From the NCBI RefSeq assembly GCF_004349055.1, contig NZ_SMKX01000031.1:1-64000 (forward strand): a DNA stretch of 64,000 bases. Direction: 5' to 3'. How positions within the stretch are numbered: position 1 is the stretch's first letter; the number at the start of each line of letters is the position of its first letter. The stretch is from Kribbella antibiotica (GTDB lineage: Bacteria > Actinomycetota > Actinomycetes > Propionibacteriales > Kribbellaceae). Below the pieces are notes generated by a model. It did not search any database and was not told the DNA's origin. It saw nothing but the letters and a program-made list of their open reading frames with translations. The position numbers and the translations under genes were made by a program. This document shows, piece after piece, positions 1 to 64,000 of the stretch.

Positions 1-112
1 CCCCCACCTCCGGCTGGGGCGAACCCGCCGCGTCGCACCCCCGCTTCCGCGGTCCCACTCGCACACCCCAAACCACTCGCTCACCAAATCCCCCAGCCCA
101 AGAACCTCTGTT

Positions 113-880
113 TTAGGGGAGGGTGAGGATTTCGGGGCCGGAGGCGGTGATGGCGATGGTGTGTTCGGCGTGGACGCCGCGGGTGCCGTCGGCGGAGCGG
201 AGGGTCCAGCCATCGGGGTCGATGACGTAGGTGTTGCCGGGGCCGGACCAGAACCAGGGCTCGATGGCGAAGGTGTGGCCGACCTGGAGTTTGAAGCCGC
301 GGCCGGGGCGGCCGCCGTTCGGGACGTGTGGTTCTTCGTGCATGCGGCGGCCGATGCCGTGGCCGCCGAAGTCGAGGTTGGTGCCGACACCGGCGTCCTT
401 GCCGATCTTGCCGATCGCGGCGCCGACGTCGCCGAGGCGGCTGCCGGGCTGGGCGGCGGCGATCCCGGCGGCCAGGGCGCGTTCGGTGATCTCGATGAGC
501 TCCAGGTCCGCGGGGCGCGGCGTGCCGATGCAGAAGCTGGTTGCCGCGTCACCGCACCAGCCATCGATCGAGGCGCCGCAGTCGACGTTCAGCAGATCGC
601 CGTCGGCGAGCTTGAGGTCCGACGGGAGACCGTGCAGGACGGCATCGTTGACCGACGTACAGATGACGCCGGAGAAGGGTTTCGTCGCGAAACCCGGCTG
701 GTAGCCCTCGAACAGGGAGACGGCTCCGGCGGCGCGGAGCACCTCGCGGGCGACCTCGTCGAGCTCCCGCAGTGAGACTCCGACCGTGGCATGTTTCTTC
801 ACGGCCGCCAGCGCGCTGCCGACGACTCGTCCGGCCGCACGCATCGCCTCGATCTCCGTCGGCGTCTTCAGCTCAACCAT
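113..880 (-). CDS. map: type I methionine aminopeptidase
   Basis: Removes the N-terminal methionine from nascent proteins in the cytoplasm. From the ATG at 878-880 the protein has 255 aa, normal for the short type I family. The five metal ligands are visible: D100 and D111 (NVDCG and GWCGD), H174 (GGHGIG), E207 (IEPWF) and E239 (AEH). The substrate histidine is H83 in VLHGLP. I chose this start because an AAGGAGGA ribosome binding site lies about 8 nt upstream; a longer in-frame start at 913 adds 11 unconserved residues. No partner gene is adjacent on the same strand. Actinobacteria often carry two map genes, and nothing here says which one this is. Confidence 0.95.
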   Translation of the reverse strand: MVELKTPTEIEAMRAAGRVVGSALAAVKKHATVGVSLRELDEVAREVLRAAGAVSLFEGYQPGFATKPFSGVICTSVNDAVLHGLPSDLKLADGDLLNVDCGASIDGWCGDAATSFCIGTPRPADLELIEITERALAAGIAAAQPGSRLGDVGAAIGKIGKDAGVGTNLDFGGHGIGRRMHEEPHVPNGGRPGRGFKLQVGHTFAIEPWFWSGPGNTYVIDPDGWTLRSADGTRGVHAEHTIAITASGPEILTLP

Positions 881-975
881 CGGTCCGCGTCCTCCTTGTT
901 CTGGGCCCGCCAAACGTTACCCGTAAGGACACGATCGGGTTACCGCTCGAACTCGGAGGTGCGCCAGGCCGTCCG

Positions 976-2184
976 ATGAGCGATAGACACCGAATCTTGG
1001 GGGCTGTGATGGTGATAGGACGGCGCGCAGTGCTGGGCGCACTGCTGGCCGGCGCGGGGGCAACTGTCGTCGGGGGATGTGCGGACACCGACCTGGGTTC
1101 GCCTGGCGGTCCGCCGAACGGCGGCTCCGGGGGAGTGCCGACGGCAACGGTTCCACGGACGAGTGACCAGAGCCGGCCGGACCGGATCTCGATCGTTGCC
1201 ACCGGCGACGTTCTCCTGCATGAGCGCTTATGGACAACGGCTCGGCGCGACGGTCGCGGCGGTGCCTGGGATTTCGCGCCACTGCTGGCAGGCGTGAAGC
1301 CGCATGTGCAGGCAGCCGACCTGGCGATCGCGCACGTTGAGACACCGCTCGCGCCCATGGGTGGGCCCTACAAGGGTTACCCGCTGTTCTTGGGACCGCC
1401 ACAGATCGCGACGGCACTCAAGCAGACCGGCTACGACCTGGCGACGACGGCCAGTAACCACAGCTTCGATGGTGGCGCGGCCGGCGTCGACCGAACGCTG
1501 AACACGTTGGAGAAGGCCGGTCTGCGGACCGCGGGCACCGCGCGTAACCGCAAGGAGGCCGAGGCGCCGACGATCATCGACGTCCGCGGGGTGAAGATCG
1601 CATCGCTGTCGTACACGTTCGGTTTCAACGGTTTGCCCTACCCGAACGGCCAGACCTGGCGGGCCGGCACACTCGACGCGACCGCGATCAGCCGGATGGC
1701 GAAAGAGGCTCGCGACCGAGGCGCCGAGATCATCGTCGTCAGCTGCCACTGGGGGACCGAGTACTCGGCCAGGATCAACGACCAGCAGCGTGAACTCGCG
1801 CCCCAACTACTTGCCGACAGCAACATCGACCTGGTGATCGGGCACCACGCCCATGTCGTCCAGCCGATGGAACAGCACAACGGTAAATGGGTCGCCTACG
1901 GTCACGGCAACCTGGTCGCGGCGCACCGTCAGCCGAACAGCACCCGGGCCGAGGGCCTGCTGACTCGCTTCACCTTCAAGCGCGACGGTGACAAGTGGAC
2001 CACCGAGCAGGCCGCTTACGCCCCGCTGCTGATGACGGATGCGCTGCCGGTCCGGATTCTCGACGTACGGCGAGAGCTCGCGAAACCGGACCTTTCCGCC
2101 GCCAAGCGGAGCCGCCTGCAGCTGGCGCAGCGCCGTACCGATGAGACCGTCTTCTCGATGGGCGCAACACCAAACAAGCTTTGA
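976..2184 (+). CDS. CapA-family metallophosphatase-like lipoprotein (PGA_cap domain)
   Basis: The family is linked to poly-gamma-glutamate or capsule synthesis, but the reaction is not established for stand-alone actinobacterial members. The N-terminus has GRRAVLG, a hydrophobic stretch and a lipobox-like end at VVGGC, so it is likely an exported lipoprotein, perhaps via Tat because of the RR pair. Metallophosphoesterase-like motifs follow in order: ATGDVLLHE, HVETPL, TASNHSFDGG, SCHWGTEY, GHHAHVVQ and GHGN. The start is uncertain. ATG 976 has GGAGGT 15 nt upstream; ATG 1009 has a GGGGG stretch 5 nt upstream and trims 11 residues. It converges on the ABC exporter genes with a 3-nt gap. Confidence 0.85.
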   Translation: MSDRHRILGAVMVIGRRAVLGALLAGAGATVVGGCADTDLGSPGGPPNGGSGGVPTATVPRTSDQSRPDRISIVATGDVLLHERLWTTARRDGRGGAWDFAPLLAGVKPHVQAADLAIAHVETPLAPMGGPYKGYPLFLGPPQIATALKQTGYDLATTASNHSFDGGAAGVDRTLNTLEKAGLRTAGTARNRKEAEAPTIIDVRGVKIASLSYTFGFNGLPYPNGQTWRAGTLDATAISRMAKEARDRGAEIIVVSCHWGTEYSARINDQQRELAPQLLADSNIDLVIGHHAHVVQPMEQHNGKWVAYGHGNLVAAHRQPNSTRAEGLLTRFTFKRDGDKWTTEQAAYAPLLMTDALPVRILDVRRELAKPDLSAAKRSRLQLAQRRTDETVFSMGATPNKL

Positions 2185-2187
2185 GCG

Positions 2188-3924
2188 TTAGCCGTTCCAG
2201 GACTTCCAGAGCTTGGCATACGACCCCTGGCGCTCAACGAGCTCGTCATGCGTGCCGAGCTCGCTGATCCGCCCGTCTTCCACCACCGCGACTCGGTCGG
2301 CGTCGTGGGCGGTGTAGAGGCGGTGGGCGATGGCGATGACGGTGCGGCCCTCAAGGACGGCGGCGAGTGAACGCTCCATGTGCCGGGCGGCGCGTGGGTC
2401 GATCAGTGAGGTCGCCTCGTCCAGGACCAGGGTGTGCGGGTCGGCCAGCACCAGGCGTGCCAGCGCGAGCTGCTGCGCCTGAGCTGGCGTCAGCGCGTGC
2501 TGGCCGGAACCTACCCGGGTGTTGAGCCCGTCCGACAACGCCTCGGCCCACTCGCGCGCATCCACTGCGGCAAGTGCGTCGTACAGCTCGTTGTCGGTTG
2601 CTGTTGGACGGGCCATCGACAGGTTGTCGCGCAGGGTGCCAACGAAGACATGGTGCTCCTGCGTGACCAGTGCGACCTGTCTGCGCAGCTCGTCCAGCGG
2701 TAGCTCGGTCATGCCGACACCGCCGACCGTGACGCTTCCTGTCCGCGGCGGGTGGATCCCTGCGACCAGCCGACCCAGTGTGGACTTCCCTGCGCCGGAC
2801 GGGCCGACCATGGCGATCCGCTCACCCGGCTGCACGGTCAGCTCCACGCCATGCAGCACGTCGCGACCATCGACGTACGAGAAGCGCACGTCCTGCATTT
2901 CGACCAGCTCACCATCCGGTGTGCGGCCTGACGGTGTCCGGTCATCCGGTACGTCGCTGATGCCAAGGATGCGGGCGAATGCGGCGCCACCGGACTGCAG
3001 TTCGTCGATCCACTGGAGCAGGCGGTCGACGGGGTCAATCAGCTGGTTCACGTACAGAACACCGGCGGTGACGGCGCCAAGCGTGACGTGTCCGTTGAGG
3101 TGCAGCCAGCCACCGAACAGCAGCGTGCCCACGATCGGCACGAGATAGCCGACCTCGACGGCCGGGAACCACCGGGTCCGCAGACCCAGCGTGTACCGCT
3201 CCGCGAGGTATGAGCCGCGGGCATCCTCATCACCGCGGCGGACGCGGTCGTCGTACCGGCGCAGGGCCTCGATCGTGCGCGCGCCCTCGACGGTCTCGGC
3301 CAGAGAGCTCGTCATCTGGGCGTACGCCGCGTTCTCTCGCAGGTAGCCGTCCTTGGCGCGGCGCAGGTACCACCGGGTGCTCAGCCAGAGCAACGGCACC
3401 ATGGCGACCAGTGGGAGCAGAAGCCAGACGCCGACGAGCACAGTGGCTGTCAGCGAGAACAGCAAGGTGATGATCGCGATGATCGTCTCCGGTACGGCGA
3501 AGCGCACCGTCCGCGAGAGCGTGTCGACGTCCCGCGAAGTGCGGGACAGCAGGTCACCGGTGCCGGCGCGTTCGACCGTGCCGATCGGCAGTGCGAGCGC
3601 GTTGTCGACGAAGTCCTCGCGCATCTCGGCCAGCACCTGTTCACCAAGCGCGAACGACCGGTAGCGGGCCCAGCGAGTGAGCAGCGACTGCACAACGACA
3701 AATGCTGCGATCAAGCCGATCACCAGGTTGACGTTGGCTGCCGTCGTCCCACGCTGGACGTCCTGGACCAGGTCACCGATCAGACGCGGCGCAGCGAGCC
3801 CGGCCACCGCAGCGAGCGCATGCAGCCCGAGCGCGATCAGCAGCGCGCGCGGATGCTGACGGACCAAGCGGCGTGCATGCCGACGGATCTCGGCGCTGTC
3901 CGCCACGGGCAGGATCTGCCTCAT
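2188..3924 (-). CDS. ABC exporter half-transporter, subunit with intact Walker motifs
   Basis: A 578-aa half transporter: an ABC membrane domain with about six helices (residues 1-320), then a nucleotide-binding domain. Walker A (GPSGAGKST), Walker B with catalytic Glu (TLVLDEATS), Q-loop (VTQEHH) and H-loop (IAHRL) are intact. The signature LSGGQ is replaced by LTPAQ. Its ATG overlaps the stop of the upstream exporter gene (ATGA, 3921-3924), so the two should be translated together and form a heterodimer. In that dimer only the site made of this Walker A and the partner's SGGQ could hydrolyse ATP. The substrate cannot be told from sequence. Confidence 0.93.
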   Translation of the reverse strand: MRQILPVADSAEIRRHARRLVRQHPRALLIALGLHALAAVAGLAAPRLIGDLVQDVQRGTTAANVNLVIGLIAAFVVVQSLLTRWARYRSFALGEQVLAEMREDFVDNALALPIGTVERAGTGDLLSRTSRDVDTLSRTVRFAVPETIIAIITLLFSLTATVLVGVWLLLPLVAMVPLLWLSTRWYLRRAKDGYLRENAAYAQMTSSLAETVEGARTIEALRRYDDRVRRGDEDARGSYLAERYTLGLRTRWFPAVEVGYLVPIVGTLLFGGWLHLNGHVTLGAVTAGVLYVNQLIDPVDRLLQWIDELQSGGAAFARILGISDVPDDRTPSGRTPDGELVEMQDVRFSYVDGRDVLHGVELTVQPGERIAMVGPSGAGKSTLGRLVAGIHPPRTGSVTVGGVGMTELPLDELRRQVALVTQEHHVFVGTLRDNLSMARPTATDNELYDALAAVDAREWAEALSDGLNTRVGSGQHALTPAQAQQLALARLVLADPHTLVLDEATSLIDPRAARHMERSLAAVLEGRTVIAIAHRLYTAHDADRVAVVEDGRISELGTHDELVERQGSYAKLWKSWNG

Positions 3925-5654
3925 CGGTGCGCCCCCTCGGTCAGGTGTTCTTCTTCGGTCTGTCTGGTCACTGTCTGGCGGTACCGCGGTTCGCTGGCGA
4001 GCAGGTCCCGGTGCTTGCCGGTAGCAACCACGCGCCCGGCCGCAACGAAGATGACTTCATCGACGCGATCCAGCAGTAGCGGGCTCGCAGTCAGTACGAC
4101 GGTGCTGCGCCCTGCGCGGTGCTCGCGGAGCCGGTCCGCGATCCGCGCCTCGGTGTGCGCATCCACGGCCGAGGCCGGCTCGACCAGCACCAGCACGGAC
4201 GGGTCCTTCAACAGGGCACGCACGAGCACCAGGCGCTGCCGCTGCCCACCGGAGAACGACCTGCCCTTCTCCTCGACCTCAGAGTCGAGCCCGTCGGCCA
4301 GCGCGACCAGAACGTCGTCAGCCGAGGCAGTCCAGATCGCAGCGAGCAACTCCTCCTCGGTACGGCGGCCTGTCGGGTCAAGCTCGGTGCGCAGGATGCC
4401 CGTGAACAACTGGGAGCCGGAGTCGCTCACCAGGACTCGCTCACGAATATCGGCACGGGTCGCGCTGGCCAGGGTGACGCCGCCGAATCGGACATCGCTG
4501 GCCAGGTCGTACCGGCCCAGGCGGTCGGCCAACTCGCCGTACACGTCTGCCTCGGCAGCGACGATCGCGGTCAGCAGACCGTCCCGAGCGCGGACTCCGG
4601 AGACCGGGTCGACCAGATCGCCCCGCTCCGGCAGGCGCACTGGGTGGGCTGGATCGGTGATCTCAGGCCGCAGCGACACCACCCGGATCACCCGAGCGCC
4701 CGCGACGAGACCACGCATGAGCTGGTTGACGAACTCGGTCACAGTCCGCAGCGGTAGCACCAGGAAGGTCGCATAGCCGTAGAACGCGACCAGCGAACCC
4801 GCACTGAGCTGACCGCCCAGAGCGAAGTGCGCACCGATGCCCACCACCAGCACCACAAAGGTGCCCGGCAGCAGGATCTGCATCGCGTCCAGCACAGACT
4901 GGATCCGGGCCACCCGGACACCAGCCTGGCGCACCTGCTGCGACTCGCGGCGATACCGCTGCGAGAAGGAGTCCTCGCCGCCGATCCCGCGCAGCACCCG
5001 CAGACCGGCCACGATGTCCGACCCGAGGGAGTTCAGCTCGCCGACCGCCTCCCGCTGGGCGGACTGCCGCCCGTGCAGCGGCCGCAGCATCGGGCCGAGG
5101 CAGAACAACATCACCGGAACGCCGATCAGCACGACCAGGCCGAGCACGGTCGACGTCGACAGCAGGATCGTCGCGACCACGGCGAACGCCACGATCGCAC
5201 CGGCGAAACGGGCGGCCACCTCCATCACGGTCCCGATCGAGGCCAGGTCACTTGCACCGACGCTGACCACCTCGCCGGTCGCCAGGTGCTTGGGCAGCGT
5301 CGCGCCGAGGTCGGCCGACTTCCGCGTGATCACCTGCACCGTCCGGTACGCCGCCATCAGCCAGTTCGTCACCGCGAACCGGTGCCGCATCACCCCGGCC
5401 AGCGCCTGGACGACACCGACCGCGAACAGCGCGGCGCCCCACTGGAGCAGCTTCTCGCCGTTCTTGGCCGCGATGCCCTCGTCGATCGCCTTGCCCAGGA
5501 TCGCCGGGATGAACGCCTGCGACGCCATCCACAGGATCCCGAACGACATCCCGCCCGCGAGCGTCCGAGCCTGCCCTCGTGCGACCCACAGCAGATAGCG
5601 GGCCGGCGAGCGGTCATCGGGGACGCCGGGATCGGCGAGAGGGAGATTTCGCAT
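3921..5654 (-). CDS. ABC exporter half-transporter, catalytically degenerate subunit
   Basis: A 577-aa half transporter with the usual membrane domain (about residues 30-330) followed by a nucleotide-binding domain lacking nearly every catalytic motif. The Walker A position reads AIVAAEADVYGEL with no GxxGxGKS/T. The Q-loop glutamine is replaced (VLVSDSGS). Walker B reads LVLVEP, losing the Asp but keeping the Glu. The H-loop position reads LTASPL. The signature SFSGGQRQRL is perfect. The reading frame is otherwise clean, so this is specialisation, not decay. It is the first gene of a coupled pair with the intact partner. The start is the ATG at 5654; the upstream region to YhhN is only 76 nt. 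Confidence 0.92.
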   Translation of the reverse strand: MRNLPLADPGVPDDRSPARYLLWVARGQARTLAGGMSFGILWMASQAFIPAILGKAIDEGIAAKNGEKLLQWGAALFAVGVVQALAGVMRHRFAVTNWLMAAYRTVQVITRKSADLGATLPKHLATGEVVSVGASDLASIGTVMEVAARFAGAIVAFAVVATILLSTSTVLGLVVLIGVPVMLFCLGPMLRPLHGRQSAQREAVGELNSLGSDIVAGLRVLRGIGGEDSFSQRYRRESQQVRQAGVRVARIQSVLDAMQILLPGTFVVLVVGIGAHFALGGQLSAGSLVAFYGYATFLVLPLRTVTEFVNQLMRGLVAGARVIRVVSLRPEITDPAHPVRLPERGDLVDPVSGVRARDGLLTAIVAAEADVYGELADRLGRYDLASDVRFGGVTLASATRADIRERVLVSDSGSQLFTGILRTELDPTGRRTEEELLAAIWTASADDVLVALADGLDSEVEEKGRSFSGGQRQRLVLVRALLKDPSVLVLVEPASAVDAHTEARIADRLREHRAGRSTVVLTASPLLLDRVDEVIFVAAGRVVATGKHRDLLASEPRYRQTVTRQTEEEHLTEGAHR

Positions 5655-5730
5655 GGTCCCTTCAGGCTAGGCGCCCCCACCGACAACTTGCATGCGAATT
5701 AATCGCGCCTGGACCAGGCATCATCAAGAC

Positions 5731-6360
5731 GTGAAACGAAGCTCGGCCTGGCTCAGCGCATTTGCCGTGATCGCAGTAGTACACCTGGTGACGATCGGGG
5801 TCGGCGACCCCTGGGCTGCCGCGGTCAGCAAGGTGCTGCTGATGCCCGTGCTGGCAGTTTGGGTGCGCCTACGCGGCGGACCGGTCACCCTCCTGGTCGG
5901 GCTGGCCGCATCGCTGGTCGGCGACTTCCTGCTGGAGGTCGACCACCTCATCCCCGGTATGGCGGCCTTCGGCGTCGCGCATGTCTGCTATGTGCTGCTG
6001 TTCGTCCGCCGGTCGCCGCGGCGGTCGCTTGTGGTGGTCACGGCGTACGGCGTGCTCTGGGTCGGCGTACTGGCTCTGCTCTGGCCGGATCTGGGCGATG
6101 TGCGTATCCCAGTGGCCGCCTACTCGCTGCTGCTGATCGCTACCGCGGTGACGAGTGCGTGGAACGGCTGGCGGCCTGGAATCGGCGGTGCGGTGTTTCT
6201 GGTGTCGGATGCGCTCATCGGGGTGGAACTGGCCGGGCATGACTTCGGCGCGCGGCCGTATCTGGTGATGGCGACGTACTGTGCCGCGCAGTACCTACTG
6301 GCGAGCAGTCTGGTTGCGGTAGGTCAGCCGACGGAGCAGGACCTCGAACGGGCCGCGTAG
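5731..6360 (+). CDS. YhhN/TMEM86-family membrane protein (lysoplasmalogenase-like)
   Basis: A 209-aa polytopic membrane protein, mostly hydrophobic, with about seven or eight helices. Family features are AVSKVLLMP near residue 40, GDFLLE near 75 and the FGVAHVCYVLLF segment. Characterised family members hydrolyse the vinyl-ether bond of lysoplasmalogens; whether this one does is inference. The start is probably the GTG at 5731 (VKRSSAW), since an ATG at 5692 adds a charged, non-conserved stretch. Its last 66 nt overlap the convergent DUF418 gene, an unusually long antisense overlap. Confidence 0.82.
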   Translation: MKRSSAWLSAFAVIAVVHLVTIGVGDPWAAAVSKVLLMPVLAVWVRLRGGPVTLLVGLAASLVGDFLLEVDHLIPGMAAFGVAHVCYVLLFVRRSPRRSLVVVTAYGVLWVGVLALLWPDLGDVRIPVAAYSLLLIATAVTSAWNGWRPGIGGAVFLVSDALIGVELAGHDFGARPYLVMATYCAAQYLLASSLVAVGQPTEQDLERAA

Positions 6361-7443
6361 CCCACGGCGGCGCATCAGGTCGGCCATGAGGACGGTCAGT
6401 GCCCAAGTGCCGAGAGCCAGGAGAACGGACTGCCACAGCGTCAGGTGGCTGCCGAGGTCGAGCAGGTAGGGCGCGAATGCGATCGTCCAGACCACGGACT
6501 GCGCCAGATAGCAGGTCAGGGAGCGCTGGCCGGTCGCCTGGATAGCGGTGATGACGGGAGTGCGCCGTACCCGGATGGACCAGAGTGCGATCAGAGCCGC
6601 GTACGCCGGACCGCCCGCAAAACCGGTCAGTGCGTGCAGCCCGGCCAGCGGGACGACGGCAGTGTCGGTCGCGGGCAGCAGGCCAGCGGTGTAGAGGGCG
6701 AGCGGGACTCCACCGAGGAACGACAGCGGGATGCCGATGGCCACCATGAGGCGCAGCGTCCGCTCGTGCTGTTCCGGCCGCTCGTACAGCTTGCGACGTG
6801 CGGCCCAGATGCCGAACAGGAAGGCACCGGCCGCACTGACCGCCACGACCGAGGCGCTCAGGGGAATGGCGATGGCTCGGCCGGCCATCCCCAGCAGCGG
6901 GTTGTGATCGAGCGCCCAGGGGTACATCTCCGCAGCCGAGTCCGGCGGGTTCGGAGTGGACAGGAGAGCATAGGACCACGATCCGAGCAATGCCAACACC
7001 GCTGCGGAGATGAGCAGCCGCTGCTTGCTCCAGCGGATCGCTGAGACCAAGGCAAGCGCAATCAGTCCGTAGGCGCTCAGGATGTCGCCGTAGTAGAGCA
7101 GTACGGCGTGCAGCAGCCCGAGCAGCAGCAGCCACGCCCCCCGGCGGCGGAGCAGCTTGCGGGTGCTCGTCCAGTCGCCGGACTGACGGCGGGCGATCTG
7201 CACCATGCCGTAGCCGAAGAGTGCAGCGAACATCGTGTACGAGCGGCCGTCGACCAGAGTGGTCTCCAGGAACGCGACGATCCGGTCCGGCAGGGTCGTG
7301 GGGATCGGCATCGCGCGGATGTCGCCGACACCTGGCGGATGCAGGAAGCCATGCGTATTGGCCAGCGCGATGAAGAGCAGGAGCAGGCCACGCGCCAGGT
7401 CAGGCCCGAGTGCGCGGTCCTTGAGAGCTGTCGGGCCGGTCAT
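6295..7443 (-). CDS. DUF418 (YeiB-like) multi-pass membrane protein
   Basis: A 382-aa membrane protein starting MTGPTALKDRALGPD. Family features are the N-terminal RALGPDLARG region, the LFIALANTHGF helix and the C-terminal DUF418 segment with TGQRSLTCYLAQS, followed by two more helices. I see about ten hydrophobic segments. The function of DUF418 proteins is not known; export of small molecules or osmotic roles have been suggested. The ATG at 7443 fits the family N-terminus; the frame is open further upstream but that part is not family-like. It overlaps the end of YhhN by 66 nt on the opposite strand. Confidence 0.85.
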   Translation of the reverse strand: MTGPTALKDRALGPDLARGLLLLFIALANTHGFLHPPGVGDIRAMPIPTTLPDRIVAFLETTLVDGRSYTMFAALFGYGMVQIARRQSGDWTSTRKLLRRRGAWLLLLGLLHAVLLYYGDILSAYGLIALALVSAIRWSKQRLLISAAVLALLGSWSYALLSTPNPPDSAAEMYPWALDHNPLLGMAGRAIAIPLSASVVAVSAAGAFLFGIWAARRKLYERPEQHERTLRLMVAIGIPLSFLGGVPLALYTAGLLPATDTAVVPLAGLHALTGFAGGPAYAALIALWSIRVRRTPVITAIQATGQRSLTCYLAQSVVWTIAFAPYLLDLGSHLTLWQSVLLALGTWALTVLMADLMRRRGLRGPFEVLLRRLTYRNQTARQ

Positions 7444-7539
7444 GACTGAGAGCGTAGGCCGTGGTTCGGTCCGGTGACCTTCATCTTGCGTTGGGCAACG
7501 AGTTCCCGGCGGGCCATGTGCACCGCCTGTCCTGGAACC

Positions 7540-8505
7540 ATGCTGGTGATCGCGCATCGCGGAGCAAGTGGGTACCGTCCGGAACACACGCCGGCGGCCT
7601 ACCGCCTGGCCGCGGCCCAAGGGGCCGACTACCTCGAACCTGACCTGGTCGCCACGCTGGACGGCGTCCTGGTCTGCCGCCACGAGAACGAGATCTCCGG
7701 TACGACGGATGTCGCGGACCACCCGGTCTTCGCGGACCGGCGGATCACGAAGGTGGTCGACGGGGAGGCCGTGACCGGCTGGTTCGTCGAGGACTTCAGC
7801 TACACCGAGCTGCGGATGCTGCGGGCCCGCGAGCGGATGCCTGCGCTGCGGTCGGCGAACACGGGCTACGACTGCACCGAGGCGATCCCCACGTTCGACG
7901 ACGTGGTCGCACTGGCCCGGCAGGAGTCGCAGCGGCTCGGCCGGACCATCGGTGTGATCCCAGAGATCAAACACCCGACGTACTTCCGGCGGCTCGGTCT
8001 GCCGCTCGAGGAACTGCTGACCGAGCGCATCCTCGCGCTGGCGCTGCAGCCGGACGAGATCATGATCCAGTCGTTCGAGCCGACCAGTCTGCGCCGGCTG
8101 GCCGTGATGACCCGGGTGCCGCTGGTCCAGCTCGTCGACTCAGAGAGCTCGCCGTACGACTTCCTGCGGGTCGGTGACGGCCGCACCTTCACCGACATGC
8201 TCGACCCGGCCGGGCTGCGGGAGATCTCGACGTACGCGCAGGTCCTGGCTTCGCACAAGGACCTGATCATTCCGCGCACCGCCTCCGGTGAGCTAGGTGA
8301 GCCCACTCGCCTCGTCGACCAGGCGCACCGCGCCGGCCTCGACGTCCAGGCCTGGACCTTCCGGGCCGAGCGGCGCTTCCTGCCGACCAACACCGACTTC
8401 CGCACCGAACTGTCGCGCTTCGCCAGTCTGGGTCTCCAGGGCATCTTCGCCGACCACCCCGACATCGCGGCAGCCACGCTGAAAGCCGCATCGATCTCCG
8501 GCTAG
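7540..8505 (+). CDS. glycerophosphodiester phosphodiesterase
   Basis: Hydrolyses glycerophosphodiesters to glycerol-3-phosphate and an alcohol. The 321-aa protein opens with the GDPD signature AHRGASGYRPEHT, followed by YLEPDL (metal-binding Glu/Asp) and, mid-protein, PEIKHP. The C-terminal part has QAWTFR and ends at IFADHPD, the usual end of the TIM barrel. No signal peptide is visible from ATG 7540, so it looks cytoplasmic. Starts at 7474 or 7516 would add residues, and no strong ribosome binding site decides. Its TAG stop shares the tetranucleotide CTAG (8502-8505) with the stop of the convergent M48 gene. Confidence 0.92.
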   Translation: MLVIAHRGASGYRPEHTPAAYRLAAAQGADYLEPDLVATLDGVLVCRHENEISGTTDVADHPVFADRRITKVVDGEAVTGWFVEDFSYTELRMLRARERMPALRSANTGYDCTEAIPTFDDVVALARQESQRLGRTIGVIPEIKHPTYFRRLGLPLEELLTERILALALQPDEIMIQSFEPTSLRRLAVMTRVPLVQLVDSESSPYDFLRVGDGRTFTDMLDPAGLREISTYAQVLASHKDLIIPRTASGELGEPTRLVDQAHRAGLDVQAWTFRAERRFLPTNTDFRTELSRFASLGLQGIFADHPDIAAATLKAASISG

Positions 8506-9758
8506 AGCTCAGCCTTCAGCTCTCGAAGCACCTGCTCGGCCGGCTCCATCAGCTCCCGGTCGAGGGCACGCGACCGGTCAGTGCCGAGGACGACGCGTGC
8601 TGAGGTGGCCGGGCGGGTCCGGAGCAGCTTGGTCCGCAGGTAGGTCGGTGGATGCGTGGCGTCGGTGCGAGTCCCGTGGATCCGGCTCACTCGCAGCCGT
8701 CGCTCGATCTCCCGGGCAGGCACCTCGGTCACTGCGCGCCGTACGGCGTCCAGTGGCGACAGCTCGCTCGGGAACCGCAGCGCTCGGAGCATCGCGTCGT
8801 ACGAGGTGTCAGCCAGCACCGTGCGCTCCAACGCGTGCGCGGCAGCCTCGGACCCGGCAACCTCACCGGCTCTACGGTCCGCGAGGTACTCGTTGCGCTG
8901 GCCACTCCGCAGCTCAAGACGATTCAGTACGGCGCTCAGCCCGCGCACCACCGCGCCGACTGTCGCATTGACCATCCGGCTGAACAGGGTCCCGCCGCTG
9001 AGCTCCTCGACACCCCACTCGCGGCGTGCCTGATCGAGCGGGCTCTCACTGAACGTCGCCAGCAACCCTTCGAGGACGCTATGCGCGTTGCCGATCAGCC
9101 AACTGCTTCGCAGGTCACCGTGCCGACCATGGCCGAACTCGTGGGCCAGGATGGCTACCCGCTCCTGGGGGCGTAGCCCGATCCAGAGAGGCAGTCCGAT
9201 GCCGACGACCGGCTCGAAGCGCCAGCCGACCTGGTGGTACCAGATGTTGGCCTCGTCCGTGAGCGCGACGGCCGCTGCTGGCCGGGCGCCGACAGCCTCA
9301 GCTACTTCGTCCAGTACGGCGAACAGCTCGGGCGCCTGCTCGCGGTGGACGAGCTGGTGGTCGTCCAACTGGCCGGCACGTGGCCGGAGCACGAAGGCGA
9401 TGGTCAGAGCGAGCAGCGCCAGGATGATGCTGAGCCACAACGGCCGGTAGAAGACCAGGAGCGCAGTGCCGGTCAGGAACGCAGCGAGCGGCAGCAGAAG
9501 AAGCAGTACGGAGAGCAGGTTGGCGCTGATCCGCGCAGCGTCCCAGCCGGGGCGATGGATCGCCCCCTGCTCAAGTTCGCGGTAGAGCGAGTCGACCAGC
9601 CGTTGCTCGACTCTGAGCCGCCAGGCGGGTGTCAGGTCGAGCAACGGCGTCGGGTCGACGTTCCAGTCGCATTTCTCGCACCAGGTCACGTAGCGCCGGT
9701 CGACACGGATCTGCTGTCCGCAGTCGGGGCACCTGGTGATCTCTTCGGCACTCTGCAC
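8502..9758 (-). CDS. M48-family zinc metalloprotease with N-terminal zinc ribbon
   Basis: About 418 aa from a GTG at 9758. The N-terminus is a zinc ribbon (CPDCG and CEKCD, two CxxC pairs), followed by two hydrophobic segments near residues 90-130 and a peptidase domain with HEFGHGRHGD near residue 220. The third zinc-binding Glu is probably in NEYLADRRAG. HtpX and related M48 proteases act on membrane proteins; a CxxC ribbon before the helices is unusual for classic HtpX. A CAG-ending tract prevents a clear ribosome binding site. The PspC gene lies 23 nt upstream on the same strand, so the two may be co-transcribed. Confidence 0.87.
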   Translation of the reverse strand: MQSAEEITRCPDCGQQIRVDRRYVTWCEKCDWNVDPTPLLDLTPAWRLRVEQRLVDSLYRELEQGAIHRPGWDAARISANLLSVLLLLLPLAAFLTGTALLVFYRPLWLSIILALLALTIAFVLRPRAGQLDDHQLVHREQAPELFAVLDEVAEAVGARPAAAVALTDEANIWYHQVGWRFEPVVGIGLPLWIGLRPQERVAILAHEFGHGRHGDLRSSWLIGNAHSVLEGLLATFSESPLDQARREWGVEELSGGTLFSRMVNATVGAVVRGLSAVLNRLELRSGQRNEYLADRRAGEVAGSEAAAHALERTVLADTSYDAMLRALRFPSELSPLDAVRRAVTEVPAREIERRLRVSRIHGTRTDATHPPTYLRTKLLRTRPATSARVVLGTDRSRALDRELMEPAEQVLRELKAEL

Positions 9759-9781
9759 AGGCAGAGTGTGACAGGGAGAGG

Positions 9782-10114
9782 TCAGGCGGCGGGGGGCTTG
9801 GGGGCGTCGTCGTAGAGGCGCGACGCGATGTCGCTCTCCGGGGTCGGGGTCTGGTGGTTGGTGGACTGCTGGACGTTCTGCCAGACAGCCTTGCCGTCGC
9901 CCTCCGGCATCACGATCCACGCGATGGCGTAGCCGAGGATGGCGGTGCCACCGGTGATGATGGTGAGGCCGACGATGCCCAGGCGGACCAGGGTGACGTC
10001 GATGTTGAGGTACTCGGCGAGGCCGCCGGAGACGCCGGACAGCATCCGCTGGGAGCTGGAGCGACGGAGAGTCTTGCCGGACAGGTTCGAGAACGGTGCG
10101 TTGGAGTTCGTCAT
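9782..10114 (-). CDS. PspC-domain membrane protein
   Basis: A 110-aa protein with the PspC domain: LRRSSSQRMLSGVSGGLAEYLNIDVTLVR, of which the GVSGGLAEYL core is diagnostic, followed by one hydrophobic hairpin (about residues 50-75) ending WIVMPEG. The C-terminal tail is Pro/Asp-rich and probably cytoplasmic. PspC proteins take part in the phage-shock membrane stress response; in actinobacteria they often stand alone. The start is the ATG at 10114 (MTNSNAPF), which fits the domain better than an upstream in-frame start. It lies 23 nt before the M48 protease gene. Confidence 0.9.
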   Translation of the reverse strand: MTNSNAPFSNLSGKTLRRSSSQRMLSGVSGGLAEYLNIDVTLVRLGIVGLTIITGGTAILGYAIAWIVMPEGDGKAVWQNVQQSTNHQTPTPESDIASRLYDDAPKPPAA

Positions 10115-10198
10115 GGCTCTACTCTCCCGTCCGGGGACCCTCCACCACATCAGGATCGGTACCGACTGACCCCTGACCTGAACCCTTACGACTTTCGT

Positions 10199-10227
10199 GG
10201 AACCTCAGGGGTGGGCCAGCCTGTCTC
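10199..10227 (+). promoter_or_regulatory. candidate ECF-type promoter of the sigma factor operon
   Basis: GGAACC (10199-10204), a 17-nt spacer and TGTCTC (10222-10227) resemble the GGAAC/GTC pattern of ECF promoters and sit 21 nt before the sigma factor start, which would fit autoregulation. An inverted repeat with ACCCCTGA (10169-10176) and TCAGGGGT (10205-10212) brackets the -35 box. A good GGAAGGAGG ribosome binding site follows. Confidence 0.4.
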
Positions 10228-10248
10228 TACGGGGAAGGAGGGTGCCGA

Positions 10249-10740
10249 ATGGATGACTTCACCGAATACGTGGCGGCGCGCTGGCAGGTGCTGGTGCGCT
10301 CCGCAGTGCTGCTCGGGTGCTCGCATGCGGAGGCAGAGGACCTGGTCCAGACAGTTCTGGAGCGGTGCCTGGTGAAGTGGAAGCGGGTCAGCGCGGTGGA
10401 CGACCGGGACGCCTACGTGCACCGGATGCTGATCAACAGCTTCCTCTCCGCCCGCAGGCGGCGCTGGACCGGGGAGAGACCGGCAGCGGTCCTGCCTGAG
10501 CAGACCGACCACGACCGGACCTCCGGCGTGGATGACGCTGACCTGATGACACGTGCCCTCGACCGGCTGCCGACTGATCAACGGACAGCCGTTGTACTGC
10601 GCTACTACGCACACCTGACCGAACAGCAGATGGCCTCCGTGCTCGGCGTCGCCGCCGGGACCGTGAAGAGCCGCCTGTCCCGGGCCGTGAAAGTGCTGGC
10701 CCAGGACCCCGATCTGGCAGAACTGCGAGAGATCCTATGA
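10249..10740 (+). CDS. SigE-family ECF RNA polymerase sigma factor
   Basis: A 163-aa ECF sigma factor. The sigma-2 region is residues 8-80 (HAEAEDLVQTVLERCLVKW, then DAYVHRMLINSFLSARRR) and sigma-4 is residues 100-155 (LDRLPTDQRTAVVLRYY, then ASVLGVAAGTVKSRLSRA). This matches the actinobacterial SigE-like subfamily. The start ATG follows GGAAGGAGGGTGCCGA. The next gene overlaps by ATGA and encodes a single-pass protein with an extracellular PASTA domain, which may act as its regulator; no classical zinc anti-sigma motif is visible there. Target genes are not evident. Confidence 0.93.
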   Translation: MDDFTEYVAARWQVLVRSAVLLGCSHAEAEDLVQTVLERCLVKWKRVSAVDDRDAYVHRMLINSFLSARRRRWTGERPAAVLPEQTDHDRTSGVDDADLMTRALDRLPTDQRTAVVLRYYAHLTEQQMASVLGVAAGTVKSRLSRAVKVLAQDPDLAELREIL

Positions 10741-11597
10741 ACGAAGCGAAACTGACCGAGCTCCTGGAACAAGTCGGCGACCGAACCGCCGTCAGCCCGC
10801 CCCCGATCGACGCCATGCGGTCCGGTGCGACCCGCCGCAGGCGCCGCCGTACGGCGATCTGGTCCGCGGCCGGTACGGCGGTCGCCGTGGCTGCCGTGAT
10901 CGGCGGCTCGACCGTCCTGACAAACAATGAGACCACTCCGTTCCCGCAGCCGCCAGTAGCCGCCAACCCGGTGCCGGAAGGCATGCGCCTGGTCGGACTG
11001 GGCCACGCTGCGATCGCTGTGCCCCAGGACTGGCCCACGAACAAGCTGAAGTGCGGTACGCCGACAGCTGCCACTGTCATCGTGGACGTCGGCCCTCAAG
11101 CCCTCTGCGCTCTGCCGCGGGGCAACGTGGAGAGCATCGAGATCGCGCGGATGCCGGTGAACCCCGAGAAGCCCGGCAGCACGATCGAGGTGAAACCCAA
11201 CGGCACGATCGACGGCGTGCCGGCGTACCGGGAGTCGGTGGCGCTCACCGACGCGCCTCTGTGCGGGGAATCGGTGAAGATTCCATCGCAGAAGCTCTGG
11301 ATCACGGCCTACGCGAAGGACTGCGAGGCGCTGGACCAGATGCTGGACCAGTTCAGGATCGTGGATGACCAGACCGGCATCCCCGGGTTCCAGAATCTGG
11401 AGTTGGAGTTCCTAGGGCAGGGGCTGGAGACGCCGCAGGCGATGTACGAGGCGTCCTTGAAGGCGTACGGGCTGGTGCCGACGGTTGTCAGCAAGCCGGC
11501 GGCCGGTGCACCCAAGGGCGCAGTGATCGAGGTGTCGCCGGTGCCCGGGACGATGGTGCCGAACGGGTCGACCGTGACGGTGACGGTCGCCGGCTGA
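10737..11597 (+). CDS. membrane-anchored protein with C-terminal PASTA domain, sigma factor partner
   Basis: A 286-aa protein: a charged cytoplasmic start of about 40 residues with an arginine run, one transmembrane helix (about 42-62, WSAAGTAVAVAAVIGGS), an extracellular region of about 150 residues with four cysteines, and a PASTA domain at the end (LKAYGLVPTVV, then SPVPGTMVPNGSTVTVTV). PASTA domains bind peptidoglycan-type ligands. The ATGA overlap with the sigma factor and the topology suggest it controls the sigma factor in response to the envelope state. That role is inference: the N-terminus lacks a recognisable anti-sigma domain. Confidence 0.8.
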   Translation: MNEAKLTELLEQVGDRTAVSPPPIDAMRSGATRRRRRRTAIWSAAGTAVAVAAVIGGSTVLTNNETTPFPQPPVAANPVPEGMRLVGLGHAAIAVPQDWPTNKLKCGTPTAATVIVDVGPQALCALPRGNVESIEIARMPVNPEKPGSTIEVKPNGTIDGVPAYRESVALTDAPLCGESVKIPSQKLWITAYAKDCEALDQMLDQFRIVDDQTGIPGFQNLELEFLGQGLETPQAMYEASLKAYGLVPTVVSKPAAGAPKGAVIEVSPVPGTMVPNGSTVTVTVAG

Positions 11598-11630
11598 GAA
11601 GTGTCGGTGGTCCCGCTTAGCGTTGGAGCC

Positions 11631-11966
11631 ATGGATGCGCAGGCGGTGCAGAAGCTGGTGCAGGGGCTGCCCGGGGCCGAGGAACACGAGGGCTGGGCCG
11701 GGCAGCCTGCGTTCAAGGTGCGCAAGAAGGGCTTTGCGTACCTGTCCGAGGACGAGACTCGTCTGATCGTCAAGGCCTTCCGCGAAGAGCAGGAGGCCTT
11801 GATCGCCGAGAGCCCTGATGTCTACGCGCCCTCCTGGGAGAGCGGTCGCTTCGCCTGGGTCGATGTGACCTTGGCGGCAGCGGACGACGATGAGGTGGGT
11901 GAGCTGCTCACCGAGGCGTGGCGGCTGACCGCTCCGAAGTACCTGATTGCCCAGCTGGACAGCTAG
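11631..11966 (+). CDS. MmcQ/YjbR family protein
   Basis: A 111-aa cytoplasmic protein of the MmcQ/YjbR family (CyaY-like fold). Visible family features are [10 protein letters not shown] near the start, [13 protein letters not shown] in the first strand pair, and the end region [14 protein letters not shown]. The function is not established; members are often annotated as DNA-binding. I prefer ATG 11631; a GTG at 11601 would add ten residues that do not look conserved. It lies between the PASTA gene and groEL in the same direction, but the CIRCE elements show groEL has its own promoter. Confidence 0.88.
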
Positions 11967-11970
11967 CTGG

Positions 11971-11997
11971 CTTGCACTCGTTTGGGGCGAGTGCTAA
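11971..11997 (+). promoter_or_regulatory. CIRCE element 1 upstream of groEL
   Basis: CTTGCACTC, a 9-nt spacer, then GAGTGCTAA. This matches the HrcA operator TTAGCACTC-N9-GAGTGCTAA with two changes in the left arm. It begins 5 nt after the preceding stop codon. HrcA represses chaperone genes through this element until heat stress. Confidence 0.92.
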
Positions 11998-12004
11998 TAC
12001 TTGG

Positions 12005-12031
12005 TTAGCACTCACAGGGCGAGAGTGATAA
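12005..12031 (+). promoter_or_regulatory. CIRCE element 2 upstream of groEL
   Basis: TTAGCACTC, a 9-nt spacer, then GAGTGATAA, one change from consensus. It follows the first element after 7 nt, so two HrcA dimers could bind side by side. The groEL start lies 150 nt downstream, leaving a long untranslated leader. Confidence 0.92.
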
Positions 12032-12145
12032 CACTCGCGCTCTGGAGTCAAGACATATGACGGTCCAGATGAGGGACCGGAAGCGGGGCGGGACATGAGC
12101 GCCACGACTCCGGTGCCGTCCGTCGCGGGCATCTGGGCCGGCTGA

Positions 12146-13807
<1,662 letters not shown>

Positions 13808-13838
13808 TCCGCTAGAAGTTCAGCTAGACAGCAAGCAG

Positions 13839-13868
13839 AGCGGTCCCGGGCTTCGGCCCGGGACCGCT
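13839..13868 (+). terminator. groEL hairpin terminator, probably bidirectional
   Basis: A perfect 13-bp stem (AGCGGTCCCGGGC pairing with GCCCGGGACCGCT) closed by a TTCG tetraloop, 31 nt after the groEL stop and 8 nt before the stop of the convergent ribonuclease gene. No U-tract follows, as is common in high-GC actinobacteria. Confidence 0.88.
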
Positions 13869-13876
13869 TCGCTGTG

Positions 13877-14245
13877 TCAGGTGACCTTGCAGAACGACGC
13901 GTAGTGGTCGCCGGTGTAGTAGACGTACTGCGGGCTGGTGACCGGTGAGCCGCCGCCGATCAGCCGCCGGGCGCCGCGGTTGGACGACCCGGGCGTCTTG
14001 ACGGTGTACTCGTGGTAGTAGCCGGTCGACTGGCTCGGCAGGATGCCTTCCCGGTTCTGGAAGACCGTGCCGTCCTGGCTGTACGGGAACGGGCCGCCGG
14101 AGTGGATCAGGTCCAGGGTGTCCGAGGCCTGTGACGGCAGCGAGCTCAGGGCGCAGTTCGAGATCGCGGTAGGGGCGGCGTACGCCGCGGTGGGGGCGAG
14201 CGTGGTCGCGACGGCGAGGGTGAGGGCGGTGATGAGGTTTCTCAT
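13877..14245 (-). CDS. secreted guanyl-specific ribonuclease, RNase Sa family
   Basis: A 122-aa precursor: a signal peptide of about 24 residues (ending AYAAP) and a mature domain of about 98 residues. The mature part follows Streptomyces RNase Sa closely: LSSLPSQASDTLDLI, GGPFPYSQDG, VFQNREG, GYYHEYTVKTPG and YYTGDHYASF. The catalytic set is visible: Glu in HEYT, Arg in RGARR and His in GDHY. Two cysteines (SNCALS and SFCKVT) would form the terminal disulfide. It cleaves RNA after guanosine outside the cell. No barstar-like inhibitor gene lies next to it, which fits secretion by the Sec route. The start ATG 14245 gives a normal signal peptide. Confidence 0.92.
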   Translation of the reverse strand: MRNLITALTLAVATTLAPTAAYAAPTAISNCALSSLPSQASDTLDLIHSGGPFPYSQDGTVFQNREGILPSQSTGYYHEYTVKTPGSSNRGARRLIGGGSPVTSPQYVYYTGDHYASFCKVT

Positions 14246-14300
14246 GCCGAGAGGCTGCCCGGCACGGGAAACGTCCGCACATCCCAAGTATGAATAACAG

Positions 14301-14330
14301 TTGGACAATGACCCCTGGGGCCCCTAAAGT
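14301..14330 (+). promoter_or_regulatory. candidate promoter of the leader/GNAT unit
   Basis: TTGGAC (14301-14306), an 18-nt spacer and TAAAGT (14325-14330), a plausible housekeeping promoter. Transcription would start near 14337, about 35 nt before the short leader ORF. Confidence 0.4.
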
Positions 14331-14372
14331 CTGGGGCGGCGAGAAAGATGCCCCGAGCGGAAGGAGCGACCG

Positions 14373-14429
14373 ATGATCACCCTGTTTGGTATTCCGGCGC
14401 GACCTGCCCGCGATCACAGCTCGCACTGA
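14373..14429 (+). CDS. possible 18-residue leader peptide upstream of GNAT gene
   Basis: ATG 14373 to TGA 14427 encodes MITLFGIPARPARDHSSH. It has an AAGGAG ribosome binding site (14361-14366) with a 6-nt spacer, better than that of many real genes here. It ends 31 nt before the GNAT start and 13 nt before a hairpin that holds the GNAT ribosome binding site. This arrangement resembles leader peptides of translation-attenuation systems. Whether it is translated is untested. Confidence 0.4.
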   Translation: MITLFGIPARPARDHSSH

Positions 14430-14442
14430 GCGGAGCGGCGCG

Positions 14443-14456
14443 CCTCCTGTTGGAGG
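14443..14456 (+). promoter_or_regulatory. hairpin sequestering the GNAT ribosome binding site
   Basis: CCTCC (14443-14447), loop TGTT, GGAGG (14452-14456). The right arm is the ribosome binding site of the GTG start at 14461, with four A residues between. The 5-bp GC-rich stem could block initiation unless opened, for example by a ribosome on the upstream short ORF. Confidence 0.45.
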
Positions 14457-14460
14457 AAAA

Positions 14461-15399
14461 GTGAGCATTCGCACCACCGTCGAGGCTGACCTCGACACCA
14501 TCCGTACCCTCATCGAGCGGCAGCCGACGGTCAACACCGTCACGCTCGAGCGCTACAACGAGTACATCGGCTCCGGCTACTACAAGCACGACTGGACCTG
14601 GGTCGTCGAAGAGGACGGCGCGATCAAGGCGCTCGCCATCTGGTGGGGCGGCACCGACGAGAAGCACCCGTACAGCATTGACGGCCTGTACTACGTCGGT
14701 GACGGTGACCCGGTCCCGGTCTGGACGGCGCTGATCAAGGCCGGCATGGACAGCCGGCCGGCGGACGCCGAGCAGCCGGAGTACCACTTCTTCCTCGATG
14801 GCGAGTGGGAGTCCGACCCCGTCGTGGTGGCAGCGCTCGAGCCGCGGCAGAAGGCGGCCGCAGCGGCCGGCTGGACCGCGGTCACCGATCGGCTGCGCTA
14901 CGAGTGGGAGCCGTCGTACGGGTTGCCGCCGCGGTCGACCCGGCTGCGCTTCGAGCCGGCCGACGACGAGGCCTTCGTCAAAATGTTCCTGCGGATCAGC
15001 GAAGGCAGTCTCGACGCGGCGACCGCGCGTGACGTCGCCCGGCTCGGCCCTGAGGCCGCGGCGCGGGAGGAGGTCGAGCTGTATCAGACGATGCTGGTGG
15101 GCGACCGCAGCTGGTGGCGGTTCGCGTACGACGCCGAGGACAAGCTGATCGGGTTCGAGATCCCCTCGGCCAACAACGGCGGACCGGTCGTCGGCTACCT
15201 CGGCGTCCTCCCCGAGCACCGTGGTCACGGGTACATCGACGACCTCTTGGCGGAGCTGACCCACCAGTTGGTCGAGACGGGGGCCGAGCGGATCCGCGCC
15301 GACACCGATTTCGGCAATGTGCCGATGGCGAAGGCGTTCGAACGCGGCGGTTACCGAAACTTCGCCGTACGGCGGGTTCTGTCCTTCCCGGAGGAGTGA
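14461..15399 (+). CDS. GNAT family N-acetyltransferase
   Basis: A 312-aa protein, about twice the length of a single GNAT domain. The acetyl-CoA-binding region lies in the second half: GYLGVLPEHRGHGYIDDLL (R/QxxGxG/A motif), followed by ADTDFGNVPMAKAFERGGY, the usual end of the fold. The first half (residues 1-170) has a related but degenerate layout, so this may be a two-domain GNAT. The GTG start has the GGAGG site described above. Substrate unknown. A leader peptide and hairpin in front would suit an antibiotic- or amino-acid-responsive acetyltransferase, but that is inference. Confidence 0.88.
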   Translation: MSIRTTVEADLDTIRTLIERQPTVNTVTLERYNEYIGSGYYKHDWTWVVEEDGAIKALAIWWGGTDEKHPYSIDGLYYVGDGDPVPVWTALIKAGMDSRPADAEQPEYHFFLDGEWESDPVVVAALEPRQKAAAAAGWTAVTDRLRYEWEPSYGLPPRSTRLRFEPADDEAFVKMFLRISEGSLDAATARDVARLGPEAAAREEVELYQTMLVGDRSWWRFAYDAEDKLIGFEIPSANNGGPVVGYLGVLPEHRGHGYIDDLLAELTHQLVETGAERIRADTDFGNVPMAKAFERGGYRNFAVRRVLSFPEE

Positions 15400-15411
15400 G
15401 CCCGTCCTATG

Positions 15412-15431
15412 CTCCCTGACATGTCAGGGAG
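15412..15431 (+). promoter_or_regulatory. perfect 20-bp palindrome, candidate operator
   Basis: CTCCCTGACATGTCAGGGAG is identical to its reverse complement. It lies between the GNAT stop (15399) and the GTG of the next gene (15438), and a TATGCT hexamer overlaps its left edge. With no loop, it looks more like a repressor operator than a terminator. Confidence 0.55.
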
Positions 15432-15437
15432 TTTCCG

Positions 15438-15896
15438 GTGCGAGATCTCGCGCTGATACTGCACGTCGTGGCCGGGGTCCTGGCAGTACTGCTCGGGATC
15501 CCGGCCATCGTGGTCACGCTGCGCCGGCGCCGGTTGAACTGGGTCGGCGAGGCTTATCACTGGGTGATCGCGCTGGTCTGCTTGAGCGCTCTGGTGATGG
15601 TTCCGTACGACTGGAAGCGGCTCTGGTTCTTCTGGCCGGTCGCACTGGCGACGTACCTGTTCGTCTATCTGGGGCAACGGTCGGCGGAGTCGCCGGGCGG
15701 ACTCTGGTACCGCGGAGTGCTCCGCGGGTACGGCGGTGCGTGGGTGGCGGTGTGGACCGCGATCGTGATCACCAGCGTGCCGGATCACCCCTGGACGTGG
15801 GTGGCTCCGATAGTGATCGGTAGCGCTCTGATCGAGTGGCAGTGCCTTAGGCCGGCGAACCGTGCCTTGGCGGAGCGGACGGAAGAACAGCTATAG
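15438..15896 (+). CDS. small integral membrane protein of unknown function
   Basis: A 152-aa protein with four hydrophobic segments (about residues 5-25, 42-60, 68-86 and 105-140) and the motif LHVVAGVLAVLLG near the start. The layout (His in the first helix, LNWVGEAYHW between helices one and two) resembles DUF2306-like or cytochrome-b561-like small membrane proteins, but I do not recognise it firmly. The GTG start lies 6 nt after a perfect 20-bp palindrome that may be its operator. The S9 peptidase gene follows after 28 nt. Confidence 0.75.
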   Translation: MRDLALILHVVAGVLAVLLGIPAIVVTLRRRRLNWVGEAYHWVIALVCLSALVMVPYDWKRLWFFWPVALATYLFVYLGQRSAESPGGLWYRGVLRGYGGAWVAVWTAIVITSVPDHPWTWVAPIVIGSALIEWQCLRPANRALAERTEEQL

Positions 15897-15924
15897 GAGA
15901 GCTGCTTGCGGGTTAGCCTCACCC

Positions 15925-17796
15925 GTGGACTTCGACAGCTATCTCGCCCTGCCACGTCCGTCCTCTCTCGCGCTCTCGCCCGACGGCTCCCGTTTGATTG
16001 CGGCCATCGGGCAGTACGACGACGAGACCGGCAAAATGATCAGTGCGCTCTGGGAGCTCGATCCCAGTGGCACTGCCGAGCCGCAGCGCCTGACCAGATC
16101 CGCCGGCGGCGAGAGCCAGCCCGCCTTCCACGCCGACGGCTCCCTGTACTTCGTTTCGACCCGTGACGATGACAAGTCCGCCGTCTGGCGGTTGCCTGCT
16201 TCTGGTGAGGCGGAGCAGGTCTGTGTAGCGGACGGCTTCCGGATCGGTGGCAGCACGGTTGTCGTGACGACCTCGATGCTCCCTGGTGCCAAGGACGCAG
16301 CTGATGACGCGGCGCAGCGCAAGGACCGCAAGACCAGCGGCGTCCTGCACACCAGCAGCCCAGCGCGTGTCTGGGACCAGGAGCTTGGCCCGGACGAGAC
16401 CCGCCTGCAGCTGGCCAATGGCCGAGACCTCACGCCGACACCCGGCAACGCCTTAGTGCAGGCCGAGTACGTCGTTGCCCCGGACGGCCGGACCGTGATT
16501 GCCAAGTGGTTCGTGCCCCGGCTCGATTGGCCGCTCGCACAGCTGGTCGCGATCGACACTGCGACGGGTGACCGCCGTGTGCTGGCGGAGGACCCGGCAG
16601 CGGGCTTCTACGACCCCGCTATCTCGCCTGACAGCCGGTACGTCGTTGCGGCTCGTTGGGAGGACCCACAGCCCGACACTGCGCCGGTGCTCGGGCTGGT
16701 GCTGGTTGACCTAGAGACCAGTGACCTTCGCGAGGTGGTGAACGGACGGGAGCTGTGGCCGACCGATACGACCAGCCCTGCCTTCGCCGCCGACAGTAGT
16801 GCGCTGTACGTCGTGGCTGAGGACCATGGCGATCGGCCGATCGTGCGCGTCGATCTCGCGACCGGTGCGCAGACCCGCCTCACCGGTGCGGGTTCCTACC
16901 AAGCCATCCAGGTAGCACCCGACGGTACGGCGCTCTTCGCGTTGCACCACGACATGGACTCACCGCACACGCCGGTCCGGATCGACCTTGCCACGGGCGA
17001 CGTCGTACGGCTGATGTCGTCCGAGGTCGAGTTGCCTGGGCGTGTGGAGCGGGTAGAGGCGACTGCTCCGGACGGTGCGACCGTTCCGGGCTGGCTGCTG
17101 CTCCCCAACTCTGACGAGCCAGCACCTCTGGTTCTGCGGGTGCACGGTGGCCCAAGCGCGTCAGCGGGCGGCTGGAACTGGCGTTGGAATCCATGGTGGC
17201 TCGTGGCCGCCGGGTACGCCGTACTGCTGCCAGATCCTGCGCTGTCGACCGGCTACGGCATGGAGTGTATGGAACGCGGCTGGCAAGGCTGGGGCACCAC
17301 CGTGTACGACGATGTGATCGCGCTGACCGATGTGGTCGAGCAGCGGGCGGACATCGATGCCACCCGGACCGCTGCGATCGGAGGCTCGTTCGGCGGCTAC
17401 ATGGTGAACTGGATCGCCGGGCACACTGATCGGTTCCGTTGCCTGATCAGCCATGCAGGCATCTGGCACCTGGGCGGTTTCCAAGGCACCGCCGACTACT
17501 CGGGCTACTTCGCCCGCCAGTTCGGCACGCCGGAAGCGCGGCCGGAGCGCTACGCCGACCGCTCGCCGGCGCAGTACCTCGAGAACATCAGTACGCCGAT
17601 CCTGGTCACCCACGGCGGTCGGGACGAGCGTGTCCCGACCGGCCAGGGCAACCACCTCTTCGCGGATCTACAGCGCCGGGGCGTCGAGTCGGCGTACCTG
17701 TCCTTCCCGGACGAGGGCCACATGATCCTGAAGCCGGCCAACGCCCGGTTCTGGAACCAGACGATGATCGACTGGCTCAACCGCCACCTGCGCTAG
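15925..17796 (+). CDS. S9 family serine peptidase (prolyl oligopeptidase fold)
   Basis: A 623-aa peptidase: an N-terminal beta-propeller (about residues 1-370, with repeats such as LALSPDGSRL and ISPDSRYVVAARW) and a C-terminal alpha/beta hydrolase. The triad is Ser in GGSFGGYM, Asp in GGRDERVP and His in DEGHMI. It probably cleaves short peptides, as acylaminoacyl peptidases do. There is no signal peptide. GTG 15925 is preceded by TAGCCT only 5 nt upstream and no ribosome binding site, so the mRNA may be leaderless. Its stop shares CTAG (17793-17796) with the convergent FHA gene. Confidence 0.93.
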   Translation: MDFDSYLALPRPSSLALSPDGSRLIAAIGQYDDETGKMISALWELDPSGTAEPQRLTRSAGGESQPAFHADGSLYFVSTRDDDKSAVWRLPASGEAEQVCVADGFRIGGSTVVVTTSMLPGAKDAADDAAQRKDRKTSGVLHTSSPARVWDQELGPDETRLQLANGRDLTPTPGNALVQAEYVVAPDGRTVIAKWFVPRLDWPLAQLVAIDTATGDRRVLAEDPAAGFYDPAISPDSRYVVAARWEDPQPDTAPVLGLVLVDLETSDLREVVNGRELWPTDTTSPAFAADSSALYVVAEDHGDRPIVRVDLATGAQTRLTGAGSYQAIQVAPDGTALFALHHDMDSPHTPVRIDLATGDVVRLMSSEVELPGRVERVEATAPDGATVPGWLLLPNSDEPAPLVLRVHGGPSASAGGWNWRWNPWWLVAAGYAVLLPDPALSTGYGMECMERGWQGWGTTVYDDVIALTDVVEQRADIDATRTAAIGGSFGGYMVNWIAGHTDRFRCLISHAGIWHLGGFQGTADYSGYFARQFGTPEARPERYADRSPAQYLENISTPILVTHGGRDERVPTGQGNHLFADLQRRGVESAYLSFPDEGHMILKPANARFWNQTMIDWLNRHLR

Positions 17797-18506
17797 GCCT
17801 GGCCGGCTTGTTCTTCAGGGGTGGCCCTGCGGAGGACCAGGCGGGTCCAGGCGCCGACGTAGATGCGGTCGTCGGAGTTGAGCTCCTGGCGCTGGCCTGG
17901 CGGGATGGGGATCTCGGGCAGTGGACCGGAGGCGGGGGCCACGTAGGTGCCGTTGGAGGACTGCAGGTCCTCCACCCACCAGCGCTGGCCGTCTGTGGTC
18001 AGCTGGGCCTGGCGCCGGCTCACGCCGGTGTCATCGCCACAGTCGACCTCAGGAGCGATTCCGCGGCTACGAGACGGGCGCCCGACCAGGACGCTCTTCT
18101 CCGCCACCGGAATCACCACTGGCAGACCTGGTGACGGACACGGGTCGTCACTCTGCTGTACGGCGTACCAGTCGGGGTCGACCCAGCGTTCGATCACCCA
18201 TTCGGCAACCACCGGCGACGGTGCAGGCGGTGCGGTCGGGGGAGTGGCGGACAGATCGAGTGACGAGGCTGCGCGCGGCATGGTGCCGGTGGTGAAGTCG
18301 TAGCCGCAGCTCTCGCAGAACAGGGCGTCCGCAGCCGCCGAGTCCGAGCAGTTCGGACAGGTCTGCATGGCCACGGCCGGAGCAGCCGGTGCGACCGCCT
18401 GAGGTGCAGGCGTCGGTGTAGCCGCCGCACCGATCGGCAGACCGCAGACGTCGCAGTAGTCGGTCGAGACGGACGGGTGTCCGCTCGGACAGGTCGCTGT
18501 GCTCAT
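17793..18506 (-). CDS. zinc-ribbon and FHA-domain protein, last gene of the PknG array
   Basis: A 237-aa cytoplasmic protein. The N-terminus carries cysteine clusters of two zinc ribbons (DYCDVCG near residue 20; CPNCS and FCESCG near 50-65), then a Pro/Ala linker and a C-terminal FHA domain with the expected motifs GRPSRSRG, GVSRRQAQ and LQSSNGTYV. FHA domains bind phosphothreonine. The array also holds a PknG kinase and a PP2C phosphatase, so this is a likely phospho-reader. It is not GarA/OdhI itself: no ETT motif precedes the FHA domain. Its ATG overlaps the vWA gene stop (18503-18506). Confidence 0.9.
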   Translation of the reverse strand: MSTATCPSGHPSVSTDYCDVCGLPIGAAATPTPAPQAVAPAAPAVAMQTCPNCSDSAAADALFCESCGYDFTTGTMPRAASSLDLSATPPTAPPAPSPVVAEWVIERWVDPDWYAVQQSDDPCPSPGLPVVIPVAEKSVLVGRPSRSRGIAPEVDCGDDTGVSRRQAQLTTDGQRWWVEDLQSSNGTYVAPASGPLPEIPIPPGQRQELNSDDRIYVGAWTRLVLRRATPEEQAGQA

Positions 18507-19780
18507 TTCTTCACCCGAGTGGTCTTCGTGGACGCGGTATCGAGCGCCATCTCGTCGGCCTTCTCGACAGTCCGCTTCAGCCGGACCGTACCGGTGTCCT
18601 GGTCGTCGATGTCGACCACCTTGCGCAGCCGCGTGGTGGCCTCCTCGTTGCCGGTCTGGGCGGCCAGCTGAACCGCACGGCCCAGCTTGGTGGTCGCCGT
18701 GGCCGTGTCGCCGGCAGCCTTCGCAGCCAGGCCGTCCTGGATCGCCTCGGCCAGCTCGGTCTGCCCGGTGTAGTGCGCGACCTCAGGGCTGATCCGCGTG
18801 GTCAGAGCCTCGTCGGACGACCAAAGCGCCTTCACCAGGCCCTGCGCCACGACGTTGTCGCCGATGATGAGCTGGACGCGCGCAGCGAGCTGCTCCTGCC
18901 CAATGCCCTTGGCAGCAAGGCGGATCGACACGTGGTAGTCGCGGGACTCGTCGCCCCACGAGCCGGTCGGGTAGGAGCCGGTCAGCGGGTTGATCATCGT
19001 CCGGCGGGCGGTCAGGTCCTCGACGGTCGGGGCTACCTGGCGGACGAACAGCACCTCGGCACCCTGCGGCGCCCAGACCCGCAGGTCGGCCTGGGCGACA
19101 CCACGGCTCATCGCGTTCTGGATCAGCTTGGAGAACTCGGCGGCCAGCTGGTTCGGGGCCGGGATGATGTCGACGGTGCCGAGCAGCGCCTGCGCGATCC
19201 GCCGTACCTCGTCGACCTGCCAGGCCACGCCGACACCACGGGTGTCGCACTGGAACTGACCGGTGACAGCCTGGATCGCCTGAGTCAGCGCCTCCGGCGT
19301 CTCGTGCTGGTTCTCGCCATCCGTCAGCAGGATGGCGTGCTTCTGCGACAGCGACGGGACGGTGGCGAACACCCGCGCCGCCAGCCGCAGCCAGGTGCCC
19401 ATGGCGGTGCCACCGTCGGCGTAGAAGCGCGAGACAGCGTCCTTGGCCGCCTGCCGCGTGTACGGGTCCATCTTGACCATCACGGGCTCGGCGGATGCCG
19501 GGAACGCCAGCTGGGCGCGGTCATTACCGGAGATGACCGCGAACCAGACCCCGTCGAGGATCTGGTCGAGCGCGGTCTGTGCGGCGTAGGCAGCAGCCTG
19601 AACGCCTTCGCGGCCCATCGAGCCGGAGGTGTCGACGATGATGATCTCGCCCGCGTCACCCGTGCCGGACTGGCCGGCCGCACCAGCGCCGGTGCAGTTC
19701 ACGGTGACGATCGCGTGCACGTCGGTACCGCCGTCAGGCAGGAACTCGTTCTGGTAAACAGCGGCGGTGAAGTCTGCCAT
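18503..19780 (-). CDS. von Willebrand factor A domain protein
   Basis: A 425-aa cytoplasmic protein. After a short N-terminal segment comes a vWA domain (about residues 45-230) with a complete metal-ion site: DTSGSMG, a threonine in GGTAMGT and the Asp of LLTDGEN. The rest is a beta-rich region followed by helices and a charged C-terminal tail rich in Lys and Thr. Such proteins (YfbK/TerF-like) are partners of AAA ATPases and of tellurite-resistance-type proteins, both encoded upstream here. The start is ATG 19780 with GAGAGGA upstream. The PP2C gene ends 46 nt upstream, the only sizeable gap inside the array besides the one after telA. Confidence 0.9.
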   Translation of the reverse strand: MADFTAAVYQNEFLPDGGTDVHAIVTVNCTGAGAAGQSGTGDAGEIIIVDTSGSMGREGVQAAAYAAQTALDQILDGVWFAVISGNDRAQLAFPASAEPVMVKMDPYTRQAAKDAVSRFYADGGTAMGTWLRLAARVFATVPSLSQKHAILLTDGENQHETPEALTQAIQAVTGQFQCDTRGVGVAWQVDEVRRIAQALLGTVDIIPAPNQLAAEFSKLIQNAMSRGVAQADLRVWAPQGAEVLFVRQVAPTVEDLTARRTMINPLTGSYPTGSWGDESRDYHVSIRLAAKGIGQEQLAARVQLIIGDNVVAQGLVKALWSSDEALTTRISPEVAHYTGQTELAEAIQDGLAAKAAGDTATATTKLGRAVQLAAQTGNEEATTRLRKVVDIDDQDTGTVRLKRTVEKADEMALDTASTKTTRVKK

Positions 19781-19826
19781 CTCGGGTCCTCTCGTTCGGG
19801 GCGGTGGGGTGGGGAAACGTATTTGG

Positions 19827-20888
19827 TTAGACACGCGCAAGCGTGACGGTGATGTTGTCCTGGCCGCCCTGGGCGTTCGCCCAGTCGACCAGTGCGGATG
19901 CGGTGGCAAGCGGTTCGCCGCCGTTGGCCGCAGCGGTCTGACGGACGAGGTCGGCCAACGGTGCCGCCTCGGAGCAGTAGTTCCACAATCCGTCCGAGCA
20001 GACCATGACCCAGCCGGGCTCGGTGACGCGGACAGTCGTCGTACGGGGGGTGTGGTCCGGTGCGTCTTTGCCCAGCCAGCGAGTGATCGCGTGGGCGTGC
20101 GGGCCGGACTCGGCCTCGGCGCGAGAGATGCCAGTGGCGATCAGCTCAGCGGCCCAGGAGTCGTCCACGGTCAGCGCGACCGCTTCGGACGCGTCCGGGA
20201 ACCAGTACGCCCGGCTGTCGCCGACGGTCCCCGCGACGAGCAGCCCGTCCTCCAGTACGGCGGCCACGAACGTGCAGGACGCCGGATTCGGGCTGTCGGG
20301 ACTGGTGTTCTCCAGTACGGCGTCGCTGGCGGCATCTGCCGCAGCATTCAGCCGGGCCACGATCGCACCGCTGCGCGACGACTCGGTGCCGATGCCCTGT
20401 GCGTGCCCAGCAACCAGGACCTCGCGAGCGGCGCGTGCTGCGGCCAGCGACGCGACATCGGAGTCGAGTGAGGAGCTCACGCCGTCACAGACGACCAGCA
20501 GCGCTCTACTGCCCTGCTCTGGGTCGGCAGCGATCGCCATCGAGTCCTCGTTGCGGCTGTGCCGGATACCGCGGTCACAGACGCCGGCCACCCACGGAGC
20601 GGGCTGCTCACTGAAGTGGTCGCGCGGCTTGGCAGCCTTCACTCCGCAGGTCCCGCAGTAACCGTCCGCACCAATGACGCCACCGCACGACGTACAGGGT
20701 CCTACCGGTGGCAGGGCGTTGATCTCGACGGTCGGCTCCGTGTCGGTGTCCAGCGCCGGCGATGTGCCTGCCTCGGCGGGTGCGAGCTCGCCGGGCTTCA
20801 GCTCCATGCCACACGCCTCGCAGAAACGGTCGGCCTCGGACACATGGCCCCCACACGTGGGGCAGACCGTGTCGGTCGTACTCGTCAT
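19827..20888 (-). CDS. PP2C-family protein phosphatase with N-terminal zinc ribbons
   Basis: A 353-aa Ser/Thr phosphatase. Two zinc ribbons come first (CPTCG and FCEACG at residues 9-26; CTSCG and YCGTCG near 64-80), then a PP2C domain with all motifs: RHSRNEDS, VVCDGVSSS, GTVGDSRAYWF, CSDGLWNY and QDNITVTL. The ribbons resemble those of the PknG protein encoded just upstream, with which it overlaps (ATGA, 20885-20888). It is the natural candidate to reverse PknG phosphorylation. An in-frame start 12 nt upstream is possible but lies inside pknG. No membrane segment is seen. Confidence 0.93.
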   Translation of the reverse strand: MTSTTDTVCPTCGGHVSEADRFCEACGMELKPGELAPAEAGTSPALDTDTEPTVEINALPPVGPCTSCGGVIGADGYCGTCGVKAAKPRDHFSEQPAPWVAGVCDRGIRHSRNEDSMAIAADPEQGSRALLVVCDGVSSSLDSDVASLAAARAAREVLVAGHAQGIGTESSRSGAIVARLNAAADAASDAVLENTSPDSPNPASCTFVAAVLEDGLLVAGTVGDSRAYWFPDASEAVALTVDDSWAAELIATGISRAEAESGPHAHAITRWLGKDAPDHTPRTTTVRVTEPGWVMVCSDGLWNYCSEAAPLADLVRQTAAANGGEPLATASALVDWANAQGGQDNITVTLARV

Positions 20889-23164
20889 CGCAACGTCCAT
20901 CCTCGAACCTCGTTGGCCAGGTCGACCAGGGCGATCCGTTCCGGCCGGCTCTCAGCCTGGGTGGCCAGTTGCCGGTAGGTGGCTTCGAGTCCGTCCCGCA
21001 GGGCCGGCTCGGTCGCCTCCCGGCCGTCGATCCGCAGACCTTCCTGCGGACCGGACTGCCGTACCTCTTCCAGCGCGGCCCGGAACACGTTCGCCGCCAG
21101 GTTGGCCCGGTCGACCGGGTCGATGGTCAGCGAGTCGATGCTGTCCATCGCCTGAGCGAGCGCATCCAGGCCACGCCCCGATCCTGCCAGTAGTCCGGCT
21201 CGCTGGCGGCGGGCGCGCACATACGCGCCGCTGGTTCGCGGAACCAGGTCCAGTGCGGCCAGGGCTCCGTCCAGGTCGTTGCGCCGGGTCCGGATGTCCG
21301 CCAGCCCGAAGGCCGACGGTGCGATGTAGTTGGCATCAGTGCGCGCACAGGTCTGATAGAGGCCTTCGGCAACGTCGAACTCGCCGCTCATCTCACAGGC
21401 GATCGCCAGCGCGAGCTTGGGCGCCAGCTCACCCGGCACCTGGCCGTAGACGGCGTTGAACGCGGACTGGGCTGCCTTCGCGTCACCGCGGGCCAGAGCG
21501 ACCAGCCCGGCCATCCAGACCGCCCGCCACTCCCAGGGGTCCGATGCGAGCAGATCTGCGACCGCAGTGTCGACCATGTCGAAACGCTCGGCCCCAACCT
21601 CCAGAGAGGTCTCAGCGATCTCCAGCAGGATCTGCGGCGACGGCTCCGGCGCATCGACCAGCAGCTCGAGCCGCTTGTCCGGATCCGGCACGCTGACGGT
21701 CTTCAACCAGCCTGCCATCTTGTCGCTGTCGTCCGCGATGAGTGAAGGCAGCCGCTGCCACGGTGCGGCCGCGTCACCGAGTCCCAGCGACTTGTCGCCC
21801 GGCGTACCGAACAGCAGTGACGATGCGGAGTGCTGTGCAGCCTGGGTGCCCTGCTTGTCGGCCACGACCTCACGCAGTACGCCGAGGAGCTGCACGCGGA
21901 ACTCGTCAGCGGTCTGGAAGCGGTCTGCCGGGTCCTTGGCGCAGGCCTTGAGCAGGAGCCGGTAGACCGAGTCGTACTTCTGGAACAGCGGTACGTCGCC
22001 CACCGGCGGCAGCGAGGTGACGTAGCGACCCTGGTAGCCGCGGAACTCCATCGCCAGCACACACAGGGTCCGGCCGAGCGTGTAGATGTCTGAGGCGATC
22101 GACGTTCCGACCTCGGCCACCTCAGGCGCCTGGAAACCGACCGTTCCGTAGATGGCCGAGTCCATGTCGTCGATCCGCCGCACACCACCGAGGTCGATCA
22201 GCTTGACCGCGTCACCGACCTGGATGATGTTGTCCGGCTTGAAGTCGCAGTAGACCAGGCCCAGGTCGTGCAGGTACGAGAACGCGGGCAGGATCTCCAG
22301 CATGTAGGCGATCGCCTGGTCGATCGGCAGCGCGTCGTACAGGTTGTTGTTGGCCGCCATGCGCTGCTTGAGCAGCGTCTTGAGCGAGGTGCCGCCGACG
22401 TACTCCATGACGATGTAGCCGGCGCCGTCGTGGGTGACGAAGTTGTAGATCTCGACGATCAGCGGGTGCTCGACCCGGGCCAGGAACTGCTGCTCGGCGA
22501 TCGCGGCCGCCACGGCGTCCGGGTCCTCCGAGTTCAGCAGGCCCTTCAGAACCACCCAGCGGTTCGAGACGTTCTGATCCTGGGCCATGTAGATCCAGCC
22601 GAAGCCACCATGCGCCAGACAGCCCTTGACCAGGTACTGGCCGCCGACCAGGTCACCGTCCTGCAGCTTGGGCGAGAACGAGAACGGGTTGCGGCACTTG
22701 GGGCAGAAGCCGTCGGTGCGGCCCGGCTGACCGTCTCGGGACCGGCCGACCGCGTTGCCACAGCTGGGACAGTTCCGGCGGTCCTCCGGCACCATCGGGT
22801 TCGACAGGATCGCTTTGCTCGCGTCGATCGCCGGAATCGTCGGTACGTGGGTCAGACCGGCACCCAGCCGCGCACCGCGCAGACGAGTGGACGACGTGCC
22901 CAGCCGGCGCGTGAGCTTCGACCCTGCCTGCGCAGCGCGCGCAGAGCCGAGCGGTGTGGACGCGAGGCGGTTCGACGCGCGGGAAACCGTGGACGGCGTG
23001 CTGACCGGATCCAGGTCCGGCTGGTCCGGTGCGATCACATCAGGGGCTCCGACTACTGCCGACGGGCTGACTGCTCCAGCCGGTGCAGGCGCTCCGCACA
23101 CGTCGCAGTAGCCGTCCACGATGGTGCCCGTACAACCGGGCTCCGTGCAGGCGATGGTCGTCAT
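20885..23164 (-). CDS. pknG: PknG-type serine/threonine protein kinase
   Basis: A 759-aa soluble kinase in the mycobacterial PknG order. An extra N-terminal zinc ribbon (C6, C11, C20, C23) is followed by the rubredoxin-like metal site (C132, C135, C154, C157), the kinase domain (about 172-430: AHGGFGWIY, Lys207 in VVLKG, VYCDFKPDN with Asp307, LIDLGG with Asp324) and C-terminal TPR-like helices (about 480-750). As in PknG it lacks the Arg of the HRD motif. Mycobacterial PknG phosphorylates GarA/OdhI to control 2-oxoglutarate use and responds to amino acids through GlnH and GlnX, whose genes lie upstream here. It overlaps its neighbours on both sides by 4 nt. Confidence 0.95.
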   Translation of the reverse strand: MTTIACTEPGCTGTIVDGYCDVCGAPAPAGAVSPSAVVGAPDVIAPDQPDLDPVSTPSTVSRASNRLASTPLGSARAAQAGSKLTRRLGTSSTRLRGARLGAGLTHVPTIPAIDASKAILSNPMVPEDRRNCPSCGNAVGRSRDGQPGRTDGFCPKCRNPFSFSPKLQDGDLVGGQYLVKGCLAHGGFGWIYMAQDQNVSNRWVVLKGLLNSEDPDAVAAAIAEQQFLARVEHPLIVEIYNFVTHDGAGYIVMEYVGGTSLKTLLKQRMAANNNLYDALPIDQAIAYMLEILPAFSYLHDLGLVYCDFKPDNIIQVGDAVKLIDLGGVRRIDDMDSAIYGTVGFQAPEVAEVGTSIASDIYTLGRTLCVLAMEFRGYQGRYVTSLPPVGDVPLFQKYDSVYRLLLKACAKDPADRFQTADEFRVQLLGVLREVVADKQGTQAAQHSASSLLFGTPGDKSLGLGDAAAPWQRLPSLIADDSDKMAGWLKTVSVPDPDKRLELLVDAPEPSPQILLEIAETSLEVGAERFDMVDTAVADLLASDPWEWRAVWMAGLVALARGDAKAAQSAFNAVYGQVPGELAPKLALAIACEMSGEFDVAEGLYQTCARTDANYIAPSAFGLADIRTRRNDLDGALAALDLVPRTSGAYVRARRQRAGLLAGSGRGLDALAQAMDSIDSLTIDPVDRANLAANVFRAALEEVRQSGPQEGLRIDGREATEPALRDGLEATYRQLATQAESRPERIALVDLANEVRGWTLR

Positions 23165-24285
23165 CTGGTCCCTCCTGTGCTCTCCAGGTAGGCCTGGTAC
23201 GCCGTGACGAGCGCAGCAAGCCGGACAGTGTCCACCGGCTCCGTCTCCATCACCGCACGGCCACGCCGGTACAACTCCGCAAGGTCTTCGTTGTTCGGGG
23301 CTACCCGCCCCGACTTCACCTGATACGCGTCCAGTAGCGCGGCCAACTCGTCCCGCCGCGCGACAGCCGCGCTGTACGCCGTCTGTGCTTGCCCGAGCGC
23401 CCGCCGTACGGCGTCCAATCGGGTCAGGTACTTCTCCAGCTCAGCCGGGGTGTTCGGAACCGGTCCAAGCGCAGTGACATCCGGAACGGCGAGCCGCGGG
23501 GCCGGTGTGACCGCAGCGACCGCGTTGTCAGCCAGCGCGCGCACCGCGGTGCCCTGTGCTTCCAAGTCGCCCCGCAGTGTCCGGGCGCGGGCCACATCGG
23601 CCGCACGCTCCTTGCGCGTGGCCGCACCGACGATCAGGTCTCGCTCAGTGTGCGCAGCGTCGATCTCGAACGGGCCGATCAGCCCACCGATGTCCGCGCC
23701 GCGCTTGTTGCGATCGACAAGGTCCGTCAGTCGCCGGTCGAGATCGTGGTGCTCAGCCAGCGCCGTGTTGCGCACGTTGGCCGGCTCGAGCTTGACCAGA
23801 TCCCCGATCCGCTCGACCTGTGCGCGCAGCTGACGCAGTTTCGCGGCCCGATCGGCGTCCCCTGGCTCCAGTGCGAGTTTGGCCCGCAGACTCGAAGCCA
23901 GCGCATCCGACAACTTGCATGCCTCCGGCAACGAAACCGCCAGTGACCCGCCCGCGCTGCCGGTGTCCAGCCCACCCCAGATCAACGTCGAGATCCGCTC
24001 GGTCTCGGTCGCCCCGACCCGCCCCGAATCCCACGTCACCAGAATCAGCTCGTACCGGTCCGACACGGCCTTCCAGACCGCCATCCCCAGCACGATGTCA
24101 GCACTCAGCGAATCCGCGTCCGGCGCCCGCAGCGCCGCCTCGTCCAACTCGTCGAGCTCAGCCTTCCGCTGATCCCGCCAACGCCCCAAAGCACTCAGGA
24201 ACGAGAGCAGCTCCGAAGCCGGAACGCTGCTCCCCATCCGCCCCGGCGGCGCCGGCGCCGCCGCGGTAGGCGTCCGAACCGTCAT
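23161..24285 (-). CDS. helical, probably coiled-coil protein between glnH and pknG
   Basis: A 374-aa protein with no recognised domain. It is mostly helical and charged, with heptad-like stretches (SALGRWRDQRKAELDELDE near the start; AKLRQLRAQVERIGDLVKL; ELEKYLTRLDAVRRALGQAQ; the C-terminal ELYRRGRAVME). There is no signal peptide, membrane segment or cysteine cluster. It is coupled by ATGA overlaps to glnH upstream and pknG downstream. In Mycobacteriales glnH and pknG are neighbours, so this looks like an added scaffold between receptor and kinase. That role is inference from position. Confidence 0.82.
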   Translation of the reverse strand: MTVRTPTAAAPAPPGRMGSSVPASELLSFLSALGRWRDQRKAELDELDEAALRAPDADSLSADIVLGMAVWKAVSDRYELILVTWDSGRVGATETERISTLIWGGLDTGSAGGSLAVSLPEACKLSDALASSLRAKLALEPGDADRAAKLRQLRAQVERIGDLVKLEPANVRNTALAEHHDLDRRLTDLVDRNKRGADIGGLIGPFEIDAAHTERDLIVGAATRKERAADVARARTLRGDLEAQGTAVRALADNAVAAVTPAPRLAVPDVTALGPVPNTPAELEKYLTRLDAVRRALGQAQTAYSAAVARRDELAALLDAYQVKSGRVAPNNEDLAELYRRGRAVMETEPVDTVRLAALVTAYQAYLESTGGTR

Positions 24286-25229
24286 CGCCCGTACACCGGC
24301 GCCGGCGCAGTGGCCTTCCCTAGGGCAGGCTCAAGCCACTTCTTGTACGACGCCGCCCACTCGCCGTTGGCCTTGATGTTCGCGAGCACCTGGTTCACGA
24401 ACTGCACGAAGTCCGTGTTGTCCTTGTTGATCCCCAGGCCGTACGGCTCCGCACTGAACGCCTTCTCCTTCAGCACCTTCGCATACGGGTCCTGAGCTGC
24501 ATCCCCGGCCAGCACTGTGTCGTCACCGCTGATCCCGTACGCCTTACCCGACTGGAACAGCACCAGACATCCGGTGTCGGTGTCTGCAGTGATCGTCTTG
24601 ACCCTCGGGTTCACCTTCTGCAGATTGTCCAGGCTGGTCGAACCGGCGGGGGCACAGATCGTTTGCCCGTCCAGCTCCGGGTCTGTGGTGCTCTTCGCAG
24701 TGGAGTCCCGCGGGACCAGCGTCTTCTGCCCCGAGTGGTAGTACTCGGCGGAGAAGGCGATCTGCTGCCAGCGCACGCAGTTGATCGTCATGTTGCGCGC
24801 AACGATGTCGACCTCGTTGTTCTGCAACACCGGAATACGTTGCGGGCTGGAGATCACCCGCAGTTCCAGATGACCGACGTCGGTGCCGAAGATCGCCTTG
24901 GCGACGGCCTTCACCATGTCGATGTCGAAACCCTCGATCTCACCGCTGATCGGATTCCGTGAGCCGAGGTTCAGGCTGTCCGCGGAGACGCCGGCGATGA
25001 GTCGTTTGCGCTCGATGATCTTCTTCAGGGTGGGGCTGCTCAGGGACACGTTCTCCGGTGCGTACGACCGCAGCGGGTTCTTGGTGTCACCGCACGGTGC
25101 GGGTGCCACAGGAGCAGCTGCAGCTTTCGGCTGTGGCTTGGGCGGGATCACGGTTGCGTCGTACGCGCCGGAACCGCAGGCGGTGACCGTCATCAGTACC
25201 GCGACCGAGGCGGCGATCAGCTTCTTCAT
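24282..25229 (-). CDS. glnH: GlnH-type substrate-binding lipoprotein (Glu/Asp/Gln sensor)
   Basis: A 315-aa lipoprotein. The signal peptide ends in a lipobox (VTAC, Cys at about residue 18), followed by a Pro/Ala linker and a type 3 solute-binding fold: LIAGVSADSLNLGSRN, FDIDMVKAVAKAIFG, DIVARNMTINCVRW, APAGSTSLDNL and GLGINKDNTDFVQFVN. No ABC permease or ATPase gene is nearby. Instead it sits with glnX and pknG, as in mycobacteria and corynebacteria, where GlnH senses amino acids at the cell surface rather than importing them. Its ATG overlaps the glnX stop (25226-25229), and it overlaps the next gene as well. Confidence 0.92.
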   Translation of the reverse strand: MKKLIAASVAVLMTVTACGSGAYDATVIPPKPQPKAAAAPVAPAPCGDTKNPLRSYAPENVSLSSPTLKKIIERKRLIAGVSADSLNLGSRNPISGEIEGFDIDMVKAVAKAIFGTDVGHLELRVISSPQRIPVLQNNEVDIVARNMTINCVRWQQIAFSAEYYHSGQKTLVPRDSTAKSTTDPELDGQTICAPAGSTSLDNLQKVNPRVKTITADTDTGCLVLFQSGKAYGISGDDTVLAGDAAQDPYAKVLKEKAFSAEPYGLGINKDNTDFVQFVNQVLANIKANGEWAASYKKWLEPALGKATAPAPVYGR

Positions 25230-26554
25230 CGGTATTCCCCCAGTCGCTGCGAGATGCCCCAGGCGATCAGCAACGCCACCAGAATCCCGATCGGCAGCCC
25301 CAGCCACCCGATCGGCGGCAGTCCGTCCCGGGCGCTCTTCAATTGGGTGCTGACTCCGCTGCTGGTGCCGTCCAGGTCCTTCGCCGTCGCTTTGTCGAAC
25401 GCGGCGAACGCCTCGACCGAGTTCTGGGCCACTGTGACCGACGGCGAGCCGGTGGCGATCTGGACTGCCAGGTCCCAGTTGCCGCCGGTGTCCTGCTTGC
25501 GGACCTCTGCGTGGGCTTCCTGGTACTTCGCCCACAGTCCGGCGCCCGGACTGGAGACGGAGATCTTCTTGAGCTGCGCATCGACGGTGGCCGCAGACTC
25601 CTTGTAGGCCGTGTCGTACGCCGTTCCGGAGCCGCGGGCGATCAGCGTGAGGCTCTCGTTCGAACGGGCGTCGTACGCCGCGATGCGGGCTCGGGACAGT
25701 GCCAGCGTCGAGGCGTAGTCGCCGTCGTGCGCGTCCTTGGCGTCACCAGAGGCGGCGAACAGGGCGAACCCACCGATCAGTGTGGTCAGCAGTACGACGA
25801 CTCCACCGGCTGCGATCGGCACGTTGATGTAGCGGTGCGTCCGCTGAGCCAGCCAGCGCAGTGTGAAGAACAGAACGAGCACTGAGACCAGACCACCGAG
25901 GAGCACCCACCAGACGCCGTTACCGACGCCGTCGAACTCGGAGTCGACCCGCTTCTCGTTGGCTGCGACCAGCGCCTTCACCAACGGCAAGGAGTCGTTC
26001 TGCAGGGTCGCATTGGCGTCCCGCAGGTACTGCGAGCCGATCGGGAGGCCCTGGCGGTTGTTGGCCCGCGCCTGCTCGATCAGACCCTGGTAGGTGACCA
26101 GCGTGGTGTTCAGCTGGCCGAGAGCATCGCGGTCGGCGGGCTGCGCGCTGGCGGCCTCGGCGACCAGGCGAGCAGCAGAGGCCATCGAGTCGACGAAGTG
26201 CTGACGCTGGACGGGCGGCTCAAGGCCGCCGACCAGGAAGGCGTTCGTCGCGTCGGCGTTGGCGCTGACCAGGTTGGTATGGATCGCCTGGATCCGCACC
26301 AGCTGAGCAGCGTTCGCCTCGGCGCGCTGCAACGCACCGTCGGACTGGTTGAAGCCCTGGGCGGCGCACAGGCCGAAGACGACACTGACGGCGGCAGCGA
26401 GCACGAGGAAGGCGCGCATCCGCCCCGGTGTGCCTTCGAACCACTGGGCAACGGCTCCACGCGGCGTCGGCGTACCGGGTCGTTGCAGGGCTGCAGTCTG
26501 CTCCGGCGTCGGCGGCGACCAGGTCGCGGGCGGCGCACTCTGAGTCTGGGTCAC
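25226..26554 (-). CDS. glnX: GlnX-like four-helix membrane signal transducer
   Basis: A 442-aa membrane protein. The cytoplasmic start is Pro-rich (about 45 residues); helices lie near 48-66, 215-232, 245-265 and 415-434. Two extracellular helical domains (about 68-213 and 267-412) resemble four-helix-bundle sensor domains. In mycobacteria GlnX passes the amino-acid signal from GlnH to PknG. The assignment here rests on topology and gene order (glnX-glnH-pknG), since the primary sequence is poorly conserved. It is coupled to the AAA gene upstream (ATGA, 26551-26554) and to glnH downstream. It lacks HAMP, kinase or GGDEF domains. Confidence 0.85.
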   Translation of the reverse strand: MTQTQSAPPATWSPPTPEQTAALQRPGTPTPRGAVAQWFEGTPGRMRAFLVLAAAVSVVFGLCAAQGFNQSDGALQRAEANAAQLVRIQAIHTNLVSANADATNAFLVGGLEPPVQRQHFVDSMASAARLVAEAASAQPADRDALGQLNTTLVTYQGLIEQARANNRQGLPIGSQYLRDANATLQNDSLPLVKALVAANEKRVDSEFDGVGNGVWWVLLGGLVSVLVLFFTLRWLAQRTHRYINVPIAAGGVVVLLTTLIGGFALFAASGDAKDAHDGDYASTLALSRARIAAYDARSNESLTLIARGSGTAYDTAYKESAATVDAQLKKISVSSPGAGLWAKYQEAHAEVRKQDTGGNWDLAVQIATGSPSVTVAQNSVEAFAAFDKATAKDLDGTSSGVSTQLKSARDGLPPIGWLGLPIGILVALLIAWGISQRLGEYR

Positions 26555-27948
26555 GCCTCAACTCCTTGCTCGTGAACGTCCGAAGGATCCGCAACGTCCG
26601 AAGAATCGTCGGCGCCCGTCTCCGGATCTTCGGACGTTGTGTCTGTGGAGGCTGGGGGATCGTCGCTGAGGTCCTCAGCGACGATCTGACGCAGCTGGTC
26701 GGTCGTGGGTGCCGTCACGTCGCGGAGTCGCCACGCATGCCGGCCGATGGCGGCTTCGAGGGTGTTGCGGGCGAACCGGCCGTTGCCGAAGGACTGGCCG
26801 CGCGGAGTCTCGGTGAGGATCTCCCCGAACCGCTCCAGCGCCTCTGGCACCAGCTCGTAGTCGGCGCCTGCGGTGAGGCCGGTGAGGATGTCGGTGAGCT
26901 CGTCGTCGCTGTAGTCGTCGAAAGAGATCGTGGTCCGGAACCGGCTGGCCAGTCCGGGGTTGGCGGCGATGAAGACTGCCATCGGCTCGGGGTATCCGGC
27001 GACGATGACGACCAGGTCGTCGCGCCGGTCCTCCATCTCCTTGACCAGCGTGTCCACGGCCTCACGCCCGTACTGGTCGGCGCCCAGGTCACCTGCGGTC
27101 AGGCTGTACGCCTCGTCGATGAACAGCACCCCACCGACTGCGGACGCGACCACCTCGGCGGTCTTGGTCGCGGTTTGGCCCAGGTAACCAGCAACCAGCT
27201 CGGAGCGGTCCACCTCGATCAGCTGTCCCTTTGACAGCAGTCCGAGTGCTTTGTAGATCCCACTGACCAGCCGGGCCACGGTGGTCTTGCCGGTCCCGGG
27301 ATTGCCCACGAAGACCAGGTGCCGCGTGATGGTCGGACTCTTTAGCCCTGCTTCGGTCCGCAGCTTCTCAACTCGCAGTACGGCGACCTGTCGGTGCACC
27401 TCGCGTTTGACCCGCTCAAGCCCGGTCAGCTCGTCCAACTCGGCCAGCAACTCGTCAACCGTCTTGGCCGGCACCTCCGGCTTCTCTTCCGCCTTGGCAA
27501 CCGCAGGTGTTGCGGGAGCAGGCGTAGAGCCGACCTGTAGCGGCCGAGCTCCGGCTGCCTGCAGTTGTGCCGCAGCAGCCACGGAGGCGTTGCCGACAAC
27601 GCGCATGGTCGGCTCACCCAACGTGCACGAGGCAGATGCGAGCTCAGCCAACGCCTCGGCGTACGCGACCTTCTCCGGCGACCCTGCGGTGACCAGCTCA
27701 GTCAGTACGGCGGTTGGTGCGCCCCGCCAGCGTCGTCCGCGAACGGCAGCGTCGAAGAAGTCCTGGGTGGTTGCACCCGGGAAGGCCTTGGCCCAGTCCG
27801 CCGGTGCACCGGGAGCCGACTCCGCCAGGGCGGCTGCCAACGACAGCGCCTCTGCGCGGGCCCGCTCCTCGTCGACACCGGCACGTACGGCGATCTCCAG
27901 CAGCGCGGCCAGCGCCTGCTGCAGTGACAGTCCCCCCTCGCCGCTCAT
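26551..27948 (-). CDS. CbxX/CfxQ-type AAA+ ATPase
   Basis: A 465-aa ATPase. A helical N-terminal region of about 160 residues precedes an AAA domain with GNPGTGKTTVAR (Walker A), VLFIDEAYSLT (Walker B), YPEPMAVFIAANPGLASRF (sensor 1 and arginine-finger region) and GNGRFARNTLEAAI (sensor 2). This is the CbxX/SpoVK subfamily, whose members remodel protein or enzyme complexes. The acidic C-terminal tail is rich in Asp, Ser and Thr. In this array it may act on the vWA or TelA proteins; that is inference. It overlaps both neighbours by 4 nt. Confidence 0.93.
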   Translation of the reverse strand: MSGEGGLSLQQALAALLEIAVRAGVDEERARAEALSLAAALAESAPGAPADWAKAFPGATTQDFFDAAVRGRRWRGAPTAVLTELVTAGSPEKVAYAEALAELASASCTLGEPTMRVVGNASVAAAAQLQAAGARPLQVGSTPAPATPAVAKAEEKPEVPAKTVDELLAELDELTGLERVKREVHRQVAVLRVEKLRTEAGLKSPTITRHLVFVGNPGTGKTTVARLVSGIYKALGLLSKGQLIEVDRSELVAGYLGQTATKTAEVVASAVGGVLFIDEAYSLTAGDLGADQYGREAVDTLVKEMEDRRDDLVVIVAGYPEPMAVFIAANPGLASRFRTTISFDDYSDDELTDILTGLTAGADYELVPEALERFGEILTETPRGQSFGNGRFARNTLEAAIGRHAWRLRDVTAPTTDQLRQIVAEDLSDDPPASTDTTSEDPETGADDSSDVADPSDVHEQGVEA

Positions 27949-28529
27949 GCTCCCCCTCGTCCTGGTGGTGGTCGTAGTGGCCCGGTATCCGGGCCGGTGT
28001 CAGGTGCTGGTGTGGAAGTGGTCGGACCAAGGGCCAAGCCTCCCCCGGTAGAACCAGTGCCGAACTTCTCCTGCAGGAACCGGCCATGCGCGATCAGTGC
28101 GGCCGCGTCGGCCCGGTTCACCGCGTCGAACACCTTGTCCATCGTTGCGCCCAACAGGTCCAACTGGTCGATCAGGATCATCAGTGAGGTCTTGCCGCGG
28201 TCCACCGGCCGGGTGTCGGCCCACTGCCGCGGCAACCGCAGATACCCACCGATGGCCTCCGGTAGATAGTCCGTCGCTGTAGCCATCACGGAGTACGCCT
28301 GCGCGCTGCCGGCCAGGTTGCCCAGCCGAGGGATGGTCTCCCGCACGATCCGCACCACCCGGTTGACCCGCGACGCCACCACCGCCGGTACGGCGCCCTC
28401 CGCGATCAGCTGCTCGACCCGAACCAGCGCGGCGAGCAGGTCATCGTTCGTGGGAGCACGTGGTCCCGGGGCAGGCTCTGGCTCTTGCTGGCGACCAACG
28501 AGTCGCGCAAAGAAGTCCCCCAGAGCCAT
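27945..28529 (-). CDS. small conserved-type protein of unknown function in the PknG array
   Basis: A 194-aa soluble protein I do not recognise. It starts MALGDFFARLVGRQ, has a helical middle (LLAALVRVEQLIAEG; RVNRVVRIVRETIPRL; IDQLDLLGATMDKVFDAV) and a low-complexity Gly/Pro/Thr tail from about residue 165. No cysteines or membrane segments are seen. The middle resembles helical partners encoded beside telA genes (YceH/XpaC-like), but similarity is too weak to claim. It begins 26 nt after telA and overlaps the AAA gene by ATGA. Confidence 0.8.
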   Translation of the reverse strand: MALGDFFARLVGRQQEPEPAPGPRAPTNDDLLAALVRVEQLIAEGAVPAVVASRVNRVVRIVRETIPRLGNLAGSAQAYSVMATATDYLPEAIGGYLRLPRQWADTRPVDRGKTSLMILIDQLDLLGATMDKVFDAVNRADAAALIAHGRFLQEKFGTGSTGGGLALGPTTSTPAPDTGPDTGPLRPPPGRGGA

Positions 28530-28555
28530 GCCCGTCCCCTGCTAGTGGTGGTGTG

Positions 28556-29836
28556 TCAGCGACCGATGTTGATGTCCAGGCTGCCCTGGACGACCTGCTG
28601 GTTCTGTCCGGCGACCCGGTCCAGGTAGCTGCGGGACTTGGTCACCTCGGACTCCAGCGTGCCGATCGTGGCCGCCATGTTGTCGAGCGCCTCGGACTTG
28701 AAGTGGTCGATCGCGTCCATGGTCGCGTAGATGTTCGCGAACGCGGCCTGCAGTTGCGGAAGCCCGATGGTGGCTGCCGCGGCCTGCTGCTGGATCGCCA
28801 CCGAGTTGTCCCGCAGCATCTGCGAGGTGCGCTCGATCATGCCGCTCGTGGTGGTGTTCAGCGCGGTGATCTGGTCCAGCACGAGCTTCTGGTTGCCCAG
28901 CGCCTGTGCCACGATGACTGCCGTCCGCAGTGCCGACACGGTGGTCGTGGAGGCGCGGTCGACGCCCTTGATCAGCTCGATGTTGTTCTTGATGATGATG
29001 TCGATGGCCAGGTAGTTCTGGATCGACACTGCGAGCTGGGTGAGCAGGTCCTGGTGCTTCTGCCGGACGTAGAACAGCACGTCCTCGCGGAACGCCTTGG
29101 CCTTCTCCGGGTTGGTCGTGTCCAGCTCTGCGATCGCTGCGGACAGCCGTGCATCGAGGCGCTCGGCGACGTACACGTACTGGTTCAGCCGGGTCATGGC
29201 GTCCCAGAGGTTCTGCTTCTCCAAGTTCAGCGCGGCGTTGTCCTTGCCGAGCTCGTCCTGGCCGTTCCGCAGTGAGTGCAGGATCCCCTCGAGGTGCGTC
29301 TGCGCGCTCTGGTACTTGCGGAAGTAGTCCTCGATCTTGTCGCCGAACGGGATCATCCCGAGCAGCTTCCGGGTCCCGGTAGCGCCCTTCGGGTCCAGGT
29401 CCTCGACCGTACGGCGCAGGTCGAGCAGCGTCTTGCCGACCGTCGACCCCTCCGACAGGCCGCCGCTCTGCAGCGCCTTGACCGGCTGCTGCAGCAGCCG
29501 GTTGGAGCTCTCAGCCGCATTGCGGATGTCGACGTCACCCATGCTGCGCACGTCAGTGGCCTTGGCCGCGAACTCCGGTGACCGCGGCTCGGCCACCATC
29601 AGCGCAGTGAGGAAGGTGTCCACCTTCGCGTCCAGACCCGGCAGTGCGGCCGCGTCAACGGCCGGAGCCAGGCTCGGCGCCGCCGTGGCAGCTACTGCCT
29701 GTGATGGCGCCGGAGCAGTCAGTATCAGTCCCGGTGCGGTCGCGGTCGGCGGCTGCAGCGGCGATACCGCCGGCTGCGCAGCCGCTGCCCCAGCGGCGTT
29801 TCCTGCTGCTCCAGCAGTGTTATCGGCTTCGGTCAT
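28556..29836 (-). CDS. telA: TelA-family toxic anion resistance protein
   Basis: A 426-aa protein of the TelA family, first gene of the array. After an Ala/Pro-rich start of about 75 residues comes the long helical TelA domain: FLTALMVAEPRSPEF, ESSNRLLQQPVKAL, IPFGDKIEDYFRKYQSAQTHLEGIL, LNQYVYVAERLDARL, VQNYLAI-type segment near ISIQNYLAID, and TTVSALRTAVIVAQALG. TelA was found through tellurite resistance, but the cellular role is unsettled. The start is ATG 29836 with GGAGGGGAACGACG upstream. An in-frame start 54 nt earlier adds a basic stretch that is not family-like. Confidence 0.92.
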   Translation of the reverse strand: MTEADNTAGAAGNAAGAAAAQPAVSPLQPPTATAPGLILTAPAPSQAVAATAAPSLAPAVDAAALPGLDAKVDTFLTALMVAEPRSPEFAAKATDVRSMGDVDIRNAAESSNRLLQQPVKALQSGGLSEGSTVGKTLLDLRRTVEDLDPKGATGTRKLLGMIPFGDKIEDYFRKYQSAQTHLEGILHSLRNGQDELGKDNAALNLEKQNLWDAMTRLNQYVYVAERLDARLSAAIAELDTTNPEKAKAFREDVLFYVRQKHQDLLTQLAVSIQNYLAIDIIIKNNIELIKGVDRASTTTVSALRTAVIVAQALGNQKLVLDQITALNTTTSGMIERTSQMLRDNSVAIQQQAAAATIGLPQLQAAFANIYATMDAIDHFKSEALDNMAATIGTLESEVTKSRSYLDRVAGQNQQVVQGSLDINIGR

Positions 29837-29885
29837 CGTCGTTCCCCTCCGGTGGCTGCGCGAGCGTCCCCCACTCCCGCGTGCT

Positions 29886-29913
29886 GTCACCTCCGTGACG
29901 CGCTGACAATCTA
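29886..29913 (-). promoter_or_regulatory. candidate promoter/operator of the ten-gene array
   Basis: On the minus strand TAGATT (complement of 29908-29913) could be a -10 box, placing the start near 29901. Just downstream lies an inverted repeat, GTCAC (29886-29890) and GTGAC (29895-29899) with a 4-nt centre. No clear -35 box is visible. The 125 nt between telA and folA hold nothing else I can support. Confidence 0.3.
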
Positions 29914-29961
29914 CGCGGTTCCCGGCCGACGTGGTGGTGTCGTTGTGTAGTCGTTGCCTGC

Positions 29962-30417
29962 TCAGCTACGCCGGTAGCTGACGAAGGCGAAACCGTCGTG
30001 CGGGTCGCGAGCGGTTTCGGTCCAGTCCGACTGGTCGAGAGCGGGGAAGGTGACGTCGCCGGCGGGGGACTGGTCGACCTCGGTCAGCTCCAGCCGATCG
30101 GCGTACGGGAGGGCTTGGCGGTAGATCTCGCCGCCGCCTGCCACATAGAGGTCGCCCTGCTCTTTGAGGGCCTCTTCGAGCGTGTGAACAACCTGTACGC
30201 CGTCTGCCGACCAGTCTTGTTGCCGAGTGACCACGACGGTACGGCGGCCGGGTAGTGGTCGGCCGATCGAGTCGTAGGTCTTGCGGCCCATCACCAGCGT
30301 GTGTCCGAGGGTCAGCTGCTTGAAGTGCTGGAGGTCCTCCCGGATGCGCCACGGCAGGTCGTTGTCACGGCCGATGACGCCGTTCGCGCCGACCGCCGCG
30401 ATCAGGATGATGCTCAT
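29962..30417 (-). CDS. folA: dihydrofolate reductase
   Basis: Reduces dihydrofolate to tetrahydrofolate with NADPH. The 151-aa protein has the family landmarks: [17 protein letters not shown], the acidic Asp in [28 protein letters not shown] and [13 protein letters not shown]. Its ATG overlaps the thymidylate synthase stop (30414-30417), so folate recycling and dTMP synthesis are co-expressed. Nothing unusual is seen in length or residues. Confidence 0.97.
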
Positions 30418-31205
30418 ACGGCGATGGGGGCCTTGATGCCCGGGTGCGGGTCGTAGCCGACCAGTTCGATGTCAGCGATCTCGTAGGAGTCGATCGAGTC
30501 GCGCTGCGCGAGCTTGAGGGTCGGCAGCGGCCGGGGCTCGCGGGTGAGCTGCAGGCGGGCCTGGTCCAGGTGGTTCGAGTAGAGGTGTGCGTCGCCGAGG
30601 GTGTGGACGAAGTCGCCGACCTCCAGTCCGGTCTGCTGAGCGACCATGTGGGTCAGCAGCGCGTACGAGGCGATGTTGAACGGCACACCGAGGAAGATGT
30701 CGGCGGAGCGCTGGTACAGCTGGCAGGACAGCTTGCCGTCGGCCACGTAGAACTGGAACATCGTGTGACACGGCGGAAGCGCCATGCTGTCGACATCTGC
30801 GACGTTCCACGCGTTGACGATGTGCCGGCGTGAGTCGGGGTTCTTCTTGATGCCCTCGATCAGTCCGGCGATCTGGTCGACGCTGCGGCCGTCCGGTGTC
30901 GGCCAGGAGCGCCACTGATAGCCGTAGACCGGCCCCAGCTCGCCGTCCGCGTCAGCCCACTCGTCCCAGATCTTGATGTTGTTCTCGTGCAGCCACTTGA
31001 TGTTCGTCGAGCCGCTGAGGAACCAGATCAGCTCCCCGAACACCGACCGCAGATGCAGCTTCTTGGTGGTGACGGCCGGGAAGCCCTCCCGAAGGTCGTA
31101 CCGCGACTGGTACCCGAACACGCTCAGCGTGCCCGTGCCAGTACGGTCCCCCTTCTGAGTCCCGTGGTCCAACACATGCCTCAGAAGATCCAGGTACTGC
31201 TGCAT
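30414..31205 (-). CDS. thyA: thymidylate synthase (ThyA)
   Basis: Methylates dUMP to dTMP using methylenetetrahydrofolate. The 263-aa protein matches the standard ThyA length. Landmarks are [12 protein letters not shown], the catalytic Cys in [30 protein letters not shown] and HLYSNHLDQ. It is the first gene of a thyA-folA pair. The Pth2-type hydrolase gene diverges from it; a possible ATG for that gene at 31176 would lie inside thyA, so a later GTG was preferred there. Confidence 0.98.
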
Positions 31206-31238
31206 GCGGCCAACCTACCTCCTGACAGACTCGCGTCC

Positions 31239-31889
31239 GTGGAGCACGTACTGACTCTGGTCATTCGCGTCGAGAAGAACGCCCGTCCTCAGCAGACTGA
31301 TGCTCTGGAGGCCGCAGCGACCGCCGTACTGGCGATCCTTGCCGACGAGCGCTCCACCGGCGAGGGCGAGTGGGCCGCCGCCATGACTGCCTGGCAGGAC
31401 CGCCGCATCCGCAAGGTGGTCCGCCGTGCCCGCGGAGCCGAGTGGCGCCGAGCCGAAGCCCTCCCTGGCGTCACCGTCATCCAGGGGACCGCAGAGGTCA
31501 GAGTCTTCCCGCCAGTCCCACTGGACGACGTTCCCAAAGACCTCGCCAAGCTACAGGTAGCCGGCACCGACTTCGACCAGCCAGAACCCCCTGCCGTCCC
31601 GCACCCCGGCGTACCAGTCATCTGGATCAACCCGACCCTGCAGATGTCCAGCGGCAAGACCATGGCCCAGGTAGGCCACGGTGCCCAGCTGGCCTGGCTA
31701 GCTCTCTCAGAAGCAGCCCGCAAAGACTGGTCCGCCGCCAACTTCCCCCTGGCAGTCCGCAAAGCCAACCCGGCGCACTGGACCCAGCTACTCCAGACCG
31801 ACTTCCCCGTCATCCAGGACGCCGGCTTCACCGAAATAGAACCCGGCTCCCGCACAGTCATCGCCGAACACCCTCAACTCAGGCGATAA
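31239..31889 (+). CDS. Pth2-type peptidyl-tRNA hydrolase domain protein
   Basis: A 216-aa protein. The first 100 residues are helical and Arg/Ala-rich; the C-terminal half is a Pth2-like domain with IWINPTLQMSSGKTMAQVGHGAQLAWLAL, matching the K-x-x-A-Q-x-x-H-x-A core of archaeal and eukaryotic Pth2, and ends TEIEPGSRTVIA. Pth2 enzymes free tRNA from peptidyl-tRNA; bacteria normally use Pth1, so this is probably an accessory enzyme. I chose GTG 31239 (VEHVLTLVIRV); ATG 31176 is an alternative. It overlaps the convergent DUF6928-like gene by 16 nt. Confidence 0.82.
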   Translation: MEHVLTLVIRVEKNARPQQTDALEAAATAVLAILADERSTGEGEWAAAMTAWQDRRIRKVVRRARGAEWRRAEALPGVTVIQGTAEVRVFPPVPLDDVPKDLAKLQVAGTDFDQPEPPAVPHPGVPVIWINPTLQMSSGKTMAQVGHGAQLAWLALSEAARKDWSAANFPLAVRKANPAHWTQLLQTDFPVIQDAGFTEIEPGSRTVIAEHPQLRR

Positions 31890-32497
31890 CCCAGCAACAC
31901 GATCTCCGCCAGCTCAGGCTCGTTGTCCGGCGGGTACCCCTCATAGACGAACCCAAAGAGCGTCCCGAGTGCTTCCTCGGCCAGCTCCAACGGGTGGAAC
32001 ACGAAGGGGTACGGCTGCTCGTCGTCCTCGTCGTCGACGGGGTGCTCACCGGCCCAGTACGGCGCCTCGAACGGCAGCCGTGAGCCGATGTCCTCAAGCA
32101 CCCCGCTGTCCGGCGACAGACTCAGCGCTCGCTGCAATACGCGGTCCTCCCAGATCGCATAGGCGAACCAATCGACCACGCTGTGCATCGCATGCAGATA
32201 GAGCGTTCGGCCCTTCGCCTCGTCAACGAAGCGCTGTGGCAGTGCTGACGGGTAGTCGAGTGCCACCTCACCTGATAGCAGCACCGTCGCGCCTGGGAAG
32301 ACACCGGCGTAGATGATGCCGTCCGGGGGATTCGACTGTTCCGCCATCGTGCTGTCGTCGAGCGGGGTCAGCGTTCGGCCCGGGTGAAGCTGCTCCACGA
32401 AGGCTTGTGTTGCTTGGCGGTCTACTGCAGGTTGCTCACGCAGTACGTCGGCCACGGGGCGGTCGGCGTACACGAGCATCCAGTCTTTGGCTCCCAT
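31874..32497 (-). CDS. DUF6928-like protein of unknown function
   Basis: A 207-aa cytoplasmic protein starting MGAKDWMLVYADRPVADVLR, a pattern I associate with the actinobacterial DUF6928 family. Further features are PPDGIIYAGVFPGATVLLSGEVALD, LHAMHSVVDWFAYAIWEDRVL and an acidic loop with many Asp and Glu (about residues 155-165). No catalytic motif is apparent. The start follows no strong ribosome binding site. It converges with the Pth2-type gene and overlaps it by 16 nt. Confidence 0.75.
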   Translation of the reverse strand: MGAKDWMLVYADRPVADVLREQPAVDRQATQAFVEQLHPGRTLTPLDDSTMAEQSNPPDGIIYAGVFPGATVLLSGEVALDYPSALPQRFVDEAKGRTLYLHAMHSVVDWFAYAIWEDRVLQRALSLSPDSGVLEDIGSRLPFEAPYWAGEHPVDDEDDEQPYPFVFHPLELAEEALGTLFGFVYEGYPPDNEPELAEIVLLGYRLS

Positions 32498-32507
32498 GCG
32501 GGATGTT

Positions 32508-33095
32508 CTACCGGATGACCTTGTAGTGCAGGTGGGTGACTCGGTCGCCTTGTACGACGCGGGGGTCTTCCAGGAGGACTTGCGGGCCTACGTAGTCGCC
32601 GAAGAACTTGCGGCCGGCGCCCAGGACTACCGGGGCGAGGTTGTAGGCGAGTTCGTCGACCAGGCCGGCGGCTAGGGCTTGCCCGGTGAGATTGCCGCCG
32701 GTGATGGAGACGTTGTCGGAGCCGGCATGGGCTTTGGCTTGAGTGACTGCTTGTTCGATGCCGTTCACGAAGGTGAAGGGGGCGCCGGGGAACGGCCAGT
32801 CAGTCGGGGGCTGGTGGGTGACCACGAAGACGTGGTCGCCCACGGCGGGGACGCCGTTCCAGCCGTTGGTGATGTCGAAGAGGCGACGGCCGATGATGCA
32901 GGAGCGGACGTTGGGCCAGGTGCTGTCGAGGTAGTCGGCGCTGGCCTGGCTGATGTGGAAGGCCCGGCTGCGGTCGGTGCCGTAGTACTCGACCGGTCCG
33001 TTGCCGTACCAGTCGAAGAGCGGTCCAACGCCGTCCTCGAGGTCCGCGACGAACCCGTCCAGTGACACGACCGCAGAGGCGATCACGTTGCCCAT
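32508..33095 (-). CDS. RibD C-terminal/dihydrofolate-reductase-family protein
   Basis: A 195-aa protein of the RibD C-terminal fold: VIASAVVSLDGFVADLEDGVGPLFDW near the start, IGRRLFDITNGW near residue 70, FVVTHQPP and SITGGNLTGQALAAGLVDELAYNLAPVVLG. Such proteins are annotated as dihydrofolate-reductase-like but the substrate is usually unknown. It starts 2 nt after the SRPBCC gene and forms an ArsR-SRPBCC-RibD-like operon, a common actinobacterial trio. Confidence 0.9.
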   Translation of the reverse strand: MGNVIASAVVSLDGFVADLEDGVGPLFDWYGNGPVEYYGTDRSRAFHISQASADYLDSTWPNVRSCIIGRRLFDITNGWNGVPAVGDHVFVVTHQPPTDWPFPGAPFTFVNGIEQAVTQAKAHAGSDNVSITGGNLTGQALAAGLVDELAYNLAPVVLGAGRKFFGDYVGPQVLLEDPRVVQGDRVTHLHYKVIR

Positions 33096-33097
33096 GA

Positions 33098-33565
33098 CTA
33101 GCCCTCCTTGGCGACCAGCTCGGCGAGGCGGTCCATGGAGTCGTTGATGCCGTCGGCCATGCCGTACTCGACGGACTGGTCACGGCCTTCGACGGAGGGG
33201 AACACAGAGCGCTGGCGGAGCAGCACGCCGGTCTCGGTGGGCTCCAGTGTCAGCTTTTCGATGCAGACCTCGCCCGGTGCGCCTTCCCACTCGAAGGTCT
33301 GGATGACCATCTCGTCCTGGACGACGCTGTGGAAGACCCCGCGGAAGGCGTACTCGCCATTGGCGTCACGGTGGACGTAGCGGTACGCACCGCCCGGGCG
33401 GACGTCGTACTCCTGGATGTCGGCCTCCAGGTTGCGCGGGCCGAGCCACTGGCCCAGTAGCTCCTTGCTGGTCATCACTTTGAACAGCTGGGCCGGGGTG
33501 GCGTCGAACTCACGGGTGACCTCGACGAACGGCGTACCGGCGGGGGTGTTGATGGTGGTGGTCAT
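33098..33565 (-). CDS. SRPBCC (AHSA1/START-like) protein
   Basis: A 155-aa protein of the AHSA1-like branch: FVEVTREFDATPAQLFKVMTSKELLGQWLGP at the start, then the beta-strand pattern GGAYRYVHRDANG, MVIQTFEWEGAPG and the C-terminal helix GMADGINDSMDRLAELVA. The family binds hydrophobic ligands; no ligand can be named. It is coupled to the ArsR regulator (ATGA, 33562-33565) and followed after 2 nt by the RibD-like gene. Confidence 0.92.
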   Translation of the reverse strand: MTTTINTPAGTPFVEVTREFDATPAQLFKVMTSKELLGQWLGPRNLEADIQEYDVRPGGAYRYVHRDANGEYAFRGVFHSVVQDEMVIQTFEWEGAPGEVCIEKLTLEPTETGVLLRQRSVFPSVEGRDQSVEYGMADGINDSMDRLAELVAKEG

Positions 33566-33900
33566 TTCTCCTGCTCCTTGATCGTGGCGAGCACCGCGTC
33601 CATCCGTCGGAAGCGGCGCTCGGTCTCCAGCCGGTACTCGTCGATCCAGCTGGTCAGTGCCTCGAGCGCGGCCGGCACCAGGTGGCAGGGACGGCGCTGG
33701 CCGTCCCGCGTCCGGGTGATCAGCCCGGCGGCCTCGAGCACCTGGATGTGCCGCGAGATCGCCTGCGTGGTGATCGGGAACGGTTCGGCCAGCTCGTTGA
33801 CGGTCGCCGGACCCCGCGAGAGTCGCGCGATCATCGCTCGCCGGATCGGATCGCCGAGTGCGGCGAAGGCCCGATCGAGCTGGCTGTCGTCAACCGGCAT
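33562..33900 (-). CDS. ArsR-family winged-helix regulator
   Basis: A 112-aa regulator: LDRAFAALGDPIRRAMIARLSRGPATVNELAEPF, then the recognition helix region TTQAISRHIQVLEAAGLITRTRDGQRR. It has no metal-binding cysteines, so it is not a classical metal sensor. It heads an operon with SRPBCC and RibD-like genes and probably represses it through the repeat just upstream. I chose ATG 33900; a TTG at 33909 is possible and would add three residues. Confidence 0.92.
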   Translation of the reverse strand: MPVDDSQLDRAFAALGDPIRRAMIARLSRGPATVNELAEPFPITTQAISRHIQVLEAAGLITRTRDGQRRPCHLVPAALEALTSWIDEYRLETERRFRRMDAVLATIKEQEK

Positions 33901-33921
33901 CTTTATCAACCATTCCCTTGA

Positions 33922-33937
33922 TCAACTGATGTGTTGA
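33922..33937 (-). promoter_or_regulatory. candidate ArsR operator
   Basis: TCAAC (33922-33926), a 6-nt spacer and GTTGA (33933-33937), 22 nt upstream of the ArsR start in an AT-rich patch that also holds TATATT on the minus strand. This fits autoregulation. Confidence 0.4.
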
Positions 33938-33970
33938 ATATAGGGAGAGGCTGCACCCCGCGTCAAGGGG

Positions 33971-35473
33971 TCAGATCGTTTCGAAGGCGGCCATCATGGC
34001 CATGTCCTCGTGCTCGAGGTTGTGGCAGTGGATGAGGTACTTGCCCTTGTGGGCGGTGAACTTCACCAGCACCTCCACCACCTCGGCCGGCTGCACATCC
34101 ACGGTGTCCTTCCAGCCTGCGTCGTACGGGCCTGGCTCGCGGCCGCGGCGGCTCAGCACCTGGAACGGTGCGAGGTGGACGTGCACTGGGTGGTGCACGT
34201 CAGTGACGAACGACCAGATCTCGTACTGGTCGAGTTTCACCTGCGCCTGCATGTTCACTGGGTCGAAGGCCTTGCCGTTGATCGTCCAGCCCTGGTGGCC
34301 GCCCGCATTGCCGCGGCGGAACCGCCACTGGCGTTTGACGACGCCACGCGGCACATCAACTGCGGCGTACGTCGACAGCTTCGCCGGGATGCTGCTGTCG
34401 TCACTCGCCCGGCGTGCGACCTTGAAGCGCAGTACTGGTGCGTCCTTGTCGAGCCGGTTGACCACAGTGACTTCGTCACCGGGCCGGTACGACGAGAAGT
34501 CCACGATCACGTCGAATCGCTCAGCCGGTGCGATCACCAGCGTCTCGTGTTCGACCGGTGCGCCGAGTAGTCCACCATCACTCCCGATCTGCACGAACTT
34601 CGCCGGCCCACGGTCGAACGCCAGCTCGTAGCGGCGCGCGTTGGCGGCGTTCAGAATCCGCAGGCGGTATCGCGCTGCGTCTACCTCGTGTACGGGCCAC
34701 GGTGCGCCGTTCACTAGCGTCACATCGGCCACAACGCCTTCCATGTAAGCCGACTCGACACCCGGGCGGTCCTTGGCGGCTGGGTACAGGAATGAGCCGT
34801 CCTCGGCGAAAGCGCGGTCCGCAATGACCAGTGGGATCTCCCGATCACCATGCGGCAGTGGCAGTCGGTCCTCTTCGGCGTCCCGGATCAGATGCAGGCC
34901 GAACAGTCCGCGGTAGACCTGTGGTCCGGTGTAGTCCATCCGATGGTCGTGGTACCAGAGCGTGGCCGCGCGCTGCGTGTTCGGAAAGGTGTGCGTGCGG
35001 CTCCCGGTCTTCACATCACCGCCCTGCATGGTGTGGTGACCGGAGTGATCGTGGTGCCCGCCTGCTGGCATCAGTAGGTCCAGCGGCCAGCCATCACTCG
35101 CAGCTGGCGTGTGCCCGCCATGCAGATGCAGGGCAGTCGGTACGTCGAGTTCGTTCACCTGCTCGACCACAGTGGTCCGGCCACTGCGGACATCGAAGGT
35201 CGGCCCGGGGAACAGGCCGTCGTACCCGAGGACTTCAGTCTTGAGACCGGGCAGAATCTCCAGACTGGCCTTGCGCTGCACCACGCGGTAGTGATCCGAA
35301 GAGGTGGGCTTCTTTACCGGTGGAATCGGCAGTGGGACGGTGAAGGGCTGGGGGAGTTTCGCCTTACTGTGCAGGAGTTCTCCGGCCTGTGACGGTGACG
35401 AGTCAAGGCCGCAGCCGGTCAGTGTGACGGCAGCGCCGGTGGCTGCGAGCAGAGTGCGCCGGGACAGCTTCAC
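33971..35473 (-). CDS. exported multicopper oxidase (CotA/bilirubin-oxidase-like)
   Basis: A 500-aa oxidase. The start KLSRRTLLAATGAAVTLTGC gives a Tat-type twin-arginine signal and a lipobox-like Cys. All four copper motifs are present: LHLHGGH, LWYHDHRM, HPVHVHLAPF and HCHNLEHEDMAMM (Met as axial ligand of type 1 copper). Between the first two lies a His-rich loop (GGHHDHSGHHTM) not needed for the fold, which may bind extra copper. It should oxidise phenols, bilirubin or metal ions with oxygen. The GTG start overlaps the upstream membrane protein stop (GTGA, 35470-35473). A second frame start further upstream would lie inside that gene. Confidence 0.93.
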   Translation of the reverse strand: MKLSRRTLLAATGAAVTLTGCGLDSSPSQAGELLHSKAKLPQPFTVPLPIPPVKKPTSSDHYRVVQRKASLEILPGLKTEVLGYDGLFPGPTFDVRSGRTTVVEQVNELDVPTALHLHGGHTPAASDGWPLDLLMPAGGHHDHSGHHTMQGGDVKTGSRTHTFPNTQRAATLWYHDHRMDYTGPQVYRGLFGLHLIRDAEEDRLPLPHGDREIPLVIADRAFAEDGSFLYPAAKDRPGVESAYMEGVVADVTLVNGAPWPVHEVDAARYRLRILNAANARRYELAFDRGPAKFVQIGSDGGLLGAPVEHETLVIAPAERFDVIVDFSSYRPGDEVTVVNRLDKDAPVLRFKVARRASDDSSIPAKLSTYAAVDVPRGVVKRQWRFRRGNAGGHQGWTINGKAFDPVNMQAQVKLDQYEIWSFVTDVHHPVHVHLAPFQVLSRRGREPGPYDAGWKDTVDVQPAEVVEVLVKFTAHKGKYLIHCHNLEHEDMAMMAAFETI

Positions 35474-35856
35474 TGCTTGACCTCCTGACGGCCGCGACGT
35501 GCGGCCGGGCGGAATGACCAGACGGTCATCCAGATGACGACGGCGACGATCGCCGTACCGAGTGGGATGTGGACTGCGAAGTTCTGCAGGTAGCCGAAGG
35601 TGAGCTGGACGAACTCGGCCACCACGAGCACCAGGGACGCCAGTAGCGGCCAGGGGCGGCCGCCACCGCCGAGCCAGTAGATGCACGCGGCGACGATCTG
35701 GAAGAACCCGAACATCCAGACCGTCGAGCCGATGGGGCCGTGCAGGTTCATCGCATCGGCCTCACCTGCCAGGAAGTAGCCGGCCAGGATCGGTTGGGCG
35801 CAGATCAGGATGCAGTGCAGGAGCAGGACGATGCGGAGCGCCCACAGCGACTTCAT
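35470..35856 (-). CDS. small four-helix membrane protein, paralogue A
   Basis: A 128-aa protein with four hydrophobic segments and histidines at conserved places: LLLHCILICAQPILAGY, NLHGPIGSTVW and VHIPLGTAIV. It is clearly related to the next gene upstream (paralogue B), with which it overlaps (ATGA, 35853-35856), and is coupled to the multicopper oxidase. Paired membrane histidines suggest haem or copper binding, perhaps as an electron or copper partner of the oxidase. That is inference; I do not recognise the family. Confidence 0.8.
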   Translation of the reverse strand: MKSLWALRIVLLLHCILICAQPILAGYFLAGEADAMNLHGPIGSTVWMFGFFQIVAACIYWLGGGGRPWPLLASLVLVVAEFVQLTFGYLQNFAVHIPLGTAIVAVVIWMTVWSFRPAARRGRQEVKQ

Positions 35857-36218
35857 GCTGACACCGTCCGCCGGCGACAGATCCAGATGGCGAAGCCGAC
35901 CGTGCTGCCGATCAGTGCGATCCCGAGTGGGATGTGGATTGTGAGCTGCTTGTTGAAGCCCATGGCGATCTGGACGGCCTCTGCGGCCAGGATCAGCAGG
36001 GCAATGAGCGGCGCGAGCGGTCGGCCGCCGCGCCGCCAGTAGACGAGCGCGGCGATCAGTTGGGTGAGCCCGACGAAGGCGAGGGCGATGCCCACCGGCT
36101 CGTGGATCTTGAGGCCGGTGGTCGCGCCGTTCAGGTAGATGCCGATCGCGACCGGCTGTGCGCAGATCGCGACCGCATGCAGGACCGCGACCAGGCGGAG
36201 GACAGCAAGCGATCTCAT
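35853..36218 (-). CDS. small four-helix membrane protein, paralogue B
   Basis: A 121-aa protein, first gene of the oxidase operon. It shares the layout of paralogue A: VAVLHAVAICAQPVAIGIY, KIHEPVGIALAF, and IHIPLGIALIG. The ATG at 36218 is preferred; a TTG at 36230 would add four residues. A promoter-like region with a palindrome lies directly upstream. A tandem duplication produced the pair. Confidence 0.8.
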   Translation of the reverse strand: MRSLAVLRLVAVLHAVAICAQPVAIGIYLNGATTGLKIHEPVGIALAFVGLTQLIAALVYWRRGGRPLAPLIALLILAAEAVQIAMGFNKQLTIHIPLGIALIGSTVGFAIWICRRRTVSA

Positions 36219-36229
36219 GTAGACAGACA

Positions 36230-36256
36230 ATAGTAGCCTGGCTACATGTAGATCAA
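36230..36256 (-). promoter_or_regulatory. candidate promoter with operator for the oxidase operon
   Basis: On the minus strand, TTGATC (complement of 36251-36256), a 15-nt spacer and TACTAT (complement of 36230-36235). Within it lies the inverted repeat GTAGCC (36233-36238), T, GGCTAC (36240-36245), and partly overlapping it the palindrome CTACATGTAG (36242-36251). A repressor bound here would block both promoter boxes. Confidence 0.5.
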
Positions 36257-36305
36257 TCAGGTATTACCCGGACAGAGCTCTCCTGGGAGTCGGGGTTGGA
36301 TCTGC

Positions 36306-36650
36306 TTACGTGAGGTGGCCGAGCGGCGCGACGATGATCCCGGCGCGCTCACAGACCCAGTGCGGGTCAGGGCCGAGCTCCGGCTCGATGCGGAGCTCGT
36401 GATCGTTCAGGTCGTCGCAGGCAGTGCAGCGTGGCCAGCGGATCTGGTCGTCGAACAGTCGGTCCTGCACGTCTTGGGCGACCAGTCCGGCGATGTGCTC
36501 CGCGCCGTCCGGCCATTGGTCGAGCCACCACTGTCGCTCGGCCACTGCGTCCTCGACCACCGTCACCATGACGGGGTCGTTGAAGCCGCGGGCAGCCAGG
36601 TCGTGCAAGACCATGGCGCGCGCAGTCAGTAACACTCCTGGCTCACTCAT
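36306..36650 (-). CDS. small hypothetical protein with a CxxC pair
   Basis: A 114-aa soluble protein I do not recognise. It starts MSEPGVLLTARAMVLHDL, has ERQWWLDQWPDG in the middle and a CTACDDL motif near residue 75, then a lone Cys in HWVCERAG, so a small metal site is possible. A GAAGGG ribosome binding site precedes the ATG. It stands alone, 75 nt beyond the oxidase promoter region, on the same strand. Confidence 0.65.
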   Translation of the reverse strand: MSEPGVLLTARAMVLHDLAARGFNDPVMVTVVEDAVAERQWWLDQWPDGAEHIAGLVAQDVQDRLFDDQIRWPRCTACDDLNDHELRIEPELGPDPHWVCERAGIIVAPLGHLT

Positions 36651-36688
36651 CGCCCTTCAGAGTGCCAGACGCCACCGACAAACCCCAG

Positions 36689-36898
36689 CTAGCTGCCGCA
36701 GTTGGGACTGGGGTCCAGGCGCTCGGCCAGGCGGAGCTCGCGAGCGGCAACGGATCGGAGTACGGCGCTGAGTCGGGCGCGGGCTGCTGCGATGCGGTGG
36801 GACGGCTCGTCGTACGGCTGCTGCGGAGCGTTCGGAAGTGCTGACTGGGACAGTGCGCGAGCGTTCTCGACTGCGGTGTTTCCGGCGATGTAGGTCAT
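36689..36898 (-). CDS. small 69-aa hypothetical protein
   Basis: A 69-aa protein starting MTYIAGNTAVENARAL with one long basic helix (HRIAAARARLSAVLRSVAARELRLAERL). It is supported by a strong AGGAGG ribosome binding site about 7 nt before the ATG. There is no membrane segment. It lies between the LacI gene and the previous hypothetical protein on the same strand. Function unknown. Confidence 0.55.
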   Translation of the reverse strand: MTYIAGNTAVENARALSQSALPNAPQQPYDEPSHRIAAARARLSAVLRSVAARELRLAERLDPSPNCGS

Positions 36899-36931
36899 GG
36901 TTGCTCCCTCCTGAGAGCGTGCTGGGTCGCC

Positions 36932-36951
36932 CGGCGGCCAGATGGCCGTCG
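36932..36951 (-). terminator. weak candidate hairpin after the LacI gene
   Basis: CGGCGGCC (36932-36939), loop AGAT, GGCCGTCG (36944-36951), 7 of 8 pairs. It lies 20 nt past the LacI gene stop. No U-tract. Confidence 0.3.
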
Positions 36952-36971
36952 GTGGTGTGGGGTGATGTGGG

Positions 36972-38006
36972 TTAGCGCTTCGGTGCGGGCCCGCTGCTGG
37001 CGCGGACCACCAGTTCTGTGGGCAGTAGCACCTGGCGCTCAGTCGTCGCGGGGTCGAGTAGGAGCCGGCCGAGCACTCGGCCCTTCTCCCCGATGGGCTG
37101 GTGGATGGTGGTCAGGCCGGCCTGTTCGGCGGCGGGGATGTCGTCGAAGCCGGTGACGGTCAGGTCCCGCCCGGGAACCAGTCCGCGCACCCGCATCGCC
37201 TCCATCGCACCAAGCGCCTGTACGTCGCTCAGTCCGACGATCGCGGTCGGCCGGTCCTGAGAGTCCAGCACCCAACTGGCTCCGGCCACTCCGGAGTTGA
37301 AGGCGTTGTGCCCACCGGACACCAGCCGGATGCGTGCCTCCGGCATCGCCTTCTGCAGACCCTCGAGTCGCTGGGTGGGGTTCCCGCTGAGGACCTCGTC
37401 GAGTCTCATCTCCACCGGACCGGTGCCGGCGGCCCCGGCGCCCTCGACCAGCACGACGATGTCGCGGTGACCGAGTCGGGTCAGGTGCTCGCCGAGGCTC
37501 ATGGCCGCGGCCACCTCGTCGATGGCGACCCAGCTGTCCGTGTAGTTGTCGGGGTCGGTGGCTGCGGCCGGGAGGCCACGTGCGGCCAGGATGTCCAGCG
37601 CTGGGTGACCGTAGGGCACGCAGAAGATCGCTGCGGCGTCGATAGCGGCCTGCTGAACCGCAGTGCTGCTGTCGGCGGTGTCCTCTGTTCCCACTGGCAT
37701 CAGGAGCAAGCTGGTGCGGAACTCTTCGGCCACCTCAGCCAGCCCGGCCAGGAAGCCCACGGCAAACGGATCTGAGAATGCGTAGGACAGCTTGTCGGTG
37801 AACAGCACCCCGATCGCCCCGGCCTTGCCGCTGCGCAGTGCCCGCGCGGACGCGTCCGGTCCGGCGTAACCGAGCTCGTGGGCGGCGGCCAGGATCCGGT
37901 CGCGCAGGGCAGTGGACAGCTGGTCGGGCTTGTTGTAGGCGTTGGATACCGTCGACGGCGAGACGCCCACGGCCTTGGCCACGGTCTTCAACGTCACTCC
38001 GGCCAT
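36972..38006 (-). CDS. LacI-family transcriptional regulator
   Basis: A 344-aa regulator: the N-terminal HTH (VTLKTVAKAVGVSPSTVSNAYNKP), the hinge (ALRSGKAGAIGVLF) and a periplasmic-binding-like ligand domain (about 60-335) ending with GFDDIPAAEQAGLTTIHQP. The ligand is probably a sugar or nucleoside but cannot be named. It diverges from cutC; the 113-nt region between holds a 48-bp palindrome that it probably binds, controlling itself and cutC. Confidence 0.94.
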   Translation of the reverse strand: MAGVTLKTVAKAVGVSPSTVSNAYNKPDQLSTALRDRILAAAHELGYAGPDASARALRSGKAGAIGVLFTDKLSYAFSDPFAVGFLAGLAEVAEEFRTSLLLMPVGTEDTADSSTAVQQAAIDAAAIFCVPYGHPALDILAARGLPAAATDPDNYTDSWVAIDEVAAAMSLGEHLTRLGHRDIVVLVEGAGAAGTGPVEMRLDEVLSGNPTQRLEGLQKAMPEARIRLVSGGHNAFNSGVAGASWVLDSQDRPTAIVGLSDVQALGAMEAMRVRGLVPGRDLTVTGFDDIPAAEQAGLTTIHQPIGEKGRVLGRLLLDPATTERQVLLPTELVVRASSGPAPKR

Positions 38007-38016
38007 CGCCGCACCG

Positions 38017-38064
38017 CCTTCTGTATCGTTCTTCTAAATCGATCTAGAAAAACGATACAGAAGG
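38017..38064. promoter_or_regulatory. 48-bp near-perfect palindrome between LacI gene and cutC
   Basis: The outer arms CCTTCTGTATCGTT (38017-38030) and AACGATACAGAAGG (38051-38064) pair perfectly over 14 bp. The inner part (38031-38050) is itself symmetric around ATCGAT (TTCTA and TAGAA arms), so 22 of 24 positions match. The core has the CG-centred form typical of LacI operators. It is 10 nt from the LacI start and 55 nt from cutC. Confidence 0.8.
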
Positions 38065-38119
38065 TCGTGGAGGAGTGCAACTGTCCAGCGTGCGGGATCC
38101 CGCCTGGGATGATGGGCGC

Positions 38120-38824
38120 ATGGCTTCGTTGCTGGAGGTGATTGCGCTGCATCCGGCGGATGCGGAGGCGGCGCAAGAGGGTGGGGCGGACCGGCTCGAG
38201 CTGTGTGCGTCGATGGAGGCCGACGGGCTGTCGCCGTCGGTGTCGACGGTCAGTGCGATCCGCCGGGCGACCGATCTGCCGTTGCGGGTGATGCTGCGGC
38301 TGTCCGACTCGTTCACCACCGACGGTGCCGAGCTGAACCGGATGACCGCGCAGGCGCAGGCCTACCTGTCCGCAGGTGCAGACGGGTTCGTCCTGGGCTT
38401 CCTGACCCCGGACAACGTGGTGGACGTCGAGTCGGTGGCCGCACTGGCCAGCACCTTCGCCGGTACGCCGTGGACGTTCCACCGCGCGATCGACGCCGTA
38501 CTGGAGCAGGCGGCCGCGTGGCGTGCGTTGCGTTCACTGTCCGGTCTGGACTGTGTGCTGACCGCAGGCTCGTCACTGGGCGTCGGCCACGGCCTGGACG
38601 ATCTCCTCAAGCTGGCCAAGGCGGATCCGGCCGTGGCGAGCGTGATGATGGCCGGTGGCTCGCTGAAGCCCGAGCATGTCCCGTGGCTCTACCAGGCCGG
38701 CGTACGGCGCTTCCACGTCGGCTCGTCGGTCCGCCAGGACGGCTCGTGGACCAAGGCCTATGTGAACTCGCGTTTCGTCCGTTCCTGGCGCAATCTGCTC
38801 GATGCGCAGGATTCCCGCGGATGA
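38120..38824 (+). CDS. cutC: CutC-family protein
   Basis: A 234-aa TIM-barrel protein. Family stretches are LEVIALHPADAEAAQEGGADRLELC at the start, GLSPSVSTVSAIRRAT, VLGFLTPDNVVD, PWTFHRAID, CVLTAGSSLG and the late MMAGGSLKPEHV. CutC was once linked to copper handling, but its true role is unsettled. ATG 38120 fits the family N-terminus; a GTG at 38075 is possible. Control by an adjacent LacI regulator suggests a sugar-related role rather than copper. The next gene overlaps by ATGA. Confidence 0.9.
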   Translation: MASLLEVIALHPADAEAAQEGGADRLELCASMEADGLSPSVSTVSAIRRATDLPLRVMLRLSDSFTTDGAELNRMTAQAQAYLSAGADGFVLGFLTPDNVVDVESVAALASTFAGTPWTFHRAIDAVLEQAAAWRALRSLSGLDCVLTAGSSLGVGHGLDDLLKLAKADPAVASVMMAGGSLKPEHVPWLYQAGVRRFHVGSSVRQDGSWTKAYVNSRFVRSWRNLLDAQDSRG

Positions 38825-39105
38825 TCCTCATCGACCCGCCCGCCTGGCCGGCCTGGAACCGCGTCTGGTCGCACCTCGTCAGTGACGAGTCGCACGACGA
38901 GCTGCACGCCTTCGCCAAGGCCGCCGGTATTCCTGCCCGCGGGTTCGACCGAGACCACTACGACGTACCCAGCGATCGGTACGACGATCTGGTCGCAGCC
39001 GGCGCCGTACCGGTGTCCAGTCGCGAGCTGGTCGCCCGCATCACCGCAGCCGGACTACGGCACCGCAAAAGTCACCGTAATGGGCAACAGCCCCCAACCG
39101 TGTGA
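38821..39105 (+). CDS. DUF4031-domain protein
   Basis: A 94-aa protein starting MILIDPPAWPAWNRVWSHLVSD, the DUF4031 signature, followed by ELHAFAKAAGIPARGFDRDHYDVPSDRYDDLVAAGA. Its ATG overlaps the cutC stop (38821-38824), so the two are translated together. Function unknown. Its stop codon lies within a strong hairpin terminator. Confidence 0.85.
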   Translation: MILIDPPAWPAWNRVWSHLVSDESHDELHAFAKAAGIPARGFDRDHYDVPSDRYDDLVAAGAVPVSSRELVARITAAGLRHRKSHRNGQQPPTV

Positions 39106-39118
39106 GGTTGGGGGCTGT
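39087..39118. terminator. bidirectional hairpin terminator between DUF4031 and EF-Tu genes
   Basis: A 13-bp stem, ACAGCCCCCAACC with GGTTGGGGGCTGT, and a 6-nt loop. It covers the DUF4031 stop and ends 4 nt before the stop of the convergent EF-Tu gene, so it can serve both. Confidence 0.85.
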
Positions 39119-39121
39119 CGG

Positions 39122-40309
39122 TCAGTCGAGTAGCTCGGTGACTGTGCCTGCGGCGACGGTGTGACCGCCTTCGCGGACTGCGAAGCCGAGGCCGACGTTC
39201 AGGGCGATCGGCTTCACCAGCTCCACGGCCAGGTCGACCGTGTCACCCGGCATGACCTGTGTGGTCGTGCCGAGGTCGATACCGCCGGACACGTCCGTGG
39301 TCCGGAAGTAGAACTGCGGGCGGTAGTCCGCGGCGAACGGCGTGTGCCGGCCACCCTCGGCGGTGGACAGTGCGTGCAGCGTGGCCCGGAACGCGCGGTG
39401 CGGACGCACCGTGCCGGGCACTGCGACCACCATGCCGCGACGAACCTCATCCCGCTTCACACCACGGAGCAGGATCGCTGCGTTGTCACCGGCCTGCACT
39501 GTCTCCAGCGTCTTGCCGAACGTCTCGATCCCGATCGCAGTGCTGCTGATGGTCTCGCCCAGACCGACCACGTCGACCGCTGCACCGACCTGAAGCGTGC
39601 CGCGCTCCACTGCACCGGTGACAACCGTGCCCCGGCCGCTGATCGTGAGCACACCCTCGATCGGCATCAGGAACGGCTCGGTCAGCTCCCGCTCCGGCGT
39701 CGGAACGTAGCTGTCGATCGCATCCAGCAGCTCACCGATCGCAGCGGTCCACTGTGGGTCGCCCTCCAGCGCCCCGAGGCCGGAGACACGCACCACCGGT
39801 ACGTCGTCGCCCGGGAAGCCGTACTCCGACAGGAGCTCACGGACCTCCAGTTCGACCAGGTCGAGCAGCTCGGGGTCGTCGACGGCGTCCGCCTTGTTCA
39901 GCGCGACCACCAGGTACGGCACACCGACGCGCTGCGCGAGCAACACGTGCTCCCGCGTCTGCGGCATCGCACCGTCCTGTGCGGACACGACCAGGATCGC
40001 GGCGTCCACCTGCGCGGCACCGGTGATCATGTTCTTCACGTAGTCGGCGTGCCCAGGCATGTCGACGTGCGCGTAGTGGCGGGACGCGGTCTCGTACTCC
40101 ACGTGCGAGATGTTGATGGTGATACCCCGCGCGACCTCCTCCGGCGCCCGGTCGATGCGAGCGAACGCAACGAACGAGTTGACGTCCGGGTCGCGCTCGG
40201 CGAGCACCTTGGTGATGGCAGCGGTCAGTGTGGTCTTGCCGTGGTCGACGTGCCCCATCGTCCCGATGTTGAGGTGCGGCTTGGACCGCACGAACTGGCT
40301 CTTGGCCAT
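39122..40309 (-). CDS. tuf: divergent elongation factor Tu (EF-Tu3-like)
   Basis: A 395-aa EF-Tu with all GTPase motifs: [41 protein letters not shown] and SGLGALEG. It departs from housekeeping EF-Tu: DMPGH replaces DCPGH, the 50-residue switch region is changed ([24 protein letters not shown]), and the end reads [20 protein letters not shown]. These traits fit the Streptomyces EF-Tu3 type, a low-expressed paralogue. The gene is alone, away from rpsL, rpsG and fusA. Start ATG 40309 ([14 protein letters not shown]). It may support translation under stress or against EF-Tu-targeting antibiotics; that is inference. Confidence 0.9.
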
Positions 40310-40429
40310 GAGTTTTCCCTTGCTGGTCAGAAGATTCACTGATGAGCCAGGACCCTCCGGCTGGCCGGCCGGCGCTGTCACCGCGCGGTCGGGGGCCGGT
40401 CTCGGGCCACCCTCCTCCGCGGGTCCTGA

Positions 40430-40531
40430 TCAGCAGGAAGAGGGTCGGCTATCGACTGACGCAGCAGTCCACGCGGGAGCGCCCGTCAGGCCGGTGCCTG
40501 ACAGGTTCAGCTCGAAAACCACGCGGTACAT
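40430..40531 (-). CDS. possible 33-residue leader ORF upstream of the EF-Tu3-like gene
   Basis: ATG 40531 to TGA 40430 encodes 33 residues starting MYRVVFELNLSGTGLTG. It has no ribosome binding site, but TTGCGG, a 17-nt spacer and TACCGT lie just upstream, placing the start of transcription at or next to the ATG, so a leaderless message is possible. A perfect 7-bp hairpin (GTCAGGC, 40485-40491, with GCCTGAC, 40496-40502) lies inside it. The 274 nt upstream of the EF-Tu gene hold nothing else I can support. Confidence 0.3.
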   Translation of the reverse strand: MYRVVFELNLSGTGLTGAPAWTAASVDSRPSSC

Positions 40532-40583
40532 GCGGATCACGGTAGGAAGTAACGCCGGCTACCGCAACGTAATTCCCGGCCCG

Positions 40584-42965
40584 CTAGTTCAGGGCGAACA
40601 GGCGCGTGCCGTCGGAGAAGACCGGGCGCGCACCGGCCACTGTGGTGACCGGCTTGTTGCAGGTGACCTCTTCGGACCGGGCCACCGAGGCAGCGGTCGG
40701 GCCGTGCAGGATCGGCCGGGGCTGGATGCCTGCGGTGCCGATCATCACTGGTGAGCAGCTGCCGTTCGGCTGCGGCATCAGCGTGACCACTCGCCCGTCC
40801 GGCAGCAGTGCGAAGCCGTCCCGGGGGTACTCGGGCTGCTGCAGCTTCGGCGGCACCTGCAGCAGGTGGTGCCATTGCGGAGTGCCGTCAGCCGGGTTGG
40901 CCGCCGACACGTCGTACGCCTGCGGCTGTGCTGGGTCTGTCGTGTTCCGGCAGGTGATCAGCACGAGTGACGAGTGGGTTGCGGCGAGCTGTGCGTCGCA
41001 GGACGCCTGCCCGAGGCGCGGTCGCGGCGTGCCTGGTACGGGCGTGGTCCAGCTGATCCGGCGTTCGCCGACGTCGATCGACCACTGGTAGAGCGTTCCG
41101 CCGGCACCCGCGGTCCAGATCAGCCCGGAGACCTCACGGGTGTCCGGTACGGCGACCAGGTCACCGACCCAGGTCTCCGGATCCAGCTCGGGGCTCAGGT
41201 CGAACCGCTGCCCCAGGTCAACCGACCAGAGCTCGTTGCCGGACTTCAGGTCCAGGCCGCGCACGATAGCGCCGGTGCCTGCGCAGGCCTCGACGACGAC
41301 CGCTTGGTCGCTCATCAACTCGCCCTGCGTCACGTTGCAGCCCAACTGCGTCCGCCAGTGCGTCGGGTTACTCACGCCATGGGCAGCGACGTAGTTGCCC
41401 TCGGCGATCAGTAGTTGGTCCTGGTTGACCGCAAGCGCGCGACCGTCGGTGTGGACCTCGGTCAGCACCTCACCGGTCACTGCGTTCAGTACGGCGTACG
41501 TCGGCAGGTCGATACCGGTCGGTGCGCGATTTCCGGCGTACGGGAGGTTCGCGGCGACGATGCGGCCGTCACCGGAGACCAGTAGGCCCTTGGAGCCGCT
41601 GGAAGCCGCGTCGTTGACATCTGCGCGGGCATAGCGCCACCGGATCTGGCCGGAGTTCGCATCGGACATGACCACGCCGTCCGGTCGCAGCTCGGCCACG
41701 CCACCCGCCGTACCGGCGATCGCTCCGGATGCGGGAACTTCGCGCGTCCAGGCGAGGGTGCCGTCGAACTGCACCGGCACCTGAGTCGGTTCGGCCGTGG
41801 TCGTCGTACTGACGGTGTTGGCGGTCTCCAGCCGGGCCTGCACGAACGGCTCACCGGCAGATACCACAATCCCAGCGAGCAGGGCTCCGCAGACCGCTGT
41901 AGCGGCGACGCCCAGCCATGGCGGCGGAGCTTGCGAGTACGGCGGTGAGCGGCGGAGGCGCCGTGCCAACGCCAGCAGTCCGCCGGAGAGGATCAGTGCG
42001 ATCGACGCGAGCAGCAGGTAGGGCCAGCGCTCGGACATCGCCGCGCCAGGCTGTGCGGCCGGCCAGCGCCACCAGCAGATGCCGACCGCGACCACACCGA
42101 CCACTGCGAACACCAGGGCGGGGATGGCGAACAGTCGCTGCTTGACGCGTCGGAACCAGGCGCAGGCCAGTGCGGCAGCTATTGCGGTCCCGGCGACCGG
42201 AGTCCAGACCGGGAATCCGGTGACATCGGAGGGGTCGGCGGGCCACTTCGACGCGGCGCCAAGGCCGCGGCCGAGCAGCACTGAGGCGGCGACAACCGCA
42301 CCGAGGGAAGCACCGAAGTACACGACCGGGATCAGCCCGCCGATCGGTCGGGCCGCCTTAGGGCCCCAGGAATCGAGCTCCCGGTCGATATTGGAGCGCG
42401 CAGCGCGCTCCCAGCTGTCATGGCCCTGACTGGTCGCGTACAGGTCGGTCTCGGCCAGACCCTGCAGGAACGACATCCGGCCGCGGGCGAAGTCCCGGTC
42501 GTCGATGTGCGCGTACTCCTGGCGGATGCCGGCCGCGTACTCGTCGTACCGTTCGGCGGGCATGCTCAGGATGCGAAGGTCGGCGTCGCACAGCACTGAG
42601 CCGTTCGCGTCGTCGGGAGCACAGTCGTGTTTGGCGGTCAGCCGGACCAGGCGGCCGACCTCTTCGACCTTCGCGGCGTCGACGCCGTACGCGGCGAGCT
42701 CGAGCTCGGCCAGTTGGGCCGAGACCTCTTCGTTCTCGCCGGAGTCGGCCTGCGGGTCGTAGATCGCGTCGTGGAACCAGGCAGCCAGCCGGACAGTGTC
42801 CGCGTCGTCGGTGTGGGCGGAAAGCTCGTCCACCGTGCGCAGAACCTCGGTCAGGTGGCGCTGGTCGTGATAGTGCCGATGTTGCTCTGCGTAACGAGCC
42901 AGCAGATCATCGCCCAACGGCTGCGCGTGCGGCAGCAGGCGATTCCACTGGTCGCGCAGGTCCAT
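40584..42965 (-). CDS. HD-domain, membrane and PQQ-type beta-propeller fusion (intact HD)
   Basis: A 793-aa protein of three parts. Residues 1-195 are an HD phosphohydrolase of the COG4339 type: HYHDQRHL (His 33, 37), WFHDAIYD (His65, Asp66), GENEE and CDADLRIL, so the metal site looks complete. Residues 205-385 hold about five hydrophobic helices. Residues 400-793 form a PQQ-type beta-propeller with repeats such as IRWRYARADV, NELWSVDLG and the end RLFALN; it should lie outside. The start is ATG 42965 (MDLRDQWN); the frame is open upstream but lacks family features. The paralogue lies 214 nt upstream. Confidence 0.85.
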   Translation of the reverse strand: MDLRDQWNRLLPHAQPLGDDLLARYAEQHRHYHDQRHLTEVLRTVDELSAHTDDADTVRLAAWFHDAIYDPQADSGENEEVSAQLAELELAAYGVDAAKVEEVGRLVRLTAKHDCAPDDANGSVLCDADLRILSMPAERYDEYAAGIRQEYAHIDDRDFARGRMSFLQGLAETDLYATSQGHDSWERAARSNIDRELDSWGPKAARPIGGLIPVVYFGASLGAVVAASVLLGRGLGAASKWPADPSDVTGFPVWTPVAGTAIAAALACAWFRRVKQRLFAIPALVFAVVGVVAVGICWWRWPAAQPGAAMSERWPYLLLASIALILSGGLLALARRLRRSPPYSQAPPPWLGVAATAVCGALLAGIVVSAGEPFVQARLETANTVSTTTTAEPTQVPVQFDGTLAWTREVPASGAIAGTAGGVAELRPDGVVMSDANSGQIRWRYARADVNDAASSGSKGLLVSGDGRIVAANLPYAGNRAPTGIDLPTYAVLNAVTGEVLTEVHTDGRALAVNQDQLLIAEGNYVAAHGVSNPTHWRTQLGCNVTQGELMSDQAVVVEACAGTGAIVRGLDLKSGNELWSVDLGQRFDLSPELDPETWVGDLVAVPDTREVSGLIWTAGAGGTLYQWSIDVGERRISWTTPVPGTPRPRLGQASCDAQLAATHSSLVLITCRNTTDPAQPQAYDVSAANPADGTPQWHHLLQVPPKLQQPEYPRDGFALLPDGRVVTLMPQPNGSCSPVMIGTAGIQPRPILHGPTAASVARSEEVTCNKPVTTVAGARPVFSDGTRLFALN

Positions 42966-43087
42966 GGCTGCGAGTCTCGCACCCAGGACGAGTCCATCTC
43001 GACCGATCCTGGGCTCCCGGAGACGGTCGTGGCCAAAGCGATACCGGCTCGTCACCTCTCCGCTTCGAAGGGTGAGTCGAACACTTG

Positions 43088-43105
43088 AATTGCAGCGTTG
43101 CAATT
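43088..43105 (-). promoter_or_regulatory. inverted repeat upstream of the HD/propeller gene
   Basis: AATTGCA (43088-43094), GCGT, TGCAATT (43099-43105), a perfect 7-bp repeat in the 214-nt gap between the paralogues. On the minus strand TTGCAA followed after 17 nt by TCGACT could be a promoter. It lies about 125 nt before the start codon. Confidence 0.35.
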
Positions 43106-43179
43106 GCGCCGTGGGTCACAGTGCGCTCGTTCCGGGGCGAGCTGGCGGGCGAAACCTTTCAGTCGGTGACTACGCGCAG

Positions 43180-45438
43180 TTAGTTCAGCGCGATGACAGC
43201 GTTGTCCCCGTTCACCAGCACCTGATTACCGACCGCGTAGGCGTCGCGACTGCAGGTAATTCCGAGGGGTAGCCGAACCTGGCGGAATCCGGTCCGCTCG
43301 ATGATGTTGGCCCAGCAGGTGGCGGCATCCCGGCTGAGTGAGATCACCCGGCCGTCCGGGGTGACCGTGACCTTGGATCGCGGGTCGATGCGCGCCGTGA
43401 CCTGCCAGGCGGTCCGTCCGGTGGCCGTGTCGATCGCAGTCACGACGGTGCGCCGGTTCTGGATCGAGCTGGGGCCAGGGCAGTCCACCACGACCAGGTA
43501 GCGCCCAGCCGCGTTCAGAAGCGTCCGGCAGGCCCAGGTCTGCGGTACCGGCCAGCGCCACTTGATGGCGCCGGTCCGCGGTTCAATCGCGGCCAGAGCC
43601 ACCGGTACGTCGGAGTCGCCGCCCGGCTCGGCCAGCACGACCAGTCCGCCGGCGACGACCGGGCGCCGGTAGGTGTCGGTCGCAGTCTTGTTCCACAGCT
43701 CTTTGCCGGACTTCAGATCTAGTCCGACCACCGCGTCGGGCTCGTCACCGCAGTTGCCCAGGAACGCGACCACAGTGTCTGTGGAGGAGACCGCACTGAG
43801 GTCCGAGCACTCGCCTGGCGCGAAGGTCCACCTCTCGTGCCCGTCCGGGTCGAGGCCGTGCAGCTTGTCGGAACCACGCTTGGCCCGGTCGCCGGTCAGT
43901 AGCGGTTGTGCTTGCTGGATGAGGTGGTCGCGCATCCGGCCCGGCCAGGCGGCCTTGCGCTCACCTGTGTTGGCGTCGAGCAGTAGATAGCCGACGCCAG
44001 GAAACTGCCCGAGCACGTACTCGCCGTCGCCGGTCGCCGAGATGGTCGGGCGCTCGTTGGAGTCGGAGCGCGCGTAGCGCCAGCGCAGGTCACCGGTCGC
44101 AGCGTCGAGCATGTCGACTACGCCGTTCGGCCGGGGGATTGCGATGCCGTACTGCGTTGCGACCGCCTCCTCGGCTCCGGCGCCGAGCGTCGACCTGCTC
44201 ACCCAGGCGACCGTGCCGTTGAGGGCGGACGGCGTGGCCTTGCCAGCCGGGCGGGGTGACCGGTCGATCCGCTCATTCGTGCTCAGGACGTAGTTCCGGG
44301 CCAGAGGCTGAACGATCAGCAGTAATGCAAGAGCAACCACACCTGGTACGGCGAGCCAGGCCAGCTGCTGGCCGAGGTTCCGGCTCGGGAGGAAGCGGGC
44401 GGTTCGGGTATGCAGCAGGGATGCGGCGAGTGCTGCGCCACCTGCTATCAGCAGAAGGAGCAGTGCGGAGATCAGCAAGGGCACTCGGAGGCCGACACCG
44501 ACCGCTGGGTTGATGCGGGGAACTCGTGCCCAGGCGATCAGCAGTCCGGTGACAGCAAGCGCCACCACGGCACCTGCGATCAGACAGGCTCGTTGACTGG
44601 AGCTCCGTGCGCAACGGAACAACACTGGTGCGCCGAAGAACGCCAGTACGGCTAAGGCGACCGGTGGCCAACCAGCCTCGCTAGGTGCGGTCGGGATCTC
44701 CCAGGAGGCGCCAGCGGCGGCGATGGCAACGACAGCGGCGGCGATCGCGCAGAACGTTGCTGTTGCGGTCAGTGCGGCCTGCTGCCAACCACGCCAGGGT
44801 GCGGGGAGCTCGCTGTCGAGCCCAGCCAACTCTGTCTCGAGGTTGACCCGGGCAACCGGTCCGAGACGTTGCCGGGCCAGCTGAGTCCGGTAGAGGTGAC
44901 CGTCGAGCAGTTCGCGCACATCGTCGTACCGGCGTTCCAGTGTGCTTCGGCGTTCACCGGCGTCCCGGCGTACCTCGGCAACGTGCACGGCGTAGCGGAC
45001 TGGATCTGCCGAGAAGATGGCGTTCACTGCATCGAGCAGTACGTCGCCATTCGCGTCTCGGCGAGGTGGTGCGTAGGAATCGGCGGCTGGTGCGGCTAGT
45101 GCGCCGGTCAGGCGCACTAGGCGGGCGACTTCGGCGACCCGGATTGCCGCTATGCCGTACTGCGGAAGCATCTCCTCGGCCAGTTGGGCAGAGGCTTCGG
45201 CGTCCTCGGAGGGCGTGCCACCTGGCTCGTGGACGGCGCGGTGGAACCAGGCCGCCAGCCGGACCGACGCCGGGTCGGTCGACAGTTGGATCAGCGACTC
45301 CAGTGCGACCAGGACGATCTCGAGGTAATGGTCGCGGTAGGCGCGCCGGTTGCGCTCGACGTACTGAGTGATCAGCGCGTCGGCGAGTTCACCAGGACCA
45401 GGCACCAGGCCGTCCCAGCGCGCGCGTAGCTCGACCAC
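43180..45438 (-). CDS. HD-like, membrane and PQQ-type beta-propeller fusion (degenerate HD)
   Basis: A 752-aa paralogue with the same three parts. In the HD part the metal ligands are lost: RRAYRDHYLE replaces HYHDQRHL, WFHRAVHE replaces WFHDAIYD (Asp67 to Arg) and LLDAVNAIF replaces CDADLRIL, yet the surrounding helices are retained (SVRLAAWFH, AEASAQLAEEML). About five to six hydrophobic helices follow (about 215-390), then the propeller (about 400-752) with LRWRYARSDS, KELWNKT, IKWRWPVP and the end DNAVIALN. The GTG start at 45438 fits the paralogue N-terminus. It may form a regulatory partner of the intact copy. Confidence 0.83.
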   Translation of the reverse strand: MVELRARWDGLVPGPGELADALITQYVERNRRAYRDHYLEIVLVALESLIQLSTDPASVRLAAWFHRAVHEPGGTPSEDAEASAQLAEEMLPQYGIAAIRVAEVARLVRLTGALAAPAADSYAPPRRDANGDVLLDAVNAIFSADPVRYAVHVAEVRRDAGERRSTLERRYDDVRELLDGHLYRTQLARQRLGPVARVNLETELAGLDSELPAPWRGWQQAALTATATFCAIAAAVVAIAAAGASWEIPTAPSEAGWPPVALAVLAFFGAPVLFRCARSSSQRACLIAGAVVALAVTGLLIAWARVPRINPAVGVGLRVPLLISALLLLLIAGGAALAASLLHTRTARFLPSRNLGQQLAWLAVPGVVALALLLIVQPLARNYVLSTNERIDRSPRPAGKATPSALNGTVAWVSRSTLGAGAEEAVATQYGIAIPRPNGVVDMLDAATGDLRWRYARSDSNERPTISATGDGEYVLGQFPGVGYLLLDANTGERKAAWPGRMRDHLIQQAQPLLTGDRAKRGSDKLHGLDPDGHERWTFAPGECSDLSAVSSTDTVVAFLGNCGDEPDAVVGLDLKSGKELWNKTATDTYRRPVVAGGLVVLAEPGGDSDVPVALAAIEPRTGAIKWRWPVPQTWACRTLLNAAGRYLVVVDCPGPSSIQNRRTVVTAIDTATGRTAWQVTARIDPRSKVTVTPDGRVISLSRDAATCWANIIERTGFRQVRLPLGITCSRDAYAVGNQVLVNGDNAVIALN

Positions 45439-45460
45439 CGCATCAGTCTGCCAGTCGCAG

Positions 45461-45781
45461 TTACTGGGCCGCGGACAGGACTCCCGTCAGCAAGCCCGGG
45501 TAGAGCGCGTCGAGGTCCTCGCGGCGCAAGCTACTGATCCGCCGCGTGCCCTCGGTGTGCGTGGTGAGGACGCCGGCCTCGCGCAGCGTGCGCAGGTGGT
45601 GGGCCCGGGTGGAGGGGGTGACCTGCAGCTCGATCTCGCCGCACGCAATGCCTTCCGGAGTGTCCGCGAGCGCTCGGACGATCTGTAGCCGGACCGGCTC
45701 GCCGAGGGCCTGCAGAACCGCCTCGACGCGGATCTCCGCCCGGTCGGGCTGGGGGAGCTGTTTCCTGATCATGAGTCCCAT
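45461..45781 (-). CDS. ArsR-family winged-helix regulator next to MFS gene
   Basis: A regulator of about 106 residues: IRVEAVLQALGEPVRLQIVRALADTPEGIACGEI, then the recognition region TPSTRAHHLRTLREAGVLTTHTEGTRR. ATG 45781 (MGLMIRK) and ATG 45772 (MIRKQ) are both possible, and neither has a clear ribosome binding site. It diverges from the MFS gene, with repeats between, and probably represses it. The lone Cys in IACGEI could sense redox state or ligand, but no metal site is clear. Confidence 0.9.
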   Translation of the reverse strand: MGLMIRKQLPQPDRAEIRVEAVLQALGEPVRLQIVRALADTPEGIACGEIELQVTPSTRAHHLRTLREAGVLTTHTEGTRRISSLRREDLDALYPGLLTGVLSAAQ

Positions 45782-45822
45782 AGTACGACGTGTATCGAAG
45801 TTCGATGAGTTTCGTAGTACGA
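45781..45822. promoter_or_regulatory. repeat cluster between ArsR and MFS genes, candidate operator
   Basis: Direct repeats TAGTACGA (45781-45788 and 45815-45822) flank the palindrome ATCGAA-G-TTCGAT (45794-45806), in a relatively AT-rich gap. Further CATCGAAC and TCGATACG half-sites follow up to the MFS start. This is a likely binding region of the ArsR-type protein. Confidence 0.55.
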
Positions 45823-45862
45823 TCTTCATCGAACTACTCGATACGTCCCCGGGAAGGACCTC

Positions 45863-47062
45863 ATGTCCGCACGGATCTACCTGCTCGGTGCTGGTGCGTT
45901 CGCGGTCGGCACCAGCGCGTATGTCGTGTCCGGTGTGCTGCCCGATGTCAGCTCCGAGCTCCACGTCTCGCTGACCGCCGCCGGTCAGCTCGCTACCGCG
46001 TTCTCACTCGCGTATGCCGTCGGTGCGCCGATTCTGGCCACACTGACCGGCCGGTGGGAGCGCCGTACTCTCCTGATCGCCGCACTCGTCTTAGCCGCGG
46101 TGGGCAACCTGATTGCCGCGCTGGCGACCAACTACCCCGTGCTGATGGTCGGGCGGGTGGTGGCTGCATTCGGCGCCGCCGCCTACACGCCGGCGGCCAC
46201 TCTGTTCGCCACTGGACTACTGCCACCTGAAGAGCGCGGTCGCGCCGTGGCCGTGGTGTTCGGCGGTCTGACGTTCGCGCTGGTGCTGGGTGTCCCGGCC
46301 GGCAGCTTCTTGGGCCCGACCCTTGGCTATAAGGGTGTGTTCGCGCTGATCGCAGCAGTTGCGGTGTTGGTTGCTCTGGTTGAGCGCACTGCGCTTCCGA
46401 AGGTTCTTGCGCCACCAGTGGTCAGCCTGCGTGAGCGTTTCGCCGGACTGGCTGACCGCCGCGTGCAGATCGTGCTGGCGATGTCTGTGCTCGGTGTGCT
46501 CGGTGCCTTCAGTGTCTACATCTACATCGTGCCGCTGCTGAAGGAGACTGCCGGTCTGACCGGCAATGTCACCGGCGTGCTGCTCCTCGTGTACGGCGTC
46601 GGCGCAGTGGTCGGCAACCTGCTCGGTGGTCGCGCTACGGACCGCTTCGGCAGCATCCGCACCCTGATCGTGCTGCTGATCGGCATCATCCTGGCCGTCA
46701 GCACACTGGACCTGACGGCCCGCAGCGTTCCGGGTGCAGCGATCGCACTGTTCGTCTGGGGCATGTTCACCTGGGCCTTCAACCCGCCGATCCAGAACCT
46801 GCTCCTCGAGCTCGGTGGCGGACTCCTGATCGCACTCAATGCCTCTGCGATCTACCTGGGCGCCGGACTGTCCGCAGTGGTCGGCGGTCTGGTCATTCAG
46901 GTAGCCGGGCTGCGCTACCTGCCGCCGCTGGCCGCCGTACTGTCGCTGATCGTTCTCGTTCTCGCTCTCACTCTGACGCTGCGACGCGACCCGGGCCTGG
47001 AAGACATCGAAGCACTCGAGCATGTCGAAGAGGACGCAGTGGCTGCTTCGCCCTCCAGCTAA
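45863..47062 (+). CDS. MFS transporter, DHA1-type efflux pump
   Basis: A 399-aa carrier with 12 predicted helices. MFS features are GAFAVGTSAYVVSGVLPDVSSELHVS at the start, GAPILATLTGRWERRTLL (loop 2-3 motif), GRVVAAFGAAAYTPAATLFA in helix 4 and GVPAGSFLGPTLGYKGVF (antiporter motif C region). It is similar in layout to chloramphenicol and arabinose-type (AraJ/CmlA) exporters. The ATG follows GGAAGGA. An adjacent divergent ArsR regulator suggests induction by its substrate, which I cannot name. Confidence 0.92.
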   Translation: MSARIYLLGAGAFAVGTSAYVVSGVLPDVSSELHVSLTAAGQLATAFSLAYAVGAPILATLTGRWERRTLLIAALVLAAVGNLIAALATNYPVLMVGRVVAAFGAAAYTPAATLFATGLLPPEERGRAVAVVFGGLTFALVLGVPAGSFLGPTLGYKGVFALIAAVAVLVALVERTALPKVLAPPVVSLRERFAGLADRRVQIVLAMSVLGVLGAFSVYIYIVPLLKETAGLTGNVTGVLLLVYGVGAVVGNLLGGRATDRFGSIRTLIVLLIGIILAVSTLDLTARSVPGAAIALFVWGMFTWAFNPPIQNLLLELGGGLLIALNASAIYLGAGLSAVVGGLVIQVAGLRYLPPLAAVLSLIVLVLALTLTLRRDPGLEDIEALEHVEEDAVAASPSS

Positions 47063-47077
47063 GGCAAGGTAGCGGCC

Positions 47078-48088
47078 ATGCGATTGCTGGCCGCGCTGAT
47101 GCTGCTGACCACCACGATGACCGGAGCGGCTGATCCCGCTCCGGTCATTGACGGGTGGAAGAACTCACCTGTGTACGTCGATCCGACGCAGCGTGCGCTG
47201 GTCCCGGAGCGGGACGCGGACGAGCTGAAGGACCGGATCGACGAGCGCGTTCCAGCTATCCGGATCGCCGTGGTGCCGGCTGCCGTGCTCAACAACGGTG
47301 GTGGCGACAACGGTGCGGCGGCCAAGGCTTATGTGGATGCACTGGTCGACAAGCAGGCTGCGGACGGCGTCTATCTGGTCGTGTTCGGCGGCGCGATGAT
47401 CTGGGGGAGCGCAGTCGGGGTCGACAGCCCGGTAGCGAAGATCCTGACGGAGGAGCTGGCCAGACACAGCCGGTCCGATCCAGTCGGCACGCTCAACGGA
47501 GTACTCGACCAACTCGACGTACCGAAGGCAGCCAGCGGTCCACCTGGCTGGATCTGGTTGGCGGGCTTCGCCCTGGTGCTGCTTGCTGGGCTCGGACTGG
47601 TCCGACGTTGGTGGAAGGCACGGCCGGCCAAGGAGGCCGGTCCGGCGCTCTACCGGCCGTCGTACGACGTATTGCCGGATGAGGCCGACACGCTGACCGA
47701 GCGGCAGCGGTTGGCCCGGGAAGACGTCACGCGGTTCGGTGAGGAACTGGATGCGGCGGACGTGCGTCTGGATGGCGTGGATAGCGCAGCGGACGTGCAA
47801 GCGGCACTGGATGCGTACGCCGATGCCGGGCGGGTGGTGAACGGTGATCTGGACGACGACGAGCTGCGCGATGTGCGTGCCCGCGTCGAGTACGGACGCT
47901 GGCGGCTGGCCTGTGCGCAGGCAAAGGTTGCGGGGACGGATGCACCGCCCCGCCGGGCGCTCTGCTTCTTCGACCCAGTGCATGGTGTCTCGGTGACCGA
48001 CTGGATGTTCACACCGGGCGGCGGTCAGTCGCGTGAGATCCCAGTCTGCAAGGCCTGCCAGGCCCGGCTCGCGCGGAGCGGGCGATGA
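47078..48088 (+). CDS. TPM-like membrane protein, paralogue 1
   Basis: A 336-aa protein: signal peptide (about 1-18, ending TGAADP), an exported TPM-like domain (about 25-150: SPVYVDPTQRALVPERDADEL, IRIAVVPAAVL, DGVYLVVFGG), one transmembrane helix (about 160-178) and a cytoplasmic helical part ending in a Cys motif (CFFDPVHG, then PVCKACQA). TPM domains occur in phosphatases and repair factors; this one is not clearly catalytic. It follows the MFS gene by 15 nt and overlaps the next gene by ATGA. It shares its architecture with paralogue 2. Confidence 0.75.
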   Translation: MRLLAALMLLTTTMTGAADPAPVIDGWKNSPVYVDPTQRALVPERDADELKDRIDERVPAIRIAVVPAAVLNNGGGDNGAAAKAYVDALVDKQAADGVYLVVFGGAMIWGSAVGVDSPVAKILTEELARHSRSDPVGTLNGVLDQLDVPKAASGPPGWIWLAGFALVLLAGLGLVRRWWKARPAKEAGPALYRPSYDVLPDEADTLTERQRLAREDVTRFGEELDAADVRLDGVDSAADVQAALDAYADAGRVVNGDLDDDELRDVRARVEYGRWRLACAQAKVAGTDAPPRRALCFFDPVHGVSVTDWMFTPGGGQSREIPVCKACQARLARSGR

Positions 48089-49485
48089 AGCGCCTGCTCG
48101 CAGTACTCGCCCTGGTTGTCCTCCCGGTGCTGCCGGCACAGGCCGCGACCACACCGGACGCCTACCTGAACGAAGTGGCCGGCCACCTTGGTGACCCTGG
48201 TGTGTGGGTCGATCCCGGCGTCAGCAAGCTCAGCTCCAGTGAGGTCGCGGAGCTGAACGCGGCAGCGAAGAGTGCGGCCTCGCCGATCCGGATCGCGGTT
48301 ATCCCGGCCGAGAAGCTCAAGAAGAGTCAGTACTCGCGCGTGCTTGCGTGGGAAGGCGAGGAGATCGCCGACCAGTTGTACGACCGTGTCGGCGTCGAAG
48401 GTGTGTACGCCGTCCTGGTCGATGCAAGCTCGGAGAGCAAGGGCCGCGGGTTCCATGCGGTCCAGCGCGCCGACCATGGTCCGACGTACCACGTGGGTGA
48501 TGCCGTGGACGAGGCTGTCGACTGCTGTGCGCCGGACTACGACCGCATGCTGGAGCGCTTCATCCAGCGTGCCCAGGTGATCGACAAGCCCTGGTACATC
48601 GACGTTGCGCCTTGGGCGGGTGGCGTTGCCGGGCTGTTCGGCCTGTGGTGGGGCGCAGTCACCTTCGGCGCACGCAGGGCGCGACGGCAGGACGAGAAGG
48701 CGCATCTGGCAGTCACGCAACCGATGCTCAACGAAGAGATCATTGCGCTGTCGCAGCAGGTGTCAGCGTTGCCGACGACGAATGAACCCCAGCAGGCGAA
48801 GCTCTCCAAGGATGTGCTCGACACAGTCGAGAAAGCACGGCACCGCTTGGATGCGGCCAAGGGAGACGCCGACATCGAGGCAGTGACGACGCTGCTGGGC
48901 TCTGCGCGCTACGGGCTGGTCTGTATCGACGCAGTGCGCGCCGGGCAGCCGATCCCGAAGCCGACAGCGCCCTGCTTCTTTGACCCACGGCACGGTCCCA
49001 GTGCGGCCAGGGTGGACTGGCAGCCGGAAGGTGGCAGCGTCCGCGAGGTGGATGTCTGTGCGGCCTGCAAGCGGCGGGATGAGGCTGGTGAGGAAGCGCA
49101 GATCCGAACGGTCACGTTGTGGCGGAATCCCAAGCCCTACTGGGAGTTCGGTGAGGAGATGGCCGCCTATATGGACGGCTACTGGTCGCAGGGTGACGGT
49201 AGGCGCTGGTGGTTCCCAGATGAGGAAGCCCGCCGGGCAGGCGACCGGATGCGCTCGCGCTGGGGTTCCCGCCGCGCAAGTGCCCGCTTCGGTCGCTGGA
49301 GCTCCGACGTCGGCTCGTCGGTCAGCAGTTGGTCGTCGTCCGGGTCATCGAATGACGATGATGACGGCGGTGGCTGGTCCAGCGGCGGCTCGTCACGCCG
49401 CCGCCACTCGTCCCGGACGAGGTCCAGCGGCGGCGGCTCCTCACGACGGTCGTCGCGCCGCTCAGGTGGCTCTCGCGGCTTCTAG
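48085..49485 (+). CDS. TPM-like membrane protein, paralogue 2, with Ser/Arg/Gly-rich tail
   Basis: A 466-aa protein: signal peptide (about 1-21, ending AQAATT), an exported TPM-like domain (about 30-165: VWVDPGVSKLSSSEVAEL, IRIAVIPAEKL, EGVYAVLVDAS), one helix near 175-195 and a cytoplasmic helical part with CFFDPRHG and VCAACKR, as in paralogue 1. The last 90 residues are low complexity (Ser, Gly, Arg, Asp), as in many TPM proteins. It is coupled to paralogue 1 by ATGA, and its stop shares CTAG (49482-49485) with the convergent PucR gene. Confidence 0.75.
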   Translation: MKRLLAVLALVVLPVLPAQAATTPDAYLNEVAGHLGDPGVWVDPGVSKLSSSEVAELNAAAKSAASPIRIAVIPAEKLKKSQYSRVLAWEGEEIADQLYDRVGVEGVYAVLVDASSESKGRGFHAVQRADHGPTYHVGDAVDEAVDCCAPDYDRMLERFIQRAQVIDKPWYIDVAPWAGGVAGLFGLWWGAVTFGARRARRQDEKAHLAVTQPMLNEEIIALSQQVSALPTTNEPQQAKLSKDVLDTVEKARHRLDAAKGDADIEAVTTLLGSARYGLVCIDAVRAGQPIPKPTAPCFFDPRHGPSAARVDWQPEGGSVREVDVCAACKRRDEAGEEAQIRTVTLWRNPKPYWEFGEEMAAYMDGYWSQGDGRRWWFPDEEARRAGDRMRSRWGSRRASARFGRWSSDVGSSVSSWSSSGSSNDDDDGGGWSSGGSSRRRHSSRTRSSGGGSSRRSSRRSGGSRGF

Positions 49486-50783
49486 GCCTGGGGTTTCACC
49501 GACAGGGCGATGGTCAGATCGAGGATGACCTGCGGGTCGTCCAAACGCGGGCCGAAGAGCTGACGCAGTTGGGTCATGCGGTAGCGAACGGTCTGTGGGT
49601 GGATGTGCAGGGCGGCCGCTACGTCGTCGCGCCGACCCAGGTGGAGCAGCCATTCGCGGAGGGTCTCGGTGAGGCGGTCCGCGGTGGCTGGGCGCAGGTC
49701 GTTGAGGGGTGCCAACACCTGGCGACGGAGATCCTCCAGAGCTGTCGGATCGGAGCTGACGACCAGCGTGGCCAGATGGCTCTCGGTGTCGACGGCTGCG
49801 TTGGTCTCCGCGGTGAGCCGGAGCCTGCGGGCCTGCAGAGCACGCAGGTACGACGTGCGGACAGTCATCCACGGTTGGGCGGGGCCGACGGTGGCTTGGC
49901 GACCGCGGAGGTTCCGCAGCAGGGGGGCGCGGGCCGGTCCGTCGGCATCGGGGATCAGCAGTACGCCGACCTCGGCCGGGTCCTCTTCACCCAGCGAGGC
50001 AGTGAGATCGCCCAGCTCGGCCAGGTCATCCTCTGGATGCAGGGTCCGCGGATCCAGAGCGCCGAGGACGCCCCTAACCTGTGCGCTCGGCAGGATCACC
50101 GCAGTCAGCGTCCGCGGCGGGTCCCAGTCGGCCTGCTTCGCTCTGCCGATCACATGGTCAGCGGCGTCGCCGTGCAAGAGGCTGCGGCTCAGCGCCTGCA
50201 GATAGCGCTCCCTGACTCGGCCGGTGGTGGCCAGCTCGTCGGTGTGGCCGGAGACGCTCGCTGCGGACAGTTCGTCGATGTAGGCGAAGACCAACTCAGC
50301 GAACTTGGCCAAGGTGTCGGCGGGTAGACCGGCCTCAACCGCGGTCCGGGAGAGCTCTCGCCAGGACACCCGGGCGCCGACGCGATAGGCGGCGAGCAGG
50401 GCGTCCATGCTCCGGCCACTGCGGGCCTCGCCGCGGCCCAGTACGTACGCGGCTTCGAGCGTGGGTGCGAGCGGTGTACTGGGCTCTCCGCTGTCGGCCA
50501 GGCGCAGGAAGCCGCCGAGGGCGAACTGGACCGCGCCCTCGATCTTGGCGCCCATCGGACCGGCCAGAGCGTTGGTATAGCCCGGGACCTCGAGGATGAT
50601 CGCCGTGACCGTCCGACCGGCGATCTCCGGCAGGCGGGCACGCAGGAGATCGATTGCCGCCGCGCCGAGGTGTAGCTCGGCCGCTCCGCGAGCCGTCCGG
50701 CTGGTCTGCCGCTCCGGGTCGATCTCTGCCAAAACTGTTCCCTCCGAACAAAAGCTGGATTCAGATTCACCGTCCTTGGTCAT
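49482..50783 (-). CDS. PucR-family helix-turn-helix regulator
   Basis: A 433-aa regulator. After a variable N-terminal half with helical ligand-type regions comes a GGDEF-like/CdaR segment and the C-terminal PucR HTH: LREWLLHLGRRDDVAAALHIHPQTVRYRMTQLRQLFG near residue 395. Such proteins activate or repress neighbouring operons. It diverges from the desaturase operon with only 34 nt between start codons, so it probably controls it. The start is ATG 50783 (MTKDGES); a ribosome binding site is not obvious. Confidence 0.9.
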   Translation of the reverse strand: MTKDGESESSFCSEGTVLAEIDPERQTSRTARGAAELHLGAAAIDLLRARLPEIAGRTVTAIILEVPGYTNALAGPMGAKIEGAVQFALGGFLRLADSGEPSTPLAPTLEAAYVLGRGEARSGRSMDALLAAYRVGARVSWRELSRTAVEAGLPADTLAKFAELVFAYIDELSAASVSGHTDELATTGRVRERYLQALSRSLLHGDAADHVIGRAKQADWDPPRTLTAVILPSAQVRGVLGALDPRTLHPEDDLAELGDLTASLGEEDPAEVGVLLIPDADGPARAPLLRNLRGRQATVGPAQPWMTVRTSYLRALQARRLRLTAETNAAVDTESHLATLVVSSDPTALEDLRRQVLAPLNDLRPATADRLTETLREWLLHLGRRDDVAAALHIHPQTVRYRMTQLRQLFGPRLDDPQVILDLTIALSVKPQA

Positions 50784-50792
50784 GAAACTACA

Positions 50793-50805
50793 CCTCGGGT
50801 CGAGG
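50793..50805. promoter_or_regulatory. short palindrome between PucR and desaturase operon
   Basis: CCTCG (50793-50797), GGT, CGAGG (50801-50805), centred in the 34-nt divergent gap. The gap is too short for two separate full promoters, so promoters must overlap the coding regions. Confidence 0.3.
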
Positions 50806-50817
50806 ATGCTGGAACGT

Positions 50818-51915
50818 ATGACGACCTTTGCCTCTGACCCCGTCGCGCGGGACACGTTCCGCAGCCGGCTGCGTGATCGGGCCTGGCAGATTGCGGCGGC
50901 GGCCACCCACCCGCGTGACCCCGCCGACTACCTCGACATGTTCCGGCCGCTCCGGGCAGGCGCCGACCTGCGCGCCCGAGTGGTGGAGGTCCGCCCTGAG
51001 ACTTGTGACGCAGTGACCGTCGTGCTGCGACCCGGCCAGGCCTGGCGTGGTCACCAGCCGGGCCAGTACGTCCGGATCGGGCTCGACGTCGACGGTGTCC
51101 GGCTGTGGCGCTCCTATTCGCTCACCTCTGCGCCGGGCGACGGCCTGATCACCATCACTGCGAAAGCCGTCCCGGACGGTGTGGTCAGTGCGCACCTCGC
51201 ACAGGAGCTGCAGCCGGGCCAACTGGTGCACCTCGACCAGGCGGTCGGAGACTTCGTGCTGCCGGACCCGGCGCCGCGCAAGATCCTGTTCATCACCGGC
51301 GGCAGCGGCATCACGCCGGTGATGGGCATGCTGCGCGCAGGTCTTGGCCGGTTCGAGGACGCAGTGCTGGTGCACTCCGAGGCCCGGGCTGACGACGTGA
51401 TCTTCGGCGACGAGTTGCGCGACTATGCAGCCGCTGGACACCTGCGGTTGGTCGAACAGCACACCGACACCCATGGCCGGCTTGACGTCGCCGCGCTGGC
51501 AGACGTCGTACCGGATCTTGCGGAGCGTGAGACGTGGGCCTGCGGGCCTGCTGGCCTGCTCGACGCGATCGAGGAGCAGTGGGCGTCGCTCACGGAGATC
51601 GGCGAGCTGCACACCGAGCGATTCCGCACTGCGCTGGCTGAGCCCGGCGAGGGCGGCAGCGTCACCTTCTCGGCGACCGGAACCACCGTCGAGCTCGACG
51701 GTACGACGCCGATCCTCGACGCCGGCGAACAGAACGGCGTACTGATGCCGTCTGGTTGCCGGATGGGCATCTGCTTCTCCTGCGTCCTCCCGCTGCGTTC
51801 CGGCGCAGTGCGTGACCTCCGCTCGGGGGAGGTCACCACCGCCGCGCCTGGCGACGGCGTACTGATCCAGACCTGTATCTCGGCCGCGGCCGGCGCCTGC
51901 GACATCGACTGTTGA
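50818..51915 (+). CDS. ferredoxin reductase with C-terminal 2Fe-2S domain (desaturase electron donor)
   Basis: A 365-aa oxidoreductase: FAD-binding region (GQYVRIGLDVDGVRLWRSYSLTS), NAD-binding region (KILFITGGSGITPVMGML) and a C-terminal plant-type 2Fe-2S domain with CRMGICFSC and IQTCISAA, so it carries its own iron-sulfur cluster. It is the first gene of a pair with the desaturase. This matches the mycobacterial pair Rv3230c-Rv3229c (DesA3), in which the reductase feeds electrons to a stearoyl-CoA desaturase. Start ATG 50818 (MTTFASDP). Confidence 0.93.
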   Translation: MTTFASDPVARDTFRSRLRDRAWQIAAAATHPRDPADYLDMFRPLRAGADLRARVVEVRPETCDAVTVVLRPGQAWRGHQPGQYVRIGLDVDGVRLWRSYSLTSAPGDGLITITAKAVPDGVVSAHLAQELQPGQLVHLDQAVGDFVLPDPAPRKILFITGGSGITPVMGMLRAGLGRFEDAVLVHSEARADDVIFGDELRDYAAAGHLRLVEQHTDTHGRLDVAALADVVPDLAERETWACGPAGLLDAIEEQWASLTEIGELHTERFRTALAEPGEGGSVTFSATGTTVELDGTTPILDAGEQNGVLMPSGCRMGICFSCVLPLRSGAVRDLRSGEVTTAAPGDGVLIQTCISAAAGACDIDC

Positions 51916-51928
51916 GAGAGAGACCCCT

Positions 51929-53083
51929 GTGACTGTTCTGCAGAAGAAGGCCGCCAACCCCATCGGCCACCTGTCTCCCGAAGACATCGAGGAGATCGGC
52001 CGTCGGCTGGACGCGATCCGCGACGAGGTCATCGCCACCCGTGGAGCCCGCGACGCGGCGTACATCCGCAAGGTGATCAGTGTGCAGCGCAAGCTGGAGC
52101 TGGGCAGTCGTGCGGTGCTGCTGCTGTCGCTGTTCCCGCCGGCCTGGCTGATCGGTACCGCGGGGCTGTCGGTGGCCAAGATCCTGGAGAACATGGAGAT
52201 CGGTCACAACATCCTGCACGGCCAGTGGGACTGGATGCGGGACCCGAAGATCCACTCCACCACCTACGAGTGGGACCACGCGTCGCCGGCCGAGCAGTGG
52301 AAGCACGCGCACAACAACCTGCACCACACGTTCACGAACGTGGTCGGTAAGGACAACGACCTCGGCTACGGCATCATGCGGGTCGACGAGGACCAGCGCT
52401 GGTACCCCCTCTACCTGGCGCAGCCGTTCTGGAACTTCGTAAACGCGATGTTCTTCGAGTACGGCATCGCGGCGTACGACCTGGAGCTGGGCAAGAACCT
52501 GGCCACCAAGGAACGCCGTCAGGACCCGGACTTCAAGGCGCGCACCAAGCAGGTGCTGAAGAAGATCCGCGGCCAGATGACCAAGGACTACGTGGTGCAC
52601 CCGCTGCTGTCCGGACCGTCCGTCCTGCACACGCTGGCTGCGAATGCGGTCGCCAACGTGGTCCGCAACGTCTGGTCCCACTCGGTGATCATGTGCGGGC
52701 ACTTCCCGGAGGGCGTGGAGACGTTCGAGCGGAAGTCGATCGTGGGTGAGACTCGCGGCGAGTGGTACCTGCGGCAGATGCTCGGCTCGGCCAACATCAA
52801 TGGCAGCCGCGCGATGCACATCATGACCGGCAACCTCTCGTACCAGATCGAGCACCACCTGTTCCCGGACCTGCCGAGCAACCGGTACCAGGAGATCGCA
52901 CCCAAGGTGCGGGCGATCTTCGACGAGTACAACCTGCGCTACACCACCGGACCGCTGCCGAAGCAGGTCGCATCGGCCTGGGCGAAGGTGTTCCGCCTCT
53001 CCTTGCCGAACGACTTCGGCGCTAGGGTGCGGTCGCTAGGACGGCCGGCAGGCTCTCGCTATGGAGCACTGCCAGCGAGGTAA
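51929..53083 (+). CDS. membrane acyl-CoA desaturase (DesA3-like)
   Basis: A 384-aa membrane desaturase. The three histidine boxes are complete: GHNILHGQWDW, HAHNNLHHTFTN and QIEHHLFPDLP. Hydrophobic segments lie near 60-85 and 225-245. It should introduce a double bond into long-chain acyl-CoA with electrons from the reductase encoded 13 nt upstream, as DesA3 does in mycobacteria. The start is GTG 51929. The last 62 nt overlap the convergent helD gene. Confidence 0.94.
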   Translation: MTVLQKKAANPIGHLSPEDIEEIGRRLDAIRDEVIATRGARDAAYIRKVISVQRKLELGSRAVLLLSLFPPAWLIGTAGLSVAKILENMEIGHNILHGQWDWMRDPKIHSTTYEWDHASPAEQWKHAHNNLHHTFTNVVGKDNDLGYGIMRVDEDQRWYPLYLAQPFWNFVNAMFFEYGIAAYDLELGKNLATKERRQDPDFKARTKQVLKKIRGQMTKDYVVHPLLSGPSVLHTLAANAVANVVRNVWSHSVIMCGHFPEGVETFERKSIVGETRGEWYLRQMLGSANINGSRAMHIMTGNLSYQIEHHLFPDLPSNRYQEIAPKVRAIFDEYNLRYTTGPLPKQVASAWAKVFRLSLPNDFGARVRSLGRPAGSRYGALPAR

Positions 53084-55043
53084 CGGCTCGCGTCAGACAG
53101 ACGTAGAGCCGGCGGAGGCCGGTGCGCTCATCGGCCTCACCGGCCACGATGCCGGCCGGCTCCACCAGCACCACATGGTCGAACTCGAGACCCTTGGCCA
53201 GTGAGGCCGGTACGACGTCCAGGTGCGACTCGACGTCGTCCTCATCACCCAGTACGGCGAACGTGAGCCCCTGCTCGTGGAGTGCCTTCCGAGTGGCCGG
53301 GACGAGCGCATCGGGAACGATCAGACCGATTGAGCCGAGCCGGTTCGACACCTCGGTCACTGTGGTCACCGCGGCAGCCAGACTGTCGCTGACCCGGGTG
53401 ATGGTGAGCTCACCGCGCGCACGCCGTACGGCGGTTGGCGGTGTGAGGTGCGGAGCGATGATCGGGAGCAGCCGAGCGGCGTACTCGATCACTTGGCCGG
53501 GGACGCGGAAGCCTGCGGTCAGCTCCTCGGTGTGAGCGCCGGACTTGCCCAGATGCTTCAGGGCCTCGTCCCATGACGGTGTGGCCCACGGAGTGGTGCC
53601 CTGCGCGATGTCACCGAGCACTGTCATCGATCCGGTCGAGCACCTGCGGCCGACAGCACGCAGCTGCATCGCAGACAGGTCCTGCGCCTCGTCCAGCACC
53701 ACGTGGCCGAGTGACGGCGTCCGGTCGACCAGATCGGCAATCTCGTCGACCAGGGTGGCATCAGCAACCGACCACTTGGCCGCACCAGCAGACCGCGGTG
53801 CTTTCTCCCAGACCAGCATGGCCTGCTCTTCTGCGGTCAGGATGCCGTCGGCATGCTTGGCCAGCAGTTCTGGCTCGGTGAACAGACGGAACAGCAGCTT
53901 GGCTGGATCCACGGCCGGCCACAGCGCCTCGGCGTACTGCTTGACGGGGCGGCTGCGTGCCACCGCGTCCTGGACGCGGTCATCTGGTGAGTCACCGGCC
54001 GCCTCCATTCGCAGCAGAACAGCGTGGGCCAGTCGTTGCGGCAGCATCGCCCGACCGGCGCCGTACCGGATGCCTCGGGTTCTGAGCTCGTTGAGGAGCT
54101 CCTCAGCCTGGTAGGTCGCGACTCGCCACCGGTGCGATCCGCGTGGGACCACCAGCGCCTCCTCGGGGGTCCGCACCTGGGACCACACGGCCCGGTGCAG
54201 CACCTCCGCCATCCGAGCGTCGCCCTTGAGTACATCGAGCGCTGCCGGACCTGGCCCATCCACGCGGACCCGAGCGACCATCTCCTCGACAGTGGTCTGC
54301 TTGGCTTCGATCTCGCCCAGTGCGGGCAGAACGTCGCCGATATAGCGCAGGAAGCTCGCGTTCGGCCCGACTACGAGCACCCCGCTGCGGCTGAGCTGAT
54401 CCCGATAGGCATAGAGCAGGTACGCCGCCCTGTGCAGGCCGACCGCGGTCTTTCCCGTACCCGGGGCGCCCTGCACGCAGATCGTGTCCTCGACACCGGC
54501 GCGGACGATCACGTCCTGCTCGGGCTGGATGGTGGCGACGATGTCGCGCATCGGGCCGGAGCGCGGGCGCTCGATCTCGGAGTCCAGGATGTCGCTGTGC
54601 TCTGCGACCGGAGCGGTTGCGGTGAGGTCCTCGTCCTCGAAGGCGGTCATCTCGCCGTGCGTGAAGCCGAAGCGTCGCCGGGCGCCGACTCCCATCGTCT
54701 CGGTGCGGCTGGCCCGGTAGAACGGCACTGAGATGTCTGCTCGCCAGTCCACCACCAGGGGCTCGCCCAGGTCGTCGTTCACGTGACGGCGGCCGATGTG
54801 GAACGTCTCCGGCGCCGGGTCGACGTAGTCCAGCCGCCCGAAGAACAGCGGAATCTCCGGGTCGTCCTCCAACTCCTGCATTCGCCGCCAGATCGCGGCC
54901 TTCAGGAACTCCTCGCTGACCGGGTCCGCGCTGTGGATCTCCAGTGCGCCGGTCTTCTCCCGCATCCGGGCCAGAGCTTCCCGGGAGGTCTTCAGATAGT
55001 TCTTCTCGGCCTGGAGGGTGTCATCGGACGTGTCTGCGGGCAT
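53022..55043 (-). CDS. helD: HelD-type RNA polymerase-recycling ATPase (UvrD-like)
   Basis: A 673-aa ATPase of the actinobacterial HelD class. The N-terminal coiled-coil (about 10-65, NYLKTSREALARMREKTG) enters RNA polymerase in known structures. The helicase core has GAPGTGKTAVG (192-202), VVLDEAQDLSAMQLRAVGRR, GDIAQGTTPWA and VVPASLAKGLEFDHVVLVEP. HelD frees stalled RNA polymerase, and some members (HelR) protect against rifamycin. No rifamycin-associated element is seen upstream. The start ATG 55043 has GGAGGT 6 nt upstream. Its end overlaps the desaturase by 62 nt. Confidence 0.93.
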   Translation of the reverse strand: MPADTSDDTLQAEKNYLKTSREALARMREKTGALEIHSADPVSEEFLKAAIWRRMQELEDDPEIPLFFGRLDYVDPAPETFHIGRRHVNDDLGEPLVVDWRADISVPFYRASRTETMGVGARRRFGFTHGEMTAFEDEDLTATAPVAEHSDILDSEIERPRSGPMRDIVATIQPEQDVIVRAGVEDTICVQGAPGTGKTAVGLHRAAYLLYAYRDQLSRSGVLVVGPNASFLRYIGDVLPALGEIEAKQTTVEEMVARVRVDGPGPAALDVLKGDARMAEVLHRAVWSQVRTPEEALVVPRGSHRWRVATYQAEELLNELRTRGIRYGAGRAMLPQRLAHAVLLRMEAAGDSPDDRVQDAVARSRPVKQYAEALWPAVDPAKLLFRLFTEPELLAKHADGILTAEEQAMLVWEKAPRSAGAAKWSVADATLVDEIADLVDRTPSLGHVVLDEAQDLSAMQLRAVGRRCSTGSMTVLGDIAQGTTPWATPSWDEALKHLGKSGAHTEELTAGFRVPGQVIEYAARLLPIIAPHLTPPTAVRRARGELTITRVSDSLAAAVTTVTEVSNRLGSIGLIVPDALVPATRKALHEQGLTFAVLGDEDDVESHLDVVPASLAKGLEFDHVVLVEPAGIVAGEADERTGLRRLYVCLTRAVTSLAVLHSESLPAVLATAP

Positions 55044-55127
55044 GAGTGACCTCCGGCAGGGGGTGGGGAGCCCGGCAACGTTACTTGAGCACCTGCCGCG
55101 GCGGTACCGAATTATGCCGCGCGATGA

Positions 55128-55143
55128 CATAGTACGTCCTATG
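55128..55143 (+). promoter_or_regulatory. candidate GntR operator overlapping the aldolase start codon
   Basis: CATAG (55128-55132), TACGTC, CTATG (55139-55143), an inverted repeat whose right arm includes the ATG at 55141. No ribosome binding site is seen, so the message may be leaderless. The FCD-type GntR encoded downstream is the obvious candidate repressor. Confidence 0.5.
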
Positions 55144-56061
55144 ACTCTGTTTGGTGTCGTCCCACCACTTGTCACACCGCTCACTCCGTCGTACGAGGTG
55201 GACACGGCCTCGCTAGCCCGCTTGGTCCAGTACCAGTTGGCCGGCGGAGTGGATGGGCTGTTCCTCCTCGGCACGTCGGGTGAGGGGACGTTTCTGACCG
55301 ACGAGCAGCGGCAGGTCGTGCTGGAGACCGTGGTGGGTGAGGTGGCCGGCCAGGTGCCAGTGCTGGCCGGAGTGATCGACACTTCGACTGCACGGGTCGG
55401 TGCGCACATCTCCCAAGCTCTGAAGGCCGGAGTGGCTGGGCTGGTTGCCACTGCGCCGTTCTACGCGGCAACGCATCCGGCAGAGATCGAGCGGCACTTC
55501 ACCCGTCTGTCCGAGCTGGCGGAGGGGACACCTCTGTACGCCTATGACATTCCGGCGCGGGTCGGGACCAAGTTGCCGACGGCACTGGTCATTTCACTCG
55601 CCCAGGCCGGAGTGATCGCTGGCGTGAAGGACTCCAGTGGTGAGGAGCCGAGTCTGCGCCGGCTGGTGATGGAACGGCGAGACGCTGGGCTCAAGGAGTT
55701 CGCGATCATGACCGGGTCGGAGGTGGCGGTCGACTCTGCGCTCGCCTTCGGCGTGGACGGCGTCGTACCGGGGTTGGGGAACGTAGACCCGGCTGGGTAC
55801 GTGCGGCTGTTCGGTGCGACCAGTGCGGAGGCCTGGGACGAGCAGGAGCGACTCATCCGGCTGTTCGACATCGTCGAGGTGGCGGACCGGTCGCGGATGG
55901 GCGCCAGCTCCGCCGCACTGGGTGCCTTCAAGGCCGCGCTGTATCTGCTGGGAGTGATCGACTGCCCGGTCACCGCCTACCCCGGCATCCCGTTCGACGA
56001 GGCAGAGCTGGCCGCGCTCCGGCCGCTGCTGGACCAGGCCGGATTACACTCACCAGCGTGA
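55141..56061 (+). CDS. DapA-family (dihydrodipicolinate synthase/aldolase) protein
   Basis: A 306-aa class I aldolase of the DHDPS/NAL family: GVVPPLVTPLTPSYEVD, GLFLLGTSGEGTFLTDEQR (the GTSGE motif), the Tyr of LYAYDIP and the Schiff-base Lys of IAGVKDSSGE. Coupling to a GntR regulator (GTGA overlap) and separation from lysine genes suggest a catabolic aldolase for a 2-keto sugar acid or N-acyl sugar rather than DapA itself. The substrate is unknown. Start ATG 55141 lies inside the candidate operator. Confidence 0.9.
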   Translation: MTLFGVVPPLVTPLTPSYEVDTASLARLVQYQLAGGVDGLFLLGTSGEGTFLTDEQRQVVLETVVGEVAGQVPVLAGVIDTSTARVGAHISQALKAGVAGLVATAPFYAATHPAEIERHFTRLSELAEGTPLYAYDIPARVGTKLPTALVISLAQAGVIAGVKDSSGEEPSLRRLVMERRDAGLKEFAIMTGSEVAVDSALAFGVDGVVPGLGNVDPAGYVRLFGATSAEAWDEQERLIRLFDIVEVADRSRMGASSAALGAFKAALYLLGVIDCPVTAYPGIPFDEAELAALRPLLDQAGLHSPA

Positions 56062-56726
56062 ACCAAACCTTCATCCGCGATCAGATGAAGGCCTACATTC
56101 TCGAGCGCGGCCTGAAAGCCGGTGACCTGCTGCCGAACGAGCAGGACCTGATGGCCCAGCTCGGTGTCGGCCGGCATCCACTGCGCGAGGCGATGAAAGC
56201 CTTGCAGGCAGTCGGCATCATCGAGATCCGGCACGGCTTCGGCACCTACGTCGGTGCGGTCTCCCTGCAGTCCCTGGAGGACGGTCTGTCCTTCCGGCTG
56301 TCGCAGTCGATGGCGGGCGACCTGCGTGACGTGCAGAACGTCCTGGAGGTGCGTCAGGCGCTAGAGGTCGGCCTGGCTGAAGAGGTCGTCGAGCACTTCA
56401 GAACTCACAGCACCGACGCCCTCGAAGACCTCGTCCAGCAGATGGAGGCCAAGGCCGCCGCTGATGAGCACTTCACCGACGAGGACTGGGCGTTCCACCA
56501 GGCCCTCTACGAGCCGCTGGGAAACACCCTGGTGCTCGATCTGCTCGCCGTCTTCTGGCGCACGTTCGCCGAGGTCGATGCGCGTCTCCCCGGCCCTCGC
56601 GATGCCCTCGCTGACATCGCCGGCTGGCACCGGGACCTCCTGGACACATTGCAGTCCGGAGATCCCACGGCCTTTGCCCGCTCGCTGAAGACCCACTTCA
56701 GTGGGATCCAGAGCAGGTTCGTCTAG
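56058..56726 (+). CDS. GntR-family regulator with FCD domain
   Basis: A 222-aa regulator: N-terminal wHTH (YILERGLKAGDLLPNEQDLMAQLGVGRHPLREAMKALQAVGIIEIRHGFGTYVG) and an FCD ligand domain (about 85-215) with metal-binding His and Asp/Glu residues (for example DWAFHQALYEPLGN and GWHRDLLDTL). Its GTG start overlaps the stop of the aldolase (56058-56061), so it is expressed with the gene it probably controls. FCD regulators usually bind sugar acids, fitting the aldolase. Confidence 0.93.
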   Translation: MNQTFIRDQMKAYILERGLKAGDLLPNEQDLMAQLGVGRHPLREAMKALQAVGIIEIRHGFGTYVGAVSLQSLEDGLSFRLSQSMAGDLRDVQNVLEVRQALEVGLAEEVVEHFRTHSTDALEDLVQQMEAKAAADEHFTDEDWAFHQALYEPLGNTLVLDLLAVFWRTFAEVDARLPGPRDALADIAGWHRDLLDTLQSGDPTAFARSLKTHFSGIQSRFV

Positions 56727-56731
56727 CCCTT

Positions 56732-58372
56732 CTAGGCGAACAGGTTCTCCGCGTCCACGATCGTGTAGGCGTAGCCCTGCTCGGCCAGGAAGCGCTGGCG
56801 ATGTGCAGCGAACTCGGCGTCGATGGTGTCGCGGGCAACGATCGAGTAGAAGCGGGCAGTGCGGCCGTCACCCTTCGGGCGGAGCACGCGGCCGAGGCGC
56901 TGGGCCTCCTCCTGGCGGGAGCCGAAGGTGCCGGACACCTGGATGGCCACGGAGGCCTCTGGGAGGTCGATGGAGAAGTTGGCGACCTTGGAGACGACCA
57001 GCCGAGTGATCTCGCCAGTGCGGAACGCCTGGAACAGACGCTGCCGCTCCTTGACCGTCGTCTCGCCCTTGATCACCGGACACTCGAGGCGCTCGCCGAG
57101 CTCGTCCAGCTGGTCGATGTACTGACCGATGACCAGCAAGGGCTCGCCTGCGTGGTGGTCGGCGATTCGCCGGACCAGACGGGACTTGGCCGGGGTTGAA
57201 GCGGCCAGGCGGTAGCGGTCCTCAGGCTCTGCGGTCGCGTACACGAAACGCTCGCTCTGCTCCAGGTCTACGCGCACCTCGATGCAGTCAGCCGGGGCGA
57301 TCCAGCCCTGCGCCTCGATGTCCTTCCAAGGCGCGTCATAGCGCTTCGGACCGATCAGAGAGAACACGTCACCCTCACGGCCGTCCTCACGCACCAGCGT
57401 GGCGGTCAGACCGATGCGGCGCCGGGTCTGCAGGTCGGCGGTCATCCGGAAGATCGGTGCGGGCAGCAGGTGCACCTCGTCGTACACGATGAGGCCCCAG
57501 TCGCGGGCGTCGAACACCTCCAGGTGCGTGTAGACACCTTTCCGACGTGTGGTCATGACCTGGTACGTCGCAATCGTGACTGGCCGGATCTCCTTGCGGG
57601 CACCGGAGTACTCGCCGATCTCGTCCTCGGTGAGGGTGGTGCGCTTGAGCAGCTCGTCCTTCCACTGCCGCGCGGACACCGTGTTCGTGACCAGGATCAG
57701 CGTGGTCGCCGACGCCTGTGCCATCGCAGCAGCACCGACGATCGTTTTCCCAGCACCACAAGGCAGTACGACGACACCCGAGCCACCGTGCCAGAACGAC
57801 TCGACCGCCTGCTCCTGGTACGGCCGCAGATCCCAGCCGTCCTTGACCAGCTCGATCGCGTGCGCCTCACCGTCGACGTAACCGGCGAGGTCCTCAGCCG
57901 GCCAGCCGAGCTTCAGCAGCGTCTGCTTGAGGTGGCCGCGCTCGGACGGGTGCACCAGCACGGTGTCGTCGTCGATGCGCTCGCCAAGCATCGGCTTGAT
58001 CTTCGCCGAGCGCAGGACCTCCTCCAGCACCGGACGGTCGGTCGTCACCAGCACCAGACCGTGCTCCGGGTGCTTCTCCAGCCGCAACCGGCCGTAGCGA
58101 TCCAGCGTCTCGGCAATGTCCACGAGCAGCGAGTGCGGCACCGGGTAGCGGCTGTAGCGCAGCAGCACGTCGATCACCTGCTCCGCGTCGTGCCCAGCGG
58201 CCCGCGCGTTCCACAGGCCGAGCGGAGTCAGCCGGTAGGTGTGTACGTGCTCAGGAGCCCGCTCCAACTCGGAGAACGGCGCAATGGCCTTACGGCACGC
58301 CCCAGCTTCCGGATGCGCAGTCTCCAACAGCAGAGTCTTGTCCGACTGCACGATCAGCGGCCCGTCCGTCAC
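56732..58372 (-). CDS. XPB/ERCC3-type DNA repair helicase
   Basis: A 546-aa superfamily 2 helicase. The N-terminal domain (about 1-180) includes the XPB region with the damage-recognition-like fold. The core has LPCGAGKTIVGAA (Walker A), VYDEVHLLPAP (DEVH), GLTATLVRED, the thumb insertion and QRLGRVLRPKG (motif VI). It unwinds or translocates DNA in repair; mycobacteria carry a homologue (Rv0861c) followed by the same kind of partner gene. Here the partner (below) lies 59 nt upstream on the same strand. ATG 58372 is the start. Confidence 0.95.
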   Translation of the reverse strand: MTDGPLIVQSDKTLLLETAHPEAGACRKAIAPFSELERAPEHVHTYRLTPLGLWNARAAGHDAEQVIDVLLRYSRYPVPHSLLVDIAETLDRYGRLRLEKHPEHGLVLVTTDRPVLEEVLRSAKIKPMLGERIDDDTVLVHPSERGHLKQTLLKLGWPAEDLAGYVDGEAHAIELVKDGWDLRPYQEQAVESFWHGGSGVVVLPCGAGKTIVGAAAMAQASATTLILVTNTVSARQWKDELLKRTTLTEDEIGEYSGARKEIRPVTIATYQVMTTRRKGVYTHLEVFDARDWGLIVYDEVHLLPAPIFRMTADLQTRRRIGLTATLVREDGREGDVFSLIGPKRYDAPWKDIEAQGWIAPADCIEVRVDLEQSERFVYATAEPEDRYRLAASTPAKSRLVRRIADHHAGEPLLVIGQYIDQLDELGERLECPVIKGETTVKERQRLFQAFRTGEITRLVVSKVANFSIDLPEASVAIQVSGTFGSRQEEAQRLGRVLRPKGDGRTARFYSIVARDTIDAEFAAHRQRFLAEQGYAYTIVDAENLFA

Positions 58373-58431
58373 CCGTTACTCCCCATCTGTAGCCCGACCC
58401 TCCATTGTGCCCCTACCTGCCAAACCAGGAG

Positions 58432-60720
58432 CTAGCTCTCCATGGCTCGGGCAGCGGAGATGCGGTGCAGCGCGTACGTGTGGGGCTGGTTGGTCGCCGG
58501 GTCGTAGGCAGTGAGCCAGCCGTCGGCCACTCGGGTCGGCTCGACGATCCGCTCGGACGCAGTGCCGTTGTGGTCCACGTAGGAGATCCAGGTCCGGGTG
58601 TGGGCCTCGGCTGCATTGCTGAGTACGGCGATGGTCTCGGCCGGTGCCGTCGGCTCGGACGCCACCTCGTCGGACGGCCGGTCGGCGGCCAGGCGGTCGC
58701 CGGCGCGAACCTTCTCGATCACTGCCTTCACCTGGTCAATGGTGAGGTCAGCAGGGCTGTCGGCGAAGTCACGGCTGGTACGGCGGCGTGGGGGATCACC
58801 ACGCCGTGTCGCAGCCGTGCTCACGTGCAGTACGCCGTCGAAGGATTCGGCCAGCGGCGCCAGTCCAGCTTCGCGGAGACGCGCCAGCACCATGTCCGGC
58901 GGCGACGGCGACACAACCACGGTCGGTGCCAACCGGCGGAAGCGAACGCCAGGCAGGTTCGAGCTGATCAGGTGGGTGAGCACGTTCTCGTCATCGCACC
59001 GCAGGTACGTCGACGCCGTCCCCAACCGCAGTACGCCGTGCCGCCGGGCAACGTCATCGACCAAGTAGGTCAGTGGCTGGGGGACCGGGGTCCGGGAGTG
59101 TTCGGCCAGCCACTTGTGCAGTTGGTCCGCGGTCCGGCCGAGGTCGAAAGCACGCCGTACGGAGCCTTCGCTGAAGCGGTAGACGGCGGCGCCGCCCTGC
59201 GATTCGACATCGGCCATGGCGGACAGGTCGTCTTGCACGGATCGCACCAGCGGACCGGGAGCTACTGCGGTCAGGTCAGCCTGCAGGAGGATCTCTGACA
59301 CTGGCTCCGGCACCAGCGGGCGGATTGCCTCGGCCAGCTCGTCCATGGTCGGCTCTTGCTCCAGCAGCGGCCGCCCATGCGTCGCCAGTGCACCGAGGCC
59401 GGTCAGACCGAGCAATGCGGCCTCGGTGAGCGCCCACTCGACCAGCTCATCCCGGAACTGCCCGCCGCGCCGTGGTCGATGCCAGGCCACCCAGGTGACG
59501 ACCGAATGCGTCGAGGGAGCGATCCCATTAGCTGTTTCGCCCAGTGCGTTCAGAGTCAGCACCCGGACCTCCGGAGCCAACAGGCGCTCCAGATCCGGGG
59601 CGAGGGCGTTGATGAGCCGCTCGCGCGCAGCCGCCGTTGCACCGCCAGAGTCACGCCGACCGATCAGTCCGATCGCCCGCAGGCCACCGAACCAGGCGGT
59701 GACGAGGTGGGCCCAGCGATGCGCCAGGTCCAGCTCCAGCCAGTCGTCGTACGCGTTCGTCGGCAGCCAGAGCTCGTTGGTCCCGACCTCGACAGCTGCG
59801 ACCAGTCCGGCGGCGTACGCGATCTCGAGCACCGCCCCGGTCGTGGCCTCCTCCGCACCGACCTTATTGGCCAGGCTGCGCAGTTCACGCACGCCGATGC
59901 CGCCAGTGCGCAGTACGGGCGGGGGTTCAAGCCCGATCTGCTCCAGCGCTCGGTCGACCTGACGCACCAAGTCCAATGCGGCTCCGGCCGCGGCCCGATC
60001 GACGATCGAGGCCATGACTGTCTTGCCGTCCAGCGGGGGTGGCGTGGGCCGAGTAGAGGCGAGCACGCGCCCGCCACGCAGGTGTAGCCCGATCTGCCGC
60101 GGCAGCACCACCGTGGTCGGATCACGCGGTACGACGAGACCGCGCGCGAGCAACTTCTCGATCGGGGTCCGCGCCGACGCGATCGTCACCGGGCGCTCGG
60201 CCTTCTCGACCGTCCCGGTCGGCGGGCCCCAGGTGAGCTTGTCGAGCACCTCACGCGCTTCCGGACCGGCCTCGGCGATCAGCTTGTCCAGATCACCGAA
60301 GTGCCGGGTGGTGATCGGACCCAGACCGGCCGGGGTCGGGCCGAGCAGTTCGTGGACAGCGCGGATCGGACGCAGATCGTCCTCGGTGCCCCACACCAGC
60401 GCCAGATTCAGCAGCTCGACTACTCGGGGCTGCACGATGTCGAAGGGCTGGTCCACACCGGCGGCCAGGTCAGCCACGGTGACCGGCTCCGGCAGCGCCG
60501 AGAGAGCCTCCAGCAGGTCGACACCGAACTCGTCGAGCCGGTTGATGGCCCGGGCCGCCGAGGCGTTCCCGGTGGCTCGGGCCGACAGCTGACTGGTGTC
60601 GGCAGGGATCGGAACGGCCAGGTCAGGCCGATGCTGGAGCAACGTCCCGAGGGCAGCGTCGTCCCAACTACGCAGCGCCTCGGCGAGGGTGCGCGGGCGG
60701 TACCGCTCGGACGTGGTCAT
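58432..60720 (-). CDS. XPB-associated protein with C-terminal WYL-like domain
   Basis: A 762-aa protein of the helicase-associated family found beside XPB genes (Rv0862c type). Residues 1-110 have winged-helix features (LLEALSALPEPVTVADLAAGV). A long middle region of several HTH-like segments follows. The last 95 residues (TWISYVDHNGTASERIVEPTRVADGWLTAYDP) look like a WYL-type fold, a ligand- or nucleic-acid-binding module. No ATPase motif is seen. It precedes the XPB gene by 59 nt. Start ATG 60720 (MTTSERYRP) is supported by a nearby GGAGG on the minus strand. Confidence 0.88.
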   Translation of the reverse strand: MTTSERYRPRTLAEALRSWDDAALGTLLQHRPDLAVPIPADTSQLSARATGNASAARAINRLDEFGVDLLEALSALPEPVTVADLAAGVDQPFDIVQPRVVELLNLALVWGTEDDLRPIRAVHELLGPTPAGLGPITTRHFGDLDKLIAEAGPEAREVLDKLTWGPPTGTVEKAERPVTIASARTPIEKLLARGLVVPRDPTTVVLPRQIGLHLRGGRVLASTRPTPPPLDGKTVMASIVDRAAAGAALDLVRQVDRALEQIGLEPPPVLRTGGIGVRELRSLANKVGAEEATTGAVLEIAYAAGLVAAVEVGTNELWLPTNAYDDWLELDLAHRWAHLVTAWFGGLRAIGLIGRRDSGGATAAARERLINALAPDLERLLAPEVRVLTLNALGETANGIAPSTHSVVTWVAWHRPRRGGQFRDELVEWALTEAALLGLTGLGALATHGRPLLEQEPTMDELAEAIRPLVPEPVSEILLQADLTAVAPGPLVRSVQDDLSAMADVESQGGAAVYRFSEGSVRRAFDLGRTADQLHKWLAEHSRTPVPQPLTYLVDDVARRHGVLRLGTASTYLRCDDENVLTHLISSNLPGVRFRRLAPTVVVSPSPPDMVLARLREAGLAPLAESFDGVLHVSTAATRRGDPPRRRTSRDFADSPADLTIDQVKAVIEKVRAGDRLAADRPSDEVASEPTAPAETIAVLSNAAEAHTRTWISYVDHNGTASERIVEPTRVADGWLTAYDPATNQPHTYALHRISAARAMES

Positions 60721-60774
60721 CCCTCCAACGGTACGGCGCATCTGACCCGATCACTAACCAGTCGCCCAAAGACC

Positions 60775-61152
60775 TCAGTCGGCGATGATCTCGATGGACA
60801 CCTTGTCCGGGTAGAACGCCACGTGGTCGCGGATGTCCGAGACCGCGTCGTACGGCTGCTCGTAGGTCCAGACGGCGTTCACGCCGTCCTCGCCGGCCGG
60901 CAGGATGCTGTAGTAGGAGGCGTCGCCCTTGTAGGGGCAGTACGTCGTGAGGTCGGTCCGCTCCAGCAGGGTGAAGTCGACGTCCTCGCGCGGCAGGTAC
61001 TGCGCCGCCGGGTAGTTCGACTCCTGCAGCGACAGCGCGTCGCGGCTGTCCGCGATCACCTGGTCGCCGAGCTTCACGACCACGCGGTCCGGGTTCTTCG
61101 CCACGGTGATGGGGTGGTCCGGGCCTGGGATCTTCCGCGTCTTCTCAGCCAT
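60775..61152 (-). CDS. DUF427-domain protein
   Basis: A 125-aa protein of the DUF427 family: VVVKLGDQVIADSRDAL, ESNYPAAQYLPREDVDFTLLERTD, TYCPYKGDASYYSI, and VWTYEQPYDAVSDIRDHVAFYPDKV. The YCPYKGDA motif is the family core. Function unknown. The start is ATG 61152 (MAEKTRKI). It stands between the XPB partner and the metallophosphoesterase gene on the same strand. Confidence 0.93.
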   Translation of the reverse strand: MAEKTRKIPGPDHPITVAKNPDRVVVKLGDQVIADSRDALSLQESNYPAAQYLPREDVDFTLLERTDLTTYCPYKGDASYYSILPAGEDGVNAVWTYEQPYDAVSDIRDHVAFYPDKVSIEIIAD

Positions 61153-61189
61153 AACCCGTGACAACCACCGAGCACGGGGACGCATTCCC

Positions 61190-61975
61190 CTACGGCTGAT
61201 CGAGCTCCACAACCAGACAGGGGCCGCCGTCGAAGGCGCCGCCGTCGATGCCGAGCACCAGACCGTCGGCGTACAGGTGTGGGCCGGTCAGGAACTCGGG
61301 GGAGATGTGCAGCATGTCGGCCACGATGCTGTGGCCGTGCACGATCCGCCGGCCGCCGAGGGCCTGGAGCATGATCCGGGCGACCTCTGGGCCGCTCTCG
61401 CCACGGAACGCGTAGCGCGACGTCATCCGGCGCCAGATCTCCCACCAGACCACGATGTCGTCGGTGTGCAGGTCGGTCCGGGCGCGGGTGTTGATCTGCT
61501 CGATGGTGTCGCCCCACTCGACGTACTCCGCGGTGTCGGAGTGCATCAGCAGGTGATCGGCGTCCAGGGCGAGCAGCGGCTGATCGAGCAGCCAGGCGGC
61601 GTCGTCGTCGGTGAACAGCTCCTGGTCGCGGTCCTGGCCGCCGTTCAGCGCCCAGGAGCGCTCGAAGCTGCGGCTGGTGATGCCCTCGTGCGGGACGAAG
61701 GTGTCACCGAACTTGCGCATCCCCAACGCGAGGATCTCGTGGTTGCCGATCAGCACATTGACCGCTCCGGCCGGTGCCTGCTCGGTCAGGCCGCGGACGA
61801 AGCGCAGGGCGCCGATGCCGTCCGGACCGCGGTCGAAGAAGTCACCGAGCACCCACAGCCGTGCATCGGCCCCGGACCAGTTGCCCTCGGCATCCGTGAG
61901 CCCAGCCGCCAGCAGGGACGCCTGCAGCTTCGCCGGGTGGCCATGGATGTCGCTGACGGCGAAGACGCGCGTCAT
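61190..61975 (-). CDS. metallophosphoesterase (calcineurin-like, PPP-type)
   Basis: A 261-aa phosphatase with all PPP-type metal motifs: AVSDIHGH, LGDFFDRG, LIGNHEIL, MHSDT and IVHGHS, then the closing GIDGGAF. It may be a protein, dinucleotide or sugar-phosphate phosphatase; the family does not decide. It lies 1 nt after the Nramp gene's stop and may be co-transcribed with it. ATG 61975 is the start. Confidence 0.92.
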   Translation of the reverse strand: MTRVFAVSDIHGHPAKLQASLLAAGLTDAEGNWSGADARLWVLGDFFDRGPDGIGALRFVRGLTEQAPAGAVNVLIGNHEILALGMRKFGDTFVPHEGITSRSFERSWALNGGQDRDQELFTDDDAAWLLDQPLLALDADHLLMHSDTAEYVEWGDTIEQINTRARTDLHTDDIVVWWEIWRRMTSRYAFRGESGPEVARIMLQALGGRRIVHGHSIVADMLHISPEFLTGPHLYADGLVLGIDGGAFDGGPCLVVELDQP

Positions 61976-61976
61976 G

Positions 61977-63212
61977 TCAGCCCCGAACGGTCAGCACAAT
62001 CAGTACGACGTTCAGCGCGGTCACGGCGGTAGCTACCAGGCATGCGGCGAGAGTAGTCGCTTTGCGGTTGACCAGGCTGCCCATGACGCGCCGGGAAGCG
62101 GTCAACCGGACCAGTGGCCACAGCGCACACGGGATGCCGAAGCTCAGGACCACCTGTGAGACCACCAGCGCGCGGCTGGGGTCGATGCCGATCGCCAGGA
62201 TGACCAGCGCCGGAACCAGAGTGACGAGACGCCTGGCCCACAGCGGGACCTTGCGCTTCCAGAACCCGTCCAGGATGACCGAGCCCGCGTAGGTGCCGAC
62301 CGAGGAGGAGGCGAAGCCGGAGGCGAGCAGTGCGAGGGCGAACAGCAGTGCGGAGAAACTGCCGAGCCGGTCACCGATAGCTGCGTGCGCAGCATCCAGA
62401 GAGTCGGCGCCGGTCCCACTGAGCGCGGCAGCGGCCAGGACGACCATGGCGAGGTTGACTGCCCCGGCCAGCGCCATGGCCACGCCCACATCGGTACGGG
62501 TCGCTTTGAGTACCCGCTGCTTGCCCGCGCTCGAGCGGATTGCTTTGCCGTGCCGGTCGGTGATCAGGGCGCCGTGCAGCCAGATCGCATGCGGCATCAC
62601 GGTCGCACCGAGCATGCCGGCCGCCAGAACCAGCGATTGCACGCCGTCCAGCCGCGGGACCATGCCACCGATAACACCGGACGCCGACGGCTCGGACTGG
62701 ATCGTGGAGACCACAAACCCGACCAGTACGACGGTCAGCAGCCCGATGATCGCGGCCTCGAACGGCCGCTGCCCGCGCTTGGACTGGTAGATCAGTAGCC
62801 CGAAGGAGACCACACCGGTGATCACACCGCCCAAGAGCAGCGGGATGCCGAACAGCAGGTTCAGCGCGATCGCACCGCCGACCACCTCGGCCAGATCGGT
62901 CGCGACGGCAACCAGCTCGGCTTGGGCCCAGAGCCCTGTCGACGTGGACCGCTTGAAGTGGTCACGGCACAGCTGCGGCAGCGTCCGTCCGGTCGCGATA
63001 CTCGCTTTTGCCGCCAGATACTGCACTAAAACGGCCATCAGGTTCGCCCCGACAACGACCCAGCACAGCAGATACCCGTACGTCGCCCCGGCCGCAATGT
63101 TGGTGGCGAAGTTCCCCGGGTCCACATAGGCGACCGCCGCGACGAACGCCGGTCCGAGCAGCAAAAGCCCGGACCGGTTCAACTGCCGCCTCAACGGCGC
63201 CGGTGCATACAT
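61977..63212 (-). CDS. mntH: Nramp-family divalent metal transporter
   Basis: A 411-aa transporter with 11 predicted helices. The metal-binding helices are complete: VAYVDPGNFATN (helix 1, with Asp and Asn) and GATVMPHAIWLHG (helix 6, with Met, Pro and His). It should import manganese, perhaps iron. ATG 63212 is the start; an inverted repeat with AGTCTCG and CGAGACT arms lies 6 nt upstream, as expected for a repressor overlapping the transcript start. The metallophosphoesterase gene follows after 1 nt. Confidence 0.95.
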   Translation of the reverse strand: MYAPAPLRRQLNRSGLLLLGPAFVAAVAYVDPGNFATNIAAGATYGYLLCWVVVGANLMAVLVQYLAAKASIATGRTLPQLCRDHFKRSTSTGLWAQAELVAVATDLAEVVGGAIALNLLFGIPLLLGGVITGVVSFGLLIYQSKRGQRPFEAAIIGLLTVVLVGFVVSTIQSEPSASGVIGGMVPRLDGVQSLVLAAGMLGATVMPHAIWLHGALITDRHGKAIRSSAGKQRVLKATRTDVGVAMALAGAVNLAMVVLAAAALSGTGADSLDAAHAAIGDRLGSFSALLFALALLASGFASSSVGTYAGSVILDGFWKRKVPLWARRLVTLVPALVILAIGIDPSRALVVSQVVLSFGIPCALWPLVRLTASRRVMGSLVNRKATTLAACLVATAVTALNVVLIVLTVRG

Positions 63213-63218
63213 GGGAGA

Positions 63219-63233
63219 AGTCTCGCCGAGACT
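63219..63233 (-). promoter_or_regulatory. candidate operator of mntH
   Basis: AGTCTCG, C, CGAGACT: a perfect 7-bp inverted repeat, 6 nt upstream of the mntH start codon. It may be bound by an MntR/DtxR-type repressor, which is not encoded in this window. A related repeat lies 30 nt further upstream. Confidence 0.45.
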
Positions 63234-63262
63234 GTCAACACCGCAAAGCCTTGTTCCAGCTT

Positions 63263-63278
63263 TGAGACCGGAGTCTCA
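63263..63278 (-). promoter_or_regulatory. second GTCTC/GAGAC inverted repeat, at the SIMPL stop
   Basis: TGAGAC (63263-63268), CGGA, GTCTCA (63273-63278). The right arm includes the SIMPL gene stop codon. It shares the GAGAC/GTCTC arms with the repeat at 63219-63233, so it may be a second operator site or a weak terminator hairpin. Confidence 0.35.
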
Positions 63279-63896
63279 GGCCCAGGAGAAGTGCACCTCG
63301 AGGGATATCTCGACGGAGTGATCTCCAGGTGTGATGTTGATCGAGGCGGCGTCGAAGGCCTTGGCCGAGCCGCCCAGGGCCATGGCTCGGATGGGGGCGT
63401 GGTTGTCGGTCTCGCTGATCGCTGTGACCGAGCCGAGCGAGTAGCCGGCCAGTGCAGCGAGCTCTGCGCCCTTCTGCTCGGCCTGGCGGAACGCCAGCTC
63501 GCGGGCCTGGGTCAGCAGCGCCGACTTGTCTTGTACGTCGAACTGCAGGGACTGCAGGTTCAGATTGTTCCCGGCTGCGCCCACAGTCGCATTGAGCAGC
63601 GTGCCGAAGCCGGTGAGGTCCCGTGTGACCACGGTGAGCTGGTGTGAACCCCGGTACGCCGCAGCGGTCCCCGGCTCGCGGTATTCCTGGTAGACGTTGA
63701 CAGTCGTCGTACCGATGTCGGACGCGTCGACTCCCTGTCCGCGCAGCGCAGCAATCACTGCATCCGTGCGCTCAGCCACCTGCGCGACCGCAGCCGCCAC
63801 ATCTGCGGCGACGTGCTCGACACTCAAGGACACCCGCAGCACATCGGGCGTCGTACTGACCTGACCTGATCCGACAACCGTTACCCCAGTTTCCAT
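63276..63896 (-). CDS. SIMPL-domain protein
   Basis: A 206-aa protein starting METGVTVVGSGQVSTTPDVLRVSLSVEH, the SIMPL signature. Also seen are GQGVDASDIGTTTVNVYQEYREPG, QLTVVTRDL and NLNLQSLQFDVQDKS. No signal peptide is visible from ATG 63896, so it may be cytoplasmic, although many family members are exported. The function is not established. It precedes mntH on the same strand. Confidence 0.88.
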   Translation of the reverse strand: METGVTVVGSGQVSTTPDVLRVSLSVEHVAADVAAAVAQVAERTDAVIAALRGQGVDASDIGTTTVNVYQEYREPGTAAAYRGSHQLTVVTRDLTGFGTLLNATVGAAGNNLNLQSLQFDVQDKSALLTQARELAFRQAEQKGAELAALAGYSLGSVTAISETDNHAPIRAMALGGSAKAFDAASINITPGDHSVEISLEVHFSWA

Positions 63897-63916
63897 GCCA
63901 GCCAGTCTGACACTTC

Positions 63917-64000
63917 TCAACTGGCCCTGGGGATGATGCGAGCCGGGATGTTGTGCAGGTGGCAGAGAGACAGCAGGGCGGTGCCGTCGATGAGCTGGAG
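63917..64000 (-). CDS. partial gene at the window edge, C-terminal end only
   Basis: An open frame on the minus strand enters from beyond the window and ends with TGA at 63917-63919, giving 27 residues ending IPARIIPRAS. The stretch LQLIDGTALLSLCHLHNI resembles the end of Mrr-type restriction endonuclease domains (LIDG then a helix), but this is weak evidence from a short fragment. Confidence 0.35.
   Translation of the reverse strand, partial: LQLIDGTALLSLCHLHNIPARIIPRAS

Follow-up and report, generated by a model that had tools for sequence, protein, structure and literature searches.

Several described systems share parts with the locus analysed here. In YpgQ, as given in passages of PMC8177086, the metal ligands are H29, H58, D59 and D124 and the phosphate is contacted by H25, while phosphohydrolases carry an arginine, typically three residues ahead of the first motif histidine, which sits by the substrate phosphate; the same passages describe RelA as being without hydrolysis, most likely via a divergent HD domain, and the HD domain of SpoT as active. 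The c-di-AMP phosphodiesterase PgpH (7TMR-HD) combines an extracellular domain, membrane helices and a cytosolic HD domain (in the passage cited from PMC12072042), and PknD (Mbk) has an N-terminal catalytic domain (a kinase), a membrane region and an outside C-terminal propeller (in the passages cited from PMC1262709 and PMC3601408). Kinases with PQQ repeats are named together with this comparison, in a passage that does not give their membrane placement (PMC1262709/PMC3601408).

We analysed a window of 64,000 nucleotides from Kribbella antibiotica, in which two neighbouring paralogues on the minus strand (A, the upstream copy, and B, the downstream copy) join an HD domain, a membrane block and a propeller in one chain. 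We found no description of an HD-plus-propeller membrane fusion with a dead twin in the open-licence PMC literature, and no paper on COG4339 in the same literature. The features are as follows.

40584..42965, minus strand: gene B, 793 aa, ATG at 42965, downstream copy; intact HD domain 1-200, five membrane helices 211-382, propeller ~400-793
42366..42965, minus strand: HD domain of B, with Arg30, His33, His37, His65-Asp66, His113 and Asp129
40587..41786, minus strand: propeller of B, residues ~394-793, with Cys543, 561, 656, 672, 737 and 769
42966..43179: gap of 214 bases between A and B
43180..45438, minus strand: gene A, 752 aa, GTG start, upstream copy; pseudo-HD domain ~1-210, five membrane helices ~214-387, BamB/PQQ-type propeller ~400-752
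44812..45438, minus strand: pseudo-HD domain of A; in the numbering of B it has Tyr33, Tyr37, His65, Arg66, Tyr113 (gapped stretch) and Val129, and retains Arg30, Arg148 and Arg163
38821..39105, plus strand: DUF4031 gene, 94 aa, downstream of B; a contextual partner outside the fusion

Domain order and predicted membrane topology of A and B

The domain order that had been read from the DNA in both minus-strand frames (HD, membrane, propeller) was borne out by Pfam, hydropathy, AlphaFold models and propeller matches in the PDB. The long frame of B opens at 43103, and the start common to the aligned orthologues is the ATG at 42965. Pfam PQQ_2 was found in both proteins (32.2 bits in B and 57 bits in A, cut-off 27.6), and hydropathy gave five segments ahead of the propeller in A and in B, with a weak sixth within the propeller of B. 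Pfam HD was weak in B (17.7 bits with the long frame and 21.1 bits with the domain alone, cut-off 22) and gave no match in A, nor in any of 13 members of A and the third copies (C, below). The AlphaFold model of B has an all-helical N-terminal domain, and the confidence was low in the membrane and linker parts (pTM 0.48 and 0.49 for the B and A models). In the model of A, residues 1-210 fall in 10-residue blocks at pLDDT 64-94, with the helix order of B, and the HD domains of A and B align with 36.6% identity over 205 residues (E 6e-33). The HD fold of A, which the original prediction had said to be retained, is thus supported by the alignment to B and by a model with the same helix order, and not by any Pfam match; a profile of this domain reached PDB entry 2pq7 at E 0.25, a weak match ranked under designed proteins. 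By homology and modelling, A has the HD fold despite its dead site. Among the structure matches listed for the full-length models, propellers fill the list and no HD fold appears.

For both propellers, BamB was the top Foldseek match (E 1.4e-8 and 4e-14). VIA placed WD40 propellers (Z up to 21.5) above BamB (Z 17.5-18.8; rmsd 4.1-5.2 with about 300 residues aligned), and this ranking supports the propeller fold but not BamB in particular. A and B both combine PQQ_2 repeats with a propeller fold, the two characters of a BamB/PQQ-type propeller; judged from these matches, the fold is clear and the subclass less so. A PQQ-dependent dehydrogenase was rejected, with TIGR03075 giving A 23.8 bits against a cut-off of 480 and not listing B. 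BamB is part of an outer membrane machine, and the Foldseek result favours an explanation in which the propeller and membrane part is an envelope scaffold or assembly factor, the HD domain a housekeeping enzyme tethered by chance and the HD domain of A a passenger, which we regard as unlikely in the light of the constraint described below.

Each propeller in the window holds six cysteines, the only ones there, and the two propellers are only 29% identical to each other. The six columns are invariant in a 25-row alignment of A, B and C, and the cysteines are kept in 37-38 of 38 B proteins and in 38 of 38 A proteins. The odd number of helices, together with the six propeller cysteines, fits an HD domain inside and a propeller outside, and on these grounds we infer that the HD domain is cytoplasmic and the propeller extracytoplasmic in A and B. 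The predicted loop charges support this topology in B and fit it poorly in A.

Catalytic site and constraint of the HD domains

The residue counts cover every A and B protein (38 of each) and the 16 C proteins with an HD domain. The downstream copy had been said to keep His33, His37, His65 and Asp66, which proved true in 38/38 Kribbella orthologues, as did the retention of His113, Asp127 and Asp129. When B was aligned with 23 stand-alone relatives (from 23 of 53 non-Kribbella loci, rows with internal stops and others being omitted), His33, His37, His65, Asp66, His113 and Asp129 were invariant and Asp127 nearly so. The upstream copy, in the numbering of B, has Tyr (37/38) or Phe (1/38) at position 33, Tyr37, Arg66 and Val129 in every genome, and Tyr (37/38) or Leu (1/38) at position 113, where the alignment stretch is gapped; His65 and Asp127 are retained in all 38. 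Of the four residues that A had been thought to have lost, His33, His37 and Asp66 are therefore gone but His65 is kept. Asp129 and His113 are two further losses in A that had not been noted before. The third copies carry Tyr33, Tyr37 and Arg66 (16/16) and Val129 (14/16), with Asp129 lost in all 16. Other positions are shared by the three groups: Arg30 is kept in 38/38 A and throughout A, B and C except for one gap in C; Trp63, Phe64, Ala67, Ser82 and Arg163 are kept throughout; and Arg148 is kept except in one A.

B has the H...HD...D metal motif on a helical fold, as expected of the HD superfamily, and A is without this active-site motif. His33, His37, His65, Asp66 and Asp129 of B match H25, H29, H58, D59 and D124 of YpgQ in their H-x3-H, HD and D spacing, and Arg30 lies three residues ahead of His33. 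We infer from this spacing that His37, His65, Asp66 and Asp129 are the metal ligands of B and that His33 contacts the phosphate; mapped in the same way, A and C are without three of the four metal ligands and the phosphate-contact histidine. In A and C, the arginine at position 66 would stand in for the metal.

A profile of the HD domain matched PDB structures 3dto (E 1.7e-5) and 2pq7 (E 2.3e-4), and a PDB search with the HD sequence of B alone gave no matches. Pfam HD matched 11 of 24 members (B and its 23 relatives) at E<=1, and PHROG 19425 (phosphohydrolase) matched B at E 1.1e-26 and gave no match to A. The stand-alone HD family is presumably of the COG4339 type, a label that comes from the first reading of the DNA. 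The site of B most resembles those of YpgQ-type nucleotide pyrophosphohydrolases, which points to nucleotides as the probable substrate class. An anti-phage defence protein was not indicated, with no PADLOC family at E<=0.1 for A, B or DUF4031.

The HD superfamily also includes oxygenases and lyases (passages of PMC8177086), and B could accordingly act on a non-nucleotide, by oxygenase or lyase chemistry or on a sugar or lipid phosphoester. We hold this to be highly doubtful, since B has one histidine (His113) between the HD pair and the last aspartate rather than the two of the dinuclear motif, and since an arginine three residues ahead of the first histidine, as Arg30 is, is a phosphohydrolase trait (both as described in passages of PMC8177086).

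For dN/dS, we used an NG86-type script on the window and 15 of the 20 named Kribbella loci (16 sequences and 120 pairs for each gene). The median dN/dS of the HD domain was 0.174 in A versus 0.270 in B, and the mean pN was 0.114 in A versus 0.098 in B. Because synonymous change is low in the HD domain of B, pN is the more reliable measure, and it shows A to be slightly less conserved. By these estimates, the HD domain of A is under purifying selection and about as constrained as that of B. This constraint speaks against A's domain being a mere passenger on an envelope scaffold, as a passenger should decay. The idea of an enzyme and pseudoenzyme pair came out well supported by sequence, with one intact copy and one dead neighbour in 38/38 genomes and the dead domain under purifying selection.

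Distribution, ancestry and gene neighbourhood

Each of the 38 genomes in the family sample, which belong to a single genus (Kribbella), has both A and B. The two genes are neighbours on the same strand in the window and in 37/37 other Kribbella genomes, with B intact and A dead through nearly identical replacements in all 38. One of the 20 named Kribbella loci is labelled Streptomyces sp. SID13031, and in one locus (L068, genome G017) B is split into two frames. Matches were found in 279 of 391 genomes of the order sample (including the 38 Kribbella), 199 of 394 of the class sample and 85 of 396 of the phylum sample; Kribbella was represented in the class and phylum samples by the genome of the window alone. 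Among the matches listed in these three samples, full-length fusions occurred in Kribbella alone, in searches that scored two candidates per genome and could miss a diverged fusion. The other listed matches were to the HD domain (some extending beyond it across a stop), to propeller parts and to one stretch at the membrane-propeller border. Long frames around HD matches were rejected as further fusions at 15 loci, where the frame stops 3-25 aa past the HD domain, and so were 29 HD stretches, of which 24 end 1-31 aa past the match and 5 hold an internal stop. The HD domain stood alone in every non-Kribbella locus examined. On the full-length matches listed, the architecture does not look general in actinobacteria. 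The pairing of active and inactive copies, which the original prediction hoped to see surveyed across actinobacteria, held in 38/38 Kribbella genomes.

Third copies (C) were found at 17 Kribbella loci. Sixteen of them have an HD domain, dead in 16/16, including one copy cut short at 362 aa (L084, genome G010). The other (L085, genome G028) has the membrane and propeller parts in a 540 aa frame with no HD domain by tblastn or six-frame search, and stands outside the C count. Loss of the HD domain is thus possible (1/17 third copies). The dead third copies are located elsewhere than beside B, so dead copies need not adjoin B.

The HD tree held 72 rows (13 of 38 A, 13 of 38 B, 16 C and 30 stand-alone proteins). 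A and C form one clade (100/100), within which C is not one clade and to which a long branch (0.97) leads; A (98/99) and B (100/97) each form a clade, and the stand-alone proteins are set apart by a moderately supported branch (87/68). The single clade of A and C fits one loss of catalysis. A and B also have common invariant columns in their membrane and propeller parts, and the simplest account of these sequences would be one fusion, then a duplication, then a single catalytic loss.

The gap between A and B in the 37 other Kribbella genomes measures 172-214 bases in 12, 970-1093 bases in 22 and 2554-2567 bases in 3. In the three loci examined, a Gfo/Idh/MocA-like gene lies between A and B on the opposite strand.

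L087 6946-7830, opposite strand to A and B: Gfo/Idh/MocA-like gene, assigned by Pfam in this locus only
L088 6960-7874, opposite strand to A and B: Gfo/Idh/MocA-like gene
L105 7017-7940, opposite strand to A and B: Gfo/Idh/MocA-like gene

L088 has two more genes between A and B, and the 214-base gap of the window is too small for a Gfo/Idh-like gene. A conserved operon of A and B is ruled out, the genes being 0.97-2.6 kb apart in 25/38 genomes, and with this spacing the two genes often do not form a single transcription unit. In the window, a gene for an ArsR-type regulator (45461-45778, minus strand) ends 22 bases before A, and an MFS transporter gene diverges from it; in this strain, transcription of A may start at the promoter of this regulator.

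These observations bear on a further explanation, that A and B are independent receptors, with the pseudo-HD domain of A and C serving as an output module that binds proteins or nucleotides rather than as a regulator of B. The C copies elsewhere in the genome, dead in all 16 that have an HD domain, the opposite-strand gene often found between A and B, and the low identity of the two window propellers, which makes different ligands likely, all argue for it. Against it stand the joint presence and adjacency of A and B in 38/38 genomes, which is weak evidence because the neighbouring genes are kept too, and the similar constraint on the two HD domains. We consider independent receptors somewhat unlikely, and continue to prefer A as a regulator of B.

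Downstream of B, within 2 kb, EF-Tu and then the convergent DUF4031 gene were found in 20/20 named Kribbella loci; the EF-Tu of the window (39122-40381, minus strand) is a second one, 63% identical to another EF-Tu of the same genome. Outside Kribbella, 19/53 loci have DUF4031 no more than 3.2 kb from the HD domain, 10 of them at <=100 bases or with an overlap; no DUF4031 was found near the HD domain in the other 34/53, and 13/15 further loci had it. DUF4031 and HD are joined without a stop in six frames (L113, L120, L124, L168, L169 and L174), and the linkage recurs in many actinobacteria and also in one contig with the label Pseudomonadota, suggesting that DUF4031 and the stand-alone HD protein are functionally linked. 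A sister-family locus (L170) shows a corresponding order, running from a stand-alone HD gene through a GH20-like gene and a convergent DUF4031 gene to a CutC-like frame (GH20 and CutC by reading of the translations), and in the window a CutC gene (Pfam) adjoins DUF4031. By this matching order, B seems to occupy the position that the stand-alone HD gene has near DUF4031 and CutC, so the enzyme would predate the fusion, which also agrees with the HD domain being a tethered housekeeping enzyme. A frame at 37994-38482 (minus strand), considered as a neighbour marker, turned out to be the strand opposite the CutC gene. Elsewhere in the window, 47078-49485 (plus strand) holds two neighbouring genes with no Pfam match over cut-off, both with a CFFDPxHG motif; they give mutual weak partial matches (26-41%) and are probably paralogues.

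Proposed mechanism and comparison with known systems

We tentatively propose that B is a membrane nucleotide phosphohydrolase coupled to a propeller, with A as its pseudoenzyme regulator. B would be a metal-dependent phosphohydrolase with its cytoplasmic HD domain joined by five helices to the outside propeller, one metal being held by His37, His65, Asp66 and Asp129 and the substrate phosphate being met by His33 and Arg30. A would be a pseudoenzyme paralogue with an arginine in place of the metal-binding aspartate and with the phosphate-contact Arg30 kept. At the level of a guess, A and B might pair in the membrane, the HD domain of A might be a regulatory or ligand-holding subunit, and the propellers might bind a cue or partner in the envelope or outside the cell and thereby adjust nucleotide hydrolysis by B. 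A more specific version, in which the HD pseudoenzyme A has become a nucleotide receptor, its Arg66 site holding a phosphorylated ligand uncut, so that A reads the ligand that B destroys and the outside propellers tune both, seems to us distinctly unlikely; if true, it would be a membrane enzyme/pseudoenzyme HD switch with a single origin in the Kribbella line.

Compared with known proteins, the HD domain of B has 37-56% identity to the stand-alone HD phosphohydrolases (PHROG 19425); unlike B, these are about 200 aa long and often adjoin or are fused with DUF4031. An uncharacterised HD family is thereby tied to a likewise uncharacterised domain. YpgQ, 3dto and 2pq7 are like B in their H-x3-H/HD/D spacing (YpgQ) or profile match (3dto and 2pq7), but their sequence similarity to B is remote, and to our knowledge they have no membrane or propeller part. 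RelA and SpoT differ from A and B as synthetase-hydrolases of another architecture. In PgpH, unlike in B, the outside 7TMR-HDED precedes the membrane helices and HD domain, two metals are used and there is no propeller, and we know of no dead twin of PgpH; membership of the 7TMR-HD group is ruled out for A and B by their N-terminal HD domain and C-terminal propeller. PknD differs from B in having a Ser/Thr kinase in place of the HD domain and a six-bladed NHL propeller, and it spans the membrane once, compared with five times in A and B.

An outside propeller with an inside kinase, as in PknD, is thus known in actinobacteria, and here an HD hydrolase replaces the kinase, with a dead twin fixed beside the active copy in 38/38 genomes of one genus. 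The locus offers a clean natural case of the change from enzyme to putative regulatory pseudoenzyme, probably through one loss, with 38 genomes and a stand-alone relative in sister families available for comparison.
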